Part shown: positions 1-64,000 of the stretch, piece by piece
Layout of the letters: every line of letters starts with the position of its first letter
Position numbering within the stretch: position 1 is the first letter of the stretch
Assembly: GCF_002367995.1 (NCBI RefSeq)
Contig: NZ_AP018207.1
Coordinates: forward strand, 8,161,366-8,225,365
Length of the DNA: 64,000 bases
Reading direction: 5' to 3'
Source of the DNA: Calothrix brevissima NIES-22
GTDB taxonomy: Bacteria; Cyanobacteriota; Cyanobacteriia; Cyanobacteriales; Nostocaceae
The notes under the pieces: generated by a model
Database searches by the model: none
What the model saw: only the letters and a program-made list of their open reading frames with translations
What the model was told of the DNA's origin: nothing
Position numbers and translations under genes: made by a program

Positions 1-3000
1 CAACTTTCACCACTGTTTTTCGCCACTCTGCTGGGGAAATTGGTTGCAGGGGATAACCAAACTTTTTGAGTAAGTTACTGAGCATACTTGAGCGCAAAGG
101 CTGGTGATTGACAAAATGGAATGCTTTGCCTAAAGATTCTTTTTGTTTAGATAAATGGGCGATCGCTCTGGTAAGATAATCCACAGGGGCAATATCTTCA
201 ATCATCTCTACATCAGGTATACTTCCCAGTTGAATACAGCCAATAATCAGTTTGTACAAGAAGTCATTGGCATTAAACACACCAGTTTGGCTATGTCCAG
301 ATACACGTCCGAGTCTGTAGATAGAAACAGGCAGACCGCGATCGCGGGCAATGCTAACTAACTTTTCGGCAACCCATTTACTCTGAGAATAGCCATCTGT
401 CGGTATTTGGTAGTTATCTAAGCTGTCTTGTTCTCCAACTAAGAGCATTCCAGACTCAGCAGCTGAAGCGAAAACGCTGGTGGTAGAAATGAAATGTACA
501 GGCTTGACTTTGATTTGACTGGCTAATCTCAAAACTTCCTGGGTTCCCAAAACATTCGCGGCTTTTAAGACAGAGTAGGGCGAAGTATGATGAACCCATG
601 CACCATTATGATAAATAACATCTATTAACTCAGCCATTGTGTGAAACTGTTCTGGAGGTAATCCCAAAAGCGGTTGTGATAAATCTCCGACAACTGGGAT
701 AATTCTGGAACTTTGAGATTCATCCCAAAGTAAATAAGATTGCAGACTATTCTTAATTCTCTCCTTACCCTCTGCTGTATGAGAAGCACGTACCAAGCAA
801 TAGATGTCTGCATGAGTTTGCTGCAAAAGTTCATTCAGCAAAAAAGCGCCAATAAAGCCTGTAGCTCCAGTTAATAAAATACAAGTCGGCTCAGTGTTAT
901 TCTCATGATATGAAGAAGCCGGAATAATTGTTGGATCGAGTACAGCTTCAGCTGTTAAATTCACAACAGTTTTTGCAACAATAGTAGAAGCTCCTGTTGT
1001 TTGAGCTATCTCAATACTTGGGGCTAATTCTGCAATCGTCGGCATTTCCAACAGACTACGCAAAGGTAGCTCAATTTGGAAAGTTTTTCGCAACAGGACA
1101 ACAAGTCGAGTAATTAGTAAAGAATTTCCGCCTAAATCGAAGAAGTTGTCATGTATTCCAATTTGCTCAATTCCCAGTATTTGAGTCCAAATTTTCGCTA
1201 GTAATTCCTCAATTTTTGTACGTGGTGCTATGTAAACTTCCTTGAGAGTAGATCGATTTTGCTCTGGTGCGGGTAATGCTTGGCGGTTTACTTTACCATT
1301 GGGTGTTAACGGTAAAGCTTCTAGGATGACAAACGCCGAAGGTAGCATGTAATCGGGTAGTTTCTGTTTAAGAAAATCCCGCAGTTCGCTACTGTTAGGA
1401 ACTTTTCCCGGCTTAGGAACTATGTAACCTACTAGGCTTTGATTTCCAGCGTGATTTTCTCTAGCTATGACTACAGTTTGCAGGACATCGGGATTTTGAG
1501 CTAAAATTGCCTCAATTTCTCCTATTTCAAGGCGAAAACCCCGAATTTTTACTTGCTCGTCAATTCTTCCCAGAAACTCAATATTTCCATCTGGTAAATA
1601 ACGTGCTAAATCCCCAGTTTTATATAATTTTGACTTTTCAAACGGGTTGGAGATAAATTTTTGCGCGGTTAATTCCGGACGGTTGAGATAACCCCTAGCT
1701 AAACCATCACCACCAATGTACAATTCCCCAGGAACTCCAATTGGTACAGGTTGTTGATGAATATCTAATAAATAAATCTGGGTATTAGCAATTGGACGCC
1801 CAATAGGAACATTGCTTTGGCTATGATAACTTTCACAATTATAGACGCTACTCCAAACTGTTCCTTCTGTGGGGCCGTATTCGTTGAACAGGGAAGTATG
1901 GGGTAAGAGTTGATAATGCAGTTGGACTAACTCTGGCGAACAAGACTCACCAGCCACAATCACAGTTTGCAGAGAAATCAACTGTTGTGGCTGGGCTTGT
2001 TCTAAAATCAGCTTGTAAAAAGACGGAAGACACAATGTATGGGAAATCTGATGCTGAGAAATTAATTCTATCAACTGTATTAGCTGTAGCTGGAGTTCTG
2101 CTGCTGGGAGTATCAGCGCACCCCCTTGACATAAAGTCCAGAAAATACCTGCAACTGAACTGTCGAAGATAAAAGGTGATAACAGTAAAAAATTTGTGAT
2201 AGGTTCAGAGTAATAAACAAGGCGATCGCTTGTCGAGTGAACTAGGTTTTGATGTGTAATCTCTACTCCCTTTGGTTGTCCTGTAGAGCCGGAAGTGTAG
2301 ATAATATAAGCTAAGTTATCAACTTTTACCTGACTCACCGGGTTTTGTTGACTTTGCTGGAAAATCCCAGACCAGCTTGTATCTAAACATACCACCTGTG
2401 CTTGATGCTGGGGCAACTTTTCTCTGAGTGGTTGCTGAGTCAATAGCACAGTTAACTGTGTATCTTGCAAGATAAACTCTAGGCGTTCTTGGGGATAGGT
2501 GGGATCTAAGGGTACGTAAGCTCCCCCTGCTTTGAGGATACCCAGTATGGCAATTATCATTTCCACAGAACGCTCTAGGTAGATACCCACCATTACCTCT
2601 GGTTCAACACCTAAAGCCTGTAAGTGATGTGCTAATTGATTTGCCCTAGCGTTTAGTTCATTGTAAGTTAATTGTTGGTCGGCAAAAACCACTGCGATCG
2701 CATCTGGTGTCAGTTGTACCTGCGCCTCAAATAACTGATGAATACATTGATTTTGAGGATAATCAGTTTTGGTATTATTCCATTCCACCAATAACTGATG
2801 CTGTTCTTCAACAGAAAGCAGAGAGTAAGTTTCGTAGCGTGACTCTGGTTGAAAAGCGATCGCGCTTAGAGTTCTAGCGTAATAATCACCAATTTGTTTG
2901 ATTTGTTCCTCACCTAATATTGTGCATTCGTAATCAAGACAGAGGTGAATTTGAGATGCAGAAGGATTTTGGCTGAATTTAGCGCTGAGTGTAAAGTTGG

Positions 3001-6000
3001 TACGCTCAAAACTTGTAATATCTAGCACCTTAACATAATCTAAATTCAGTAAATTTTGGTAAACATGAAAGTGATTGAAGTTAAAAGCTGTTTCAAACAA
3101 AGACTGTCTACCTAAAACTCGCTGCAATTCAGCTAAAGGATAGCGTCGATGGGGTAACAATTCTTGCTCGGTTTCAAAGACATTTTTGACTAAATCTGTC
3201 CAAGTACCTCCGGGAAATTGCAGCCGCAAAGGTAGAGAGTTAAGAAATAATCCTAACACTCGCTCTCCATCAGTGACTTCCGATCGCCCATTAGTCACCA
3301 ATCCCGTGACAACATCAGATTGACCACTTAACAAACTTAACACTCGCAGATGAGCAGCCAATAAAACAGTTTTGACTGGAACTTTCAAAGATTGTGCCAG
3401 TTGTAACAAACCTTGAGAAACTGCTGGGGAAATTGGTACTTCATGGCTTCCAGAATCTCCCTGGTATGTTCCTGGTAAACGCGGTAACATTGTTTGGGTA
3501 CTATCTTGCAACTTTTCCATCCAGTAACGCTGTTGAACATCAGATGCGATCGCTTCTCGTTCTAAAGCTACAAAGTCTTGAAATTTAACTGCTGGGGATG
3601 GCTTGAGCAAATCTGCTGATTTTTTTAGTAAAGAAAAATATTTTTCAAATAAATCGGTGAGTAGAGAAGCTACACTCCAACCGTCGAGAATTGCATGATG
3701 TTCAGTCAAGGTTAACTGAAAGGTTTCTGCACTGCGACGATGAATACAAAAACGTAACAGTGACGCTTTCGTCCAATCAAAAAGCGATCGCTTTTCTGTT
3801 TCTAACCAATTAGACAGTACTTTCTCTTGCTCAACAACGGAAAGATGGCGAATGTCTTCTACTTGCAAGGGAATCGTCACTACCTGATGAACTAGCTGTA
3901 GCGGTTCTGTAAATTTACTAAGTTCAAAGGAAGTACGCAATACAGGATGACGAGATGCAAGCTGTTGTACAGCAACCTGAAAGTATTGCAGATTAAAAGG
4001 AGCCTGTAAATGATAACTAGAAACGTTATGGTATGTTGGAGTATCTAAACTATATTCACTATGAAACAGCATCCCCATTTGTAGTTGCGTTAGGGGATAA
4101 GCATCTTCAATATCATCAGGTAATTGCTGACGATCTGGTTCGCAAATTAGGCTAAATGCTGGAATTTCTGTTGTAATTGTTGTGTCAGCCTCATTTTCTG
4201 TAATATTCTGGACTAATTCGTGAATTGTTTGATATTTAAACAACTGCGGCAGTGAAAAGTAAAAACCTCGTTTTTCAGCTTGGGAACGAACTTGAATGCT
4301 ACGGATGGAGTCCCCGCCTAATGCAAAGAAGTTGTCATAAATACCAACTTGTTCCAAACCCAGAATATCAGCCCAAATCTCCGCCAAAATTTTCTCTGGT
4401 GTTGTACGCGGTGCGACAAAAGCTTCATCTAACTCTGGTCTAGTTGTATCAGGAATTGGTAGGGATTGGCGGTCTACTTTACCATTTGCTGTTAGAGGTA
4501 ATTCTGCAAGAATGATAAAGAATGCAGGTAGCATAAATTCAGGTAACTGCTGCTGCAAGAAATTGCGCAGTTGACTAGTGGTTGGTGCTGGCTGCTGACT
4601 GGGGACTACATAGGCTACTAATTGCTGATTCCCAGTTGCATCTTGACGCGCCAATACTAGAGTTTCCCGCACTGCTGGGTGTTGAGTTAGCATTGTCTCA
4701 ATTTCCCCCAATTCAATGCGAAAGCCGCGAATCTTGACTTGTTGGTCAATCCGTCCCAAGTATTCGATATCACCATTAGGTAAATAGCGACCAATATCCC
4801 CAGAGCGATAAAGGCGTGCATTTGCTTGATTGCTAAAAGGGTGAGGAATAAATTTTTCCCTAGTCAACTCAGGACGATGGAGATAGCCTCTAGCTAAACC
4901 CGCACCACCAATATACATCTCACCCGGAACTCCAATCGGTACAGGTTGCTGATATTGGTCTAACAGATAAACTTGCAAGTCGGGAATGGGACAACCAATT
5001 ACACTTCCTAAACCCTGATTTAAATCACCCATTGTCAACGGGCGATAAGTCACATGTACAGTGGTTTCTGTAATTCCGTACATATTGACTAACTGGGGAA
5101 ACTGTTCACCGTGGCGCTCAAACCAAGGTTTCAAGCTGTGAATATCTAAGGCTTCGCCCCCAAAAATCACCAGACGCAAAGCTAATTCCTGAGTTGTTCC
5201 TAAAGATTCCTCTAAGGCGATGAGTTGACGGAAAGCTGAGGGGGTTTGATTGAGTACAGTTACCTGTTGCTCGGACAACAAATTGTAGAATGCTTCCGGT
5301 GAGCGAGTTAGCCACTGAGGTACTATCACCAAGCGCCCACCATAAAGCAACGCACCCCAAAGTTCCCAAACAGAAAAATCAAAGGCGATGGAGTGGAAAA
5401 GAATCCAGACATCCTCTGAGTTAAAGTTAAACCATGACTGTACAGCGTCAAATAGACGGGTGACGTTGCGATGCTCGATTAATACGCCTTTGGGTTGACC
5501 TGTGGAGCCAGATGTATAGATAACATAAGCTAAATTTTTAACCGTACAATTACTGACTGGGTTATCCTGACTGTGTTTAGCTATGACTTCCCAGTCTCGA
5601 TCTAAACAAACAATCTCTATTGGATGTTTTGGTAATACCGGGAGTATTTCTTGCTGGGTCAGCAAGACAGATATCTGTGTATCCTGGAGGATGAAAGCTA
5701 GACGTTCTTGGGGATAGGCGGGGTCAAGTGGTACATAAGCTCCCCCAGCTTTGAGGATCGCAAGTATGGCAATTACCATCTCCAAAGAACGCTCTAGACA
5801 AATTCCTACTAGCACATCTGGCTTGATACCTAAAGTTTTTAAGTAGTTTGCTAGTTGATTGGCTTTGGTATTGAGTTGGCGATATGTCAGTTGCTCTTGT
5901 TCAAAGACAACGGCGATCGCATCTGGTATCAATTCTACCTGCGCCTCAAATAACTGATTAATACATTTATCTTGAGGATAGTTAACCTGAGTATGATTCC

Positions 6001-7441
6001 ATTCAAATAGTAGTTGATGCCGTTCTGCCTCAGTTAAAATTGCTAAATCTGTTAATTTCTGGTTGGAATGAACAATAATACTTTCCAGTAAGGTTTGGAA
6101 ATGACCCACCATGCGGCTAATGGTAGCAGCGTCAAATAAATCTGTTTTATATTCAAATAGTGCCTGAATTCCTGAATCCCTTTCCTGCATTGAGAGAGTC
6201 AAATCAAACTTCGCCGTTTGTTGTTCTTGCTCTAGGAAACGCAAACTTAAACCAGGTAATTTGAACTCCTGACTTGGGGGATTCTGCAAAACAAACATCA
6301 CCTGGAAAAGTGGATTATGGCTTAAGTCTCGCTCCAACTGCAATTTGTTGACCAGATATTCAAAGGGTAAATCCTGATGCGAGTATGCTCCCAAAGCCAC
6401 CTGTTTGACTCGTCCCAACAGTTCTCGAAAACTGGGGTTATCAGATAAGTTGGTGCGGAGGACTAAGGTATTGACAAAAAAGCCAATTAAGTCTTCAAGT
6501 TCAGATCTGTGGCGATTAGCAATAGGTGAACCGACTAAGATATCTTCCTGAAAAGTGTAGCGATATAGCAAGGTTTTAAACGCCGCCAGGAGAGTCATAA
6601 ACAAAGTGACATCTTCTTGCTGGCTAAGTTGCTTAAGCGCCTGAGTTAATTCTGGCGATAAATAGAAGAATTGGCTAGCACCTTGAAAACTTTGAATAGC
6701 GGTGCGGGGACGGTCTGTAGGCAAGTGTAGCACGGGGGAGTGACCGTTAAGCTGCTGCTGCCAATAGGCTAGTTGGGTTTCTAGCAATTCTCCTTGTAAC
6801 CATTGTTGTTGCCATTTGGCAAAGTCTTTATACTGAATTGGCAGTTCTGCTAGGGGTGAAAGCTGACCTTGAGAAAAAGCAGAGTAAATAATTGCTACTT
6901 CTCGCATCAGTATTTCCATTGACCAACCATCAGAGATAATGTGATGCATGGTCAATTGCAATACATTTTCTGCCGCACCTAGTTGCAGTAAAGTTATCCG
7001 TAGTAATGGCTCTTGCGCTAAATCGAAGGGTTGCTGTGCTGCTGAGTGACACAGCCTGAGCGCTTCCGCCATCCGCTCAACTTCGGGTAAATTCTGCAAA
7101 TTGATTACAGATAATGTCAAACTTAAGCTAGGAGCGATCGCTTGCACAGCTTCACCCTCTACAGTCACAAAGTTTGTGCGTAAAATTTCATGACGGCGAA
7201 CAATTTCATTAATACTTTGCTCTAAAGCGGCGATGTTGAGTGAGCCTATGAGGTGTACAGCACCACTAATGTTGTAAAAGGAACTGTGAGTTTCCCACTG
7301 ATTCAGGAACCACAACCGAGATTGAGCAAATGATAAAGGAAAATACTGCCGCTTTTTGCCTTTTGAACGCAATAACTGGTGAAAAAGTGCCAATTCTTCC
7401 TCTGAAGACAGAGCCGCAACAGATTTATCGATATCGCTCAT
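1..7441 (-). CDS. NRPS C-A-T-C-A-T-thioester reductase, 3' end beyond window
   Basis: Terminal synthetase of the lipopeptide line. The frame opens with ATG at 7441, which overlaps the TGA of the upstream NRPS gene (ATGA), so the two are translationally coupled, and it is still open at base 1 (about 2480 codons seen). Domains in order: C (about residues 20-440, HHIISDGWS intact), A (480-985), T (about 1010-1080, LGGDS), C (1100-1540, HHAILDGWS intact), A (1555-2060), T (about 2070-2140, LGGNS) and an NAD(P)-binding thioester reductase from about 2180 (LLTGATGFIG; later TTSVFAS and a YSQSKW active-site motif). By-eye specificity codes are DFWNIGMVHK (the classic Thr code) and DSALIAEVWK (not assigned). 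Established knowledge: TD domains release the peptide as an aldehyde or alcohol instead of hydrolysing it. The end of the TD domain lies left of the window. Confidence 0.95.
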   Translation of the reverse strand, partial: MSDIDKSVAALSSEEELALFHQLLRSKGKKRQYFPLSFAQSRLWFLNQWETHSSFYNISGAVHLIGSLNIAALEQSINEIVRRHEILRTNFVTVEGEAVQAIAPSLSLTLSVINLQNLPEVERMAEALRLCHSAAQQPFDLAQEPLLRITLLQLGAAENVLQLTMHHIISDGWSMEILMREVAIIYSAFSQGQLSPLAELPIQYKDFAKWQQQWLQGELLETQLAYWQQQLNGHSPVLHLPTDRPRTAIQSFQGASQFFYLSPELTQALKQLSQQEDVTLFMTLLAAFKTLLYRYTFQEDILVGSPIANRHRSELEDLIGFFVNTLVLRTNLSDNPSFRELLGRVKQVALGAYSHQDLPFEYLVNKLQLERDLSHNPLFQVMFVLQNPPSQEFKLPGLSLRFLEQEQQTAKFDLTLSMQERDSGIQALFEYKTDLFDAATISRMVGHFQTLLESIIVHSNQKLTDLAILTEAERHQLLFEWNHTQVNYPQDKCINQLFEAQVELIPDAIAVVFEQEQLTYRQLNTKANQLANYLKTLGIKPDVLVGICLERSLEMVIAILAILKAGGAYVPLDPAYPQERLAFILQDTQISVLLTQQEILPVLPKHPIEIVCLDRDWEVIAKHSQDNPVSNCTVKNLAYVIYTSGSTGQPKGVLIEHRNVTRLFDAVQSWFNFNSEDVWILFHSIAFDFSVWELWGALLYGGRLVIVPQWLTRSPEAFYNLLSEQQVTVLNQTPSAFRQLIALEESLGTTQELALRLVIFGGEALDIHSLKPWFERHGEQFPQLVNMYGITETTVHVTYRPLTMGDLNQGLGSVIGCPIPDLQVYLLDQYQQPVPIGVPGEMYIGGAGLARGYLHRPELTREKFIPHPFSNQANARLYRSGDIGRYLPNGDIEYLGRIDQQVKIRGFRIELGEIETMLTQHPAVRETLVLARQDATGNQQLVAYVVPSQQPAPTTSQLRNFLQQQLPEFMLPAFFIILAELPLTANGKVDRQSLPIPDTTRPELDEAFVAPRTTPEKILAEIWADILGLEQVGIYDNFFALGGDSIRSIQVRSQAEKRGFYFSLPQLFKYQTIHELVQNITENEADTTITTEIPAFSLICEPDRQQLPDDIEDAYPLTQLQMGMLFHSEYSLDTPTYHNVSSYHLQAPFNLQYFQVAVQQLASRHPVLRTSFELSKFTEPLQLVHQVVTIPLQVEDIRHLSVVEQEKVLSNWLETEKRSLFDWTKASLLRFCIHRRSAETFQLTLTEHHAILDGWSVASLLTDLFEKYFSLLKKSADLLKPSPAVKFQDFVALEREAIASDVQQRYWMEKLQDSTQTMLPRLPGTYQGDSGSHEVPISPAVSQGLLQLAQSLKVPVKTVLLAAHLRVLSLLSGQSDVVTGLVTNGRSEVTDGERVLGLFLNSLPLRLQFPGGTWTDLVKNVFETEQELLPHRRYPLAELQRVLGRQSLFETAFNFNHFHVYQNLLNLDYVKVLDITSFERTNFTLSAKFSQNPSASQIHLCLDYECTILGEEQIKQIGDYYARTLSAIAFQPESRYETYSLLSVEEQHQLLVEWNNTKTDYPQNQCIHQLFEAQVQLTPDAIAVVFADQQLTYNELNARANQLAHHLQALGVEPEVMVGIYLERSVEMIIAILGILKAGGAYVPLDPTYPQERLEFILQDTQLTVLLTQQPLREKLPQHQAQVVCLDTSWSGIFQQSQQNPVSQVKVDNLAYIIYTSGSTGQPKGVEITHQNLVHSTSDRLVYYSEPITNFLLLSPFIFDSSVAGIFWTLCQGGALILPAAELQLQLIQLIELISQHQISHTLCLPSFYKLILEQAQPQQLISLQTVIVAGESCSPELVQLHYQLLPHTSLFNEYGPTEGTVWSSVYNCESYHSQSNVPIGRPIANTQIYLLDIHQQPVPIGVPGELYIGGDGLARGYLNRPELTAQKFISNPFEKSKLYKTGDLARYLPDGNIEFLGRIDEQVKIRGFRLEIGEIEAILAQNPDVLQTVVIARENHAGNQSLVGYIVPKPGKVPNSSELRDFLKQKLPDYMLPSAFVILEALPLTPNGKVNRQALPAPEQNRSTLKEVYIAPRTKIEELLAKIWTQILGIEQIGIHDNFFDLGGNSLLITRLVVLLRKTFQIELPLRSLLEMPTIAELAPSIEIAQTTGASTIVAKTVVNLTAEAVLDPTIIPASSYHENNTEPTCILLTGATGFIGAFLLNELLQQTHADIYCLVRASHTAEGKERIKNSLQSYLLWDESQSSRIIPVVGDLSQPLLGLPPEQFHTMAELIDVIYHNGAWVHHTSPYSVLKAANVLGTQEVLRLASQIKVKPVHFISTTSVFASAAESGMLLVGEQDSLDNYQIPTDGYSQSKWVAEKLVSIARDRGLPVSIYRLGRVSGHSQTGVFNANDFLYKLIIGCIQLGSIPDVEMIEDIAPVDYLTRAIAHLSKQKESLGKAFHFVNHQPLRSSMLSNLLKKFGYPLQPISPAEWRKTVVKV

Positions 7442-10400
7442 AGTTCTACCTCGTCTGCGCTCAACATATTACTAAGCAATAATTTTCTGTCTGCGTCTGA
7501 AAGCTGAGTAAATTTAGCGATTAACTGCTGCTCGCTGTCTGAGTTGCTGGTGATTTCTGTAACAATAAACTGTGCAAGTTGAGCGATCGCGCTCATCTTC
7601 AGTAAGTCTTCAGAAGACACAGAAATTTGCAAATCCTCAAGCAACGCAGCCGCAACTTGTTGTAAATCCAGTTCACTGAGACTTCCATTGTGGGGAATTT
7701 GAGTAATTCTCTGCTTGAGGTAATCTTCCACCAAACTCAATCGCTCAGTCGGAAATGCTTTGAGTAACAGATCTCGGTTCAGCTTTGGCTTTACCTCAGC
7801 TTCCTGATTGGAGGTTTTATCAATGATGAATTGCGATAAGGTAGCAATCGTCTGATTTTCAAACAAGTGACTTAAAGCAATATCTATCTTAAAAGTGCTG
7901 TGCAACCTGTTTAATAACTGCGTCAACAGCAGAGAATGTCCACCCAACTCAAAAAAATTGTCATAAATACCCACTTGTTCCACACCAAGAAGACTAACCC
8001 AGATATCAGCTAAGATTTTCTCTATTGTTGTGCGTGGTGCGACAAAAGCTTGGTCTAACCTTGGTCTAGTTGTATCTGGTTCTAGTAGCAATTGGCGATC
8101 TACTTGAATATCAAAAGTCACATCTGTGAGTTGCTGGTGGGGATTAGCAACAATGCTTTCCAGTAATCTTTGAAAATGCTCCACCATGCGGTTGATTGTA
8201 GCTGCGTCAAATAAATCTGTTTTGTACTCAAACGAGGCTTGCAAACCCTCTGGTTTATCCGCCACAGCCAGAGTTAAATCTACTCGCGACACCGTGCTTT
8301 CAACATCTAGGGGAACTAGGCTCAAATCCTCAAGCTGTAAATCTGGCATGGGTGCATTCCACAGCACAAACATCACCTGAAATAATGGATTATGGCTTAA
8401 ATGTCGCTCTGGTTGCAGTTCTTCTACCAGTTTCTCAAAGGGTAAGTCTTGGTGAGCATAAGCCGCCAATGCTACCTCACGCACCCGATTCAACAGTTCT
8501 ACAAAACTCGGATTCCCTGCAAGATTAGCACGCAAAACCAAAGTATTGACAAAAAAACCAATTAATGATTCTGTTTCGCTACTTTTACGGTTAGCGATCG
8601 CTGTCCCCACAGCAAAATCTTCTTGATGACTGTAGCGGTAAAGTAAAGTTTGAAACGCTGCTAATAAAGTCATAAACAGCGTCACTCCTGCTTCTAAGCT
8701 GAACTTTTTCAGCATTTGGCTGAGGTTTGGCGTTAGCATAAAGGAGATGTTCGCGCCTGCCAAGCTAGTAACTTTTGGTATAGATTTATCTGTAGGTAAA
8801 TTCAGTACGGGAGGTAAACCAGCCAACTGTTGTTTCCAATAAGCCAGTTGTGTTTCTAATACTTTCCCTTGCAACCATTGTCGTTGCCAATGTGCAAAAT
8901 CACTGTATTGAAGAGATAATTCTGGTAGCGGTGACGGTTCACCTTGAGAAAAAGCCTCGTAGAGTATAGCTATTTCGCGGATAATGATTGCACATGACTT
9001 GGCATCGGCAACAATGTGATGTATGACAAACAGTAATATATGTTCTGCTTCGCTAAGTTTCAGCAACTTGACTCGCAGTAAAGGGCCTTTTACCAAATCA
9101 AAGGAGTGTTGCGCCTCTTGGGTAGCTAACTTTTGAACCTGAAGTTGTTGCTGATTTGCGGCTAAATCTGTCAAATCTACCACTGGCATGGTAAAATCTG
9201 CCACAGAAGAAATTATCTGCACTGGTCGCCCATCCACCGTGGTAAAAGTAGTTCTTAAAGCTGCGTGACGGTTAATAATTTCCCTGAAGCTTTGCTCTAA
9301 AGCAGTGATATTGAGCGAACCTTTGAGGTGTATGGCTTGGGAAATATTATAGACCGTATTACCAGGCTGTAATTGGTCAAGAAACCACAGACGCTGCTGG
9401 GCAAAAGATAGGAGAAAATAGTTAGACTCTTGACTCAAGGGTTTGATTTGTAGTTGCTCGCAACTATCATCTTGGCTATTAAACTGCTGTAAGTATGCTC
9501 CTAAAGATTGGATAGTGGGATATTTGAACAGTTCAGGAATTGATAAATCGATGGCAAATATTTGCCGCAATTGGTTATTAACCTGAAATATCAGCAATGA
9601 ATTCCCACCAAGCTCAAAAAAGTTATCGTAAATGCCGATATTTGCAAGATTCAGAACTTTTTGCCAAACTGTAGCGATTTTCGCTTCCACTTCAGTTTGT
9701 GGTGTGACATCAGCAACTTCTAATTGCGTAGACGCATAGCGGCTTGTCGTCAGACATCGCAGTTTGGCTGGTGGAGGTAGCACTTGCCTATTTATTTTGC
9801 CATTCACTGTTAACGGTAAAGTATTCAAAAAAACAAACGCCCCAGGTAGCATATAATCGGGTAGCTTCTCCTGCAAGAAACGCCGTAATTCACTAACTGT
9901 TGGGGTTGGTTCGCTAACGGTGACTATATATGCAACCAATTGCTGATTTCCTGGGGAATCTGTCCGCGCTAATACCACCGTTTCCCGCACTGCTGGATGC
10001 TGACTCAGGACTGCTTCTATCTCCCCTAATTCAATACGAAAACCTCTAATCTTAACTTGATGGTCGATGCGCCCAAGATACTCAATATTACCATCTCTTA
10101 AATAACGGGCTAAATCCCCTGTTTTATATAATTTTGAATTATCAAACGGGTTGGGGATAAATTTTTGGGCGGTTAATTCAGGAGAATTGAGATAACCTCT
10201 TGCTAATCCATCACCACCAATGTGCAATTCTCCAGGTACGCCAATAGGTACAGGTTGTTGATAAGAATCTAAGATATAAATTTGTGTATTTTGAATCGGA
10301 CGACCAATGGGGACAATAGTTAAATTACTCTGACGCTGACATTGCCAAAAAGTAACATCAATCGCTGCTTCAGTGGGGCCGTAAAGATTATGTAGTTCGA

Positions 10401-12657
10401 CATTCAGCCGTTCAAAAAACCTCTGTTGCAGTTCAAAAGGTAATGCTTCACCACTGCAAAATACTCGTTTGAGAGATTGACATAGTTCTAATGCTGGTTC
10501 TGCGATAAAGAATTGCAGCATTGAGGGGACAAAATGAATAGTGGTAATTTTTTCTTGAGCAATTAGCTTGACTAAATAAGCACTATCTTGATGACCTTTT
10601 GGTTTTGCTACTACTAAACAAGCGCCAGTGATTAATGTCCAGAAAAACTCCCAAACTGAGACATCAAAACTAAAAGGTGTCTTTTGCAAAACCCGGTCTG
10701 TTGTTGTTAATTGATAAGTTGATTGCATCCACAGCAAGCGATTACATAAACCCTGATGAGTATTCATTACTCCCTTGGGTTTACCTGTGGAACCAGAGGT
10801 ATAAATTACATAAGCAAGGTGATTAATTGTCACTCCGCTAGTGAGGTTTGATTGGGGATGAGTAGATATTGCATCCCAGTCATTATCCACACAAATAACT
10901 GTGGCTGGATGGGGGGGTAAAATTTCTCGTAGTTGTGACTGGGTAAGCAGTACCGATACAGAAGTTTCCGCCAACATGAAAGCGATACGCTCTTGGGGAT
11001 ATGCTGGATCAACGGGTACATAAGCGCCACCAGCCTTGAGAATCGCCAAAAGTCCTATCACCATTTCTACAGAACGTTCCATACAAATACCTACTAGCAC
11101 ATCTGGTTTTACACCCAATTGTTGTAGTTGGTGCGCTAGTTGATTAGCTTTGATATTCAGTTGATTATAGGTTAATTGTTGGTCTGCAAAAACAACTGCT
11201 ACTGCATTTGGTGTCAGTTCTACCTGCGCCTCAAATAACTGGTGAATACATTTATCTTGGGGATAGTCAACCTGAGTATGATTCCACTCTACTAATAGCT
11301 TTTGTCGTTCAGCCGCACTGACAATCTGTAACTTATTAATCGATGTATCAAAGTTGTGAACAAGACTTTCTAGTAATGTGTTAAAATTTCCGGCTAAACG
11401 CTCAATAGTGTCAGCAGTAAATAACTGAGAATCGTAGTGAAATTCAAGAGCGATCGCATTTTCTTTCTCAATACAACATAGTTTTACTTTAAAGCGATCA
11501 AAACATACATATTGTTTGTCAATTGTCAATGTCAAATCATCAGCAATATACTTAATATTCTGTTGTTGAAAATCAAAACAAAATAGGGGAATATGTTCTG
11601 ATTCTCCAACTATTTGTGACCAAGTAAAGTATTCTTGATATGCGTAAGCTTCACCGACTGATTGCTCAACCTTTTGCAGAACATTGAAGAACGTATCATC
11701 GTCTTCCAAGTGATAATGAATCGGTAAGTATTTTGCTAATAACCCTAATGTTGACTCTAATTCCTGATAATTACGACCATCACAAATAGTGCCGATAACT
11801 ATATCAGGCTGACCAGTGAGCCGCCAGAGCAAAATTTGCCAACAAGTTATGAAAAAGAGAAAAGTTGAAATATTATGATGTTCTTGGATAAATAATTTAA
11901 TTTTTTCTACTATATCAGGACAAATATTCAGACTGATAAATTGAGGTTGAAAATTTTGTTGATTAACTGGTTTCAATTCAAAAGGTAATTGTAAATTTAG
12001 CAAATCAATAATTTTATTTTGCTGCCAATACCCTGTGACTGTTTGTGTATTCTCTTGCGCTAAAATTTCATTTTGCCAAGCAGCAACCTGTACATATTGT
12101 AGAGGCAATTCAGATGCTTCATTTTTACCACCATTTCTATATAAATCACTAATTTCTTGAACTATATTGTTCAGAGTTATACTATCAGCACATAGGGCTG
12201 GTAAGGTAATTAATAAAGTATACTTTTGTGGTGATAGATTTATGAGTGTGAACCGGACAACAGAGCCTTGCTGCAAATTAAAAGAGTATTGTCCCTCCGC
12301 TTGAAAAAGTTCAGCTATTCTAGCTTGTTGTTGCTCATCTTCTAAATTTTTTAAATCGATTTCTTGCCATTGAAAATTAGAGCGATCGCTAATTATTTGA
12401 ATTGGCAAACTCGATTCATGTACACAAATAAAATTTGTGCGTAGAATCTCATGTTTGTCAACCAATTTAGCTAAAGCAACTTTCAGGGTATCTAACTTCA
12501 GTTCCCCTATAATTGTTATAGCTAACTGAGAACAATAAGGCAAACTATCTTCCTGTAATAACCAAAGATGTTTTTGTTGAGGTGAAATTTCAAAACCTGC
12601 AATCATCTCATTTATTTGCTTTTCTTGGCGTTCTTCGTGCCTTAGTGGTTTGTTCAT
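7438..12657 (-). CDS. NRPS, degenerate C-A(Ser)-T-C-T with vestigial ACP tail
   Basis: 1739-aa synthetase. The N-terminal condensation-like domain (about 20-450) has TLPALCADS where HHxxxDG is expected, so normal condensation is doubtful. The A domain (about 470-980) gives the code DVWHFSLIDK, a known Ser code. A T domain follows (Ser in ELGGNSLL, near residue 1020), then a C domain (1086-1530, HHIVADAKS) and a second T (ELGGHSLLL, near 1575) with no A domain between them, so this C-T unit must be loaded in trans or act as a pass-through. The last ~120 residues resemble an ACP with the GxDSL serine segment missing. It follows the asparagine-synthase gene by 17 bp and overlaps the next NRPS by 4 bp. 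The free C domain encoded at 14625-16073 may supply the condensation that the first domain lacks (inference). Confidence 0.95.
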   Translation of the reverse strand: MNKPLRHEERQEKQINEMIAGFEISPQQKHLWLLQEDSLPYCSQLAITIIGELKLDTLKVALAKLVDKHEILRTNFICVHESSLPIQIISDRSNFQWQEIDLKNLEDEQQQARIAELFQAEGQYSFNLQQGSVVRFTLINLSPQKYTLLITLPALCADSITLNNIVQEISDLYRNGGKNEASELPLQYVQVAAWQNEILAQENTQTVTGYWQQNKIIDLLNLQLPFELKPVNQQNFQPQFISLNICPDIVEKIKLFIQEHHNISTFLFFITCWQILLWRLTGQPDIVIGTICDGRNYQELESTLGLLAKYLPIHYHLEDDDTFFNVLQKVEQSVGEAYAYQEYFTWSQIVGESEHIPLFCFDFQQQNIKYIADDLTLTIDKQYVCFDRFKVKLCCIEKENAIALEFHYDSQLFTADTIERLAGNFNTLLESLVHNFDTSINKLQIVSAAERQKLLVEWNHTQVDYPQDKCIHQLFEAQVELTPNAVAVVFADQQLTYNQLNIKANQLAHQLQQLGVKPDVLVGICMERSVEMVIGLLAILKAGGAYVPVDPAYPQERIAFMLAETSVSVLLTQSQLREILPPHPATVICVDNDWDAISTHPQSNLTSGVTINHLAYVIYTSGSTGKPKGVMNTHQGLCNRLLWMQSTYQLTTTDRVLQKTPFSFDVSVWEFFWTLITGACLVVAKPKGHQDSAYLVKLIAQEKITTIHFVPSMLQFFIAEPALELCQSLKRVFCSGEALPFELQQRFFERLNVELHNLYGPTEAAIDVTFWQCQRQSNLTIVPIGRPIQNTQIYILDSYQQPVPIGVPGELHIGGDGLARGYLNSPELTAQKFIPNPFDNSKLYKTGDLARYLRDGNIEYLGRIDHQVKIRGFRIELGEIEAVLSQHPAVRETVVLARTDSPGNQQLVAYIVTVSEPTPTVSELRRFLQEKLPDYMLPGAFVFLNTLPLTVNGKINRQVLPPPAKLRCLTTSRYASTQLEVADVTPQTEVEAKIATVWQKVLNLANIGIYDNFFELGGNSLLIFQVNNQLRQIFAIDLSIPELFKYPTIQSLGAYLQQFNSQDDSCEQLQIKPLSQESNYFLLSFAQQRLWFLDQLQPGNTVYNISQAIHLKGSLNITALEQSFREIINRHAALRTTFTTVDGRPVQIISSVADFTMPVVDLTDLAANQQQLQVQKLATQEAQHSFDLVKGPLLRVKLLKLSEAEHILLFVIHHIVADAKSCAIIIREIAILYEAFSQGEPSPLPELSLQYSDFAHWQRQWLQGKVLETQLAYWKQQLAGLPPVLNLPTDKSIPKVTSLAGANISFMLTPNLSQMLKKFSLEAGVTLFMTLLAAFQTLLYRYSHQEDFAVGTAIANRKSSETESLIGFFVNTLVLRANLAGNPSFVELLNRVREVALAAYAHQDLPFEKLVEELQPERHLSHNPLFQVMFVLWNAPMPDLQLEDLSLVPLDVESTVSRVDLTLAVADKPEGLQASFEYKTDLFDAATINRMVEHFQRLLESIVANPHQQLTDVTFDIQVDRQLLLEPDTTRPRLDQAFVAPRTTIEKILADIWVSLLGVEQVGIYDNFFELGGHSLLLTQLLNRLHSTFKIDIALSHLFENQTIATLSQFIIDKTSNQEAEVKPKLNRDLLLKAFPTERLSLVEDYLKQRITQIPHNGSLSELDLQQVAAALLEDLQISVSSEDLLKMSAIAQLAQFIVTEITSNSDSEQQLIAKFTQLSDADRKLLLSNMLSADEVEL

Positions 12658-12674
12658 TTGTATAACCTATATAG

Positions 12675-14540
12675 TTACATTTGATAACGAGAATGCAGAA
12701 AATAAGTACTCAATAACATCATTAAAGTAGAGTCTACAGCCACAAGCTGACGCTCACTCATTCTGGGAAGTTCATCTAACAATCCAATTACCGCCGTTTG
12801 CTCAAAGAAAGGCACTGATTCCATCACTGAACTACGTAAACAATCTTGCATCATTGTGTACAATTTATTAATTGTCAAAGTAGCAGGTGGAGCCATAAAA
12901 GGATGCTTGGGACGGGTATAAACTGTATTTGTTAAAAAAGGTTGAGCAGCTTCTCTGAGTACATATTTTTCTTGTAAACCATGAGTAAGTAAAGATATGG
13001 GAATTTCTCTGACTAACTCAAAAAGATGGTGGTCTAAAAATGGGACACGAATTTCAACAGCGTGTGCCATTTCTAAACGTTCTGCAAATAAAGAATAATT
13101 GGGTAAAATAGATTTAGACCACAAATAAAGCGACTGAATTATTTTATTTCTACCCACAAGCTGTCCCGGCAAATCGAACTGATTTAAAAAGCTAAGATAG
13201 ACATCATGATTAGCAAACTTAACAGCATAATCAGGTGCTAAAAGTAGATGAAAAAAGGCTCTATTTACAGCTACATTTTTTAACCAAGATGGAACAAAGC
13301 CTAATGTTTGCTGTACGCCTTGCAAAAAAGCCGGTGTGCTATCTGAGTTTTTTCCTAAACTTTCTCCCAATTCCTGCTTGATTTGATTGAGTCGTAAATC
13401 TTGTTTTACATGACCATATCCAGCAAATATTTCATCAGCACCTTCACCGGATAAAATAACTTTATAACCGCGATCGCGTACCAGACGACTTTGCAAATAT
13501 CTGGCGACACCACGGGAATTAGTATCTAAAGTTTCAGCGTGCCATACAGCATCACTAATATGATCGGCAAAATCGGCTTGATTTAGGGGTATTAGCTGTA
13601 AATCAGCACCTACCCATGTAGCTGTTTCACGCGCGATCGCTTCCTCATCATAACCTGCACCATCGAAAGTTACAGTAAAAGCGCGTACTGGCTGGGCAGA
13701 ATGTTTGGCAGCGATACCAAGTATACTAGATGAATCTAGACCACCACTGAGAAAACTCCCCACAGGAACATCAGCCCGTAGCCTGATTTTAACTGCTTCC
13801 TCTAACTTCAGCCGGACTTGCTCAATGTATTCCGTATCTGTGCGTTGTGAATTCAGGTCATCGGTTCTGGGGTAATCGAGATCCCAATAACGCACAATCT
13901 GTATATTATCGCGTGTTGCTAATAGATAGTGACCGGGAGGAACTTGATAGACATTTTCAAATAATGTACGGTCTTGATTGACATACAAAAATAACTGTTG
14001 AAAAAATGACTCATAATCCCAACGGGGTGGAACTCCAGCAGCAAATAAAGCTTTCGCTTCCGATGCTAAATACAATGTATTGTCAAACATTGTATAAAAC
14101 AGTGGCTTGATTCCAAAGCGATCGCGTGCTGCAAATAAAATCTGATGGCGTTCATCCCACAATATAAATGCAAATTCACCCCGTAAATAATGCAGACATT
14201 CTGTACCATACTCTTCGTAAAGATGGAGGACAATCTCGCTGTCAGACAGAGTACGGAATTGATGTCCCTGTTGTTTTAATTCACACCGAATTCGTTCAAA
14301 ATCATACAATTCACCATTTACAATTAGATGTAGTTGTTTATTCTCATTAGCAATAGGTTGGTCGCCTGTAGCTAAATCAATAATGCTTAATCTGGCGTGT
14401 CCTAATCCTACTTTTTGATGACTAGCAATCCACTGAGATTGTTTATCCGGGCCGCGATATTTTAGCTGCTGCGTCGCTTTGGCTAAGGCTGTGGGCGAAA
14501 TGGGTCTATTTCGTGAGAGGATGGCTATAATACCACACAT
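12675..14540 (-). CDS. asnB: Asparagine synthase (glutamine-hydrolysing)-like, in NRPS cluster
   Basis: 621 aa, normal length for the class II amidotransferase family. It starts MCGI, giving the N-terminal catalytic Cys2 of a glutaminase domain (about 2-190), and has a synthetase domain with the PPi-loop motif SGGLDSSS near residue 265. The family transfers glutamine-derived ammonia to an ATP-activated carboxylate. It is embedded between NRPS genes on the same strand, so it probably makes or amidates a building block, or amidates the peptide, rather than serving general Asn supply (inference). An 84-bp spacer upstream holds a copy of a 39-bp dispersed repeat. No missing key residue was noticed. 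Confidence 0.93.
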   Translation of the reverse strand: MCGIIAILSRNRPISPTALAKATQQLKYRGPDKQSQWIASHQKVGLGHARLSIIDLATGDQPIANENKQLHLIVNGELYDFERIRCELKQQGHQFRTLSDSEIVLHLYEEYGTECLHYLRGEFAFILWDERHQILFAARDRFGIKPLFYTMFDNTLYLASEAKALFAAGVPPRWDYESFFQQLFLYVNQDRTLFENVYQVPPGHYLLATRDNIQIVRYWDLDYPRTDDLNSQRTDTEYIEQVRLKLEEAVKIRLRADVPVGSFLSGGLDSSSILGIAAKHSAQPVRAFTVTFDGAGYDEEAIARETATWVGADLQLIPLNQADFADHISDAVWHAETLDTNSRGVARYLQSRLVRDRGYKVILSGEGADEIFAGYGHVKQDLRLNQIKQELGESLGKNSDSTPAFLQGVQQTLGFVPSWLKNVAVNRAFFHLLLAPDYAVKFANHDVYLSFLNQFDLPGQLVGRNKIIQSLYLWSKSILPNYSLFAERLEMAHAVEIRVPFLDHHLFELVREIPISLLTHGLQEKYVLREAAQPFLTNTVYTRPKHPFMAPPATLTINKLYTMMQDCLRSSVMESVPFFEQTAVIGLLDELPRMSERQLVAVDSTLMMLLSTYFLHSRYQM

Positions 14541-14574
14541 TTACTGATACTCCGATTTTTAGGAATTAGGCTCA

Positions 14575-14613
14575 CGCATTCGACGAAGTCGTTCTCGCAG
14601 AGTAGGCGCAAAG
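14575..14613 (+). repeat. 39-bp dispersed repeat, intergenic copy
   Basis: The spacer between the asparagine-synthase and free-C genes contains a 39-bp sequence that matches, at 36 of 39 bases, the reverse complement of 19602-19640, which lies inside the 2829-aa NRPS gene. The mismatches are at positions 12, 21 and 27 of the unit. It looks like one of the short interspersed repeats common in Nostoc-type spacers (the family is from general knowledge; the match is seen directly). Confidence 0.75.
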
Positions 14614-14624
14614 AATAAGAGGTA

Positions 14625-16073
14625 TTAGATAGGATGGCTATAGGATTTGATTACTTTTGGTTGAATATTTTTTAATTTATTGGCATTTAATTGACGATGT
14701 GATTCTAAAGCCGCAAAATTTTCTTGTTTATCAACTTCATTAAGCATTGCTATTAAGGTTTTTATTTGCACATTAGGCTCTGTAACCATAGCCCTAAGAA
14801 CTATTTCTAAATGTTTCAATATTTTAGCAACTGTCGCAGGTGCAAAACGACGCAAATCATAGGACATATTCAACCAGAGATTTACATCTGGTACAATTGT
14901 CAGGGATAAAGGGTAGTTAGTAGTTGTAAAAGCCCGAACATTATCAATTTTTATATTCGGTGTTGAGAGTTGAGAAATATCTACTTTGGAGTTTTGAAAG
15001 ACTAAAATACTCTCAAATAAAGGTAAACCTTGGGGTATGTTACTCCAATTTTGAATTTGCGCTAAAGGCGTATGTTCATACTGATGCAAATTTATTTGTT
15101 GATTATGGAGAGATTTCAACCAAGGTAATAAAAAATCTTCCGGTGATAGTTTGACTCTTGTGGGTAAAGTGTTCACAAACACTCCCACCATTAACTCAAC
15201 TCCAGTTAAATTAACTGGTCGCCCAGAAAAAACCGTCCCGAAAATTACATCATTATTACCGCTATAATGACTCAGCAGTAAAGACCAAGCGCCTGTGAAT
15301 AAGGTATTTAAGGTAAAATGTTGTTGTTTTGCTAGAGATTGTAGTGCTGCTGTTAGTTCAACAGAAAATTTTACTTCCTGTTGACCATAGCTTTCTGTTA
15401 AATTAGACGAATTAACATTAGTTTCGTCTATTCCTAATAGTGTGGGTGCTTTAAAGTCTTGAAGTACAGTTTTCCAAAAATTTTTTGCTGCTGTTAGATG
15501 CAGTTGTTTCAGCCAATTAATATAGTCTCGATATAGAAAAGTTGGTGGTAAATCAATACTTTTATTTTGTTCAAATGCTTCATAGATAGCAAAAACTTCT
15601 TTAAGGATAATAGCATCAGACCAAACATCTGACACCAAATGGTGGGTACTCCAAATTAGCTGATGAACGTTTTCTGCTATTTGGAACAATGCTAAACGCA
15701 TTAAAGGTGGCTCTGAAAGTTGAAAACCGCGATCGCGATCGCTTTGCAGGTAATTTTGTAAATATGTTTCCTGTTCAGTCGCAGACAATGTAGACCAGTC
15801 ATCCTCAATTATTTGTATTGTAGCTTGTCGGTGAACGATTTGCACTGGTTTATTCAAACCTTCCCACACAAAACCTGTTCTTAAAATTGGATGACGGTTG
15901 ACTACATTTTGCCAAGCAGATGCAAAAGCTGATATATTTAACTTTCCCTGCAATGTACATAACTGCTGATCAAAATATACCCCAGAATTAGGCGCTAATA
16001 AAACCTGAAAGAGTATACCTTGTTGGGTGGGTGAGAGTGTATATATGTCCTCAATATCTTTAGGGTTCAACAC
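14625..16073 (-). CDS. Stand-alone NRPS condensation domain
   Basis: 482 aa, a single C domain (about 8-430) with no A or T partner. The active-site motif reads STHHLVSDVWS: both His and the Asp are present, but the usual Gly is Val. The start DIEDIYTLSPTQQGILF is typical of C domains that accept a peptide carried on an upstream T domain. It lies 55 bp downstream of the T-E gene, so it could condense the epimerised intermediate with the Ser module encoded two genes on, whose own C domain is degenerate (inference). The ~50 C-terminal residues are polar and low in recognisable features. Confidence 0.9.
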   Translation of the reverse strand: MLNPKDIEDIYTLSPTQQGILFQVLLAPNSGVYFDQQLCTLQGKLNISAFASAWQNVVNRHPILRTGFVWEGLNKPVQIVHRQATIQIIEDDWSTLSATEQETYLQNYLQSDRDRGFQLSEPPLMRLALFQIAENVHQLIWSTHHLVSDVWSDAIILKEVFAIYEAFEQNKSIDLPPTFLYRDYINWLKQLHLTAAKNFWKTVLQDFKAPTLLGIDETNVNSSNLTESYGQQEVKFSVELTAALQSLAKQQHFTLNTLFTGAWSLLLSHYSGNNDVIFGTVFSGRPVNLTGVELMVGVFVNTLPTRVKLSPEDFLLPWLKSLHNQQINLHQYEHTPLAQIQNWSNIPQGLPLFESILVFQNSKVDISQLSTPNIKIDNVRAFTTTNYPLSLTIVPDVNLWLNMSYDLRRFAPATVAKILKHLEIVLRAMVTEPNVQIKTLIAMLNEVDKQENFAALESHRQLNANKLKNIQPKVIKSYSHPI

Positions 16074-16128
16074 AGAAAATACCTGCTAACCTACGAAGTA
16101 AATTCAGAAAAAAATGAGTTAAATAAGA

Positions 16129-17895
16129 CTATGATTTCAGAAAAAGCTGACTCAGTTCTGCTTGAGTTAATTCTGCATCTGGAAAGTCTGAGGGTGTGAG
16201 GTATAACTTATCAGTAGATTGATTATGATAGATTAGCGATCGCAATTCATGAATAAAGCATTCAGCCAGCTTTTCTACAGTCTCTCGTCGATGAATATTC
16301 TCGCTATAAATCCAACTTACTTCGAGTTGTCCTTGCATAATTTTTCCAATTACCTGTAACAAATGAGAACGATTTCCTTGAGGACTATTAGTTGCGCCAT
16401 GAGACTCCTTAGCCAAGCGAAACAGAGAAGATTCGCTAAAAACTCGGTCAAATTGTCCTAGATAATTAAAAATAATCTCAGTTTGAGGTAGCGCACGTAG
16501 TTTCTCAACTGTAATTGCATCCTGACAACAATAACGCAGCAAGCCATAGCCAATTCCTCGTTTGGGAATGCGGCGCATTTGCTCCTTAATTGACATTAAA
16601 ATATCAACAGTATTTTGTTTATCTACTATATTTAAATTTACCGGATAAACAGAGGTAAAAAAGCCAACTGTACGCGATAAATCTACACCAGGAATAATAT
16701 CTTCTCTTCCATGACCTTCTATATCAATGAGCAAATTGGGTATCAAAGTCCATTGAGAAATCGCCAGCACGACAGCAGTTAACAACACTTCATTAATTTC
16801 CGTATGATAGGATTTGGGAACTTCTTGCAGTAGCGCACGAGTTTCTTCTGCTGTTAAGGACACCGATACAATCTGCGCTGAACCTTCAACGTTAGAACCT
16901 CCTGGATAATCTACTGGTAAAGGTGCTAATTTTTGGGGTTGTGTTAACCAGTAAGCTAACTCTTGTTTGAGTTCTGCTGACTGTGCGTATTCTGTCACTA
17001 AATGAGACCATTGTTGAAAAGATGTTGTTTTAGGTGGAAGTTTAATGACTTCACCATTGAGAAGTTGTTGATAAGCTGTTTGCAAATCTTCGAGAATTAT
17101 CCTTAAAGAAACAGCATCTTCTGTTAAGTGATGAAAAATCAACAGTAGGCGATTAGGTTTACTATTACCCAGGTGAAAAAATGCAACTTGCATCAACGGC
17201 GCTTGTGATAAATTCAAGCTGCTTTGTAGTTCTGTAGATATCTTTTCAATCTCGGCTGTTTGCTCGATTTCTGTCAATTTTGATAAATCAATTTGCAAAA
17301 ACGGTACTTTTAGTTCTATACCTTCATTAATTTGCTCCCATCTCTGCTCTTTTTGTTCAAAGCGCAGACGCAATGCATCATGATGAATTAACAATTGTTG
17401 ACAAGCCTGTTCTAACAATACTGGGTTTTGACCGGGTTGTAATTCTAATAAAACAGCTTGATTCCAATATGATGCTTCGGGGAAATTTTGCTCAAAAAAC
17501 CAATGTTGAATTGGAGTTAAAGGTACTGCGCCAATTATTGGTTTTTGTTGAGCGACAGGAATCTGAGTTGTGCTGACAACTTTGGCTAATTCGGCAATTG
17601 TGGGATGGTCAAATAGCTGACTAGTGCTAAATTGCAGCCCTATTTGATGTGCTTTGGCTATTACTTGAATACTCAGAATTGAATCGCCGCCTAATTCTAA
17701 AAAGTTGTCTTTAATACCTACTTTTTTAATACCTAAAACCTGACTCCAGATTGTAGATAGTGCTTTTTCAGTTGGGTTTTCGGGTGCGATATAACTAGCT
17801 TGCACTTCTGTATTATTTTCCTGCATGAGCAGTTCTAGAAGTTCTCGTCTTTCTGGTGAAAGTTGTTGTATGCGTTGGAAAAAGTTATCGCTCAT
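16129..17895 (-). CDS. NRPS thiolation-epimerization (T-E) protein
   Basis: 588 aa. Residues 1-95 form a peptidyl carrier domain (NFLELGGDSILS, phosphopantetheine Ser near 68-72). Residues 108-560 form an epimerization domain, recognised by PLTPIQHWFFEQNF, FHHLTEDAVS, EGHGRE, RTVGFFTS and NYLGQFD. The preceding 2829-aa protein ends straight after an A domain with no T, so this protein supplies the T of that split module and converts its residue to the D form (inference from order; domain identity is from motifs). ATG at 17895, 98 bp after the upstream stop; that spacer holds a short tandem repeat at 17930-17954. Confidence 0.93.
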   Translation of the reverse strand: MSDNFFQRIQQLSPERRELLELLMQENNTEVQASYIAPENPTEKALSTIWSQVLGIKKVGIKDNFLELGGDSILSIQVIAKAHQIGLQFSTSQLFDHPTIAELAKVVSTTQIPVAQQKPIIGAVPLTPIQHWFFEQNFPEASYWNQAVLLELQPGQNPVLLEQACQQLLIHHDALRLRFEQKEQRWEQINEGIELKVPFLQIDLSKLTEIEQTAEIEKISTELQSSLNLSQAPLMQVAFFHLGNSKPNRLLLIFHHLTEDAVSLRIILEDLQTAYQQLLNGEVIKLPPKTTSFQQWSHLVTEYAQSAELKQELAYWLTQPQKLAPLPVDYPGGSNVEGSAQIVSVSLTAEETRALLQEVPKSYHTEINEVLLTAVVLAISQWTLIPNLLIDIEGHGREDIIPGVDLSRTVGFFTSVYPVNLNIVDKQNTVDILMSIKEQMRRIPKRGIGYGLLRYCCQDAITVEKLRALPQTEIIFNYLGQFDRVFSESSLFRLAKESHGATNSPQGNRSHLLQVIGKIMQGQLEVSWIYSENIHRRETVEKLAECFIHELRSLIYHNQSTDKLYLTPSDFPDAELTQAELSQLFLKS

Positions 17896-17929
17896 TGTTG
17901 ATGTATTTCCTAGATTTTTTTAAACGAAC

Positions 17930-17954
17930 CGCCAAGTGCGCCAAGTGCGCCAAG
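17930..17954 (+). repeat. Short tandem repeat (9-bp unit, nearly 3 copies)
   Basis: The unit CGCCAAGTG occurs as two full copies and most of a third in the spacer between the 2829-aa and 588-aa NRPS genes. It is typical of low-complexity spacer repeats in filamentous cyanobacteria; no function is suggested. Confidence 0.7.
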
Positions 17955-17993
17955 ATAGAAAAAAGAGCTACTTTTAACAAGCATTTATGGTTG

Positions 17994-20900
17994 CTATATA
18001 GATAGTTTCTTTTTGGCTAGCATGACTTTTACTTGCTCTTCGGAAAGTGTTTCTAAGATGGTGAGAAGTTCAGTCATTTTTTCGTTTACAGGCTTTACTT
18101 GTTCGGGTGCTGGTAAATTACGGCGGTCAATTTTCCCGCTAGGAGTTAATGGTAAGGTTTCTAAGGTAACGAAGGTGTGAGGAATCATGTAGTCTGGGAG
18201 TTTTTGTTTTAAAAAATGCTGCAATTCACTTTTTGTTGGTGCAGGGTTTTGTTCGGGTACTATATAAGCAATTAGGCGTTTGGTTTCCGATTCTTCTCTG
18301 ACGGTAACAACTACCTCTTGTACTAGAGGATGTTGTTGTAAAACGGCTTCAATTGCTGTTAGTTCGATGCGGTATCCGCGCAGTTTTACTTGATGATCAA
18401 TGCGTCCTAAGAACTCAATGTTACCGTCTGGGAGATAACGTCCTAAATCACCTGTTTTATATAGATGTGCGTTCGGTTCTTGGCTAAAAGGATTAGGAAT
18501 AAATTTCAGCGCTGTTAGTTCTGGGTTATTCAGATAACCTTTCGCTAAACCCAAACCACCAATATATATTTCACCGGGAACGCCGATTGGTACTGGTTGT
18601 CTGTAGGAATTCAATATGTAAATCTGGGTGTTGGCGATCGCATTTCCAATTGGTACAGGTGTTCTGCTATCGTGGTGCTGACAGTTGTATACTGTACTCC
18701 ACACTGTTGCTTCTGTAGGGCCATATTCGTTAAATAAGGATGTATGCGGTAATAACTCGTAGTGACGTTGGACTAATTCGCTATTACAAGCCTCTCCGGC
18801 TACTATGACGGTTTGTAGAGAAATTAACTCTGCTGGATTGATGTGTGCTAACAGTTCGCTGTATAGTGAAGGCACGCTCAACCAATGAGAAATTTGATGT
18901 TGGGCGATCGCTTTTGCTAATTGCCAAATATCTCTTTGCAATCCTTCTTTCAATATTACTAGGCTTCCCCCTTGACAAATTGTCCAAAAAATGCAGGCAA
19001 CTGAACTATCAAACGCAAAGGAGGGAAGCAATAAGAAACGAGTCACGGGTTCTTGATAATAAGCTATCCGCGCATTTGTAGAATGCAATAAATTTTGGTG
19101 CGTTATTTGCACTCCCTTGGGTTTGCCCGTTGAACCGGAGGTGTAGATGATGTAGGCTAAATTCTCAGGAATAGTTGTATTAACCGGGTTGTCTATACTT
19201 TCATCAGCTAAATTATGCCATTGGGAGTCCAAGCAAAATACTTGCGCTTCATGGGGGGGAAGCTTGGCTAATAAATGCGCTTGCGTTAGTAAAACAGAGA
19301 TTTGCGCATCTTTCAGTATAAAAGCCAGATGTTCTGCTGGATAAGTAGGATCTAAGGGAACATAAGCACCGCCAGCTTTGAGAATCGCGAGAATTCCCAC
19401 CAGCATTTCTAAAGAACGCTCTACACAGATTGCTACCGGAACGTCAGCACCAACTCCCAACCGTCGCAAATGATGGGCGAGGATATTAGCTCGACAATTG
19501 AGTTCTTGGTAACTGAGTTGCTCATCTCCAAAGACAACTGCGATCGCCTCCGGATTCTTGCTAACTTCTTCCTCAAATTGTTGCTGGATACTCCAATTTT
19601 CCTTTGCGCCTACCCTGCGGGAACGACTCCGTCGAATGCGCCTTTGCGTGAAACTCTCAATATTATTCCACTCAACCAACAATTGATGCTTTTCTCTAGC
19701 GGGAAGCAAACATTGAGACTCATAACCTGCAAAGGGCTGGGTTGTCATTGCGGTTAAAGTCTCAATGTAATAACTCCCAATAGCCTCTAACTGCTCCTGA
19801 CCAATCTCTAACAAATTGCACTCTAAATCAAGTTGAATGCGATCGCTTGCATGATTGCGATTAAATTCAGCCCTTAACACATAATGAGTTTCGCCAAAAC
19901 CTTTAGCGCCTACAATGTCTAAATCTTTCAGAGTTTGAGTACTTTGATACACATGAAAGTGAGTATAGTTAAACACAGTTTCTACTAAAGGTTGTCGGGG
20001 CTGACGACCGGTGAGTTTTTGTAAATCGGCGTAGGGATAACGTCTAAATGGTAATAACTCCCGTTCTGCATCAAAAGCTTGCTTCACCAAATCTATCCAA
20101 CTTCCGCCCAGCAATTGCACCCTTAAGGGTACGGTATTCAAATGAATTCCTAAAACCTTGTCTCCGTCAGCTTCTTCTAGTCTGCCATTACACTCAAATC
20201 CAGTCATCACCTCAGTATTGCCACTGAGCAAACTCATCACAAATAAATGTCCAGCTAACAATACATTTTTCAGAGGAACTTCGGCTATATTTGCTAGTTT
20301 TTTCAATCCGTCAGAAAGTTGCGGGGAAATAGGGACATCTAAAACCCCGATTTGCACTTGATCTGAAGTCCGAGGAACAGAACACCAACTAGGTACTTTC
20401 GTTGTCACACAATCTGGCAATTTTTGCATCCAATAGGAGTGACAGATTGGAGAAGCTAGGGTTTCTCGTTCTAAAGCTACAAAATCGCGGTAAGAAATTC
20501 TCGGTGCTGATGCAATTGGATATTTGTTACCTTCTAAGAGAGCGTAATAGCGATGTAACAGTTCAGTAATTAAAGAAGCTTTGCTCCAACCATCCAAAAT
20601 AGAGTTATGACAACTCAATATCAAATAAAAAGATTCATCGCTAAGACGGTGGATAAAAAAGCGGATTAATGGTGGACTAGTCCAATCAAAATTTCGCGTT
20701 TTTTCTGTTTCTATCCAATTTGCTAATGTTACCTGTTGTTCACCAGGCGATCGCGATCGCATATCCTCTACTTGTAAAGGTGCATAAACATTTCGATGTA
20801 CTAGCTGCAATGGTTCGCTAAAGTTGGTCAAATCGTAGGAAGTGCGAAGATTAGGGTGGCGATTCACAACCTGCTGTATGGCTGTTTGGAAGAGTTCAAC

Positions 20901-23900
20901 CTCTAGACGGACTTGCAGCTGACAAAGGAAAATATCGTGATAAATTGCTGATTCAGGGCTATATTGACTGTGAAAAATAAGTCCCGCCTGGATTCTGGCT
21001 AAAGGATAAGCATCTTCTATATCTTCGGGTAGTTTTTGGCGTTCCGACTCTGATATCAAACTAAATGGCTCAGTTTTCTGTCCCAAACTAGAGATAGGTT
21101 CTGCAACAGAGATTTCTTGCGCCAGTTTGTAGATAGTCTGATGTTGAAAAATCTGCTGAAGGGAAAAATTCAAGCCTTTTGCTTGCGCTAAACCCCGCAT
21201 CTGGATACTACGAATAGAATCCCCACCCAATTCAAAGAAGTTATCATCAATCCCCACCTGTTCAATATCTAGGACTTGAGTCCAAATCTCAGCTAATGTC
21301 TGTTCTATGGAGGTACGCGGCGCAACAAAAGCTTTTTCAATATCTGGTCTAGCCTTGCTGGGGGCTGGAAGTGCTTTTCGGTCTATTTTACCATTAGCAG
21401 TCAATGGCAATGCTGGCAGGATCACAAAGGCGGAAGGAACCATGTAATCTGGCAGTTTTTCCCCTAAAAAGCGACGTAATTCCGTAATACTCGGCGCAGG
21501 TTGCTGATGAATGACGCAATAAGCAACTAGTCGCTTATCAGTAGGTATGGTTTCTGGTGTAGTTAGTTCCCCTTTGAGATAACGACGCAGTTCTGTAATT
21601 GCAGAGTTATCCTCTACATTTGTCACTAAATTAGCCATTAGGGGTTTTTTGTCAGACTCAGCCTCTCGCACCACCGCGATCGCCTCTTTGACAGCTGGAT
21701 GTTGACACAAAACTGCTTCAATCTCCGATATTTCAATGCGGAAACCACGAATCTTCACTTGATGATCGATCCGTCCCAGGTACTCTAGTTCGCCATTAGA
21801 TAAATACCGGGCTAAATCGCCAGATTTGTATAAACGCGCACCATAAACTTGGCTAAAAGGATGATTAATAAAGCGTTCTACATCAAGTTCCGGACGATGG
21901 AGATAACCACGCGCCACACCAGCACCGCCAATATAAATTTCCCCCGCTACGCCAATGGGAACAGGTTGTTGTTGTCCATCGAGGAGATATATTTCTAAGT
22001 CGGGAATGGGACGACCAATAATACTATTTGTATATTTACGTAAATCATCTAAAGTAATGGGATGATATGTGACATGAACGGTAGTTTCTGTAATCCCATA
22101 CATGTTAACTAGTTGGGGTTTCACATCGCCGTGACGGTCAAACCAAGGTTGTAAGCTTTGTAACTCCAAAGCCTCCCCGCCAAAAATTACCAGTCGCAAA
22201 TTTAGAGATTTAGCATTCTCTGATATTTGTTCCTCTGCACGCATCAGCTGACGAAAGGCTGAAGGAGTCTGATTGAGAACTGTTACCTGCTCGGAGGATA
22301 ATAAATTGTAGAATGCTTGGGGCGATCGGCTAATCCAGTAAGGTACAACTACCAACCGTCCACCGTAGAGAAAAGCTCCCCAAATTTCCCACACCGAGAA
22401 GTCAAAGGCGTAAGAGTGAAAATTAGTCCAGATATCGCGATCGCTAAAATTAAACCACGATTGAGTCGCCGCAAATAGTCGCAACACATTTTGATGGTTA
22501 ACTAATACGCCTTTAGGTTTACCAGTTGAACCAGAAGTGTAAATTACATAAGCTAAATTGTTGGTAGTAACTTTGCTGTGGGGATTATCGATTCTTTGAG
22601 TCAGCAGAGTCTCACCCTCTTTGTCTAGACAAACTACACCAGTCTGATACTGGGGTAAATTTTCTAACAAATTCTCTTGAGTTAACAACACCCCTACCTG
22701 CGCATCCTCTAACATAAAAGCAATCCGCTCTTGGGGATAGGTGGGATCTAGGGGAACGTAAGCACCACCAGCTTTGAGAATCGCCAAAATACTGACAATC
22801 ATCGCCACAGAGCGCTCTAAGTAAATCCCCACCAATACCTCTGGTTTCACCCCCAGAGTTTGCAGATAATGTGCTAACTGATTGGCGCGTTGATTCAGTT
22901 GTTGATAGGTAAGCCGTTCTTGCTCATAAACTAGAGCAATTGCGTCTGGTGTCCGCGCTGCAAACTCCTCAAATTGCTGATGCAGACATAAGTTACTGGC
23001 ATAATCTACTTGAGTAGCATTCCACTCTACTAATAATTGATGCTGTTCTTTTTTACTCAGAATTGGTAAAGCCGAGATATGCTGTTCTTGGTCAGCAATT
23101 ATACCTTCTACTAAAGTTTGAAAATTACCAGCCATCCGAGTAATTGTATCAGCAACAAATAAATCTGTACTGTATTGCCAAGAACCACATAGACTTCCCT
23201 CCACCTCAGCCATGTTTAAGGTGAGGTCGAACTGTGCAATGCTTTGCTCAATTGCTAAAGACTCTAGTTGCAAATCTCCGATAGTGATTTTAGCTCCTGT
23301 CTCTCCTAAAGCAAAGGCGGCTAACTCTTGTTGATTGACTAGGTGGGATTTTTGCCAAACAAACATGACTTGAAACAGGGGGGATCTACTGGGATCGCGT
23401 ACCGCTACCAGCTGTTCAACTAACTCAGCAAAGGGGTAATCTTGGTGTTGAAAAGCATCAAGAACAGTGATTCTGACTTGTTGCAAAAACTCTGCAAATG
23501 TTGGGTTTCCAGCAAGATTTGCTCGTAAAACCACTGGGTTAACAAAGTATCCCACGATGCTATCCATATTGGCTCGACTTCTCCCTGTGGTTGGCGAACC
23601 GACTAATATATCCTCTTGAGAGGTGTAGCGATACAGCAGCACTTGAAAGGCTGCTAATAAGGTCATGTAGAGGGTGGTTCCATTGGTTTGACTGAGAGTT
23701 TTCAGTTTTTGTGTCAAATCAAGACTGAAGCGGAAGGGAATCGAGGCTCCGCGATCGCTCTTTATGGTTGATCGAGGTTTATCTGTAGGTAAGTTGAGTA
23801 CTGATAACTCTCCTGCTAGTTGCTTTTGCCAATAGCTCAACAAATCTTTACCTACTTGACTTGCTAACATGGCTTTTTGCCAATGCACATAGTCGCTGTA

Positions 23901-26483
23901 TTGTAATTTCAAGGGTTTCAAGTTAGCGGGAATCCCAGCTTTTTGCGCCTCGTATAAAATTCCTAGCTCCTGGATTAGCACTGCTATCGACCAGAAGTCA
24001 GCGACGATGTGGTGTACAACTAGTAGTAAGGTATGTTCTTGAGGCGATCGCCTGAACAAACTTACCCTTAATAAGGAACTCTCTTCTAAATTAAATGGAC
24101 GATAAGCTTCTTGGGATAGGCGATGGTTTAATGATGCTTCACCCACATCAGCCACATTTCCTGTATCAAAATATACTTTGATATCGCCGTGAATCTGCTG
24201 ATAAATTTCCCCCAATTGATTATGAAAGCTACTGCGTAGAGATGCATGGCGTTCTAGCAGCGATTGAAAAGCAACTTGCAACGCGGTAACATCTAATTCA
24301 CCCTGAATTCTGGCTAATCCTGCAATATTGTAGGCTGGACTTTCTGGGTTGAGTTGGTGTAGAAAATAAAGCGATCGCTGACCGTAAGCCAGAGAATTTT
24401 CTGCGGTTGTAGAGATTGGGTTAATTTCTGGTGTAGATGTTAACTTAGCCAAAATTTCCTTAACCAAGCGATCGATACTCGCACCCTCTAAAAAACTCGT
24501 TATCGGTACAACCACACCCAAGTTAGTCTCAATGCAGTTTTTCAGTTCAATCGCCATTAAGGAGTCAATACCCAAACTACTCAAAGGCTGTTGCACATCT
24601 AACTGAGACTGCTCTATCTTGAGAACTTGAGCAACCTGCGCCTGAAGGTAATTTGTTAATTGTAAGTGACGCTCTTGGATATTCAACTCTAGAAGGGCTT
24701 CGCGGGTAAGTTTCTCTTCCCTGGGATTAAACGATGACTCTGCAAAAATGCTACTACCCACAATATCTAGACTGTCATGCAAAAAACCAGCACGACAAGC
24801 ATATCGCTGAATTTTACCACTAGAAGTTTTTGGGATCGTGCCAGTTTTCAACAGCAATACGCCATAAACTTGTAGTTCATGTTCTTCTACCACAGCCTGA
24901 CGGATGGAGTTAATTACCTCATCTACTGGGAGATGGCGCAGGTAAGTTCGTTTGACTTCTATGGCGACTACTAACTTTTCTGTATCTTGCACTTCAACAG
25001 AGAATGCAGCGCTACTACCCAGTTGCAATGCTGGGTGACTTTGTTCTACAGTTTTTTCAATATCTTGAGGATAATGATTGCGACCCCGAATCACGATTAA
25101 GTCTTTGAGGCGACCGGTAATATAGAGTTCACCATTCCACAAAAATCCTAAGTCTCCAGTCCGCAGAAAAGACCCTTCCCCACTGTCTTTCAGGTAAGCT
25201 TGGAAAGTTTGCTGTGTTTGCTCCTTACTGTTCCAATAACCAAGAGTCACGCTAGAACCTTTCACCCAAATTTCACCCACTTCGTTAGCAGCACAATGGG
25301 TTTTAGTTTCGGGATCGGCAATCACAATCTCTAAATCTTGTAGAGGTTGACCACAACTGACCAATGTTTGCACATTGATTTCCTCTGCACTTGCAGGAAC
25401 TATGAGATTTTCTCGCAGTGGAGTTTTTTGCACAGAGAGAAAATGAGGTGGTGCTGTCTTTAAACCTCCAGAAACAATTAAAGTTGTTTCCGCCATTCCA
25501 TAACAAGGATAAAACGCTTCCTGACGGAAACCACAGTCTGCGAAAGTTGTTGCAAACCGTTCTAGAGTTTGAGCGCGGACAGTTTCCGAGCCGTTAAAAG
25601 CCACCTCCCAACTGCTGAGGTCGAGGGTTTCTCGCTGTTCGGGTGTAATCTTTTGCACGCACAAATCATAAGCAAAATTAGGGCCGCCACTAGTGGTAGC
25701 TTGGTATTGGGAAATCGCTTTCAGCCATCGGTAAGGTTTTTCTAAAAAAGCCACCGGAGACATGAGAATGCAAGGAATACCTAAATACAAAGGTTGAAGC
25801 AGATTACCCACCAAACCCATATCATGAAATAAAGGTAACCAACCAACAAACAGGGTTTTATCTGTATGTTGCATTCCCTGAGCGATCAACTGTTGATTGT
25901 GCAGCAAATTTCCATGACTCACCATCACGCCTTTTGGTGTACCTGTAGAACCAGAGGTGTATTGAAGAAAAGCCAGGGTATCACTGTTGACAGTTGGTTC
26001 TTGCCAAGCTGGTGCGAAGTCTTGAACAATAATGTTATCAGTAGCTATTAACTGTAGATTTTTGAGGTTTTCCGACAGTGGGAATTGTCGCTCTATTACG
26101 GTTTTCGTAGTCAATGCAATTACAGTCTGTGCATCCACAATGACACTTTCTAATCTAGAGAGAGATTTGTTTAACCGAGGCGGATAAACGGGGACAGCAA
26201 CAACTCCAGCATATAAACAACCAAAAAACGCCGCGATGAACTCCAAGCCAGGAGGATACAGCAATAGCGCTCGTTCTCCCCTTTTTACTCCGTAACTTTG
26301 CAGCAAAGCAGCGATCGCCCGAGCTTGACAATCCAGTTCCCCATAACTTACATCGGCTTTTTCTTGTTCTCCATCCAACAAAAAAGAATAGGCTATTTTT
26401 TGCGGCTGATGTTGCGATTGCTTACGTAAAAGTTCAACCAATGTGGAAGACTGAAATGGTAGCTCGAAACGGTATTTACCCAT
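17994..26483 (-). CDS. Lipopeptide-initiating NRPS: FAAL-ACP-C-A(Thr)-T-C-A
   Basis: 2829 aa. Residues 1-590 are a fatty acyl-AMP ligase (LQYTSGSTGTPKGVMVSH, PLFHDMGLVG), followed by an ACP (608-685, LGIDSL). Then C (698-1144, HHIVADFWS), A (1164-1700, code DFWNIGMVHK, Thr), T (about 1720-1785, ELGGDSIRS), C (1818-2260) and A (2304-2790, code DSALIAEVWK, unassigned). It ends after the A domain, so the carrier is on the next gene. Three oddities: the second C domain reads CHNSILDGWS, with Asn in place of the catalytic second His; the C-A linker (2282-2294) is encoded by a dispersed repeat; and the first A domain has a duplicated ITELRR segment near 1628-1664. As first gene of the line it activates a fatty acid and passes it to Thr. 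Confidence 0.95.
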   Translation of the reverse strand: MGKYRFELPFQSSTLVELLRKQSQHQPQKIAYSFLLDGEQEKADVSYGELDCQARAIAALLQSYGVKRGERALLLYPPGLEFIAAFFGCLYAGVVAVPVYPPRLNKSLSRLESVIVDAQTVIALTTKTVIERQFPLSENLKNLQLIATDNIIVQDFAPAWQEPTVNSDTLAFLQYTSGSTGTPKGVMVSHGNLLHNQQLIAQGMQHTDKTLFVGWLPLFHDMGLVGNLLQPLYLGIPCILMSPVAFLEKPYRWLKAISQYQATTSGGPNFAYDLCVQKITPEQRETLDLSSWEVAFNGSETVRAQTLERFATTFADCGFRQEAFYPCYGMAETTLIVSGGLKTAPPHFLSVQKTPLRENLIVPASAEEINVQTLVSCGQPLQDLEIVIADPETKTHCAANEVGEIWVKGSSVTLGYWNSKEQTQQTFQAYLKDSGEGSFLRTGDLGFLWNGELYITGRLKDLIVIRGRNHYPQDIEKTVEQSHPALQLGSSAAFSVEVQDTEKLVVAIEVKRTYLRHLPVDEVINSIRQAVVEEHELQVYGVLLLKTGTIPKTSSGKIQRYACRAGFLHDSLDIVGSSIFAESSFNPREEKLTREALLELNIQERHLQLTNYLQAQVAQVLKIEQSQLDVQQPLSSLGIDSLMAIELKNCIETNLGVVVPITSFLEGASIDRLVKEILAKLTSTPEINPISTTAENSLAYGQRSLYFLHQLNPESPAYNIAGLARIQGELDVTALQVAFQSLLERHASLRSSFHNQLGEIYQQIHGDIKVYFDTGNVADVGEASLNHRLSQEAYRPFNLEESSLLRVSLFRRSPQEHTLLLVVHHIVADFWSIAVLIQELGILYEAQKAGIPANLKPLKLQYSDYVHWQKAMLASQVGKDLLSYWQKQLAGELSVLNLPTDKPRSTIKSDRGASIPFRFSLDLTQKLKTLSQTNGTTLYMTLLAAFQVLLYRYTSQEDILVGSPTTGRSRANMDSIVGYFVNPVVLRANLAGNPTFAEFLQQVRITVLDAFQHQDYPFAELVEQLVAVRDPSRSPLFQVMFVWQKSHLVNQQELAAFALGETGAKITIGDLQLESLAIEQSIAQFDLTLNMAEVEGSLCGSWQYSTDLFVADTITRMAGNFQTLVEGIIADQEQHISALPILSKKEQHQLLVEWNATQVDYASNLCLHQQFEEFAARTPDAIALVYEQERLTYQQLNQRANQLAHYLQTLGVKPEVLVGIYLERSVAMIVSILAILKAGGAYVPLDPTYPQERIAFMLEDAQVGVLLTQENLLENLPQYQTGVVCLDKEGETLLTQRIDNPHSKVTTNNLAYVIYTSGSTGKPKGVLVNHQNVLRLFAATQSWFNFSDRDIWTNFHSYAFDFSVWEIWGAFLYGGRLVVVPYWISRSPQAFYNLLSSEQVTVLNQTPSAFRQLMRAEEQISENAKSLNLRLVIFGGEALELQSLQPWFDRHGDVKPQLVNMYGITETTVHVTYHPITLDDLRKYTNSIIGRPIPDLEIYLLDGQQQPVPIGVAGEIYIGGAGVARGYLHRPELDVERFINHPFSQVYGARLYKSGDLARYLSNGELEYLGRIDHQVKIRGFRIEISEIEAVLCQHPAVKEAIAVVREAESDKKPLMANLVTNVEDNSAITELRRYLKGELTTPETIPTDKRLVAYCVIHQQPAPSITELRRFLGEKLPDYMVPSAFVILPALPLTANGKIDRKALPAPSKARPDIEKAFVAPRTSIEQTLAEIWTQVLDIEQVGIDDNFFELGGDSIRSIQMRGLAQAKGLNFSLQQIFQHQTIYKLAQEISVAEPISSLGQKTEPFSLISESERQKLPEDIEDAYPLARIQAGLIFHSQYSPESAIYHDIFLCQLQVRLEVELFQTAIQQVVNRHPNLRTSYDLTNFSEPLQLVHRNVYAPLQVEDMRSRSPGEQQVTLANWIETEKTRNFDWTSPPLIRFFIHRLSDESFYLILSCHNSILDGWSKASLITELLHRYYALLEGNKYPIASAPRISYRDFVALERETLASPICHSYWMQKLPDCVTTKVPSWCSVPRTSDQVQIGVLDVPISPQLSDGLKKLANIAEVPLKNVLLAGHLFVMSLLSGNTEVMTGFECNGRLEEADGDKVLGIHLNTVPLRVQLLGGSWIDLVKQAFDAERELLPFRRYPYADLQKLTGRQPRQPLVETVFNYTHFHVYQSTQTLKDLDIVGAKGFGETHYVLRAEFNRNHASDRIQLDLECNLLEIGQEQLEAIGSYYIETLTAMTTQPFAGYESQCLLPAREKHQLLVEWNNIESFTQRRIRRSRSRRVGAKENWSIQQQFEEEVSKNPEAIAVVFGDEQLSYQELNCRANILAHHLRRLGVGADVPVAICVERSLEMLVGILAILKAGGAYVPLDPTYPAEHLAFILKDAQISVLLTQAHLLAKLPPHEAQVFCLDSQWHNLADESIDNPVNTTIPENLAYIIYTSGSTGKPKGVQITHQNLLHSTNARIAYYQEPVTRFLLLPSFAFDSSVACIFWTICQGGSLVILKEGLQRDIWQLAKAIAQHQISHWLSVPSLYSELLAHINPAELISLQTVIVAGEACNSELVQRHYELLPHTSLFNEYGPTEATVWSTVYNCQHHDSRTPVPIGNAIANTQIYILNSYRQPVPIGVPGEIYIGGLGLAKGYLNNPELTALKFIPNPFSQEPNAHLYKTGDLGRYLPDGNIEFLGRIDHQVKLRGYRIELTAIEAVLQQHPLVQEVVVTVREESETKRLIAYIVPEQNPAPTKSELQHFLKQKLPDYMIPHTFVTLETLPLTPSGKIDRRNLPAPEQVKPVNEKMTELLTILETLSEEQVKVMLAKKKLSI
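19602..19640 (-). repeat. 39-bp dispersed repeat inside an NRPS coding region
   Basis: Second copy of the repeat at 14575-14613 (36/39 identical, opposite orientation). It is in frame inside the C-A linker of the 2829-aa synthetase and gives an Arg/Ser-rich stretch (RRIRRSRSRR) that has no counterpart in the other C-A linkers of this cluster. Confidence 0.75.
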
Positions 26484-26670
26484 TTTTACACCTGCTTATG
26501 CAAAGTCAAATTCATCTAATCTGCTGTCATTTACTGTGAGTACAATTTACCCGTCAATTACTATTAGAGGATATCTCTTAAAGTCTGAAATTATGACGAC
26601 CAATCCCCAAGGACTTGTTTTTAAACGTCAGAGAAGTGAAACCTAAACTACTGGTCTGTCGCATTAATTT

Positions 26671-26720
26671 TGCTGAGTTGCTAGCTCCCCGATTTGTTCA
26701 AGAAATTGGGGAGCCAATCG
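26671..26720. repeat. Dispersed hairpin repeat, copy 1
   Basis: The sequence starts TGCTGAGTTGCTAG and folds as GCTCCCCGATTT...AAATTGGGGAGC. A second copy with the same 5' lead-in lies at 31566-31614 behind the PepSY gene. The stem could act as a terminator, but there is no gene end right beside this copy. Confidence 0.6.
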
Positions 26721-27375
26721 CCACCTATTTCTCACAAATCATGAGATGAAGCACTATATTTAATTGCAATAGACCCTATTTTCAAGCTTGTCTTTTACAC
26801 TCAATTTTGACATAACCAAATATAATCACCCCTAGAACCTAGCTCCTATTATCAGGCTAGTCCCCCATGAGAAAAACCCACAAACCTTGCCATGAAAATC
26901 TGTTTTTCCCATGCCCTATGGACATATTCAAGCTAGGACTACGAAACCATATCTTCAGGTTACTTAATCTGGAAATTCTTGTCTTCACCAAGAATTTGTC
27001 TTGAGTTAATTATTTAACAGCGTTGACAATCTTTTTAGCAACTTACTAGATCACAATATAATATATTTCCGGAAATTCGCAACGATTAATGATTACTATT
27101 TTTTATATAAAACCTACTCAGTCATTTTGGCAGAATATAAAGCTTATATTTGATAAATTTTGAGAAATAATCACTTTCAAGCTGGTATTTTGATTGCACT
27201 TTTATCCAATTTTATATATGAATATTTAATTGTTCCTGAATCATACTCTAACTTTAGAAAAATAACTAGTGCAAAACTTAATTTTTGGTCAACATTCTGA
27301 GATAATACATATTCTTTCTTAAAACTAAGCCATATCGCTATATAGTTATACAAAATAAATAAAGTAATGTGTAAA

Positions 27376-27396
27376 TTTGACAGTCTGTCATTTGAC
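27376..27396. promoter_or_regulatory. Putative operator TTTGACA-NN-CTGTCATTTGAC upstream of TonB receptor
   Basis: A 21-bp sequence holding the palindrome TGACAG-T-CTGTCA plus a third half-site. The same 21-bp arrangement (19 of 21 identical) is found at 38263-38283, upstream of the acylase gene. It lies about 440 bp before the receptor start. A shared transcription-factor site is plausible; the alternative is a dispersed repeat. Confidence 0.4.
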
Positions 27397-27832
27397 AGAA
27401 ATAACTACCTCAGCGAAAAATGAAACATAATTCATGCTACGCAAAAACAATTAATGTACAACAAAAGCTTCGTTCAATTGTTTAAACGATTGCCATCGAG
27501 GAACTGAAAACTATGTCTATAAATCTCTTGCACCCGCAAAAAATCTATGTGGAACCATATTTTATTATCCAGGGGTAAGGTCTGGATATTTTCCCATTAA
27601 AAGAGGTAAATTAAGCGATCGCTAGGCGATTAGTGAATCACAGATTGCCAACAGCAACTTAACAATCTTTATTCAACAACAGCAACTCTCAAGACTATCA
27701 ATCAATAACTGAGAATTACAAACTTCTCAGGTATAGCAATCCTATGTTCACATATCAAATAGGACTGCTGTATCTCTGCTTTTCTTCACGAGCAGAGGCA
27801 AAATTGCTGTGATTTAGGTGTGAGAAAATTAG

Positions 27833-30436
27833 GTGAAACAAAATAAATTATCTTCGTGGATGTGGCTAATAGGAGCTATATCAGTCTTTGTTGCTAACTC
27901 AGCGCGTGCTGATGCTGATGTTGTGGAAGTAACTACGAGGGAAGTTAAAACAGCAGAATTGAGTACAATCCCGCGTCCTTATACTAGCGTGAAGGATTGG
28001 CTAGCACAGGAGCAAAAGCTCAATCAAATCAATCCAGTCACAGGAGTTCGCCTGTCTCCCACTGCTAACGGACTGGAAATCATTTTAGAAACGCCTATAT
28101 CCGATAAGTTGCAAACTACAACCAAGAGTGAGGGAAATACCTTTACGGTTGTAATTGCAAATGCACAACTGCGTTTAGCAACCAACAATGCATTCAGCGC
28201 CGATAAACCAATTGCGGGGATCGCGTCAGTCACAGTAGCAAATCAAGATGCAAATACGATCTTGTTAACAGTGATTGGAGAAACGAATTTACCAAAAGCT
28301 GAAGCATTTGATAGTAATGAAGGTTTAGTTTTTAGCATTACACCACAAACATCCTCCACACAACAACAGCCACAACCCCAAACACCACCAACAACCCAAC
28401 CTAGTGGCGAAACGCCGCAAAATCAACCATCAGCAGGGGCTGAAGAACCGATTGAATTAGTAGTCACAGGTGAGCAAGAAGGTAGCTACAATGTACCCAA
28501 CGCCAGCACTGCAACCAAGATAGAAGTACCACTCAGAGATATTCCCCAGTCTATTCAGGTGATTCCGCGTCAGGTAATTGAAGATAGACAAGCGGTGCGC
28601 GTGAATGAACTCACAGACAATGTGAGTGGTGTGCGACCAGCACCAGGTTACGGCGGATTATCCTCAGCTGGTTTTTATATTCGCGGATTTTTTCAAGGAA
28701 CAGAAAACTTAAGGAATGGATTTCGGGATTTTGGTTTTCTCAGTCCGCGAGATGTGGCAAATATTGAGCAAGTCGAGTTTCTTAAAGGGCCTGGTTCCGT
28801 TCTTTATGGTAGCAATGCATTTGGCGTGGGTGGAGTAGTCAATACAGTCACAAAAAAGCCTCTAAATGAGCCATTTTACGAAGGTAACTTGACCATCGGC
28901 AATTATGACTTTTACCGTCCTACTCTCGATCTTACAGGGCCATTGGTAAGCGATCGCTCTTTGTTGTATCGCCTGAATATCGCCTATGAAAATGCAGGTA
29001 GTTACCGAGATTTTAATGAAAGTGAAAAAATATTTGTCGCCCCAGCTTTAACTTGGCAAATTAGCCCCAAAACCAAGTTAACCGCAGAATTGGAATATCA
29101 AAGCGGGGAATATGTTTCTGATTTTGGCTTTCCTTATGAACCTGAATCTTTACAACTGCCAAGAAATAGATTTTTAGGCATACCAGGCTTTAATCATGCA
29201 GACAATCAAGCAACTGCTTTTACTTATAACTTTGAACATAAATTTAGCGATAATTGGCGTTTTCGTCAAGGATTTAACGCTATTAATGCCGATATAGATA
29301 TTCAATCAACATTTTTTAATTCTCTTTTAGAAGACCGTCAAAGTCTAGACTATTATGCAGCTAAATCTCATGAGGAGCAAGAAAATTATACTTTACAAAA
29401 TGAAATATTTGGCAAATTTAATACTGGGAATATTAAACATAATATCTTAGTAGGCTTAGAGCTAGCGCGTTACAAATTCCGCTATAATTTCTTGAGAGCA
29501 TCAATAGAACCAATTAATATTTTTAACCCTAATTATAATGTGCAGATTGGCGAATTTGAGCCAGATTTTGCTGAGGAATATGGCTCTGATAATTTAGGAA
29601 TTTACTTTCAGGATTTTATCGAAATTCTCCCGAATCTTAAACTGCTGGCTGGCGGTCGATTAGACCTGAATGATTCATCCTTAGTCAATCGCCAAACTGC
29701 GGAAACTGTAAATAGTCAATCTAACAGTCATTTTTCGCCGCGAGTCGGCCTTGTTTATCAACCCAGTTCGACAACTTCATTATATTTTAGTTGGTCAAAC
29801 TCGTTTAACCCTCAATTTCGTGCCAGGAGTCGCACCGATGAACAATTTAAACCGGAAACTGCGGAACAATTTGAGATTGGAATTAAGCAAGAATTATTCA
29901 ACAATCAGCTTTCAGCAACTCTAGCATTCTACCAACTAACCCGTCAGAACGTACTGACAACAGACCCAGAAGATACAGCATTTAGCATTCAAACAGGCGA
30001 ACAAAGAAGTCAGGGAATTGAATTAGATATTGCAGGTCAAATATTACCAGGATGGAAAATTATTGCTACTTATGCTTACACAGATGCACAAGTAACTGAA
30101 GATGAAGTAATTCCTGTTGGCGATAGATTAGCGAACATACCACAAAACAGTGCCAGTTTGTGGACAACCTATGAAATTCAAGCAGGACAATTACAGGGTT
30201 TGGGGTTTGGTGCGGGGATAGTTTATGTCGGAGATAGGGAAGCGATATTACCAAATACTTTCATGCTTCCTTCCTTTATTAGGACTGATGCGGCTATCTT
30301 TTATAAACGGGACAATTTTAAAGTTGGTTTGAATATTAAGAATCTTTTTAATGTTCAATCTTATGAAAATAATGGCAATGGTCTCACACCTGGAGCGCCA
30401 TTAACATTGTTAGGTACTGCATCTATTCAATTTTAA
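27833..30436 (+). CDS. TonB-dependent siderophore receptor with N-terminal AMIN domain
   Basis: 867 aa, starting at a GTG codon, because the next upstream GTG frame is closed by a stop. Signal peptide about 1-27 (ends NSARADA), AMIN domain about 60-165, Pro/Gln-rich linker about 180-205, plug domain from about 215 (VPLRDIPQSIQVIPRQVIED), then a 22-strand-type barrel ending in the C-terminal Phe (GTASIQF) expected of outer-membrane barrels. The AMIN fusion is common in cyanobacterial TonB receptors. It should import an iron chelate or similar ligand across the outer membrane. It is divergent from the NRPS line, and a PepSY gene follows after 19 bp. The ligand could be the NRPS product, but the sequence does not prove that. 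Confidence 0.93.
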   Translation: MKQNKLSSWMWLIGAISVFVANSARADADVVEVTTREVKTAELSTIPRPYTSVKDWLAQEQKLNQINPVTGVRLSPTANGLEIILETPISDKLQTTTKSEGNTFTVVIANAQLRLATNNAFSADKPIAGIASVTVANQDANTILLTVIGETNLPKAEAFDSNEGLVFSITPQTSSTQQQPQPQTPPTTQPSGETPQNQPSAGAEEPIELVVTGEQEGSYNVPNASTATKIEVPLRDIPQSIQVIPRQVIEDRQAVRVNELTDNVSGVRPAPGYGGLSSAGFYIRGFFQGTENLRNGFRDFGFLSPRDVANIEQVEFLKGPGSVLYGSNAFGVGGVVNTVTKKPLNEPFYEGNLTIGNYDFYRPTLDLTGPLVSDRSLLYRLNIAYENAGSYRDFNESEKIFVAPALTWQISPKTKLTAELEYQSGEYVSDFGFPYEPESLQLPRNRFLGIPGFNHADNQATAFTYNFEHKFSDNWRFRQGFNAINADIDIQSTFFNSLLEDRQSLDYYAAKSHEEQENYTLQNEIFGKFNTGNIKHNILVGLELARYKFRYNFLRASIEPINIFNPNYNVQIGEFEPDFAEEYGSDNLGIYFQDFIEILPNLKLLAGGRLDLNDSSLVNRQTAETVNSQSNSHFSPRVGLVYQPSSTTSLYFSWSNSFNPQFRARSRTDEQFKPETAEQFEIGIKQELFNNQLSATLAFYQLTRQNVLTTDPEDTAFSIQTGEQRSQGIELDIAGQILPGWKIIATYAYTDAQVTEDEVIPVGDRLANIPQNSASLWTTYEIQAGQLQGLGFGAGIVYVGDREAILPNTFMLPSFIRTDAAIFYKRDNFKVGLNIKNLFNVQSYENNGNGLTPGAPLTLLGTASIQF

Positions 30437-30455
30437 TTAATTATGCTAATTAACA

Positions 30456-31553
30456 ATGAAATTAAGGAATCTAGGATTAATTATTCATCGCTGGTTAGGG
30501 ATTGTACTTGGTGTAATATTTTTGGTAATTGGTGTCACAGGTAGCGCCTTAGTTTTTTATCGCGAAATAAATTCCTGGCTCAATCCGCGATTAATGCAAG
30601 TATTACCCCAAGGAGAACGCTTAGATATAGAAGTTTTAATCAAAAACGTTCATTCTGCTTTTCCTAATTATCCGATTCATTCCATCGTTTTTCCCCGCGA
30701 TCCCTCTGGGATTTATCAGATGGCCTTGGCGCTACCACAAGATGAGTGGCTTGATGTGTTTCTCAATCCCTATACGGGCGCTATTTTAGGAACGCAGCAA
30801 TGGGGACATACTTTGATGAGCTTTATTTACAGCTTACACATGTCGCTGTTAATCAAACAAGGAGGCGATCGCTTAGTTGGGTTTTGTGGTTTGTTACTGT
30901 TGGTGCTGGCGATCAGTGGGTTGGTTGTTTGGCCGGGATGGCGCAACTGGGTTTTTGGTTTGAGAATGCGCTGGAAAGCACCTGCACCCTTACTTAACTA
31001 CGATATTCACAAAGTTGTTGGTGTGTTTTCCGCCTTATTTTTGCTGTTGATCGCCGCAACTGGGGCGGGGATGGTATTTACCAGCGAGTTTCAAAGCTTA
31101 ACTTATTGGCTAACTAATACACCACCAATTACACAACCGATTTCCACTGCGATCGCAAATCAAGCTCCCCCGTTATCGTTGGCAAATATCTTGCGTACAG
31201 CAGATATCTCTTTACCCCAGGGAAAAACTACTCTGATGTTACTGCCTCATGATGCAGATGGGGTGTTTGAAGTATATAAAAAGTTACCTCCAGATATTGA
31301 CTATTTTGGTAATAGTAAGGTTTATATTGATCGCTATAGTGGCAAAGTATTGCGGGTAGATAATATCCTCACAGCACCCCTAGCTGCAAAGATCAGTAAT
31401 GCACTGCTTTCTTTGCATAACGGCACATCTGGGGGATTAGGGATGCGGTGTTTGTATATATTGATTGGTCTTGTACCCCCCATACTATTTATCACGGGGA
31501 TTTTTATCTGGCGCGATCGCCAGCGAATTAAATACTACAAAACTCAAAAATAA
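30456..31553 (+). CDS. PepSY-associated transmembrane protein
   Basis: 365 aa with the PepSY_TM layout: an N-terminal membrane helix after HRWLG (about 10-35), a periplasmic stretch with a PepSY-like segment, a central pair of hydrophobic helices (about 145-165 and 190-215), another PepSY-like loop (about 245-310), and a last helix (about 335-355) followed by a basic tail. Such proteins are regularly encoded behind siderophore receptors and are thought to help reduce or pass on imported iron chelates at the inner membrane (established association; exact reaction uncertain). It is in an operon with the receptor and followed by a hairpin at 31571-31605. Confidence 0.88.
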   Translation: MKLRNLGLIIHRWLGIVLGVIFLVIGVTGSALVFYREINSWLNPRLMQVLPQGERLDIEVLIKNVHSAFPNYPIHSIVFPRDPSGIYQMALALPQDEWLDVFLNPYTGAILGTQQWGHTLMSFIYSLHMSLLIKQGGDRLVGFCGLLLLVLAISGLVVWPGWRNWVFGLRMRWKAPAPLLNYDIHKVVGVFSALFLLLIAATGAGMVFTSEFQSLTYWLTNTPPITQPISTAIANQAPPLSLANILRTADISLPQGKTTLMLLPHDADGVFEVYKKLPPDIDYFGNSKVYIDRYSGKVLRVDNILTAPLAAKISNALLSLHNGTSGGLGMRCLYILIGLVPPILFITGIFIWRDRQRIKYYKTQK

Positions 31554-31565
31554 TTAACATATTTT

Positions 31566-31614
31566 ACTGAGTTGCTAGATCCCCGACTTTTTGAAGAAGT
31601 CAGGGATCTGATCG
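31566..31614. repeat. Dispersed hairpin repeat, copy 2 (possible terminator)
   Basis: Begins ACTGAGTTGCTAG and folds as AGATCCCCGACTT...AAGTCAGGGATCT, with near-perfect pairing. It lies 12 bp past the stop of the PepSY gene and may terminate the receptor operon. It shares its lead-in and stem design with 26671-26720. Confidence 0.6.
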
Positions 31615-31675
31615 TGCGAAACCCCGACAATGCAATATTTATGGGGATGATCTTTTGACTTACTCGGTAACGAAA

Positions 31676-32026
31676 CTAATGAGATATATGGTGGTGAGGA
31701 TTTATCTGTGTTCTTGGTTGCTGTTTCTGTATCTCAATGGAATTGAGTGGCATCAAACTCATATTAACTTTTCCATAGCTGATTAGTCCCATTGAGATAG
31801 TTCCGGCACTGAGTAACCCCATTGAAACAAATCCAATAGAAATTATACCCATTGGAACTAGTCCAATTGCAATCAACCCGTGGGGAATAGCTCCAATCGA
31901 AATTAACCCATGAGGATAGATACCAATAGATAATAAAGCATTATGTGGTGTAATACCGATGGATAGCAGTTTTAATTTCTTTGGCTGATGTATTCCGTCG
32001 GTCATAAAAGATTTAAATCCAAGCAT
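31676..32026 (-). CDS. Small protein of decapeptide repeats (GLISIGxxPH/M type)
   Basis: 116 aa, not assigned to a family. Residues about 19-85 form six to seven imperfect 10-residue repeats of the form GLISIGxxPH or GLISIGxxSM, with Gly, Ile, Ser and Gly at fixed spacing and His or Met closing each unit. The C-tail is rich in Gln, Pro and His (PHHHISH). The strict period argues that it is a real coding region. The fold could be a regular beta-solenoid or a membrane-inserted repeat. It lies between the iron-uptake genes and Met-rich efflux genes, so a metal-related role is a guess from the regularly placed His/Met and the neighbours. Confidence 0.65.
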   Translation of the reverse strand: MLGFKSFMTDGIHQPKKLKLLSIGITPHNALLSIGIYPHGLISIGAIPHGLIAIGLVPMGIISIGFVSMGLLSAGTISMGLISYGKVNMSLMPLNSIEIQKQQPRTQINPHHHISH

Positions 32027-32216
32027 CTTCTGATGATAGATAACTCAAGAACACCTGTCAAAAGACAAAGTGTCATAGCTTTTCACAGTTATCAAGATCT
32101 GTTTAGTATAAGTTGCCACTAAGCAGAAAGTATATTAAGCTACTGTAGTCCAAAAAGTCAAACTTAACTACAAAAGATTTCTAGTTTTGTCATCATAGCT
32201 AGCGAAAGAAAATATT

Positions 32217-32726
32217 ATGAAAATATTAACCTTTGTAAATTCTAGTTTGCTGCTATTAGCAAGTGTAGTACTCATGTTTATAGGAGCTTGTAGCAGCCCA
32301 CAAAAGATCGTAGATTCAAAAAATAATCAAGCTGATGCTTCAACGTCAGACAAAACTGTAGATCGGCAGGTTATTACACCTACCACTCAGACGGGTGAAG
32401 CTCGTATGTCGTTGAATACAAGCACTACACCTTTAAAAGCTGGAAAAAATACATTAATGCTGAGTATTACGGATGCTAAAAATGGTAAACCTTTGACTGT
32501 CAAAAACTTAGGTGTGGAAATGTTCATGTCTGAGGAAGAAATGAAAGCAATGGGTATGCCAGAAATGGGAGCATTAACGGCAAAAACCCAGGTGAAAGCA
32601 GCCAAATCACCCGGTATGTTTGAGATTCATACCAGTTTACCCCATGAAGGTAACTGGCAGTTAAAGGTGAATATTAAAGATATGCAGTCTGCAAATAGTG
32701 CAATTTTTAATATTGTTGCTAAGTAA
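32217..32726 (+). CDS. YtkA/FixH-like lipoprotein, Met-rich
   Basis: 169 aa with a signal peptide and lipobox (MFIGAC, acylated Cys near 25), then a low-complexity linker and a small beta domain (about 65-168) of the YtkA-like type (LKAGKNTLMLSITDAKNGKPL ... GNWQLKVNI). Several Met residues (EEMKAMGMPEMG) line one loop, which suggests binding of a soft metal such as copper. A related domain is fused to the C-terminus of the membrane fusion protein encoded at 33153-34937, so the two probably work with the same efflux system. The 426-bp spacer to that gene is AT-rich and shows nothing else. Confidence 0.8.
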   Translation: MKILTFVNSSLLLLASVVLMFIGACSSPQKIVDSKNNQADASTSDKTVDRQVITPTTQTGEARMSLNTSTTPLKAGKNTLMLSITDAKNGKPLTVKNLGVEMFMSEEEMKAMGMPEMGALTAKTQVKAAKSPGMFEIHTSLPHEGNWQLKVNIKDMQSANSAIFNIVAK

Positions 32727-33152
32727 CAGGATAAAATGCTAAACCACAGGAAATTTTCGATAGTATTTATATTTATTAATTGTCCAGCATAGCATTTTTA
32801 ATTGTTTAGCTCTATTGTCTATTATATTGCCAATGGCTAGGGTGAAGTCAATGTTTTCCTAAATGTATAAGTAATAACTTTTATTTTGGCAATGCTATAT
32901 AAAAAAATTAGCATTTATTAGCATTTATTATATAGATTAAGAGAGTGTAACTCCTAATCAAAGTAAATCAAGTCATAGCAAGGCTGATACAACAGCAATC
33001 TATAAAGAAAAAATATAATTAAAATTCATGATTATTTATCTAATAGCAAACGAAATTAACAAATTTTATTTACAACCATAACATGGGAGATGTGCTTGAG
33101 AAACTTGAGGCGATGAGATGCAGATTATGTTCACAATTTACGAGGACTTCAA
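32727..33152. other. AT-rich intergenic region
   Basis: 426 bp between the YtkA-like lipoprotein gene and the efflux operon. It has short direct repeats of TAGCATTTAT near 32912-32932 and no ORF. It presumably contains the promoter of the efflux operon, but no clear -35/-10 pair was identified. Confidence 0.6.
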
Positions 33153-34937
33153 ATGTCGCAAACTACTGATGAAAATAATCATTTTATTATCAATAAAAAT
33201 GCGGAAACAACCAACTTAAGCTCTTTAGATTCTTTAAAAAAAGAAATACCTGAAGCAGAGAATGATTGGGCAGTTAAGGAAGGAGATATTCCATCAGTAA
33301 ATAAATCGATTTCCTGGCGAAAAATAGTTATACAATTAGCAGTTGTTGCCGCGATTGTTGGCAGCATTTCTATAGTTACAAAACATCTCAAATCTTCTTC
33401 ATCGATGGCTGGAATGGAGGGAATGGCACATAGCAAAGGGATGTCAATGGAAGACATGATGCGGGTAGATGGTTCCAGTAATCCAACTCCAGTTAGGGTG
33501 GAGTCTGTGAATTTGAGCATGATGCAGGCGAGTGTAAGTTATACGGGATCTGTCCGCCCCTACTTAGAAGTGACTGTGTATCCGCGTGTTACAGGACAGT
33601 TAACGGAATATTCTGCTTACCCAGGACATAAGGTAAAAGCTGGACAAGTGCTAGCAAAGCTAAATGCAACGGAACTTTCTGCGGAAGTAGAAGAAGCGAT
33701 CGCCCAAATGGAAGCAGCGAAAGCTGAGGAACAAGCGACTAAAAAAGAATTAGGGGAACAGCAGCGAGAAATTGAACGGATGACCGCAGAGTCGATATAT
33801 TTAGAAAAAAGATTACAGCGCACCCAAGAAGTATTATTAAATTCCGGTGCGATCGCCCGTAACGATTTCGATCGCCAAAAAAGCGAAGCGACGGCGGCGA
33901 AAGCAGGTTTGGGTGCAGCAAAAGTTAAATTAGAACGGATACAAGCACAGATAGCCAGATCGCAAGCAGGGGTAGCGGAAGCAAAAGTTAAAATTCAGCG
34001 TCTTCAGGTGATTGAAGGATACAAAAACATCACCTCTCCAATTACAGGGATTGTCCAAGAACGCATGGCAGATCCGGGTGTGGTGGTACAACCAGGGATG
34101 GGCATACTCAAGATTGGGGACTATCGCCAAGTTCGCTTACAAGCCAACGTTTCCCAGCAAAATTTAACAGGTGTCAAAATTGGTTCTCCAATTGTGGCAC
34201 GGCTTATCGGTCACGAGCGCACAAAAATCAAAGGTAGAGTCACCAGCATTTTTCCCAAAGCTGGCGAAGAAACTCGAACAGTGACAGTTGAGGCGGTTGT
34301 AGATAATCCTGAAGGACAGATTATGGCAGGACAAGCTGTCGAAATGCAGATTATTACAGCTAGTAAACCAAATACTCTGTCTGTTCCCCAAGCCGCACTA
34401 ATTGAATATACAGGTCAAAAAGCTGTCTGGGTAGTAGAAGGTAAATCAGCAAAACCTAAATTTGTGACTACAGGTTTAACAAGTGGCGATCGCATAGAAA
34501 TAATTAACGGTTTGCAACCAGGGGATTTCGTAATTACTTCTGGATATGAAAGATTAATTGAAAATTCACAGGTAGCGGCTATTGATGAAGCCGGTCAACC
34601 AATTGCACAACATCATATTGTGAATTCAGGAAATACCCAAATAAAGTTAGTCAGCCCCCAAGGTAAAGCCGTAGCTGGTGATAATCAACTAATTTTAGCA
34701 GTCCATGACTCCCAAACAGGCAAACTGGTATCCGTTGACAATTTAGAAGTTAACGTCACTATGCCGATGAAAAATGCTGCTCCTATGTCTGCGGATGTGG
34801 AAGTTAAACCAGATACTCAACCTGGTAGATTTTTAGTCAATACTTATCTAGGTATGGGCGGCGAGTGGGAGGTGACTGTCAAAGTCAAAGACAAGTTACG
34901 TCAAGGACAAAATCACTTTATTATTCATACCCCATAG
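33153..34937 (+). CDS. RND efflux membrane fusion protein with C-terminal YtkA-like domain
   Basis: 594 aa, longer than the usual ~400 aa. One membrane anchor (about 52-75), a Met/His-rich segment (about 85-105, with repeated GM pairs), a split biotinyl-lipoyl domain (PRVTGQLTEYSAYPGHKVKAG), a long alpha-hairpin coiled coil (about 175-275), then the beta-barrel and membrane-proximal domains. The last ~95 residues (from TQIKLVSPQGKAV) resemble the YtkA-like domain of the nearby lipoprotein. It links the RND pump to an outer-membrane channel; no channel gene is in the window. The Met-rich segment and YtkA-like domain suggest a heavy-metal substrate such as copper (inference). The pump gene follows after 9 bp. 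Confidence 0.9.
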   Translation: MSQTTDENNHFIINKNAETTNLSSLDSLKKEIPEAENDWAVKEGDIPSVNKSISWRKIVIQLAVVAAIVGSISIVTKHLKSSSSMAGMEGMAHSKGMSMEDMMRVDGSSNPTPVRVESVNLSMMQASVSYTGSVRPYLEVTVYPRVTGQLTEYSAYPGHKVKAGQVLAKLNATELSAEVEEAIAQMEAAKAEEQATKKELGEQQREIERMTAESIYLEKRLQRTQEVLLNSGAIARNDFDRQKSEATAAKAGLGAAKVKLERIQAQIARSQAGVAEAKVKIQRLQVIEGYKNITSPITGIVQERMADPGVVVQPGMGILKIGDYRQVRLQANVSQQNLTGVKIGSPIVARLIGHERTKIKGRVTSIFPKAGEETRTVTVEAVVDNPEGQIMAGQAVEMQIITASKPNTLSVPQAALIEYTGQKAVWVVEGKSAKPKFVTTGLTSGDRIEIINGLQPGDFVITSGYERLIENSQVAAIDEAGQPIAQHHIVNSGNTQIKLVSPQGKAVAGDNQLILAVHDSQTGKLVSVDNLEVNVTMPMKNAAPMSADVEVKPDTQPGRFLVNTYLGMGGEWEVTVKVKDKLRQGQNHFIIHTP

Positions 34938-34946
34938 CAAATTAGT

Positions 34947-37900
34947 ATGAAAAATTTTGTTACCAGTTGGGTGATTAAGAATCCGGTAACTGTCATCGCT
35001 TTGTATATTGGCATTTTGATTTTAGCCATCATTGCACTGTTTGTCTTACCAATGCGGATGATGCCCTATATCGAGAGTCCATTGGTAGCGATTGTGACTA
35101 TGGCTCCTGGTTCGACGGCTACTGAGGTAGAGACTTACATTAGCAAACCCATAGAACAGCGCTTGACTGTTTTGGAGGATGTACGCTTTATTCGTTCTAG
35201 TTCCCAGCAGGATATGTCCTTAGTGACCGTACAGTTTGCTTGGGGCGAAGACATGCAAAAGTCCGTGCAAGCAGTACAGAGTATCATGAAATCCGCAGAA
35301 GGGGATATTCCCTTAGATGGTTTTAATACTCGCTCCTACTGGGTTTTACTTATCGACCCGCTTAACCGACCTGTGTTGACTTTGGCCTTGCGTGGAGAAG
35401 GATGGGACGCAATTCGGCTGAGAGAATTTGCTGACAATACCCTTGTGGATCGGTTGAATCAGCTGGAAGATGTGCAATCAGTATATATTTTTGGTGGATA
35501 CAAACGACAGTTGCAAGTGATTGTCGATCGCCAAAAGTTAGCCGCTTATGGGCTGTCGATTTTGCAAGTCCGAGATGCAATCGATCGCAACAATATATCT
35601 AAGGGTGCGGGAGTCTTAACCAAAGGCGATCGCGAAATTTTGGTGCGCACCAACGAACAAGCTATTTCGCCACAAACAGTTTTAGATTATCCAATTTTTC
35701 ACCAAGGCGATCGCATCGTTTATGTTCGTGACATCGCCAATGTCAAAGATACCCATGAAGAAAAGCGCAGTGGCTATCGTTATAACGGTGAAGCAGCGCT
35801 GGCAATTAATATTATTCAAAAACCAGATTCAAGTTCGCCAAAAGTCATCGAACGGGTACGCGCCGAAATTCAGCGCCTCCAAGCCAGTTATCCTAGTCTG
35901 ACTTTCACCGAAGCCTATGATAACTCCCATTTCGTCGGGATTATTGCCCAAAACACCGTCAATGAATTGCTAGCGGCGGTGTTGATGGCTGGATTGGTAA
36001 TTTTAATTTTCTTAGAAGATTTTCGCGCTACTGCGATCGTCCTCATCGCCATTCCTACCTCCCTGTCACTTTCGCTACTACCATTTGTACCCATGCAGAT
36101 GTCGTTGAACTCTTCAACACTCATTGGCTTACTGCTGTCAATTGGGCGGTTGGTAGATGATTCCATAGTCATGGTGGAAGTAGTTGAGCGCAAACTCAAA
36201 CAGGGTAAAACACCACGACAAGCAGCGATTGAAGGCGCAGAAGAAGTATTTTTGGCGATTTCGGCAGCAACCGTAGTCATGACCGCCGCTTTAGCTCCCT
36301 TGACCTTATCTGGGGGCTTAACTGGGTTAATGTTTGTCGGTATTGTTTGGCCGCTGATTTACGCCTTAATTTCCTCACTCATTGTCACCTTAACTTTAAC
36401 GCCCCTCTTAGCTGCTTACTTTCTCAAACCCGCCAACCGAGAACGGCGAACTTGGCTTCAGCGCTTGCTAACTCCAGTCAATCAAGGCTTTACTTGGTTA
36501 GAAAGACGCTATGCTTCACTCCTGAAATTAGCTTTAGCTAATCGAGTCATGACTATTGGTATAGCTGGGGCTTTCATTTATTTAGGTGTTTGTTTATACC
36601 CATTTATCGGACAGGAAATGATGCCTCTGGGCGATTCCGGTCAATTTATGGCGATCGTGGAAGCTGAACCAGGTACTTCCTTTAGTAAAACTGACCAAAT
36701 TGCCGAAAAATTTGCGCAAATTCTCCTCAAACAACCAGAAGTTAAACAAGTTTCTTCAGAGGTAGGATTTGAACTGACTAACAACAGCACTTACTTCAGT
36801 GGCTACAGTATGGGCGGGGTAAATAGTACCTCAATAATTGTCACCCTCAAAGATAAACAGCAGCGTTCCCGTGACATCTGGGAGGTAATTGATACTGTTA
36901 AAACCGAAGCACAAACAACCATTCCCGGTATCCGGCGCATTGCAATGCAGCAAATGGGTGTTGATGTTATGGCTACTTCTGCGGCTCCAGTGCAACTAGC
37001 GGTGTATGGAGACGATCTGGATGTGTTGCATAGATTAGCGAATCAAGTCTTACAAATTGCCGAGAAAACCCCCGGCTTCATCATGCCTCATAGCAGTTCA
37101 GCCATGTCACAGCCAGAATACAAATTAAAGATAGATCGCCGTCGTGCCCAAGAGCTAGGACTGAGTGTCGATGAAGTAGCCGAACAAGCTCGCTATGCGT
37201 TACAGGGAGGGTATACCCAGCGTTATTACAATCTACCTAACCTGAGATTGAACTCTATTCTTGTGCGCTACGACCAGCAAAACCGGGGGAATGTACAAGA
37301 CTTAAATGCAACCTACCTCACGACCCCAGATGGTCAGCAAATACCCCTCAGTTCTATCGTGACTCTCGAAAGTCGTCAGGGCCCTAATTTAATTGAGCAT
37401 GTCAACGGTCGTCGGGTAGTTTATGTTAATGGATTTTATCGCCAGCATGGCCCGGCTTCAATGGATCTATCAATGGCAGTAGCAATGCGTGCTGGTGCTG
37501 AACTTGACTTTCCCCCAGGTTACGGGTTGGATTCTATGGGTGATATGACTGATATGATGGTTGAATTTGCCCGATTGCTGAAAGGACTCGTAGTGTCTTT
37601 GTTGTTGATCTATCTCATGTTAGCAATACAGTTCGGCTCCTTCATTCAGCCATTCACCATGATGCTATCGATTCCTTTAGAGTTATCGGGTGTTTTTGGC
37701 GGTTTGCTGTTAGCTGGACAAAACTTTTCTACAGTCTCCATCTTAGGTATTATTATCCTGTCAGGTGTTGATGTTGCTGGCGCAATCTTGATTATCGACC
37801 TGATTTTGACTATGCGCCAACAGGGATATCCTCGGGATGTAGCTATCCGGGAAGCTGGCCCAATTCGCCTCAAGCCACTAATTATGACAGTACTAATTTC

Positions 37901-38093
37901 ACTAGTACCACTCGTGGGACTGGCCTTTTTTCCTGATACGGGAATGGATGCTTACTCACCTATTGCTACGGTAACTTTAGGAGGCTTAAGTATTGCTACT
38001 TTATTAACACTAATTGTGATTCCTGTGATGTACTCACTATTAGATGATGGTACTCAATTGTTTGCCCGTAGAGTCAAAAAACGGCATTGCTGA
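34947..38093 (+). CDS. RND family efflux pump (AcrB/CusA-type inner-membrane transporter)
   Basis: 1048 aa, normal for an RND pump. N-terminal helix (NPVTVIALYIGILILAIIALFV), two large periplasmic halves and two six-helix blocks. TM4 reads GRLVDDSIVMVE, retaining the paired Asp of the proton relay used by HAE1-type drug pumps. The second half has the corresponding segment at about residues 870-1030. It exports its substrate by proton antiport together with the membrane fusion protein encoded just upstream. The substrate is not decided by sequence: the pump looks drug-type while its partner is Met-rich. A hairpin terminator candidate follows the stop. Confidence 0.93.
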   Translation: MKNFVTSWVIKNPVTVIALYIGILILAIIALFVLPMRMMPYIESPLVAIVTMAPGSTATEVETYISKPIEQRLTVLEDVRFIRSSSQQDMSLVTVQFAWGEDMQKSVQAVQSIMKSAEGDIPLDGFNTRSYWVLLIDPLNRPVLTLALRGEGWDAIRLREFADNTLVDRLNQLEDVQSVYIFGGYKRQLQVIVDRQKLAAYGLSILQVRDAIDRNNISKGAGVLTKGDREILVRTNEQAISPQTVLDYPIFHQGDRIVYVRDIANVKDTHEEKRSGYRYNGEAALAINIIQKPDSSSPKVIERVRAEIQRLQASYPSLTFTEAYDNSHFVGIIAQNTVNELLAAVLMAGLVILIFLEDFRATAIVLIAIPTSLSLSLLPFVPMQMSLNSSTLIGLLLSIGRLVDDSIVMVEVVERKLKQGKTPRQAAIEGAEEVFLAISAATVVMTAALAPLTLSGGLTGLMFVGIVWPLIYALISSLIVTLTLTPLLAAYFLKPANRERRTWLQRLLTPVNQGFTWLERRYASLLKLALANRVMTIGIAGAFIYLGVCLYPFIGQEMMPLGDSGQFMAIVEAEPGTSFSKTDQIAEKFAQILLKQPEVKQVSSEVGFELTNNSTYFSGYSMGGVNSTSIIVTLKDKQQRSRDIWEVIDTVKTEAQTTIPGIRRIAMQQMGVDVMATSAAPVQLAVYGDDLDVLHRLANQVLQIAEKTPGFIMPHSSSAMSQPEYKLKIDRRRAQELGLSVDEVAEQARYALQGGYTQRYYNLPNLRLNSILVRYDQQNRGNVQDLNATYLTTPDGQQIPLSSIVTLESRQGPNLIEHVNGRRVVYVNGFYRQHGPASMDLSMAVAMRAGAELDFPPGYGLDSMGDMTDMMVEFARLLKGLVVSLLLIYLMLAIQFGSFIQPFTMMLSIPLELSGVFGGLLLAGQNFSTVSILGIIILSGVDVAGAILIIDLILTMRQQGYPRDVAIREAGPIRLKPLIMTVLISLVPLVGLAFFPDTGMDAYSPIATVTLGGLSIATLLTLIVIPVMYSLLDDGTQLFARRVKKRHC

Positions 38094-38103
38094 TTTAAAA
38101 GAG

Positions 38104-38125
38104 GTCTTGGTTAAAAAACCAAGAC
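38104..38125 (+). terminator. Rho-independent-like hairpin after RND operon
   Basis: A perfect 9-bp stem GTCTTGGTT / AACCAAGAC with a 4-base A loop, 11 bp after the pump stop. The following run is only moderately T-rich, so strength is uncertain. Confidence 0.6.
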
Positions 38126-38262
38126 TTCAGATTTAATTGATCAACTTACAAGCAAAGCGAGTAGCAGTTTTGTGCGCAGCATCACATCTGGATGATATCG
38201 ACGAAAGAGGATAAGGTGAGATTTTCCCGTCGTAGCCAGTGACATAGATCTAAGTCAGAGAG

Positions 38263-38283
38263 TTTGACAACCTGTCATTTGAC
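38263..38283. promoter_or_regulatory. Putative operator TTTGACA-NN-CTGTCATTTGAC upstream of acylase
   Basis: Matches 27376-27396 at 19 of 21 positions, including the inverted pair TGACA/TGTCA and a third TTTGAC half-site. It lies about 365 bp before the acylase start. Confidence 0.4.
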
Positions 38284-38463
38284 GACGCAAGCTATGAAAA
38301 ACGAAAATTATTGGGGATATTGTCCCGAATAAAATTTTTGCACAGAGAACATGGGATGAAAAAGATTATTTCAGTATCAGAAATTGCCCTCATTTGAAAG
38401 TGGCAATCAATATAGCAACCCTAAATGAATTATAAATACTTATCTTCCTTGTCCCTCCGAAGT

Positions 38464-38490
38464 TCTGAGCGGAGGTTTCCTCCGCTCAGA
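38464..38490. repeat. Perfect 12-bp inverted repeat hairpin
   Basis: TCTGAGCGGAGG-TTT-CCTCCGCTCAGA forms a perfect 12-bp stem with a 3-base loop, extendable by GAAG/CTTC with one bulged base. It is flanked by CCTTGTCC-type low-complexity sequence on both sides, typical of dispersed repeats in Nostoc spacers. The surrounding spacer (38094-38647) has no ORF. Confidence 0.75.
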
Positions 38491-38647
38491 CTTCTCTTTT
38501 TGTCCTCCTTGTCTTCCTTGTCCCTTTTGTTTGCATCTCAAACAGGATTGCAATAGATGAAATACTACTAATAGTCTTATCTTTGACCTTATTTAATATA
38601 CTTTGTTGATTAATCACAAATTTCTTCACTAAAAAGCCGCATCCAGT

Positions 38648-40759
38648 ATGTATTACCCGTTCAGGCTCGTCAAAAGAAAATCATTTCGACTTTTCTCGTT
38701 CTTGCTCGCTCTAACCTTTATTTTAGTTGTGGGCAGCCAAAGTTATAGCTCTCCACCAAAATCGACAGAGATACTTTGGGATACCTACGGTGTCCCACAT
38801 ATATATGCTAAGGATAACCCAGGTATTATGAATGCCTTCGGTTGGTCACAAATGCACAGTCACGGTAACTTACTTTTGCGCCTTTATGGTCAAGGGCGAG
38901 GGCGTGCTGCTGAGTATTGGGGAGATGAATATCTAGATTCTGACCGTTGGGTACTAACGATGGACGTACCAGAACGCGCGCGTTCTTGGTATTCGGCACA
39001 AAGTCCTACTTTTCGTAGTTATCTTGATGCTTTTGCTTCTGGAATCAATGCTTATGCTCAACAACATAGCGATTTAATTGACGATTCTGTTGAGGTAGTA
39101 CTACCAGTAAAAGCCGAAGATGTACTGGCTCACATAATCCGAGTACTTTATTTTACATTTATCACTGATCCAGACCAAATTGCTAGTGTTGGTGTTGACA
39201 ATAAACAGCCAAAAGCTGGATCTAATGGTTGGGCGATCGCACCATCACATTCTGCAAGTGGTAAAGCAATGCTGTTAGCCAACCCACACTTACCTTGGTC
39301 AGATTTATTCTTATGGTACGAAGCTCAATTAACATCTCCAAGTATTAATGCTTATGGTGCAACACTTGTAGGTGTTCCTGTATTGGCGATCGCCTTCAAT
39401 GATAATTTGGGTTGGACTCATACAGTTAACGCTTATGACGGTTGGGATGTTTACGACCTCAAACTGGAGAATCAAGGTTATCGTTTCGATGGCAAAATCT
39501 ATCCATTTAAGACTAAAACCCTTTCTCTCAAGGTCAAGCAAAAAGATGGCACTGTAAGCGAGCAACCCTTAGTCATAAAAAGTTCTGTTCATGGGCCTGT
39601 AGTCAAAGAAAAAGATGGTAAAGCCTTCGCATTGCGGGTTGTTGGTCAAGACCGACCAGGCGTATTAGAGCAATGGTGGGATATGGCACGTTCCCAAAAC
39701 CTGACTCAATTTGAAAAAGTACTCCAGCGATTGCAGTTGCCAATGTTTACAGTCATGTATGCAGACCGTGAGGGACACATTATGCACTTGTTTAACGGTC
39801 TAGTGCCAATCCGCTCTCAAGGTGATTTTAAGTATTGGCAAGGAATCATTCCTGGGGACACCTCAAAAACTTTATGGACAAAAGTTCACTCTTACCACGA
39901 TCTACCCCGCATCGTCGATCCGGCAAGTGGTTGGCTACAAAATGCTAACGATTCACCTTGGACAACCACATTTCCAGTTGCCATTAAATCAGATAAATAC
40001 CCACCCTATATGTCATCCCATGAAATGAATCTTCGAGCGCAACGCTCCGCAAAGATGTTGTTAGAAGATAGAAAAATTTCTTTTGACGAAATGATTGCCT
40101 ACAAGCATTCTACTAGGATGGAATTGGCAGACCGTCTCTTAGATGATTTAATTCCGGCTGCACAGAAGTATGGTCAGGAGTTAGCAAAGCAAGCTGTACA
40201 AATATTAACAACTTGGGACAGGCAAACCAATGCAGATAGTCGAGGTGCGGTACTGTTTACAGCATGGGCAAAAGAAATTGATTTAGATACAGTGTTCAGT
40301 AAACCTTGGAATGAAAAGTTGCCACTGACTACACCTGATGGTTTAGCCAATCCTCAAAGTGCAGTTGCAACCCTGCAATCAGTAGCAGCTAAGGTGAAAA
40401 AAACTTATGGCGCACTTGATATATCGTGGGGAGAAGTTTACAGACTCAAGTATGGCAATGTAAATTTACCTGCCAATGGTGGTGATGGAGAACTTGGTAT
40501 CTTTCGCACCCTCTATTTTGCCCCTTTAGATGCAGAAAATGCTCATTTTCAGGCAGTTGCAGGTGATTCTTTTGTTGCTGCCATTGAATTTTCCAATCCT
40601 GTAAAAGCTATGGCACTTACAAGTTATGGCAATGCATCTCAACCAAGTTCATCTGATCTTGGCGAACAATTGCAGATGTTGGCTCATAAAAAGTTACGTC
40701 CTGTATGGCGCGATCGCAAAGAGATTCAGGCTCATTTAGCCGAGCGCACAGCCTTATAG
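38648..40759 (+). CDS. Penicillin acylase family Ntn hydrolase (PvdQ/AHL-acylase-like), exported
   Basis: 703 aa. The N-terminus has a hydrophobic export signal (about 14-36, LFSFLLALTFILVVG). The hallmark autoprocessing site is KAGSNGWAI: cleavage before Ser would free the nucleophilic Ser at the start of the beta chain. Downstream conserved features include ANPHLPW, NDSPW and GDGELGIF. The family cleaves amide bonds of acylated substrates such as penicillins, N-acyl homoserine lactones, or acylated siderophore precursors as in PvdQ. Because the neighbouring NRPS line starts with a fatty acyl ligase, the natural substrate might be the lipopeptide itself (inference). It stands alone with its own upstream motif at 38263. 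Confidence 0.88.
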   Translation: MYYPFRLVKRKSFRLFSFLLALTFILVVGSQSYSSPPKSTEILWDTYGVPHIYAKDNPGIMNAFGWSQMHSHGNLLLRLYGQGRGRAAEYWGDEYLDSDRWVLTMDVPERARSWYSAQSPTFRSYLDAFASGINAYAQQHSDLIDDSVEVVLPVKAEDVLAHIIRVLYFTFITDPDQIASVGVDNKQPKAGSNGWAIAPSHSASGKAMLLANPHLPWSDLFLWYEAQLTSPSINAYGATLVGVPVLAIAFNDNLGWTHTVNAYDGWDVYDLKLENQGYRFDGKIYPFKTKTLSLKVKQKDGTVSEQPLVIKSSVHGPVVKEKDGKAFALRVVGQDRPGVLEQWWDMARSQNLTQFEKVLQRLQLPMFTVMYADREGHIMHLFNGLVPIRSQGDFKYWQGIIPGDTSKTLWTKVHSYHDLPRIVDPASGWLQNANDSPWTTTFPVAIKSDKYPPYMSSHEMNLRAQRSAKMLLEDRKISFDEMIAYKHSTRMELADRLLDDLIPAAQKYGQELAKQAVQILTTWDRQTNADSRGAVLFTAWAKEIDLDTVFSKPWNEKLPLTTPDGLANPQSAVATLQSVAAKVKKTYGALDISWGEVYRLKYGNVNLPANGGDGELGIFRTLYFAPLDAENAHFQAVAGDSFVAAIEFSNPVKAMALTSYGNASQPSSSDLGEQLQMLAHKKLRPVWRDRKEIQAHLAERTAL

Positions 40760-41117
40760 TCTCGTTTAGCAGAACAATCCACTTCTTACTTATTTGTGGA
40801 TAAGCAATATACCGATTGCATGAATTGAGACAATCCTTACACCCAGCTACGCCCAAACCTGGCAAGCGTTACCCGTATATACAATTACTGGCACAAGGTT
40901 TTACCCTTATGCCAGATATATGCCAGTTATGCCTTATATTAGAAGAGGACATTTGGCTGTAATGTATGCCAGGAACCAGACTTGAACTGGTGACACGAGG
41001 ATTTTCAGTCCTCAAAAAATCCTTATTTTTCAGTATTTTTACGCTATACTCAAACTTCTTACCCCAATTTTATCCCCATAATCAAATGGCACTAAGAAAA
41101 GCCGAAACACTTGCAGT
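40760..41117. other. Junction between acylase gene and mobile-element region
   Basis: 358 bp holding the tRNA-Phe 3' fragment (40967-41013), several ATGCCAG direct repeats just before it, and no convincing ORF. This marks the left border of the IS-rich and probably acquired region. Confidence 0.6.
40967..41013 (-). other. tRNA-Phe(GAA) 3'-half fragment, probable attachment-site scar
   Basis: Read on the minus strand, the 47 bases give a 5-bp anticodon stem (GAGGA/TCCTC) with loop CTGAAAA (anticodon GAA), a variable region, a T arm (ACCAG-TTCAAGT-CTGGT) and the acceptor 3' strand TCCTGGC plus discriminator A. The D arm and 5' acceptor strand are absent. Integrative elements often duplicate exactly this part of a tRNA gene at one end. 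No integrase gene was found in the window. Confidence 0.8.
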
Positions 41118-42059
41118 TTAAGCAGTTTGTAATTGATTCTGTAATTCGTGCCGGGGTTTTGTCATTAGGGGGTAAGCTTTTGGGCGGCGTTTACGAACTC
41201 GCGGTTCACTTCTGCCAGGGCGATCGGGAACAACCTTGTGAGCAATAACTTTCAATAAAGTGCGATAAATCCGCTGAATTTTTGTTGAAGAAACAGCTAA
41301 CAATTGGGGAATAAAGTTATTTAAATGATGGCGTGTGCCTTGTAAAGACAAGCGTAATGGAGGAGTATCATAAGTATTACCTGCCGACCACATTAAACTA
41401 CGAAGTAGATTATAAGCGAGCAAATAAGCATAAATTTCTTTGCGTACCATTGAAGGAGTTTTACATCGCAAAATATCCATACCCAAAGTGGTTTTGAGAT
41501 GTCTTAAATCTAGTTCAACATCCCAACGTTTACCGTAAAGCCCAACGATTTCTAAAGTGGAATAAGTTGTTTTATCTAATAGACTAGTTATTAAACTGAC
41601 TCGTTCAGTACGGAAGCTAGGAATAACAATGTAATAGTAAATCTCTCGAACAGTTATGGTTTGAGGTAGAGCATCAAATTCATCTTTGCTCAATCCTTTA
41701 GGACATATTTTTGGTTTGTACCAAGTAACTAATTTATCGCATTCTCCAATAATTTTACCTTTTCGCATGGATGTTTTTCGAGCTTGATGCTTACGAAATA
41801 CAGCATCACAATTGATTTTTTTAATAGTAACTAGGTCAGCATAAGTACAAAAAGCTCTATCTCCTAAAAGGATATCCAAGGGATTAAGAAACTGATATAG
41901 CTGGCGAGCGAGTTTAATATCATGAGTATTCAAAACGTCGATACATAAGGCAACAGCAGCACCTGTTGCTAAACTAAATAGCACACCAATTTTGGCAATT
42001 GGAAAAATTAGTTTTGGCACTGTCAATTCTTCTGTTGATCTGTATGTATTCTTCTTCAA
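41118..42059 (-). pseudogene. IS4-family transposase, 5'-truncated
   Basis: 313 codons matching the C-terminal two thirds of a DDE transposase: the second catalytic region LLGDRAFCTY and the YREK-type signature YGKRWDVELDLRHLK are present. The segment with the first catalytic Asp is missing, and the first residues (MKKNTYRSTEELTV) look like replacement sequence. Probably inactive. Confidence 0.85.
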
Positions 42060-42190
42060 TCAGCAATTACAGCTATCTAACTCGCCCAAAATCTGTCTTT
42101 ACTCAATTTTGAACAAATACCACTGAACCAAAAGAGGTGGAATCATGAATATCCCACCTCGTAAGGCGAAGCAAAGCAAAAAAGCTATTA

Positions 42191-42312
42191 CGCTCTGTAC
42201 AAAAAGGAATGTTATTGATGTGGGATAGAGGGCTACATTCTTACAAAATGGTACAAGCAACTTTGAATCAAAAATGTGATTACTTGGGGCGAATACCAAA
42301 GAACATCAAATT
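42191..42312 (+). pseudogene. Transposase fragment (DDE type)
   Basis: Encodes RSVQKGMLLMWDRGLHS and a further ~20 residues up to KNIKF, a typical internal piece around the second catalytic Asp of another IS4-type transposase. Both ends are lost. The following sequence does not continue the family. Confidence 0.65.
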
Positions 42313-42414
42313 TTCATTGCGATCGCACCCCTGCTTGGAAATTTATGCGAAGACAATAATTCTATTACATCATCCCTCCGAATTCATACTCTTATTTTGG
42401 CTAAGGTATTGTTA

Positions 42415-42975
42415 AAAGTCAGCAGAGATAAAGATGCGCAAAACCTCATCTAAGCCCCCATCAGGGGACATCCTCAAAAAGAGTGAAAACAAAAAAGCTG
42501 CACCCCAAGAAGAATCAAATCATCCCAAAAGAAAGCCAGGTGGGCAACCAGGGCATCAAGGTAAGACTCGTAAGGGTTTTGGTAGAGTAGATCGTTGTGA
42601 AATCTTACGTCCAAGTGATTGTGTCTGCTGTGGTCAAAAAGCGTTTGCGGCTGTGGCAGTAAAAGTAGAAAAACAGTCTGTAGCGCAACTAGTGGAGCGT
42701 CCCATTGAAATAGTTGAGTATCAACGCCATACGTGCCAGTGTGATTACTGTGGCAATATACAAACAGCCTCTTGGCCACAAGATAAGTAGTCGGACAAAA
42801 ATATTTACAGTCATTGCGAACGAAGTGAAGCAATCCCAACCCCCGCGATTGCTTCATTCCGCTTCGCTCCATTCGCAATGACATTGTGTAATTAATTCTG
42901 TCAGACTACTTATCATTCTAGGACAAATTTAGGAATCTCTTTACAGGCGTTTTTAGAATGGGTAAATAATTATGC
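42415..42975 (+). pseudogene. IS66-family transposase remnant, interrupted by a MITE
   Basis: The frame from 42434 reads SSKPPSGD, KRKPGGQPGHQGKTRKGF and the zinc-finger part CDYCGNIQTASWPQD, all typical of the N-terminal part of IS66 TnpC. Upstream the frame is shifted (a stop just before SSKPPS). At WPQD it is interrupted by a ~125-bp element at 42786-42910. Joining the flanks across one TA gives WPQDIILGQ, and with a one-base correction the family sequence LGISLQAFLEW continues. Two independent lesions therefore disable it. Confidence 0.85.
42786..42910. mobile_element. MITE with TA target duplication
   Basis: Terminal inverted repeats AGTAGTCGGACA and TGTCAGACTACT (11 of 12 paired) flanked by TA on both sides. 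The middle is a long imperfect hairpin starting TCATTGCGAACGAAGTG and ending CGCTCCATTCGCAATGA. No ORF. TA duplication and the size fit a Tc1/mariner-IS630-type MITE (inference). Removing it with one TA restores the IS66 reading frame at that point. Confidence 0.8.
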
Positions 42976-43096
42976 TCTGCGCTTGTAAAATTGCCGCCAC
43001 ATTCTCACAAAACACTTGTAGATGTCGTTGGTCTTGGGGATGAATCCATTGACTTACTTGATCTTGTACTTGACGATAAAGATGGGGGACTGACAT
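42976..43096 (-). pseudogene. N-terminal transposase fragment
   Basis: From ATG at 43096 the minus strand encodes MSVPHLYRQVQDQVSQWI...QRHLQVFCENVAAILQAQS, the beginning of a cyanobacterial DDE transposase; the rest is lost where the IS66 remnant abuts. Confidence 0.6.
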
Positions 43097-43440
43097 GGGG
43101 TAGTTTTTTGTGTGGAAACTTGAGCATCCCATGCCTTCCCCTTCTCTGTCACTCTTGTCTCCGTAAAATTCCCCATATATCGAGCATTCAGGACTTTTCT
43201 GTACCACTAAGCCTGAATCCTTACGTTTTTATTTTCTTGTAGTTGATTACAATGGATGATACTCTAAGTAAAAAAGTGTAAAAAATAGAGCTATGTAAAT
43301 AAGTATAAAGTTAACTCAAAGCCTCCTGCCTTGTCTCAACGATAAATATTCATGCCCAGCTACTTATCTGGAGAATCGCTAAACACCAGAAGTGTAAATT
43401 GTTACAAAACTATATCTATAAAAAATTAGGAGAACTATAA

Positions 43441-46323
43441 ATGAGTAATACAAATGCCATTTTGTTTGGATACGATCACCAGCTAGCCAATGAATTAATC
43501 AAAATAATTGTAAATTTTTTCACAAAACAAGAAAAAATGCTTTTTTCTAAAAAAACCATAAAACTCCTGTCTGATGAAGAGGACATAAATAATGATCGAA
43601 AAGAAGATGTTGTTTATGAAAGTGAGGAGCCACACGCTTTAAAATTAATAGATATAACTAATAAAATACCTGATTCAAAACATAAAATTTTTGAAAAGTA
43701 CAAGAATAACAAAGAAAACAGCATATTTATATGTATTTTTAGTAGTGAATATCTGTTAAAAGATCAAGACGAAATATCTCTAAAGAAAATCTATACTTTG
43801 TTTGAAGAAGTTGGCTTAAATAATTTTTTTTGTATCATAGATAGGAGCAAATTAAACGATAATGAAGACTTAAAAGATTCTGCTGATTATGTTGGTGGTA
43901 AATTAGGATCTCTTTTCAAGAGTAAGCAAAACTTGTTTGACAATCGCAAGTACGAGAAAAGAGTATTTTTTGTTAACTTGAAAAGCGCAGAGGAACACTC
44001 TCTATCAGAAGAATTGAAAGAATCTGGGGTTTTAAATTTTCTTACAGAACTTAAAACTTATTGGTTAGAAATACGGGAAGAGGAAAACTTAACTGAAGAG
44101 ACAAATCAATCACAAAAAACAGAAGCATCAGAAAAAATCTATGAAGACGTAAAAAAAGAAGAAACAAATCAATCACAAAAAACAGAAGCATCAGAAAAAC
44201 TCTACGAAGACGTAAAAAAAGAAGAAACAAATCAATCACAAAAAACAGAAGCATCAGAAAAACTCTACGAAGACGTAAAAAAAATGGCATACAAAACCGA
44301 AAATTTCATCAACGATCTGGAAAAAATCTCTAAAGCACGCCAGGAATTTGCGGGCTATCTCAGCAGTACAGCAGAGATTCTGACTAATGCGGGGCAGACC
44401 GGGCAAGCAGTTACCGACCTTGAATTGGTCAGTAAGAATCTCGGAGAGGGCGTATTTCGCCTGTTAGTTTTGGGCGATATGAAGCGTGGGAAAAGTACAT
44501 TCCTAAATGCTTTGATAGGAGAAAATTTATTGCCTACCAATGTCAATCCTTGCACTGCGGTTCTGACGGTTTTGAGATTTGGGCAGCAAAAACAAGTCAC
44601 AGTTCATTTCAATGATAGCAAGAAGCCTGACCGACTTGATTTTGAATCATTTAAGGTTCGCTATACAATTAATCCCGAAGAAGCAAAAAGACTGGAAGAG
44701 GAGGGAAAGCAAGCATTCCCCGATGTTGAATATGCAGAAGTGGAGTATCCTCTCGAACTTCTTGAGAAAGGCGTTCAGATTATTGATAGTCCAGGACTCA
44801 ACGATACTGAAGCCAGAAACGATTTGACGTTGGGATATATTAATAATTGTCACGCTATTCTTTTCGTTTTAAGTGCGACTCAGCAATTCACCCTTGGAGA
44901 GCAACGTTATCTGGAGAACTATATCAAGGAGCGCGGTTTGACAGTCTTTTTTCTGATCAACGCTTGGGATGAGATTCAGAGAAGGTTAATTGATCCAGAT
45001 AATTTGACAGAAAAACAAGAAGCCGAAGAGAGAGTTCGTCAAGTTTTTAAGACGAATTTGACAAAATACTGTCAAGTTGATGGGGAAGACATCTACGATG
45101 AGCGAGTATTCGAGGTTTCCTCTCTAAATGCTCTCCGCCAAAGGCTGAAGAGTCCGTCAGGTTCCCTTGAAGGAACAGGCTTTCCGGAATTTATTAAAGC
45201 ACTCAACACTTTCTTGACAAAAGAACGTGCCATCTCAGAATTGAGACAGGCTAGAACTGTGATTCGTCAAAGTTACAGGACTACCCATGACGCTGTAGAG
45301 CGTAGCATCCCTATGCTTGGACAGGATGTTAATGAGTTAAAACAAAGGATTCGGAATACACAACCAGAGTTTGATAAGTTGGTTGAAATTCGGGAGCAGT
45401 TTCAAGAGGAGATCGCAAAAATAGGAGAACGCAAGGCAAACACCCTTAGCATTTCGATTCGCTCCTATATTTCCAGCTTTGGTGACACCTTTGAAGAAGA
45501 TTTTGTTCGTTATCAGCCTAAACTAAACTTTATTGACTTCCTTCGCAAAAACAAGCGTCAAGAGTTTGAAGCATCGCTCCGACAGTCATTCGAGCAATAC
45601 TTGAATGACAAAGTTTCAACTTGGAGTCGAGATGCTCAGAGAGAAATAGATTCAGCATTTGCACAACTTGCAAAAAGTGCGTCTCGATATGGTGAATCTT
45701 ATAGTCAGGTGACAGACAAGATTACTGAGAAATTGACGGGGCAAAAATTAGTTACCAATAATGTAGATATATCGCAAGAGGATAGATCACCAGGATGGGC
45801 TAAGTGGGCTATTGGTCTTTATGCTCTTACGACAGGTGATGTTGCTGGCGTGGCATTGGCAGGAACAGGAGTATTTAACTGGAAACAAATTCTGTTAAAC
45901 CTCGGTGGTGCAGCCATGATTACAGGGCTTGTCTATGCTATAACAGGAGTCTTTTTGGGACCTATTGGTATGGTTTTGGGTGGCTTGGGACTTGGTAGCA
46001 TATCTGCGGAAATGGGTCGTCGAAAAGTAATCAAGGCAATGAAGGATGAGTTGGTCAAACTACTCCCACAAATTTCGCAGGAACAATCCTTTAACGTCTA
46101 TCAAATAGTCAAGGAATGTTTTGTTAATTATCATACAGAAGTCGTTAAACGAATAAATGATGACATAAAGTCTCAAAAAACAGAGATTGACAAACTGCTC
46201 AAGCAGAAAGAAAGTCATGAAATTAACCGTGACGAAGAAATAAACCGCTTAAAGCTTCTTGAAAATAATGTTCTACGACAAATGCACACCCTCGAAGATG
46301 CTTATGACAAGCTACTCGGATAA
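43441..46323 (+). CDS. Dynamin-like large GTPase with extra N-terminal domain and tandem repeats
   Basis: 960 aa. Residues 1-205 resemble a degenerate GTPase: beta-strand patterning with FICIFSSEYL, a CIIDRSKL segment at the NKxD position and VNLKSA at the G5 position, but no P-loop where ILFGYDHQ stands. Residues 219-281 are three 21-residue repeats (EETNQSQKTEASEK-type, acidic/polar). The second GTPase is intact: GDMKRGKST (345-353), IIDSPGLND (D449), INAWD (507-510). A helical stalk and a Gly-rich hydrophobic paddle (about 780-860) follow, then a terminal coiled coil. This is the layout of bacterial dynamin-like proteins, which bind and remodel membranes. RBS AGGAGA precedes ATG. The second dynamin-like gene starts 5 bp after its stop. 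Confidence 0.9.
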   Translation: MSNTNAILFGYDHQLANELIKIIVNFFTKQEKMLFSKKTIKLLSDEEDINNDRKEDVVYESEEPHALKLIDITNKIPDSKHKIFEKYKNNKENSIFICIFSSEYLLKDQDEISLKKIYTLFEEVGLNNFFCIIDRSKLNDNEDLKDSADYVGGKLGSLFKSKQNLFDNRKYEKRVFFVNLKSAEEHSLSEELKESGVLNFLTELKTYWLEIREEENLTEETNQSQKTEASEKIYEDVKKEETNQSQKTEASEKLYEDVKKEETNQSQKTEASEKLYEDVKKMAYKTENFINDLEKISKARQEFAGYLSSTAEILTNAGQTGQAVTDLELVSKNLGEGVFRLLVLGDMKRGKSTFLNALIGENLLPTNVNPCTAVLTVLRFGQQKQVTVHFNDSKKPDRLDFESFKVRYTINPEEAKRLEEEGKQAFPDVEYAEVEYPLELLEKGVQIIDSPGLNDTEARNDLTLGYINNCHAILFVLSATQQFTLGEQRYLENYIKERGLTVFFLINAWDEIQRRLIDPDNLTEKQEAEERVRQVFKTNLTKYCQVDGEDIYDERVFEVSSLNALRQRLKSPSGSLEGTGFPEFIKALNTFLTKERAISELRQARTVIRQSYRTTHDAVERSIPMLGQDVNELKQRIRNTQPEFDKLVEIREQFQEEIAKIGERKANTLSISIRSYISSFGDTFEEDFVRYQPKLNFIDFLRKNKRQEFEASLRQSFEQYLNDKVSTWSRDAQREIDSAFAQLAKSASRYGESYSQVTDKITEKLTGQKLVTNNVDISQEDRSPGWAKWAIGLYALTTGDVAGVALAGTGVFNWKQILLNLGGAAMITGLVYAITGVFLGPIGMVLGGLGLGSISAEMGRRKVIKAMKDELVKLLPQISQEQSFNVYQIVKECFVNYHTEVVKRINDDIKSQKTEIDKLLKQKESHEINRDEEINRLKLLENNVLRQMHTLEDAYDKLLG
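44095..44283 (+). repeat. Three tandem 63-bp coding repeats
   Basis: Units at 44095-44157, 44158-44220 and 44221-44283. Units 2 and 3 are identical and unit 1 differs at only a few bases, so the expansion is recent. They encode a 21-residue hydrophilic linker between the degenerate and active GTPase domains. Confidence 0.95.
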
Positions 46324-46328
46324 GCAGA

Positions 46329-47603
46329 ATGAATCTTGATAACTTGACGATCTGTTTGAGATCCATTGTTGATTCAATGGATTTTGAACAAGACGAGCAA
46401 CTTAGTTCCGATATTCTCTCTATTTGTGAATACCTGGAGAGTCCTTACTTCCGAGTTGCTGTCTTTGGTCCTTTTAATCATGGCAAGTCAACTCTGCTTA
46501 ATGCTCTTTTGGGGACACGAGCATTACCGATTGATATTATTCCAACTACGGGGGCTGTAATCAGTATTAAGCATGGAGTTGAATTAAGCACCTCTATTAA
46601 TTTACGAGATGGGAATCAGGTAAGTGAGCGTGGAACAGATCTGCTAAGGCGTTTTGCTATCTTGGATGGCGATAGGCGAATGCGGGATGACGTTCTTTCT
46701 GTTGAAATGTTTTGTCCTCACCCATTGCTTGAAAGAGCATTGGAAATACTTGATTTACCAGGTACTAATGACAGGGAAGAACAAGATGCTTTGGTTCGTA
46801 GCCAACTTTTGAAAGCCGATCTTGTCATTCAAGTGTTAGATGCACGTAAATTGATGACTTTGGGTGAGCGTGAAGGCTTACGGGATTGGCTGCTTGACCG
46901 TGGCATCGAAACAGTTATTTTTGTGATTAACTTCCTAAACCTTCTGGAACAGCAGGAACAACAGGAAGTCCGTAACCGTGCGCGTTACATAGCAGAGAGC
47001 TTCCGAGCTAATTTACCTCCTGGTATTAGTAATATGTATCGTGTTGATGCGCTTCCTGCCCTCAGAGCGAAACTCAAAGGTGATACTGCCGAAGCTCATA
47101 ATAGTGGAATATTTGCTTTTGAATCTGCTATCCAGAGCATTTTGGAAAGTTGGGCTTCCCAAACCTTTCAAGATCTTCGCTTTCCTCGTGTTCTTTCTGT
47201 AATCAGTCAAGTTAAGCAAACTTTATATCTAAAAATTCAGGCTGCTCAAACCGAGTTGCAAATTGCTAGTGATAGCCATAACGAAACAGTTCGCAGTAGG
47301 CAGCAATCGGAGAGGAAAATTAAGCAAAGCTTCAAAGCTTTCCAAAAGCATCAAGAACCCCATGATGTTCTCATCAAAAGAGGTCAATTAGAGATGTTGC
47401 AAAATCTACTCAGTAATCTTGAACCGTGGTTGGTTGGTTCTAAGTATGAAACAGTTACAGTGCCAATTAGGAATTCCAAGGTTCAGAAAGAGAAAATTAG
47501 CGAAAATTCATCGACAATTTCCAAGACTACCCGTAATTCATCAAAAAATCCGTTCGATGTTTTTAGAACTTCTAAGAGTGTTGACAAAAGCAAGGATGGA
47601 TGA
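46329..47603 (+). CDS. Second dynamin-like GTPase, short form
   Basis: 424 aa. G1 is GPFNHGKST (47-55), followed by a G2-type Thr (PTTGAV), G3 LDLPGTND and INFLN at the G4 position (no canonical NKxD). The C-terminal part is helical and ends in a basic, Ser-rich tail; there is no obvious hydrophobic paddle. Bacterial dynamin-like proteins frequently act as pairs encoded side by side, one membrane-binding and one soluble, which fits this gene and its 960-aa neighbour (established pattern, inferred here). Confidence 0.87.
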   Translation: MNLDNLTICLRSIVDSMDFEQDEQLSSDILSICEYLESPYFRVAVFGPFNHGKSTLLNALLGTRALPIDIIPTTGAVISIKHGVELSTSINLRDGNQVSERGTDLLRRFAILDGDRRMRDDVLSVEMFCPHPLLERALEILDLPGTNDREEQDALVRSQLLKADLVIQVLDARKLMTLGEREGLRDWLLDRGIETVIFVINFLNLLEQQEQQEVRNRARYIAESFRANLPPGISNMYRVDALPALRAKLKGDTAEAHNSGIFAFESAIQSILESWASQTFQDLRFPRVLSVISQVKQTLYLKIQAAQTELQIASDSHNETVRSRQQSERKIKQSFKAFQKHQEPHDVLIKRGQLEMLQNLLSNLEPWLVGSKYETVTVPIRNSKVQKEKISENSSTISKTTRNSSKNPFDVFRTSKSVDKSKDG

Positions 47604-47649
47604 TGAATATAATTAGTTTTTCATTTTGTTGTTAAGGAGATAGAAACCG

Positions 47650-48864
47650 ATGTCTAAGTGGTCAGCAATTGTATATAGTCGGACTTATGAAGTAGATTTT
47701 CGCTTGATTGCGATTCCAGACTACTTCAATGATGAAGACAAAAAATGGGCTTCAAACTATATTCTTGGAACTACACGATCTACAGGAAGTCTAGATTTAC
47801 ACCCCCGATGGTCTTTATTTAAAAATGAACGCTACTGTGTAATAGGAGTAACTTGCAGGGCTAGCGATCTCGTTGAACCTACAGATTTAGCTACTGAAGA
47901 TCGAACTAAAGATTTTAAGAAAAGACCTCTTTTTACTTTTGTTGGCTACGTTACTCAAGTTGATCAAGAACAGGGTTTACCTTCAATTCCTCCCTATACA
48001 GGAAGAAATCTAGATTTTTTTAAACCTTTGTATCAAGACTATGTATGTAACCCAGATATCTGGTTTGTCAAATCTTATGAAAAAGCTAGTAAAGAAGCCA
48101 TCAAATCTAAGGCTCAAGAATTGATTTACCCCGAACTTCAACAACCTATAGATTTGAACTTAGAAAAATATCAATTACAAACAGATGGCACAATTTGTTA
48201 TCTTTGGACAGATTCAAAAACGGACAGAGAAAATCTTTGGTTTGCTGTCGCCCAACGTGCAATGACATATCCGAATAAATCCCTATCGCTCTGTTTAGGT
48301 TTATCAACACAAAGTGAGGCTTCTTATAGTCTTTTCTGGAATGCTACAGCTTTCGATGTTGTCAAACGAGTTTCAGTAGAATGGGTAAAACCAGGAAAAG
48401 GAAAGCAAGAAAAACCTCCAGTTAATGAGGAGATAAAACCACTGTCACAACCCTCACTAATCTCAGAAACAAGTAAAGAATATATACCCAAAAAGCAGAG
48501 TGATTCTAGAGAAGTATTAACTCCAGAGAGGCTAGTACAAGCAGCTATAACCGTAACAGCAGGGGGGACAGCAGGGGGGCTGGTTGGATGGAAACTTGGG
48601 GGAATTCCAGGCTCAATTTTAGGTGCAACTATCGGTGCAACTGTCGGTGGCGGCATTGGTTTGCTGGTGACAAGCCGATTAACTGATGAAAGCGATCAAC
48701 GATCTAGCTTGAATAGAGAGCAACAGAGCAATGATTATAGCTCTCAATCTCAAGAACAAAACCAAGATCCTGTGGAGTTAGATTATGGCTTTACAGCAAA
48801 AAATAAGGAGCAAAATTCATCTGATTCTGAACAAAAAGAGAATAGAAAGTCAAACTGGTTTTGA
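47650..48864 (+). CDS. Unknown protein with glycine-zipper membrane segment and WF tail
   Basis: 404 aa, family not recognised. The N-terminal ~210 residues (KWSAIVYSRTYEVDFR...) are clearly paralogous to the protein at 51014-52378. A linker is followed by a Gly-zipper hydrophobic stretch (about 297-345, repeated GG and GxxG) that could insert in a membrane, then an acidic/polar tail ending RKSNWF. A good RBS (AAGGAGA) precedes ATG at 47650. It is likely co-transcribed with the dynamin-like genes and the small GTPase at 48936. A GTPase-partner or adaptor role is inferred from context only. Confidence 0.75.
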   Translation: MSKWSAIVYSRTYEVDFRLIAIPDYFNDEDKKWASNYILGTTRSTGSLDLHPRWSLFKNERYCVIGVTCRASDLVEPTDLATEDRTKDFKKRPLFTFVGYVTQVDQEQGLPSIPPYTGRNLDFFKPLYQDYVCNPDIWFVKSYEKASKEAIKSKAQELIYPELQQPIDLNLEKYQLQTDGTICYLWTDSKTDRENLWFAVAQRAMTYPNKSLSLCLGLSTQSEASYSLFWNATAFDVVKRVSVEWVKPGKGKQEKPPVNEEIKPLSQPSLISETSKEYIPKKQSDSREVLTPERLVQAAITVTAGGTAGGLVGWKLGGIPGSILGATIGATVGGGIGLLVTSRLTDESDQRSSLNREQQSNDYSSQSQEQNQDPVELDYGFTAKNKEQNSSDSEQKENRKSNWF

Positions 48865-48935
48865 CGATTAATTAGGGTGATTTACAAGTAATTCAGTTTT
48901 ACTATTAGGGATTTATTTAAGGATAGTAGAGAACA

Positions 48936-49928
48936 ATGAAAATTGTCATGATTGGCAATACAGGTGTTGGCAAAACAACATATATGGCTTCCTTGTATGG
49001 AGCATTGCAGCGAGAGATTGAAGGCTTTTCTTTGAAAGCAGTACGTTCAGATGATCATTCTAGATTGTCTCAATTAGCTAAAACAATTCAAACGGGAGAA
49101 TATCCCTCTATGACTGATCAGAGAAGTGAATACGATTTTCACTTACGACATAAAGCCAAAGATGTTATTGAATTTTCTTGGGCAGACTATCGAGGAGGTG
49201 CTATTACTTCTAGCACAAAGGATGAACAAACTAATCTGTTAATTAGTGACTTAAAAAAGGCTGATGGAATTATGATGTTTTGTGATTGTGATGCCTTAGT
49301 TCGTAACGATCACCGGAGTAATCAGATTAGCAGAATGGCGACTTTGGTAAATCAAGCTTTGCAAAATGTAGATCATATTATCTGTTTAGCGATTATTTTT
49401 ACCAAAGTTGATATGGTAAAGGAGATTTCCGACAAGCATCTTGGCTGTTTTCAAGGCATGATCAGTGCCATCAATGCTAGTGAGTATGTAATAGGTTCTT
49501 TTGTCCCAATTGCTTGTGGAACCCAGTTTATCAATGTACCAATGCCATTATTATTCACCTTATATGGCTCTATCATTTTTAAAATGGCACTACTAGAAGT
49601 AGAAGTTAAGTATCATCACACAGTAGCGCAAGAATGGATGGCAAAAAGCAAAGGACTTAATGGTTTATGGAGAAAGGTGAAAGACACTTGGAATGGTGAA
49701 CCTACAGATGAAGAAATGGCAGTTTATCTATATCAACAAGCTGTTAAAAAATATGAAGAACATCAAACCCTTGTTGAATCTGTTCAAGCTCTTGTTGATT
49801 GTGTTCAAAAACTGCCTTTAATACAAAAGGAGAAGAAGCTTAAAGATTACGCTAATGAATGTGCCAACATTAGTTATAAAAACCCAATTTATGGGGATTT
49901 AAAACCCAACGTAAAGAAGTGGTTTTAA
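48936..49928 (+). CDS. Small P-loop GTPase (double-GTPase-like family) with WF tail
   Basis: 330 aa. G1 GNTGVGKT near the N-terminus, G3 replaced by the distinctive WADYRGGAI, G4 FTKVD, G5 near ACG. The C-terminal third is helical and ends NVKKWF. The DYRGG switch resembles the double-GTPase families described in bacterial conflict systems; I cannot confirm the exact family. It is paralogous to the next gene. Shared WF end with the 404-aa and 454-aa proteins suggests a common docking partner. Confidence 0.82.
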   Translation: MKIVMIGNTGVGKTTYMASLYGALQREIEGFSLKAVRSDDHSRLSQLAKTIQTGEYPSMTDQRSEYDFHLRHKAKDVIEFSWADYRGGAITSSTKDEQTNLLISDLKKADGIMMFCDCDALVRNDHRSNQISRMATLVNQALQNVDHIICLAIIFTKVDMVKEISDKHLGCFQGMISAINASEYVIGSFVPIACGTQFINVPMPLLFTLYGSIIFKMALLEVEVKYHHTVAQEWMAKSKGLNGLWRKVKDTWNGEPTDEEMAVYLYQQAVKKYEEHQTLVESVQALVDCVQKLPLIQKEKKLKDYANECANISYKNPIYGDLKPNVKKWF

Positions 49929-50010
49929 ATCTCTATTCCATTCTCAGCTTTTAAACGTTAAAAAAGCTTGATAAGTTTAAGCGATTGAATAAATTTTAAG
50001 GAGATGCTCT

Positions 50011-51021
50011 ATGTCTTACGGAAATATCAAAGTTACTATGCTCGGTTATAGTGGAACTGGTAAAACGTGCTATATGATTAGTATGTATGCCTTTATGAAA
50101 TTAGGACTCAATGGCTTTACCTTCAGCGAAAAAGATTTAGATAGGGATCTTGAGCTAACTGAAATGTGGGAAGCTTTAATTGATAACAGGAAGTGGCCAG
50201 ATCCAAATCCAAGCAATGTTAAAAACTATACTTTTGATTTTAACTATGCCTTTCAACCAATCATGAGTTTTGAATGGCTTGATTACCGAGGAGGAGCTTT
50301 GTCAGATACTTCTTCTAAAGAAGACGTTCAAGAACTCACTAAACAAGTAAAACAATCTAATTGTTTATTCCTCTGCATATCAGCAGAAGATTTACAGTTA
50401 ACAACAAAAATGAAGCGTGCAAGGGCAATCAAAGCAGATCGGATGAATGTTCTAATTAAGGAGATTGCTGAAGCTGTGAAACCTACAGCTAATCAACCTT
50501 TTCCCGTAGTATTTGTTATAACAAAATTTGATCTTTGTCCTAACCCTGATGACCAAGAAACGGTTATTAAGGCAATTCAAGAACTCTTTTCCACTTTTTG
50601 GGATTCTCCCGGTTGGTTTGTTAGCATTTGCCCGGTTAGTCTAGGAAAAGAATTGGGCGAAGATTTTGCTGATGGAGAGATCGATCCAGTTAATGTTCAT
50701 CTACCTGTTACTTTTGCTATTTACTGCAAATTATATAAACATAAAATTGAGCAAAAAATTAACCAGCAAAAATTGAAACAAGAGGAAAGTGAACTGAATA
50801 AACAGCTCATAAATCTCAAAAATCGTAACATCTTGGGAAGAATTTGGAAAGGTAGTGAAATAAATAGTACCGCGTATAATATAGAGAAGAGAAAAGAACA
50901 GATAGCGGAAGCAAGTAAAGGATTAGATGAAATCACTCAAAAATTAAACTTGCTTTCCCGCGAAGTGATGGAAAGCTGTTTTGTTTACCTGAATGGACAG
51001 GAAGGAGGATTTGATGTCTGA
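50011..51021 (+). CDS. Small P-loop GTPase, paralogue of the preceding gene
   Basis: 336 aa. G1 GYSGTGKT, G3 WLDYRGGAL, G4 ITKFD, G5 near PVSLG; the last ~90 residues form a charged coiled coil. Same layout as the 330-aa GTPase but without the WF end (it ends GGFDV). RBS AAGGAG precedes ATG at 50011. Its last 8 bases overlap the start of the next gene, implying coupled synthesis with that protein. Confidence 0.82.
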   Translation: MSYGNIKVTMLGYSGTGKTCYMISMYAFMKLGLNGFTFSEKDLDRDLELTEMWEALIDNRKWPDPNPSNVKNYTFDFNYAFQPIMSFEWLDYRGGALSDTSSKEDVQELTKQVKQSNCLFLCISAEDLQLTTKMKRARAIKADRMNVLIKEIAEAVKPTANQPFPVVFVITKFDLCPNPDDQETVIKAIQELFSTFWDSPGWFVSICPVSLGKELGEDFADGEIDPVNVHLPVTFAIYCKLYKHKIEQKINQQKLKQEESELNKQLINLKNRNILGRIWKGSEINSTAYNIEKRKEQIAEASKGLDEITQKLNLLSREVMESCFVYLNGQEGGFDV

Positions 51022-52378
51022 GAATAAGTGGGCTGCAATTGTTTATGGTCGGACATACGAAGTGGATTTTCGGTTCCTTACAGTCCCAGATGATTTTAAT
51101 GATGAGCGAGTCAACTGGGCGAGCAAGTACATTAACTCTACTACTCGTTATCCGCAAAATTTACCACAACACCCATGTTGGTCATTTTTTCAAGATGATA
51201 AACATTGTGTTGTTGGACTCACTTGTATGGTCAAAAACCTTCTTGAGAATTCCCCAGAAGAAAACTCAAAAAACTTGACTAAAGATATGTATGGAAGAAA
51301 CCTTTTTGTATTTCTTGGCTATGTAGCTAACATTCCCCATTCTCCGATTCCCTCTATGAAGCTTGAACTTTTTAAAGAGCTATACGAAAGCTATGTGCGA
51401 CCAAGATGGAATGATAAGTCTTACGAAGTTAGGAATCTAGAAAAGGAAGGAAAAAATTCTGCTCGTTATGACAAAAGTTTTGATTTGGATGTTTGTACTC
51501 AAGAACCAGAAAATATTCCTAGCTATTCTTTCAATAGGAACAATGAGAGAAGGTTTATCTGGTCAGTCAATGCTAATCAAAATTTATGGTATAAAGCAAG
51601 CCAAGAAAGTAAATCTTTATCAATATGTCTAGGTTTATTCAGAAAAAAATATTTTCTTGATGGAGAATTTCTTAACGGAACTGCTTTGGATATAACAGGG
51701 AATGATAAATATATTAATCCAGAAAAATTACATAAAGAAAAAGAAGTTCAGTGTACAGTGATTCAACAACCTGAAAAACGACAGGCTGATAGGGTTGATA
51801 AAGTAACTTTTTCAGATAAGTCTGGCACATTCAGTCAAGCAAAAGACAAAATGCGTCAAGTTGATAACCCTAATTTACATCCTTCTACTCCTTCTAGACG
51901 CAATCCAGTTATTAGTCAAGAAAATAATAAAAAATCAGTAAATACAAGAGATTTACAGACCGAAGACCCTGAATTTTACAGGATACAACTCAATTATGGA
52001 AAGGGCATAGTAAAAGAACTTTCGCAGTTTGTACAAGAGGGTAAAAAACGAGAAGAAGAGACGTTTAATAAAGTCAAAAAAGAGGCAGAAGAGACTATTC
52101 AAGGCTTGAAATCTCAAATCAGTCAATATTCAGGAAATGATTCTTTGTCTAAACACTTAAATGAAGAATTGACTAAAATAGTTAAGGATTTTGAAGAAGT
52201 AATCCGAGCTTTTGCTGACTTGTGTGGGTTGAGGAATCAATCTCAAGTTAGTTCTGATAAAAATCTTAATCAAGAGGAAAAACATCCGGCTAAAATTGAA
52301 AGTAAAAATATTGACTTTGATTTTGGTTTTAAAGAAAAGTCGGACAAAAATGAGTCAAAGCAGAAAAAATGGTTTTAG
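51014..52378 (+). CDS. Unknown protein, paralogue of the 404-aa protein, coiled coil and WF tail
   Basis: 454 aa from ATG at 51014, chosen over an in-frame ATG 21 bp upstream because AAGGAGG sits 6 bp before it and it overlaps the upstream TGA. Residues about 1-220 match the N-terminal domain of the 404-aa protein (KWAAIVYGRTYEVDFR...). Where that protein has a Gly zipper, this one has a coiled coil (about 330-400, GKKREEETFNKVKKEAEE). It ends with a DFDFGF segment and KQKKWF. Function unknown; last gene of the plus-strand operon, convergent with the spike operon. Confidence 0.75.
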   Translation: MSENKWAAIVYGRTYEVDFRFLTVPDDFNDERVNWASKYINSTTRYPQNLPQHPCWSFFQDDKHCVVGLTCMVKNLLENSPEENSKNLTKDMYGRNLFVFLGYVANIPHSPIPSMKLELFKELYESYVRPRWNDKSYEVRNLEKEGKNSARYDKSFDLDVCTQEPENIPSYSFNRNNERRFIWSVNANQNLWYKASQESKSLSICLGLFRKKYFLDGEFLNGTALDITGNDKYINPEKLHKEKEVQCTVIQQPEKRQADRVDKVTFSDKSGTFSQAKDKMRQVDNPNLHPSTPSRRNPVISQENNKKSVNTRDLQTEDPEFYRIQLNYGKGIVKELSQFVQEGKKREEETFNKVKKEAEETIQGLKSQISQYSGNDSLSKHLNEELTKIVKDFEEVIRAFADLCGLRNQSQVSSDKNLNQEEKHPAKIESKNIDFDFGFKEKSDKNESKQKKWF

Positions 52379-52493
52379 TAATTCGGCTTTCAAGCAAAAG
52401 CTTATCTTTTGGACTTGTTTGAATTTTGGATAATCAATTATCTTTCCCTTGGTGTTCCTTTACTTTTTCAGCAAACCCTACATACACTTTTTT

Positions 52494-52886
52494 TCAAGGT
52501 ACTGATACAAGCGATTGTCCGGGATAAGTAATTTGGATAACGCCACCCCAAGTACAAAAACACTTACACGTGTCATTGAGAGCGGGAGGTGTGTGAATTG
52601 AGAAGGTTGGTGTGCCGGGTATCCAAGGAGCGGGAATAACCGGAATGCAAGGCATTGGGGTTGGTACTCCCCCAGCAGCAGCAGTTGCGGTAATAACTGT
52701 TGGGTTTGCTGGAGAAGTACACATACCAAAAGGGGGAATATTAACTATGGGTGCGAAATCTGCGATCGTTGCAGCTGGCTTTCCCTCTATTATGGTTGGC
52801 GTTCCTTTAGGAATAACGATTAGAGAGCTAGGTGTCATTCCAAAGGAGCATTTTAGCATTGCTCCCATTACTACTAACTTAGCCAT
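52494..52886 (-). CDS. PAAR-like spike-tip protein (DUF4280)
   Basis: 130 aa. The sequence follows the DUF4280 PAAR-like pattern along its whole length: GAMLKCSFGMTPSSL at the start, NIPPFGMC, PMPCIPVIPAPWIPG in the middle and the CKCFCTWGGVIQI / YPGQ end. Cys and Pro/Gly positions fit a small metal-bound cone. In contractile injection systems PAAR proteins cap the VgrG spike, and here the VgrG-like gene ends 3 bp upstream. Last gene of the minus-strand operon. Confidence 0.88.
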   Translation of the reverse strand: MAKLVVMGAMLKCSFGMTPSSLIVIPKGTPTIIEGKPAATIADFAPIVNIPPFGMCTSPANPTVITATAAAGGVPTPMPCIPVIPAPWIPGTPTFSIHTPPALNDTCKCFCTWGGVIQITYPGQSLVSVP

Positions 52887-52889
52887 TTT

Positions 52890-55691
52890 CTAGATTCCAT
52901 AGCTATTTTTAATGTTCTCGCTCATGCGTGTCCATTTAACCTCCTTAACGGATTGATCTTGCTTTTCTTCAAAATCTGCTTTTGAGTTATATTTATGAAG
53001 CTCAGGACTTAATAGAAAAGGTTTACCCGTATTGGCTTCCAGAGTATATATTGGGCAATCTTCACCGTTACCAGTCAATGATGTTTTATAATGATGTGGA
53101 AAAGGTATATCTTGCGAGTCTTTGTATTCAATTTTTATTTTATTGGTTTCTTGGATATCTTTTAAGTTTCCACTATTCTTTGCTGTTTTTTTGATCTGTT
53201 CCTGTCTCATGTTGAACAATTTGTTGGCAAACTTACCACAGTCGTTCGGATTATCATTATCTTTTTTTGTCGATGAGGTGAAAATTAACAGCTTAGGATC
53301 AATATCTATTTTTTGGAGTTCTGTTGGGATGGTTTCATCTGGAAAATTATTTTTGAATTGATTCTGCAAACTATATCTTTCTATTTCATTTGGGTTATCT
53401 TTTAACATTTTATCTCTCTGTTCATATATTTCTGCTTGTAGTTTTCCCGCCCACTGTCCCATTTCGTCTGTTCCTTTTTCTTCCATTTCTCGGTCGCGTT
53501 GAGCAAAATCCAAGGTATTATAAATTTGATTAGCCACTTTGGAAAAATTTTCTAAATCGTCCAAATTTTCGACACTTTGCGGTAATGTATGTATGAGCCT
53601 TGCATATTCTTCCTTCTGATCTTCCTTAACAAATTTTTGAATTGTTGAATCGTTCATTAGTTTGAATAAATGAGTACTATTCTTAGGAGAAGAGCTAGTA
53701 CTAGAGCTACTACTAACTTTAGAAAATCCAGAGCCTCCGCCCCGTAAACGTCCACGAATTTCGAGCGTGCTATCTTTCTGTATATTGGGGTAGTCAGCTA
53801 CTGTTGATTCCTCTTTAAGCGGTTTACCACCGTAGGTGAGATAGACATCAGCAGATTCGTAACCCAGAGCTTTTTTTAACTCGCTTATCTTTGTATTTGG
53901 GGTGATTTGCAATACTTTTGTTTTGCCGTCAAGACCTTTCATAAAAACCTGTTTGGGAGCCGCTTCATTATTTTCTTTAGTGACTGCTTTATCAGATCCA
54001 CTACCTACTGAGCTGCTGTTTGCTCCACTACTTGCTGAGTGATTACTTGCTCCACCGACTTCACCAGAAGCTAATCCAGCAACTACGGGACTACTAGGAA
54101 CATTAGGTGTCGGCACTTTGGGAGAAGGAAAAGAAACATTTACCAAAGAATTGATTTTGGCTTGTCCCGAATTCATCTCTATCTGTGTTGAGCCTAGCTC
54201 TATATTTTGTGATAAAAAATCAACTTTTTGCTGGGCTTGCCCAAAGATTTTCTTGCCATGATTCAATTTAATTTCTGAATTGTCAAGAATAATAGCTTCA
54301 GCACTTGCTAAACTTTGACTGTGCGATGAAACGGAAATTGCTAGCTTCTCCCCACAAAGCGTTATATCAGCTTTTTCCAGTTCTGGGCGATATTTTTGCA
54401 CCGAACCTAAGACTAAAGGAATGCCGCAGGGGTGAATATCTACAATCATCTCGTCGTCTTTTTCGTGTTTGATGTAGATTCCACTATATTTTTTATCGGA
54501 GTAAGTAGGAGATAAAATTTGAGTATATAAAACCGCATCATCTCCAGATTTTAAACTTTGTTTTTTTTCATCAATAATTCCCCAGTTGTTCAGATCGGGA
54601 GGCGCTATTTTTACTTTCGTTTCTTCATCTTTTTCTTTTTCCCATTTTTGAAACTTTCCAGGTAATCGTAAGGATACTACTTCATTATCTCCAATTTGAC
54701 GCTCTGGATAATCCATCTCTATTTTCATAGTGACAGATGGAGATTCTTTATCCTCAAATGCTGGCAACTTAAACTCATAACTAACCGTATGACAAAAAAT
54801 ATTTCTGTAACCTATATTTATCGTTCCAGGAGTAAATAATAATCGTGTGGGATTTTGAGCTTGAAAATTTTTCCCCTTCTGTGCATCTTCACCGTTAGAG
54901 CCATCACTTACCAGTTGTTTAATTAAAGCTATTTCTTGACCAGTATTGATATTAAGATCGCGAGATAAAGTACAAGACCGATCTAACCATCGGTTCCAAC
55001 TGTAACGATTAGGCATGAAGAGATGGGATGGATTCCAGGTTTGGTCGAGTTTCGGAATTGTCTGATCTTGCTTTTTTTCTTCAAAAAGAATCAATCGTAG
55101 CGGTTTATCAGCATCAAAAGCACACCACCCTTGTACTTCAGGTAAATGCCTGCTGGCAAAAGTAATGGTTCGATTTAAAAAATGAAAATTGTTAGAATCT
55201 CTATATCGCCAGATACAAGCATTATCTGGGAACAAGAACTTAATTTTATCAACAAAATCTGGATTCGGTTGCTCAAATTTTTCCCCTAGAACCTTATTTA
55301 ACCAAGGCCAACTATTTCCTCCGTTGCTTTTTTGATAAATAAAATAATCTTGTTTCTTATCCTTAAAGTTATTTTCATTAAACCAATCAATTACATCTTT
55401 TTTGACAACCAAGCCAACTAACTCAAAAGTTCTTGCTTCTGAACTGTTATATCCTACTAAGATAAACTTTATGGTTTGCCCTCCCCATGCAAAACTACCT
55501 TCAGCTTCTTGACAAATATCTTGAAAGAATTCCGTTTTAAACGTTTCTTCATTGGATAGCTTATTTTCTGCCCCGTCTAATTTATTAGACAATCTTAAAT
55601 GAATTAGAGGACCAGAGTTCAGTTTTAAAACTACAGTAATATTAGAGACAGAATATTCTTTCTCTTTAACTTTTACAATCGTTTTATTCAT
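52890..55691 (-). CDS. VgrG-like spike with ubiquitin-like domain and C-terminal cysteine-peptidase-like domain
   Basis: 933 aa, multi-domain. N-terminal ~370 residues are beta-rich, as in gp27-type regions. Residues about 365-434 resemble the gp5/VgrG OB fold (DDEMIVDIHPCGIPLVLGSV), and about 470-515 has short beta repeats (FLSQNIELGSTQIEM) as in spike needles. A Ser/Gly-rich linker leads to a ubiquitin-like domain at 581-652: VFMKGLDGKTKVL, KKALGYES, LTYGGKPLKEEST, then DYPNIQKDSTLEI and the end RLRGG, closely following eukaryotic ubiquitin. The remainder (660-933) has NDCGKFA (Cys818), PHHY (His866/867) and YTLE (Glu885), compatible with a papain-like/NlpC-type peptidase (inference). ATG overlaps the upstream stop (ATGA). 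Confidence 0.85.
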   Translation of the reverse strand: MNKTIVKVKEKEYSVSNITVVLKLNSGPLIHLRLSNKLDGAENKLSNEETFKTEFFQDICQEAEGSFAWGGQTIKFILVGYNSSEARTFELVGLVVKKDVIDWFNENNFKDKKQDYFIYQKSNGGNSWPWLNKVLGEKFEQPNPDFVDKIKFLFPDNACIWRYRDSNNFHFLNRTITFASRHLPEVQGWCAFDADKPLRLILFEEKKQDQTIPKLDQTWNPSHLFMPNRYSWNRWLDRSCTLSRDLNINTGQEIALIKQLVSDGSNGEDAQKGKNFQAQNPTRLLFTPGTINIGYRNIFCHTVSYEFKLPAFEDKESPSVTMKIEMDYPERQIGDNEVVSLRLPGKFQKWEKEKDEETKVKIAPPDLNNWGIIDEKKQSLKSGDDAVLYTQILSPTYSDKKYSGIYIKHEKDDEMIVDIHPCGIPLVLGSVQKYRPELEKADITLCGEKLAISVSSHSQSLASAEAIILDNSEIKLNHGKKIFGQAQQKVDFLSQNIELGSTQIEMNSGQAKINSLVNVSFPSPKVPTPNVPSSPVVAGLASGEVGGASNHSASSGANSSSVGSGSDKAVTKENNEAAPKQVFMKGLDGKTKVLQITPNTKISELKKALGYESADVYLTYGGKPLKEESTVADYPNIQKDSTLEIRGRLRGGGSGFSKVSSSSSTSSSPKNSTHLFKLMNDSTIQKFVKEDQKEEYARLIHTLPQSVENLDDLENFSKVANQIYNTLDFAQRDREMEEKGTDEMGQWAGKLQAEIYEQRDKMLKDNPNEIERYSLQNQFKNNFPDETIPTELQKIDIDPKLLIFTSSTKKDNDNPNDCGKFANKLFNMRQEQIKKTAKNSGNLKDIQETNKIKIEYKDSQDIPFPHHYKTSLTGNGEDCPIYTLEANTGKPFLLSPELHKYNSKADFEEKQDQSVKEVKWTRMSENIKNSYGI
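53736..53951 (-). other. Ubiquitin-like domain coding segment (residues 581-652)
   Basis: About 72 residues with ubiquitin's strand-helix-strand order and its conserved landmarks: GKT in the first hairpin, the KISELKKAL helix, YGGKPL, a DYPNIQKDSTL segment that differs from ubiquitin's DYNIQKESTL mainly by one inserted Pro, and terminal RLRGG. It is internal here, followed by GSGFSKV and a Ser-rich linker, so a free GG end would need cleavage. Confidence 0.85.
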
Positions 55692-56641
55692 TTCACAATC
55701 ATTTCAACTTCGTTATTACTACTATTAAGTCCCTCTATGTAAAAAACTTCCATTGGCAGTTCTGGATCAGATGGAACAACCGAATTGCTACTTGTGACGG
55801 AGACAGTATTTAGAGTTCTTGAAATAGGTGTAGGGTAGCGATGAACTATCTTGGAAAGATTCTTAATGATCTCATCAGATTCTTTATGTGATGTAACTAG
55901 TTGTAAAAAATCATCAATCTCACCACTTAAAGCAATAGATTTAAAAGCTCCTTCAGCCACCATTATAAAACCATTGAGAGCTCCCGGTAATTCTTGGTCG
56001 CCACTTTTTGGGTATGACCAGGGTTTATCATCCACTGAAATTTGGATCTTAGGTAACTTTTTATTGTGTTGTGCAAGAACGGTTCCTATTAGTGAATTAG
56101 CAATAAATGGTAGTACTAAAGCAAATCTTTCAGTTCCATTTGAAGTTGATTGTGTAGAAAGCGAGTAGATGTAGCGATCTTTTACTTGATCAAACTCTAA
56201 TATGTGCTTGAGAAAATCCTTACCATCATCATTTTTACTAGGATTTTTGAATTTTGGAGACCATCCTTTGGTTTCTATCCACTCCCTTTTATCTTTTTCC
56301 TCATCTTCCTCCTCAAAGTTAAAAAGATGTAGTTGAGAAACTTCGTTACTAAATTGAGAAAATCTACTATTTACTAATTTGGCATTATTGATAGTGATTT
56401 TGTGTTCGGCAACGTTAGAAATTTCCAATTTTCTCTTTTTTTCCTTGTTATTTGGATCGTCCAGACTTTTAATGAAAGGTTTCCCTGATTTTTGGGAAAT
56501 ATAGGCTGCAAAAATACCACTTGAAATAATAATATTTTGGCTAGCTTTTTCTACCGTAAAGTTATAGCAAAACAAAAAACTTTCTAAATTCTTTGTTATA
56601 TCTACATTTCCAGGACTTGTTTGAACTAATTTATAAGGCAT
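55688..56641 (-). CDS. Unknown protein of the spike operon
   Basis: 317 aa, not recognised. It is mixed alpha/beta with a charged middle (EEEDEEKDKREW) and no signal peptide or membrane segment. Its stop overlaps the ATG of the VgrG-like gene, so the two products are probably made in fixed proportion. A loader, adaptor or gp27-like role would fit that position, but nothing in the sequence proves it. The upstream spacer is AT-rich with a weak RBS. Confidence 0.72.
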   Translation of the reverse strand: MPYKLVQTSPGNVDITKNLESFLFCYNFTVEKASQNIIISSGIFAAYISQKSGKPFIKSLDDPNNKEKKRKLEISNVAEHKITINNAKLVNSRFSQFSNEVSQLHLFNFEEEDEEKDKREWIETKGWSPKFKNPSKNDDGKDFLKHILEFDQVKDRYIYSLSTQSTSNGTERFALVLPFIANSLIGTVLAQHNKKLPKIQISVDDKPWSYPKSGDQELPGALNGFIMVAEGAFKSIALSGEIDDFLQLVTSHKESDEIIKNLSKIVHRYPTPISRTLNTVSVTSSNSVVPSDPELPMEVFYIEGLNSSNNEVEMIVK

Positions 56642-56698
56642 ATCGTTTTTACTCTACTTTATTTTCTTAATATTTTAGATTTTTTCTTCTTTTTTATT

Positions 56699-59600
56699 TT
56701 ATTTTTTTACTTCATCTAATTTGCCTGCAAAGTTATTTTTCCAAGGCAATGTAAATGTGTACTCTGACGATCCCTTGTCTAATAATGCGCCATATATTGA
56801 TGTCATAGAATAATCTTCTGTGGCTAACCCATTTAAAGAAGTTAAACGTGTTTTTCCTTCTGGTACTACTTGAATACGAATATCTTGTAGTTGTTCTAAC
56901 GTTGAAAATGCTACTTTTTCAACTTTTAATGATTCTTGTCTCAAAAGCTCATCCTCAAGTTTTTGACCAAATTGTTCTTTGATATTAATAGTATTATCTT
57001 GCCGTTTAGCCAATACTATTAAATTCAACCACTTAGTAAATATAAGCGTATCTACGAGCTTGCAATTTCGGCTTAACCAAAATTGACGTAATAAATCTAC
57101 GACTGTTTGATTCTTACTTAGATTTGTATCAAATGAATCTCGCATTTTAATACTTACCGACCGTTTGAAGTCTATTATAGAACCCATCGGCATAGATGAA
57201 TTTAGTAACGCTGCACTGAGCAATAAATAACTATTTTGTTGTTTTTCCCAATCAACAGTTATGTTTAACTTGTCCGTTTCTGGGGATTTATTGTTACCAA
57301 AAACGAATTGAGGTAACTCAAATTTTGCTGTCGGACAAATTAATGGCAAAGGAACTTGATCGAGTGATAAATCCTTCGACGAGCTTACAAATATGGGAAT
57401 TTGAAAGTTCTCAGCATCCTTAGTATCATCTATAAAAGTAGCTAAATGACCTGCCATTGTTGTCAGTTTACTGTCGTCAAATTGAGACTGAGAAGTTAGA
57501 TAGACTACTGAAGGAGAATCAGTATAAAAGGTATCATAACCTTTATAATCTATATCATTATATTCACTCAGACTTGTGTTAAGTACTACAATCTCCAAGT
57601 CTGTGTGTTGCATCATTTCAAAAAAGTTTTTTATTTCTGCCAATTCTTGAAGATAGTTTTTTACCTTATTGAGCTTTTTACATAACTCGTATTGGTATTG
57701 AAGAATGGTTGAGATTTCGTCTCTTTTTTCTGCAGGATAATACTTACTCAGATTAATTTTCTGTAGTAATCTTAGTAATTTTGGATCTTTACTAAGCTCT
57801 TCATCTAAAATTTTACTGTCATCTAGTTCTCCCAGATGTTCGACAATATCAACCATTAAGCCCAAAATATTACTTAGGTCTTCGCGACCTAGTTGTGTTG
57901 TCCCTTTTGGTGCGGATTGGATATACTCACACAGCAGTAGAGAGCGAAAAGCACGATTAAAGTCTGGTTCTTTAGAATCTTCATCACGATACTTACTCAG
58001 AATTGTATCCATTGATTTTGACAACTGTTGGTAATTATTTTGAGCGTCTTCAGCAATTCTTTCTGCTTGTTTAATTTCATCTGGTTTGGGGAAATCCATT
58101 ATTTCAGGAATATCTAACTCCTGTAGTTTATAGGTTTCACCGTCAATATTTATTTGTGCTTCTGCGCTATTAAATTGGTCGGCCACTTGGATTTCATCGG
58201 CTGACAACTTAATGTTATCTTCTTCGATTGTGTAACTACCAATTTTCCTTCCTTCACCATTAGTCACTTCACCAGGCTCTTTAGAGACTGGTATAGATTG
58301 GAACTTTTTGGGTTTTGGTGCGGTAACAGAAAGAGTGAAATTTGTTTGAGTAGCAGTTTGAGCTTCTTGCAGAATCTTCTTTTTGCGGATTGTTTTAATA
58401 TCTTGGTCAATGTTTTCAAAATCGGGCATGGACAAATCTGTCATCACATAAACAGGCGCTCCTGCTGTTGCTTCTTGAGAAGTAACTTCTTGGATGCTCC
58501 GCAGATCATAGAGGTCTTGTGCTAATTGTTCTTCTTTTTTGATTTGGTCTTGATTTTTTAAATATTCTTCGGCAAAACGATTTTTACTCTTTTGGGCAAA
58601 TTCGCTAATAAAGGCTTCTTTAACCTTAATTTTAAAATTTTCGTCTCCTTCTTTTTCCTTAGCTCTGTTAATAACAACATCGACAAATCCCCTCATATCA
58701 AAGGTATTAAATTTTTCTACTTCTTTATCTTTTGCAGCTTCTTTATTTAATCTCTCGGCAAATTCTTCGATTTCCGCCTCAGTTTGAGTATTTAAGATAG
58801 TTCTGTAATATTTAACAAACAACTGGTTAAACTCATCATTTTCTCTGAGGATTTGTCCAGCTTTTCCTCCAGCTATCTGGTTTAGTTTCTTGAATAGATT
58901 TTTTGCTCGCAACCGCAAAGCTTTGCGCGTCACAGCACGATCTGGCAATAATGCGTCAAAAATATTGTCTTCAGCTTTTTCTGCAAAAATCAAATAATTA
59001 TCATCCCCTTCTACTTTATTGGCAAGTGTGGGTTCGACTTCTGCTTTCTGAATTAATTCAGAGTTCCGAAGGTATGCTTCTCTGCTTTCACTGCGAATCC
59101 TTTGTTCTCCTTGACCTTCTACACCAACACGAAACATTTCTCCAGCAGCCTGTGTGCGTTGTTCAGCTGAATTGCCCCATTTTTTATATTTGCTTGACAA
59201 CCAGCAGAATATACTCGAATGAATGGCTTGAGTTCTTACAAGGCGATGAATTTCACTGGAGGCCACCATAAATTGTTGGTAGTACACAAAAAAGTTTTTC
59301 TCACCAACTTCAGGATGTGAGAATCCATAATCAGGATCGCTTGCATAATTTTTTAGCCAGCTAAATTGACTTGATTTAGCAATTATTTTCCAAGTTCGGT
59401 CTTCTATTCCATACAACATTACCTGTTTGCATTTAATTAGGGCTTCTACTAACTGATCTACTTGCTCTTCTGTATAGATTCTTTTATCCGAGTTATTTTT
59501 AAAGCTGTTTAAAGACAACCGAAAAGCAGTTTCTATTTCTGGCTCGTCTTGCTCGTGAGCGGTCATGTACTGTACTATTCTCGAACAAAATGAGTTATCA

Positions 59601-60121
59601 GAATTAATGATTTGAATCCATTGTTTATCTTCATCAATTTTGTGTTCCAGCTCTTTATTAGCTTCCTCAATTAAATACTCTTTAGCGATCTTCAGTAAGC
59701 TTTTAGTGAAATGACTGTCTGTAAAATAGGCAACAGTGTCTAGATTTTTAATCAGTTTATTAACTACTTCTTTTCCTTGTTTTTGTATATCGTCTGCAAT
59801 ATCTCCCGAATAGATACTGCCATCGAGCAAGAGACTGTCAAACAAAATTGGTTGTGAATTACCTTTATCCTTTGCATTCAAAGGGGTATCTAATTCATAT
59901 TTATTAAATATTGAGTCGCCAATGGTTAAAGTACCCTTACTAGAGGAGCGTAATTCTGGCTTTAGTTTAGCAAACAGATCGGCTACCCTTATCTTCCCAT
60001 CTTTCTCGCCAGTATTTTTAAATACATAACGAATTTGCTCGTCTTTACTGCGGAAACGTCCGATTATTGCTAAAGTCTTATTGGATTTTTTTAATAAATC
60101 TAACTGTGTTTGATTTAGCAT
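56699..60121 (-). CDS. Large unknown cytoplasmic protein, first gene of the spike operon
   Basis: 1140 aa, no family recognised. It has no signal peptide and no obvious membrane segment. A helical first part (to about 600) contains charged coiled-coil stretches, followed by a Pro/Gln-rich transition (about 600-680) and a mixed alpha/beta C-terminal third with hydrophobic strands (LEIVVLNTSLSEY, IPIFVSSSKDLSL). RBS AAGGTG precedes ATG at 60121. Being the first gene before the 317-aa protein, VgrG-like spike and PAAR-like tip, it is a candidate scaffold or baseplate substitute (inference). Confidence 0.75.
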   Translation of the reverse strand: MLNQTQLDLLKKSNKTLAIIGRFRSKDEQIRYVFKNTGEKDGKIRVADLFAKLKPELRSSSKGTLTIGDSIFNKYELDTPLNAKDKGNSQPILFDSLLLDGSIYSGDIADDIQKQGKEVVNKLIKNLDTVAYFTDSHFTKSLLKIAKEYLIEEANKELEHKIDEDKQWIQIINSDNSFCSRIVQYMTAHEQDEPEIETAFRLSLNSFKNNSDKRIYTEEQVDQLVEALIKCKQVMLYGIEDRTWKIIAKSSQFSWLKNYASDPDYGFSHPEVGEKNFFVYYQQFMVASSEIHRLVRTQAIHSSIFCWLSSKYKKWGNSAEQRTQAAGEMFRVGVEGQGEQRIRSESREAYLRNSELIQKAEVEPTLANKVEGDDNYLIFAEKAEDNIFDALLPDRAVTRKALRLRAKNLFKKLNQIAGGKAGQILRENDEFNQLFVKYYRTILNTQTEAEIEEFAERLNKEAAKDKEVEKFNTFDMRGFVDVVINRAKEKEGDENFKIKVKEAFISEFAQKSKNRFAEEYLKNQDQIKKEEQLAQDLYDLRSIQEVTSQEATAGAPVYVMTDLSMPDFENIDQDIKTIRKKKILQEAQTATQTNFTLSVTAPKPKKFQSIPVSKEPGEVTNGEGRKIGSYTIEEDNIKLSADEIQVADQFNSAEAQINIDGETYKLQELDIPEIMDFPKPDEIKQAERIAEDAQNNYQQLSKSMDTILSKYRDEDSKEPDFNRAFRSLLLCEYIQSAPKGTTQLGREDLSNILGLMVDIVEHLGELDDSKILDEELSKDPKLLRLLQKINLSKYYPAEKRDEISTILQYQYELCKKLNKVKNYLQELAEIKNFFEMMQHTDLEIVVLNTSLSEYNDIDYKGYDTFYTDSPSVVYLTSQSQFDDSKLTTMAGHLATFIDDTKDAENFQIPIFVSSSKDLSLDQVPLPLICPTAKFELPQFVFGNNKSPETDKLNITVDWEKQQNSYLLLSAALLNSSMPMGSIIDFKRSVSIKMRDSFDTNLSKNQTVVDLLRQFWLSRNCKLVDTLIFTKWLNLIVLAKRQDNTINIKEQFGQKLEDELLRQESLKVEKVAFSTLEQLQDIRIQVVPEGKTRLTSLNGLATEDYSMTSIYGALLDKGSSEYTFTLPWKNNFAGKLDEVKK

Positions 60122-60234
60122 CGTTACACCTTTTATTGTGATTTTACAAATTTACACAACTTAAGAAAAATAAGTCCTAAAGCCTCACTTCGCTAACTCT
60201 AAATCAGCGATAGTTAAACAAGAATGTTGGAATT

Positions 60235-60440
60235 CGTTTAGAATGGTTGGATTGCGAACAATTGAGCATTCTATAGGATTTGGCTGTAATCATAGCACAA
60301 TCCTTTATTGGATTAAACAAATTGGCCAATAACGTCCAAATATACCGCAAGAAGACGAAATTCTTAACGGGTGGCAAGGTGGCTCAAGATGAAATGTGGC
60401 AATAATTTGAGAAAATAAAGTGGTAAAAAAATAGGGGAAA
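60235..60440 (+). pseudogene. IS1-family transposase remnant
   Basis: Reads MVGLRTIEHSIGF...HSTILYWIKQIGQ, the helix-turn-helix part of an IS1-type transposase, then in-frame stops. Non-functional. Confidence 0.65.
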
Positions 60441-60477
60441 TAGACCCCCAATAAAAAAATAAATTTTGCCACCATCA

Positions 60478-60777
60478 TATCAAACTATCTTCAGGAAGCA
60501 CTTGAGTGAACAGCAGTCTTTGACACTGGAGATATTGTTGCTATTAATACAAGTGTATCGAAAGCTAAAACTCTCCACATTGGCTAGTTTATTTCCTCAA
60601 CCAATAAAATATGAAAGTCGTAAACGTAACCTACAACGGTTTTGAGTTGTAGGTAAATTCTGTGTTAAATCATTGTGGTTTCCATTGATTAAATATTGGA
60701 TTAGACAAGAGCAAACAGGACACCTAATCAATCGAGAACAACGCCGTTATCTGAAAAAACAAAAGCATAAAAAATAG
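60478..60777 (+). pseudogene. N-terminal transposase remnant (IS4-like, cyanobacterial)
   Basis: Reads YQTIFRKHLSEQQSLTLEIL, KYESRKRNLQRF, stop, then WFPLIKYWIRQEQTGH and NREQRRYL. One in-frame TGA near 60644 and loss of the C-terminal part make it inactive. Confidence 0.7.
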
Positions 60778-60805
60778 ACATCTCCAAAATAGTAAGGAAT
60801 GTGGA

Positions 60806-61099
60806 TTAAATAACTTGCAATTCTGAGTGCCGTTGGGGTTTAGCAGTATAGTTCCATTGTGGCAAAAAATCATCGAAGAAAATCTCCATTGTTTCTTTAA
60901 AACCCTCAGCAACTTTCTTGCCTGTTTGGTAGGTTTGATCAATGATGGTCGTAAAAACTTGCAAACCTTTCTGGGTAGTGGCTTTTGCCATAAGTTCAGA
61001 CACAGTATTTACACTGTCAAAAATCACTCCTTGACAAGCTCGACTTAGAGGATGTTTATATTCAAGAGGATTAAGCCCTTCTAACCTTATCATTTCCAT
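60806..61099 (-). pseudogene. ISAzo13-like transposase C-terminal fragment
   Basis: 97 codons with LNPLEYK, RACQGVIFDS, GLQVFTTIIDQTYQTG and DDFLPQWNYT, the C-terminal end of an ISAzo13-type transposase. The N-terminal catalytic part is missing. It abuts and slightly overlaps the 3' end of the TM2 gene. Confidence 0.7.
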
Positions 61100-61437
61100 A
61101 AGCTTTCATTGCCTTTAGCTACTTCACGAGCATCCCTATATGACCATACCAATATAAGCAGAGAGGCAATACCACTAGTAGGAGCAAACAAAATGACTGC
61201 GCTTATAAACATAACGATTCCTTTCCAAAAATCGCCATTATAGACTTGTCCCAACCCTATAATGAGAAGGGATAAAAAGCCTGCAAGAAGTGGATTTTTG
61301 CCTTGAGCATATTTTTTCTTCAAGGAGGATCTACGAAATCCCTCATCAACAGGTGCAACAATCACCAACGGTTCAGCACAATTTACACAAAACTTTGAAT
61401 CTTGTCTATTTTCAGTTTGACATTTTGGACATTTCAT
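61090..61437 (-). CDS. Zinc-ribbon plus TM2-domain membrane protein
   Basis: 115 aa. The N-terminus is a zinc ribbon (CPKC ... CVNC, about 3-20). After a basic linker there are hydrophobic segments (about 49-70 and 73-100) with the TM2 signature GLGQVYNGDFWKG. The C-terminus ends within the IS-fragment overlap and could be altered by that insertion. Such proteins are small membrane adaptors of unclear function. It lies on the same strand as the spike operon and the AAA+ gene, separated from both by IS debris. Confidence 0.8.
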   Translation of the reverse strand: MKCPKCQTENRQDSKFCVNCAEPLVIVAPVDEGFRRSSLKKKYAQGKNPLLAGFLSLLIIGLGQVYNGDFWKGIVMFISAVILFAPTSGIASLLILVWSYRDAREVAKGNESLWK

Positions 61438-61998
61438 AATTCCCTCCTCATTACAGTTATGGTCTATTGTCTGGTCTTTAAGCGTTACCGCCTTTGGTCT
61501 GGCTCACGCGCTGTTTACTATGGCGTATGAAAAAGGCTTTTGGATGGAGAGCTTTCGTTACTAATGCTGCGCCAGACATCTTATCTATCGAACAAGCCGT
61601 ACTGACTTATCGAGACTGTGATTTGAACTAAAAAATGAGATTCTAACTCATGATATGCTTCAGAAATGAGTATCCAGTTTATAGTTCACTTATTAAGTTT
61701 GGCGCTGCGACTGCTAACAATCATAGAGTTTGTTGTCCGACGACAACTTAATCACACAGAGCAAAACTCTTACTGGGCTATATCCTGATAACCCTAAAAA
61801 AACAAACTGATAGACCCACTGCTGAACGATTATTACGTGCTTTTTCTAATCTCACTTTAACGATTATTGAAGTTCGAGGTCAACGTTTTGGCTATGTACC
61901 TCCTTTAACTTTTTTACAGCAGGAAATTATTAGTTTGCTTGGTCTATCACCTGATATTTATAGTAGCTTGGTCGATAATTCGTCTTAGTCAAATCCTA
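61438..61998. other. IS remnant region between TM2 and AAA+ genes
   Basis: 561 bp with no intact gene. The right part is the C-terminal transposase fragment annotated at 61668-61988. The left part (61450-61660) shows nothing I can name. Confidence 0.65.
61668..61988 (+). pseudogene. IS1634-like transposase C-terminal fragment
   Basis: Encodes LLTIIEFVVRRQL, RPTAERLLRAFSNLTL, QRFGYVPPLTFLQQEI and LLGLSPDIYS, the end of an IS1634-type transposase, with a frame break near 61750. Its stop lies 10 bp from the 3' end of the AAA+ gene. Confidence 0.7.
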
Positions 61999-64000
61999 TT
62001 ACGCGAACGGTGAGTAATTAGCCTTTACTAAATACTTCATAACAAGACGTTCTAAAGAACGAATTGATTGTTTTGGCTTCAATGTTTCGGTTACTATTTC
62101 GTCTTTGATTGATTCAGGGCAATCTTTCCAGGCGTATCTTTCTAAGATCAAATCAAGGATTTGCCTTAAATATTTTGGTTCTTTAATTGGAAAGAAAGGA
62201 ATCACAAAATCAATGCGATCAAGAAAAGCACGATCTAAAGGTGTTTTTCTTTGTACGTATTCAAGACGATTGTAACGATTTTTTAGATCGATATATCTCT
62301 CAATTAATTCTCCGCCGTTATTCTGGAACAAATCTTTTTGTAACTGGCACTCATCGAACTGATTTTTTGCCGCATTTATTTCTGCAAGCAAAAAATTTTG
62401 CATGGATATTTCAGTTTCGTCGATCGCACCTTGAATAATTAATTTTCGCAAAGATTCGTCACTGAATCGCTCTGCCAAAATTTCTCTGGATATATTCTCG
62501 GCGGAGGAGGTCTTTTCATAAATTTCTTCTACTTGTTCTTGTCCTTGGTTGGTAGTCATAATGAAAATGACTTGCGAAAAATAAACAATCTTACCTTCTG
62601 CATCTTTTCCCTCTCCTTCAAGAATACTAAGCAAGATGTCTTGTATAGAAGCATCAGCTCGATCAATCTCGTCTAGCAAAATAACGCAAGAGGGACGAGA
62701 TCTAACCAAATCGTAAATAGTTTTAGTAGAACGATAACCAACATAACCCGGATCTGCCCCCATAAAACGAGTTCGGGCGCTTTCAGAAGAATATTCTGAC
62801 ATATTGAAGATAAAAAAGGCTTCATCTCCCAAACCTAGATGAATTGCTAATTGCCTACCTAAATGAGTTTTACCAACTCCAGGGGGTCCGACAAAAAGAA
62901 ATCTGCCACGGGGAGCTTTGCGAGGGGGACGTTTAGCCATTACTTGTAGGACTTTACAGACTTTCTCTACGGCTGCATCTTGGGCGATAACTTGCTTTTT
63001 GAGATTCAATTGTACTTTTTGATAAAATTCGTCTGGATCTTTCCCTAATATTTCAGTACTAATCGATTGTTCTTCAGCAACATGCTCCCACAAATCTGCA
63101 AAGAGAATTTTGTCTGAAGGTGGGTGTTTGAGATATATGCGGTTGATTGCTCTATTTAAAGTACTTTCAGCTAGATGCAGTGCAATTTCAGGGAAGAAAC
63201 GTCCAGGATATCTCTCTGAAGCGATGTTAATTAACAAAGAACAAAATTCCTCCTTGGAGGGGTCGAAATCGAGTCTCATTCCGGAGCGGGGAATCAATTG
63301 CTCCATTTTGTGAGAGACAATTTCTAAACTTACGGTAGGAGATAAAGGTGATAAAGTATAGCTTTTGATAGGCTCAAGTAAGCTTGAAGTTAAAGCTATC
63401 TCCGTGCGACATACCAATACAAAAGTACGTCCGCTAGTAGAAAAAATACCACCAAAGAGGCTAGTAAATATTTCGTGAACTGAAATGGTTGGATTTAGAA
63501 GTGCCTCAAAACTGTCAAATATAGGAATTACTTGAGGATTGGCTTGGAGATATTGATATAGGCGCGTCAGACGAGTTCGATTGTCTTCTTCTGAATAAAT
63601 AAAATCTTTTTGCTCAAATAAAATAAAACGAACGTTACTTAATAACTGATCGCCGGATCTTTGCCACCGCCCAAGAGAAACTTTAATTAATTCTCGTAAA
63701 AAAACAGATTTACCAACTCCTCGATATCCTTCTAATAAATAGTGCCGGCGTTGGCGAATTGCCAGAGATAGAAAACCACTATGTTTATCAATATCTGCCT
63801 GACGACCTAAAAATGGTAAATCGTTTTGTTCTCCCATCCATTCATAATCAATTAGCGTACCAAACCCCAAATCGGCAACTTTTAGATCTGAAAAATCAGG
63901 CATTAAAAAAAGAGTATCGACTCCTCGCGCTTTACAAATTTTGCGGCATAAATTTAAAAATTTATCGTCAAAATCTCCTTCTAAAAGCCAGTATATTACG
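61999..64000 (-). CDS. Double AAA+ ClpB/ClpV-like ATPase, 5' end beyond window
   Basis: At least 666 codons; the frame is still open at base 64000 through VIYWLLEGDF upstream of the ATG at 63903, so that ATG is probably internal. Numbered from it: AAA-1 has Walker A GYRGVGKS (59-66) and a weak Walker B (VIPIFDSFE, 125-133). AAA-2 is a typical Clp D2: GPPGVGKT (339-346), MSEY, GADPGYVGY pore-type loop, VILLDE (407-412), FIMTTN sensor. An insertion with helical charged sequence lies about 470-560. No Clp N-domain or long M-domain is seen in the visible part. ClpV-type enzymes recycle sheaths of type VI systems; next to a VgrG/PAAR operon a remodelling role is plausible (inference). Confidence 0.88.
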   Translation of the reverse strand, partial: VIYWLLEGDFDDKFLNLCRKICKARGVDTLFLMPDFSDLKVADLGFGTLIDYEWMGEQNDLPFLGRQADIDKHSGFLSLAIRQRRHYLLEGYRGVGKSVFLRELIKVSLGRWQRSGDQLLSNVRFILFEQKDFIYSEEDNRTRLTRLYQYLQANPQVIPIFDSFEALLNPTISVHEIFTSLFGGIFSTSGRTFVLVCRTEIALTSSLLEPIKSYTLSPLSPTVSLEIVSHKMEQLIPRSGMRLDFDPSKEEFCSLLINIASERYPGRFFPEIALHLAESTLNRAINRIYLKHPPSDKILFADLWEHVAEEQSISTEILGKDPDEFYQKVQLNLKKQVIAQDAAVEKVCKVLQVMAKRPPRKAPRGRFLFVGPPGVGKTHLGRQLAIHLGLGDEAFFIFNMSEYSSESARTRFMGADPGYVGYRSTKTIYDLVRSRPSCVILLDEIDRADASIQDILLSILEGEGKDAEGKIVYFSQVIFIMTTNQGQEQVEEIYEKTSSAENISREILAERFSDESLRKLIIQGAIDETEISMQNFLLAEINAAKNQFDECQLQKDLFQNNGGELIERYIDLKNRYNRLEYVQRKTPLDRAFLDRIDFVIPFFPIKEPKYLRQILDLILERYAWKDCPESIKDEIVTETLKPKQSIRSLERLVMKYLVKANYSPFA

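Follow-up and report, generated by a model that had tools for sequence, protein, structure and literature searches.

A spike-like cyanobacterial protein whose tail carries a ubiquitin-like domain and a possible cysteine enzyme suggests a weapon against eukaryotic cells

Results

A spike-like gene precedes a PAAR-like tip gene in an eight-gene operon

The window, by which we mean the whole 64,000-nucleotide stretch of Calothrix brevissima NIES-22 that was analysed, contains the 933-residue protein of the original prediction as an open reading frame at exactly 52890-55691. The frame lies on the minus strand only, the plus strand over the same interval being riddled with stops. Its gene belongs to an eight-gene operon present in two cyanobacterial genomes, with products that run in the order 426-, 1169- and 583-aa proteins, AAA+ ATPase, 1140- and 317-aa proteins, spike-like protein and DUF4280 protein. 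The following genes were placed in the window:

52494..52886, minus strand: DUF4280, PAAR-like tip protein with six Cys (PF14107, E 1.9e-35)
52890..55691, minus strand: whole gene of the putative 933-aa spike-effector protein (open reading frame)
55688..56641, minus strand: 317-aa operon protein, 4-bp overlap with the spike gene, 67% identical in Gomphosphaeria
56699..60121, minus strand: 1140-aa operon protein, 67% identical in Gomphosphaeria
61999..63903, minus strand: AAA+ ATPase, ClpA/ClpV/ClpB-like by partial match, frame continuing past the window end

DUF4280, which is PAAR-like (PMC5349215), lies directly downstream of the spike gene after a gap of 3 bp, such that a PAAR-type tip gene adjoins the spike gene as is the case with VgrG spikes. 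A VgrG-sized gene (608-669 aa) stands directly before DUF4280 in 12 of the 14 other cyanobacterial DUF4280 loci listed, and both of the two such genes that were scanned carry the OB domain PF04717. No sheath, tube or baseplate family was recognised among the operon proteins, and the 426-, 1169- and 583-aa proteins gave no match to PDB sequences. Sheath genes of family PF04984 are sited elsewhere in the genome, outside the operon.

The C-terminus of the spike-like part is exchanged in a relative

Inspection of the 933-aa protein recovers every motif quoted in the original prediction (GKT at residue 589, YGGKPL at 620, DYPNIQ at 633, RLRGG at 648, DCGK at 817, PHHY at 865 and YTLE at 882) and upholds its order of a spike-like part, a ubiquitin-like domain (Ubl) and a third domain:

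54102..55691, minus strand: spike-like constant part, residues 1-530 (Gomphosphaeria identity, DUF4280 gene order, OB-like match at 410-431)
53952..54101, minus strand: Ser/Ala/Gly-rich linker, residues 531-580 (sequence reading; end of spike similarity)
53736..53951, minus strand: Ubl, residues 581-652, ending in RLRGG (PF00240, PDB matches, predicted fold)
53736..53750, minus strand: RLRGG, residues 648-652, followed by GSG (sequence)
53676..53735, minus strand: Ser-rich linker, residues 653-672 (sequence reading)
52893..53675, minus strand: putative cysteine-enzyme toxin domain, residues 673-933 (position in variable slot; motif only)
53238..53240, minus strand: Cys818 (sequence; a low-confidence predicted helix begins there)
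53091..53096, minus strand: His866-His867 (sequence)
53031..53039, minus strand: Glu885-Ala-Asn887 (sequence)

The first part had been described as a gp5/VgrG-like OB region, a claim for which the evidence is divided. The spike half returned no Pfam, NCBIfam or PDB sequence match, and Pfam detected neither of the VgrG domains PF04717 (OB) and PF05954 (hub) in the 933-aa protein up to E 1. An OB HMM search returned no match to the spike, a plain profile comparison of the spike with OB was not significant and had its best match elsewhere, and a structure model built from three sequences failed, with a mean pLDDT of 28.6. In contrast, a first profile comparison placed an OB-like match at residues 410-431, and column permutations reached the real score against the OB profile in 4 of 400 cases for residues 331-460, a region picked after that placement, and in 3 of 200 cases for the whole spike. 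Comparison of the whole spike with the whole profile gave 19 of 200, which is not significant. The OB/VgrG character of residues 1-530 is only modestly supported, and from gene order together with this weak profile evidence we infer a spike that takes part in delivery.

Gomphosphaeria aponina, the one relative found, shares the operon and carries two spike copies, each 73% identical to the window spike over residues 1-530. Their C-termini are unrelated, and similarity to the window protein stops at the linker of residues 531-580. One copy is followed by a gene for a pentapeptide protein and the other by an Imm6 gene (E 2.5e-21, Pfam), both likely immunity genes, at gaps of 15-18 bp, as against 3 bp from the window spike to DUF4280 with no immunity gene between them. 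PMC3482391 pairs Imm6 with YwqJ deaminases; the G. aponina C-terminus before Imm6 contains HAE and CxxC by eye. Because the two copies differ in their C-termini and each has a likely immunity gene, the end of the spike looks like a polymorphic-toxin slot. The prediction of an effector-like cargo in the C-terminal half gains accordingly, since the only relative found exchanges exactly that part for domains with likely immunity genes behind them.

The ubiquitin-like domain is close to ubiquitin with an altered binding patch

The ubiquitin identity and fold of the Ubl are solid and beyond chance, as had been predicted. Within the whole protein, residues 582-649 match PF00240 at E 1.1e-8 and 35.1 bits, above the Pfam cut-off of 25.4, and the lone 78-aa Ubl piece scores 40.7 bits. 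Alignment with ubiquitin gives 31 identical residues of 71. A PDB sequence search with the Ubl yielded 260 distinct sequences at E<=0.001, of which the best 60 are all ubiquitin, its variants or fusions. The single-sequence AlphaFold2 model has block-mean pLDDT values of 72-84 over residues 581-640, falling to 61 and then 33 along the tail stretch, and the 50 Foldseek matches listed for it are, by title, ubiquitin or ubiquitin complexes, the best at E 9.2e-7 and 38% identity. Both searches place the domain near ubiquitin itself.

The di-glycine tail LRGG is present (R648-G652), and the ubiquitin positions L8, R72, K6, K11, K27, K48 and K63 are kept alongside it. In ubiquitin, L8, I44 and V70 make up the main binding face. 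Two of the three patch residues are lost, and the main binding patch is altered because I44 is Thr619 and V70 is Arg646. These substitutions count against plain ubiquitin mimicry, one of the readings first offered, despite retention of L8, R72 and LRGG.

The C-terminal domain is a possible cysteine enzyme

The residues proposed for a Cys-His-Glu peptidase are there, with Cys818, His866/867 and Glu885-x-Asn887 present in that order, but the peptidase itself is not established: the end domain matches no Pfam or NCBIfam family over cut-off, the toxin part has no match among PDB sequences, and in the single-sequence AlphaFold2 model pLDDT is below 50 from residue 786 on, the Ubl alone being resolved in the Ubl-toxin half. 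A DUF5906 match at residues 820-877 (E 6.4e-4, below cut-off) was read as chance because it covers only a partial profile and weakens to E 0.0058 when the toxin part is searched by itself, and two NCBIfam matches at E 0.016 and 0.021 were set aside as far under their cut-offs. Peptidase fold, enzyme activity, cleavage at RLRGG and a eukaryotic target of the cargo are points that we infer only, and conjugation through a freed GG end, as first suggested, would be hypothetical too.

The nearest alternative, itself rather unlikely, is self-processing, in which the C-terminal cysteine domain cuts after RLRGG, within one chain or between chains of a trimeric spike, and thereby sheds the toxin or leaves a GG-ended spike. 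Its appeal lies in the papain-like order of Cys, His and Glu/Asn beside the Ubl, in the low-confidence helix predicted to start at Cys818, and in a loose Cys-His-Glu/Asn motif that occurs in 29 of 20000 shuffles and matches 5 of 9 CHAPs, the motif having been written after the sequence was seen. Against it, no family match passes its cut-off, no homologues were found, and the fold is not predicted. The system also does not need a cut after RLRGG, because the Gomphosphaeria spikes lack a Ubl yet bear toxin-like ends.

We think it improbable that the protein is instead an antibacterial toxin, with a CHAP-like end domain that hydrolyses peptidoglycan or protein, with the Ubl as a folded spacer and protection by an unlinked immunity gene or compartment. 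Likely immunity partners do accompany both sister C-termini, in the manner of antibacterial toxins, and H-x17-E-A-N-x-G in the end domain resembles extracted CHAP sequences. However, the CHAP HMM is not significant, its end-domain score being reached by 292 of 5000 shuffles; the interval between spike and DUF4280 holds no immunity gene; and a mere spacer need not remain near ubiquitin or retain LRGG.

A spike-borne ubiquitin fusion may be released inside eukaryotic cells

The reading that we prefer is a spike with an exchangeable effector, in which the Ubl is there for the cargo. The 933-aa protein would be a VgrG-like spike belonging to an injection apparatus derived from phage tails, and its C-terminal effector would be interchangeable; residues 1-530 would take DUF4280 as tip and the C-terminus would be carried into the target cell. 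The slot would here hold the Ubl, with a flexible linker on either side, followed at the end by a putative cysteine-enzyme toxin (C818, H866/867, E885/N887). Near-eukaryotic and with an intact RLRGG-G junction, the Ubl most likely handles cargo inside a eukaryotic cell, where, once injected, the protein may be cleaved behind RLRGG by the victim's deubiquitinases or by its own toxin domain, so that the toxin comes loose from the spike. Taken whole, and not step by step, this account has the balance tipped slightly in its favour. A spike with a swappable effector is probable; given that, a eukaryotic target is an even call, and given such a target, a cut at RLRGG is about evenly poised.

Ubiquitin fusions such as polyubiquitin and ubiquitin-ribosomal proteins are cut by deubiquitinases. 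The window protein is similar in that more protein follows a ubiquitin domain ending in RLRGG; it differs in that the Ubl sits mid-protein in a bacterial protein and has its hydrophobic patch altered. Were the preferred account true, an injected effector would be freed from its spike via a ubiquitin-fusion junction, a handle cleavable in every eukaryotic cell, and toxin-tipped spikes would extend to an operon whose other parts come from no machine in the libraries used. A bolder version, decidedly improbable, holds that the eight shared genes form a new apparatus with no recognisable sheath or tube and with interchangeable toxin spikes, which here injects a ubiquitin-fusion toxin into eukaryotic grazers to be released by victim deubiquitinases that read LRGG as their own.

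An intracellular AAA+/GTPase conflict system that injects nothing, with the 933-aa protein as sensor/effector and DUF4280 as a fold relic, is very unlikely. In its favour, DO-GTPase genes adjoin the operon on the opposite strand (PF19975, E 3.3e-15; PF19993, E 5e-7), the 1169-aa operon protein has GxxxxGKS and NKSD by eye with a GTPase-like P-loop, neither sheath nor tube can be recognised in the operon, and DO-GTPase conflict systems are described in PMC7159879. Against it, no DO-GTPase was noticed by eye in the ORF list of the Gomphosphaeria contig, DUF4280 elsewhere comes after a true spike gene, and toxin-immunity cassettes on the spike fit export. The likeness to these systems is that of direct neighbours, whereas the window DO-GTPases lie on the other strand and Pfam gave no GAP1 match; VgrG and PAAR are absent from the text of PMC7159879.

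Comparison with known systems

VgrG spikes with C-terminal effectors are named "evolved VgrG". The window protein resembles type VI secretion VgrG spikes in being a spike-like protein by a PAAR-type tip, with a toxin behind the spike and toxins swapped between copies. In contrast to them, its spike half has no Pfam VgrG domain, its operon has no recognisable type VI sheath, tube or membrane genes, its slot has no immunity gene, and it bears a ubiquitin domain. The architecture had been thought undescribed; VgrG-toxin fusions, that is, effector-bearing spikes, are already known from PMC3482391, and therefore nothing is unfamiliar except the combination with a Ubl and the operon around it. Polymorphic toxin systems (PMC3482391) share the constant N-terminus, the variable toxin end and, in the relative, an adjacent immunity gene (Imm6 by Pfam); the window copy departs from them in lacking a slot immunity gene and in placing a Ubl before the end domain.

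Cyanobacterial eCIS-type VgrG and DUF4280 loci (20 loci) also have DUF4280 directly after the spike gene, 58-72% identical to that of the window. Unlike the window spike, the 12 of their spikes that were aligned stop behind the beta-helix and carry no effector, and for the seven remaining operon proteins of the window blastp gave nothing below E 0.01 in these 20 loci.

Distribution and composition

The genome samples overlap, and the pattern scans reach close relatives only. Within that reach, the whole protein was found in 1 of 291 class genomes, the spike profile in 1 of 388 genomes of the class and 1 of 145 of the family (the listed genomes including seven further members of the genus) and the 1140-aa protein in 1 of 194, in every case the window's own, and six peptide patterns from the whole protein hit one locus in genome contigs. 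No match was found for the spike profile or the Ubl-toxin half in viral contigs, for the whole protein in plasmids or for the toxin part in phages, and the Ubl-peptidase half had no homologue in the class genomes, genome contigs, viral contigs, plasmids or phages searched. PADLOC returned nothing for the spike protein. Among the matches listed in the open-licence literature, no paper describing a VgrG-type spike with a ubiquitin domain was found; "ubiquitin-like domain" occurs once in PMC10781749.

GC content is 0.35 in the spike, 0.44 in the Ubl and 0.333 in the end domain; foreign origin was considered on this composition, and with DUF4280 at 0.468 and the window at 0.393 alongside, no conclusion was drawn. 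Ubiquitin domains occur in 2 of 145 and 3 of 388 genomes of the class, in overlapping samples that include the window's own. One, in genome L076, is joined by eye to a USP-like stretch and was read as eukaryotic contamination; in genome L007, a long protein begins with the ubiquitin domain.

A ubiquitin domain on the 933-aa protein

The minus strand of the window encodes a 933-aa protein at 52890-55691, where the opposite (plus) strand is stop-rich, in a genome of 9.26 Mb (n = 9 contigs) judged to be cyanobacterial by its gene content and by the relative described below. This gene and the 317-aa gene upstream of it share 4 bp; a 130-aa DUF4280 gene begins 3 bp past the end of the 933-aa frame. 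Inspection of the protein sequence recovered the motifs quoted in the original prediction, and the ubiquitin-like domain (Ubl) claimed there is borne out by a PF00240 score of 35.1 bits (Pfam profile search; curated cut-off 25.4), by 260 PDB sequence matches, the best 60 of which are ubiquitin, its variants or fusions, by a ubiquitin fold in single-sequence structure prediction (block-mean pLDDT 72-84 over residues 581-640, less at the tail), and by Foldseek, where the best 50 matches listed for this model are ubiquitin or ubiquitin complexes.

Alignment with ubiquitin gives identity at 31 of 71 aligned residues, with K6, K11, K27, K48, K63, L8, R72 and LRGG conserved, I44 changed to Thr, V70 to Arg and L71 to Gly. 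Given the conserved R72 and LRGG and the altered I44 and V70, the Ubl tail is therefore better conserved than the binding face. PF00240 is uncommon in the class (2/145 genomes in one sample and 3/388 in another, the window's genome included), and the two further genomes have architectures unlike the window protein, one being probably contamination. At locus L007 of another cyanobacterial genome (1495-3201), a ubiquitin domain (60 bits) heads a long open frame of 1281 aa. An open frame with ubiquitin and a USP-like stretch, in a picocyanobacterium-sized assembly (L076), is probably eukaryotic contamination.

A putative cysteine enzyme at the C-terminus

For the cysteine peptidase originally suggested at the C-terminus, the motif residues Cys818, His866/867 and Glu885 are present, and no family match passes the cut-off in Pfam or NCBIfam. 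Cys818 starts a predicted helix, with His866/867 and Glu885-x-Asn887 downstream, in a model of confidence below 50. This Cys/His/Glu-Asn order presumably fits papain-like folds, CHAP especially. A CHAP HMM built from nine CHAP domains (from 8/59 genomes) gave the end part a score reached in 292/5000 shuffles, which is not significant. The spaced Cys-His-Glu/Asn motif, defined after seeing the sequence, arose in 29/20000 shuffles in loose form and 1/20000 in strict form, and is present in five (loose) and three (strict) of the nine CHAPs. The end domain is described here as a putative cysteine enzyme and nothing beyond that.

Residues 1-530 are likely a VgrG-type spike

Residues 1-530 have no family match in Pfam or other family profile libraries. 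We consider them likely to be a VgrG-type spike because two tested lines, gene position before DUF4280 and profile comparison with the OB domain (PF04717), point to that type. DUF4280, which is PAAR-like (PMC5349215), occurs in 34/242 class genomes at E<=0.001, and 31 of those 34 pass the cut-off. Twenty of 36 DUF4280 places were retrieved (L047-L066), and gene order was read for 14. A 608-669-aa gene directly precedes DUF4280 on the same strand in 12 of these 14, the exceptions being L065, with an odd 715-aa ORF in that place, and L066, without any. The 12 genes share 62-99% identity when aligned to the first of the set; both genes scanned contain PF04717 (E 7.2e-28 and 3.9e-27), and one of these genes passes the PF05954 cut-off as well. 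The window DUF4280 is 58-72% identical to that of all 20 retrieved loci, where none of the remaining seven operon proteins has a match below E 0.01. Among the L047-L066 loci read for gene order, cyanobacterial DUF4280 tips mostly come after eCIS-type VgrG spikes.

The top hhalign match of the spike to a VgrG-type profile lies at the OB end (residues 410-431) and is not significant; a plain profile comparison tool placed its top match at residues 76-133 instead, also not significant. Column permutations reached the real score in 3/200 for the whole spike against OB, in 19/200 for the whole spike against the whole profile, and in 4/400 for residues 331-460 against OB, a region picked after the 410-431 match was known. 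An OB HMM search did not report the spike, structure prediction of it gave no usable fold, and a beta-helix-like stretch after the OB-like region was seen by eye only.

An apparently exchangeable C-terminus

The sole relative found comes from Gomphosphaeria aponina (Chroococcales), on a MAG contig of 25.6 kb. The same operon is present there and encodes proteins of 420, 1176, 598, 769, 1146 and 316 aa, followed by two spikes and DUF4280.

L002 7001-13627, Gomphosphaeria aponina: tandem spike genes with differing toxin-like ends and immunity candidates, then a single DUF4280

Five operon protein pairs aligned full length are 59-67% identical between window and Gomphosphaeria. The spikes share 73% identity over 1-530 and are unrelated beyond 530. 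The first Gomphosphaeria C-terminus, which by eye resembles a nuclease, has no family match, and a gene for a pentapeptide-repeat protein comes next; the second shows HAE and CxxC by eye (PF14424 at no better than E 0.15) and is followed by an Imm6 gene (E 2.5e-21). Imm6 is paired with YwqJ deaminases in PMC3482391. Because residues 1-530 are conserved, the ends are unrelated, and Imm6 and pentapeptide genes come after the Gomphosphaeria spikes, the C-terminus appears to be a slot for toxins. Its content in the window is the Ubl and the Cys domain, and the locus gene order has no immunity gene between spike and DUF4280.

Fusions of toxins to T6SS VgrG occur, and VgrG of PVC-type loci is never toxin-fused, according to PMC3482391. 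The window protein likewise appears to join a spike-like part to a toxin end, as T6SS fusions do, but adds a ubiquitin domain. In PMC8213781, 'ubiquitin' occurs once, within a reference title. A ubiquitin domain carried by a VgrG-type spike was described nowhere in the open-licence literature searched, so we regard its presence on an apparently toxin-bearing spike, otherwise a familiar kind of protein, as new.

Proposed mechanism

We propose that the spike would carry an exchangeable toxin, which in the window the Ubl would adapt to eukaryotic cells. In the simplest form, the Ubl would present an LRGG-G junction, cut by deubiquitinases or by the toxin itself. This reading is favoured by the near-eukaryotic Ubl, its conserved tail, the flexible linkers and the lack of an immunity gene in the slot. 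Against it count the altered hydrophobic patch of ubiquitin, the failure to find, in the collections searched, a Ubl-toxin homologue for judging conservation, and the putative status of the end-domain enzyme.

Operon machinery and neighbouring genes

Searched against Pfam and NCBIfam, none of the 317-, 426-, 583-, 1140- and 1169-aa proteins passes a curated cut-off; their best PHROG match (E 0.0087) is of unknown function. The AAA+ protein, whose reading frame continues beyond the window end, partially matches ClpA/ClpV/ClpB; with the N-terminal part of its 769-aa Gomphosphaeria counterpart it shares 71.6% identity. A zinc-ribbon gene (PF13240; 61090-61437, minus strand) lies between the AAA+ and 1140-aa genes and is absent between their Gomphosphaeria counterparts.

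The operon may encode an apparatus of its own or may arm a different one. Other tail systems are present in the window's genome: a sheath together with gp19 tubes at L015, a phage-like tail at L016, and a canonical spike gene with a PAAR-looking gene after it. The Gomphosphaeria genome, a 3.7-Mb MAG of unstated completeness, showed no PF04984 sheath and no counterpart of the canonical spike. In the phage-like tail cluster (L016 13191-16809), an OB spike adjoins a 961-aa protein that combines M23 with DPBB domains.

47650-52378, plus strand: two DO-GTPase genes (PF19975, PF19993; Pfam)

These DO-GTPase genes are interspersed with genes for two proteins (404 and 461 aa) that look alike, in an array convergent with the spike operon, and dynamin-like genes (PF21808, E 7.7e-150; PF00350) lie ahead of the array.
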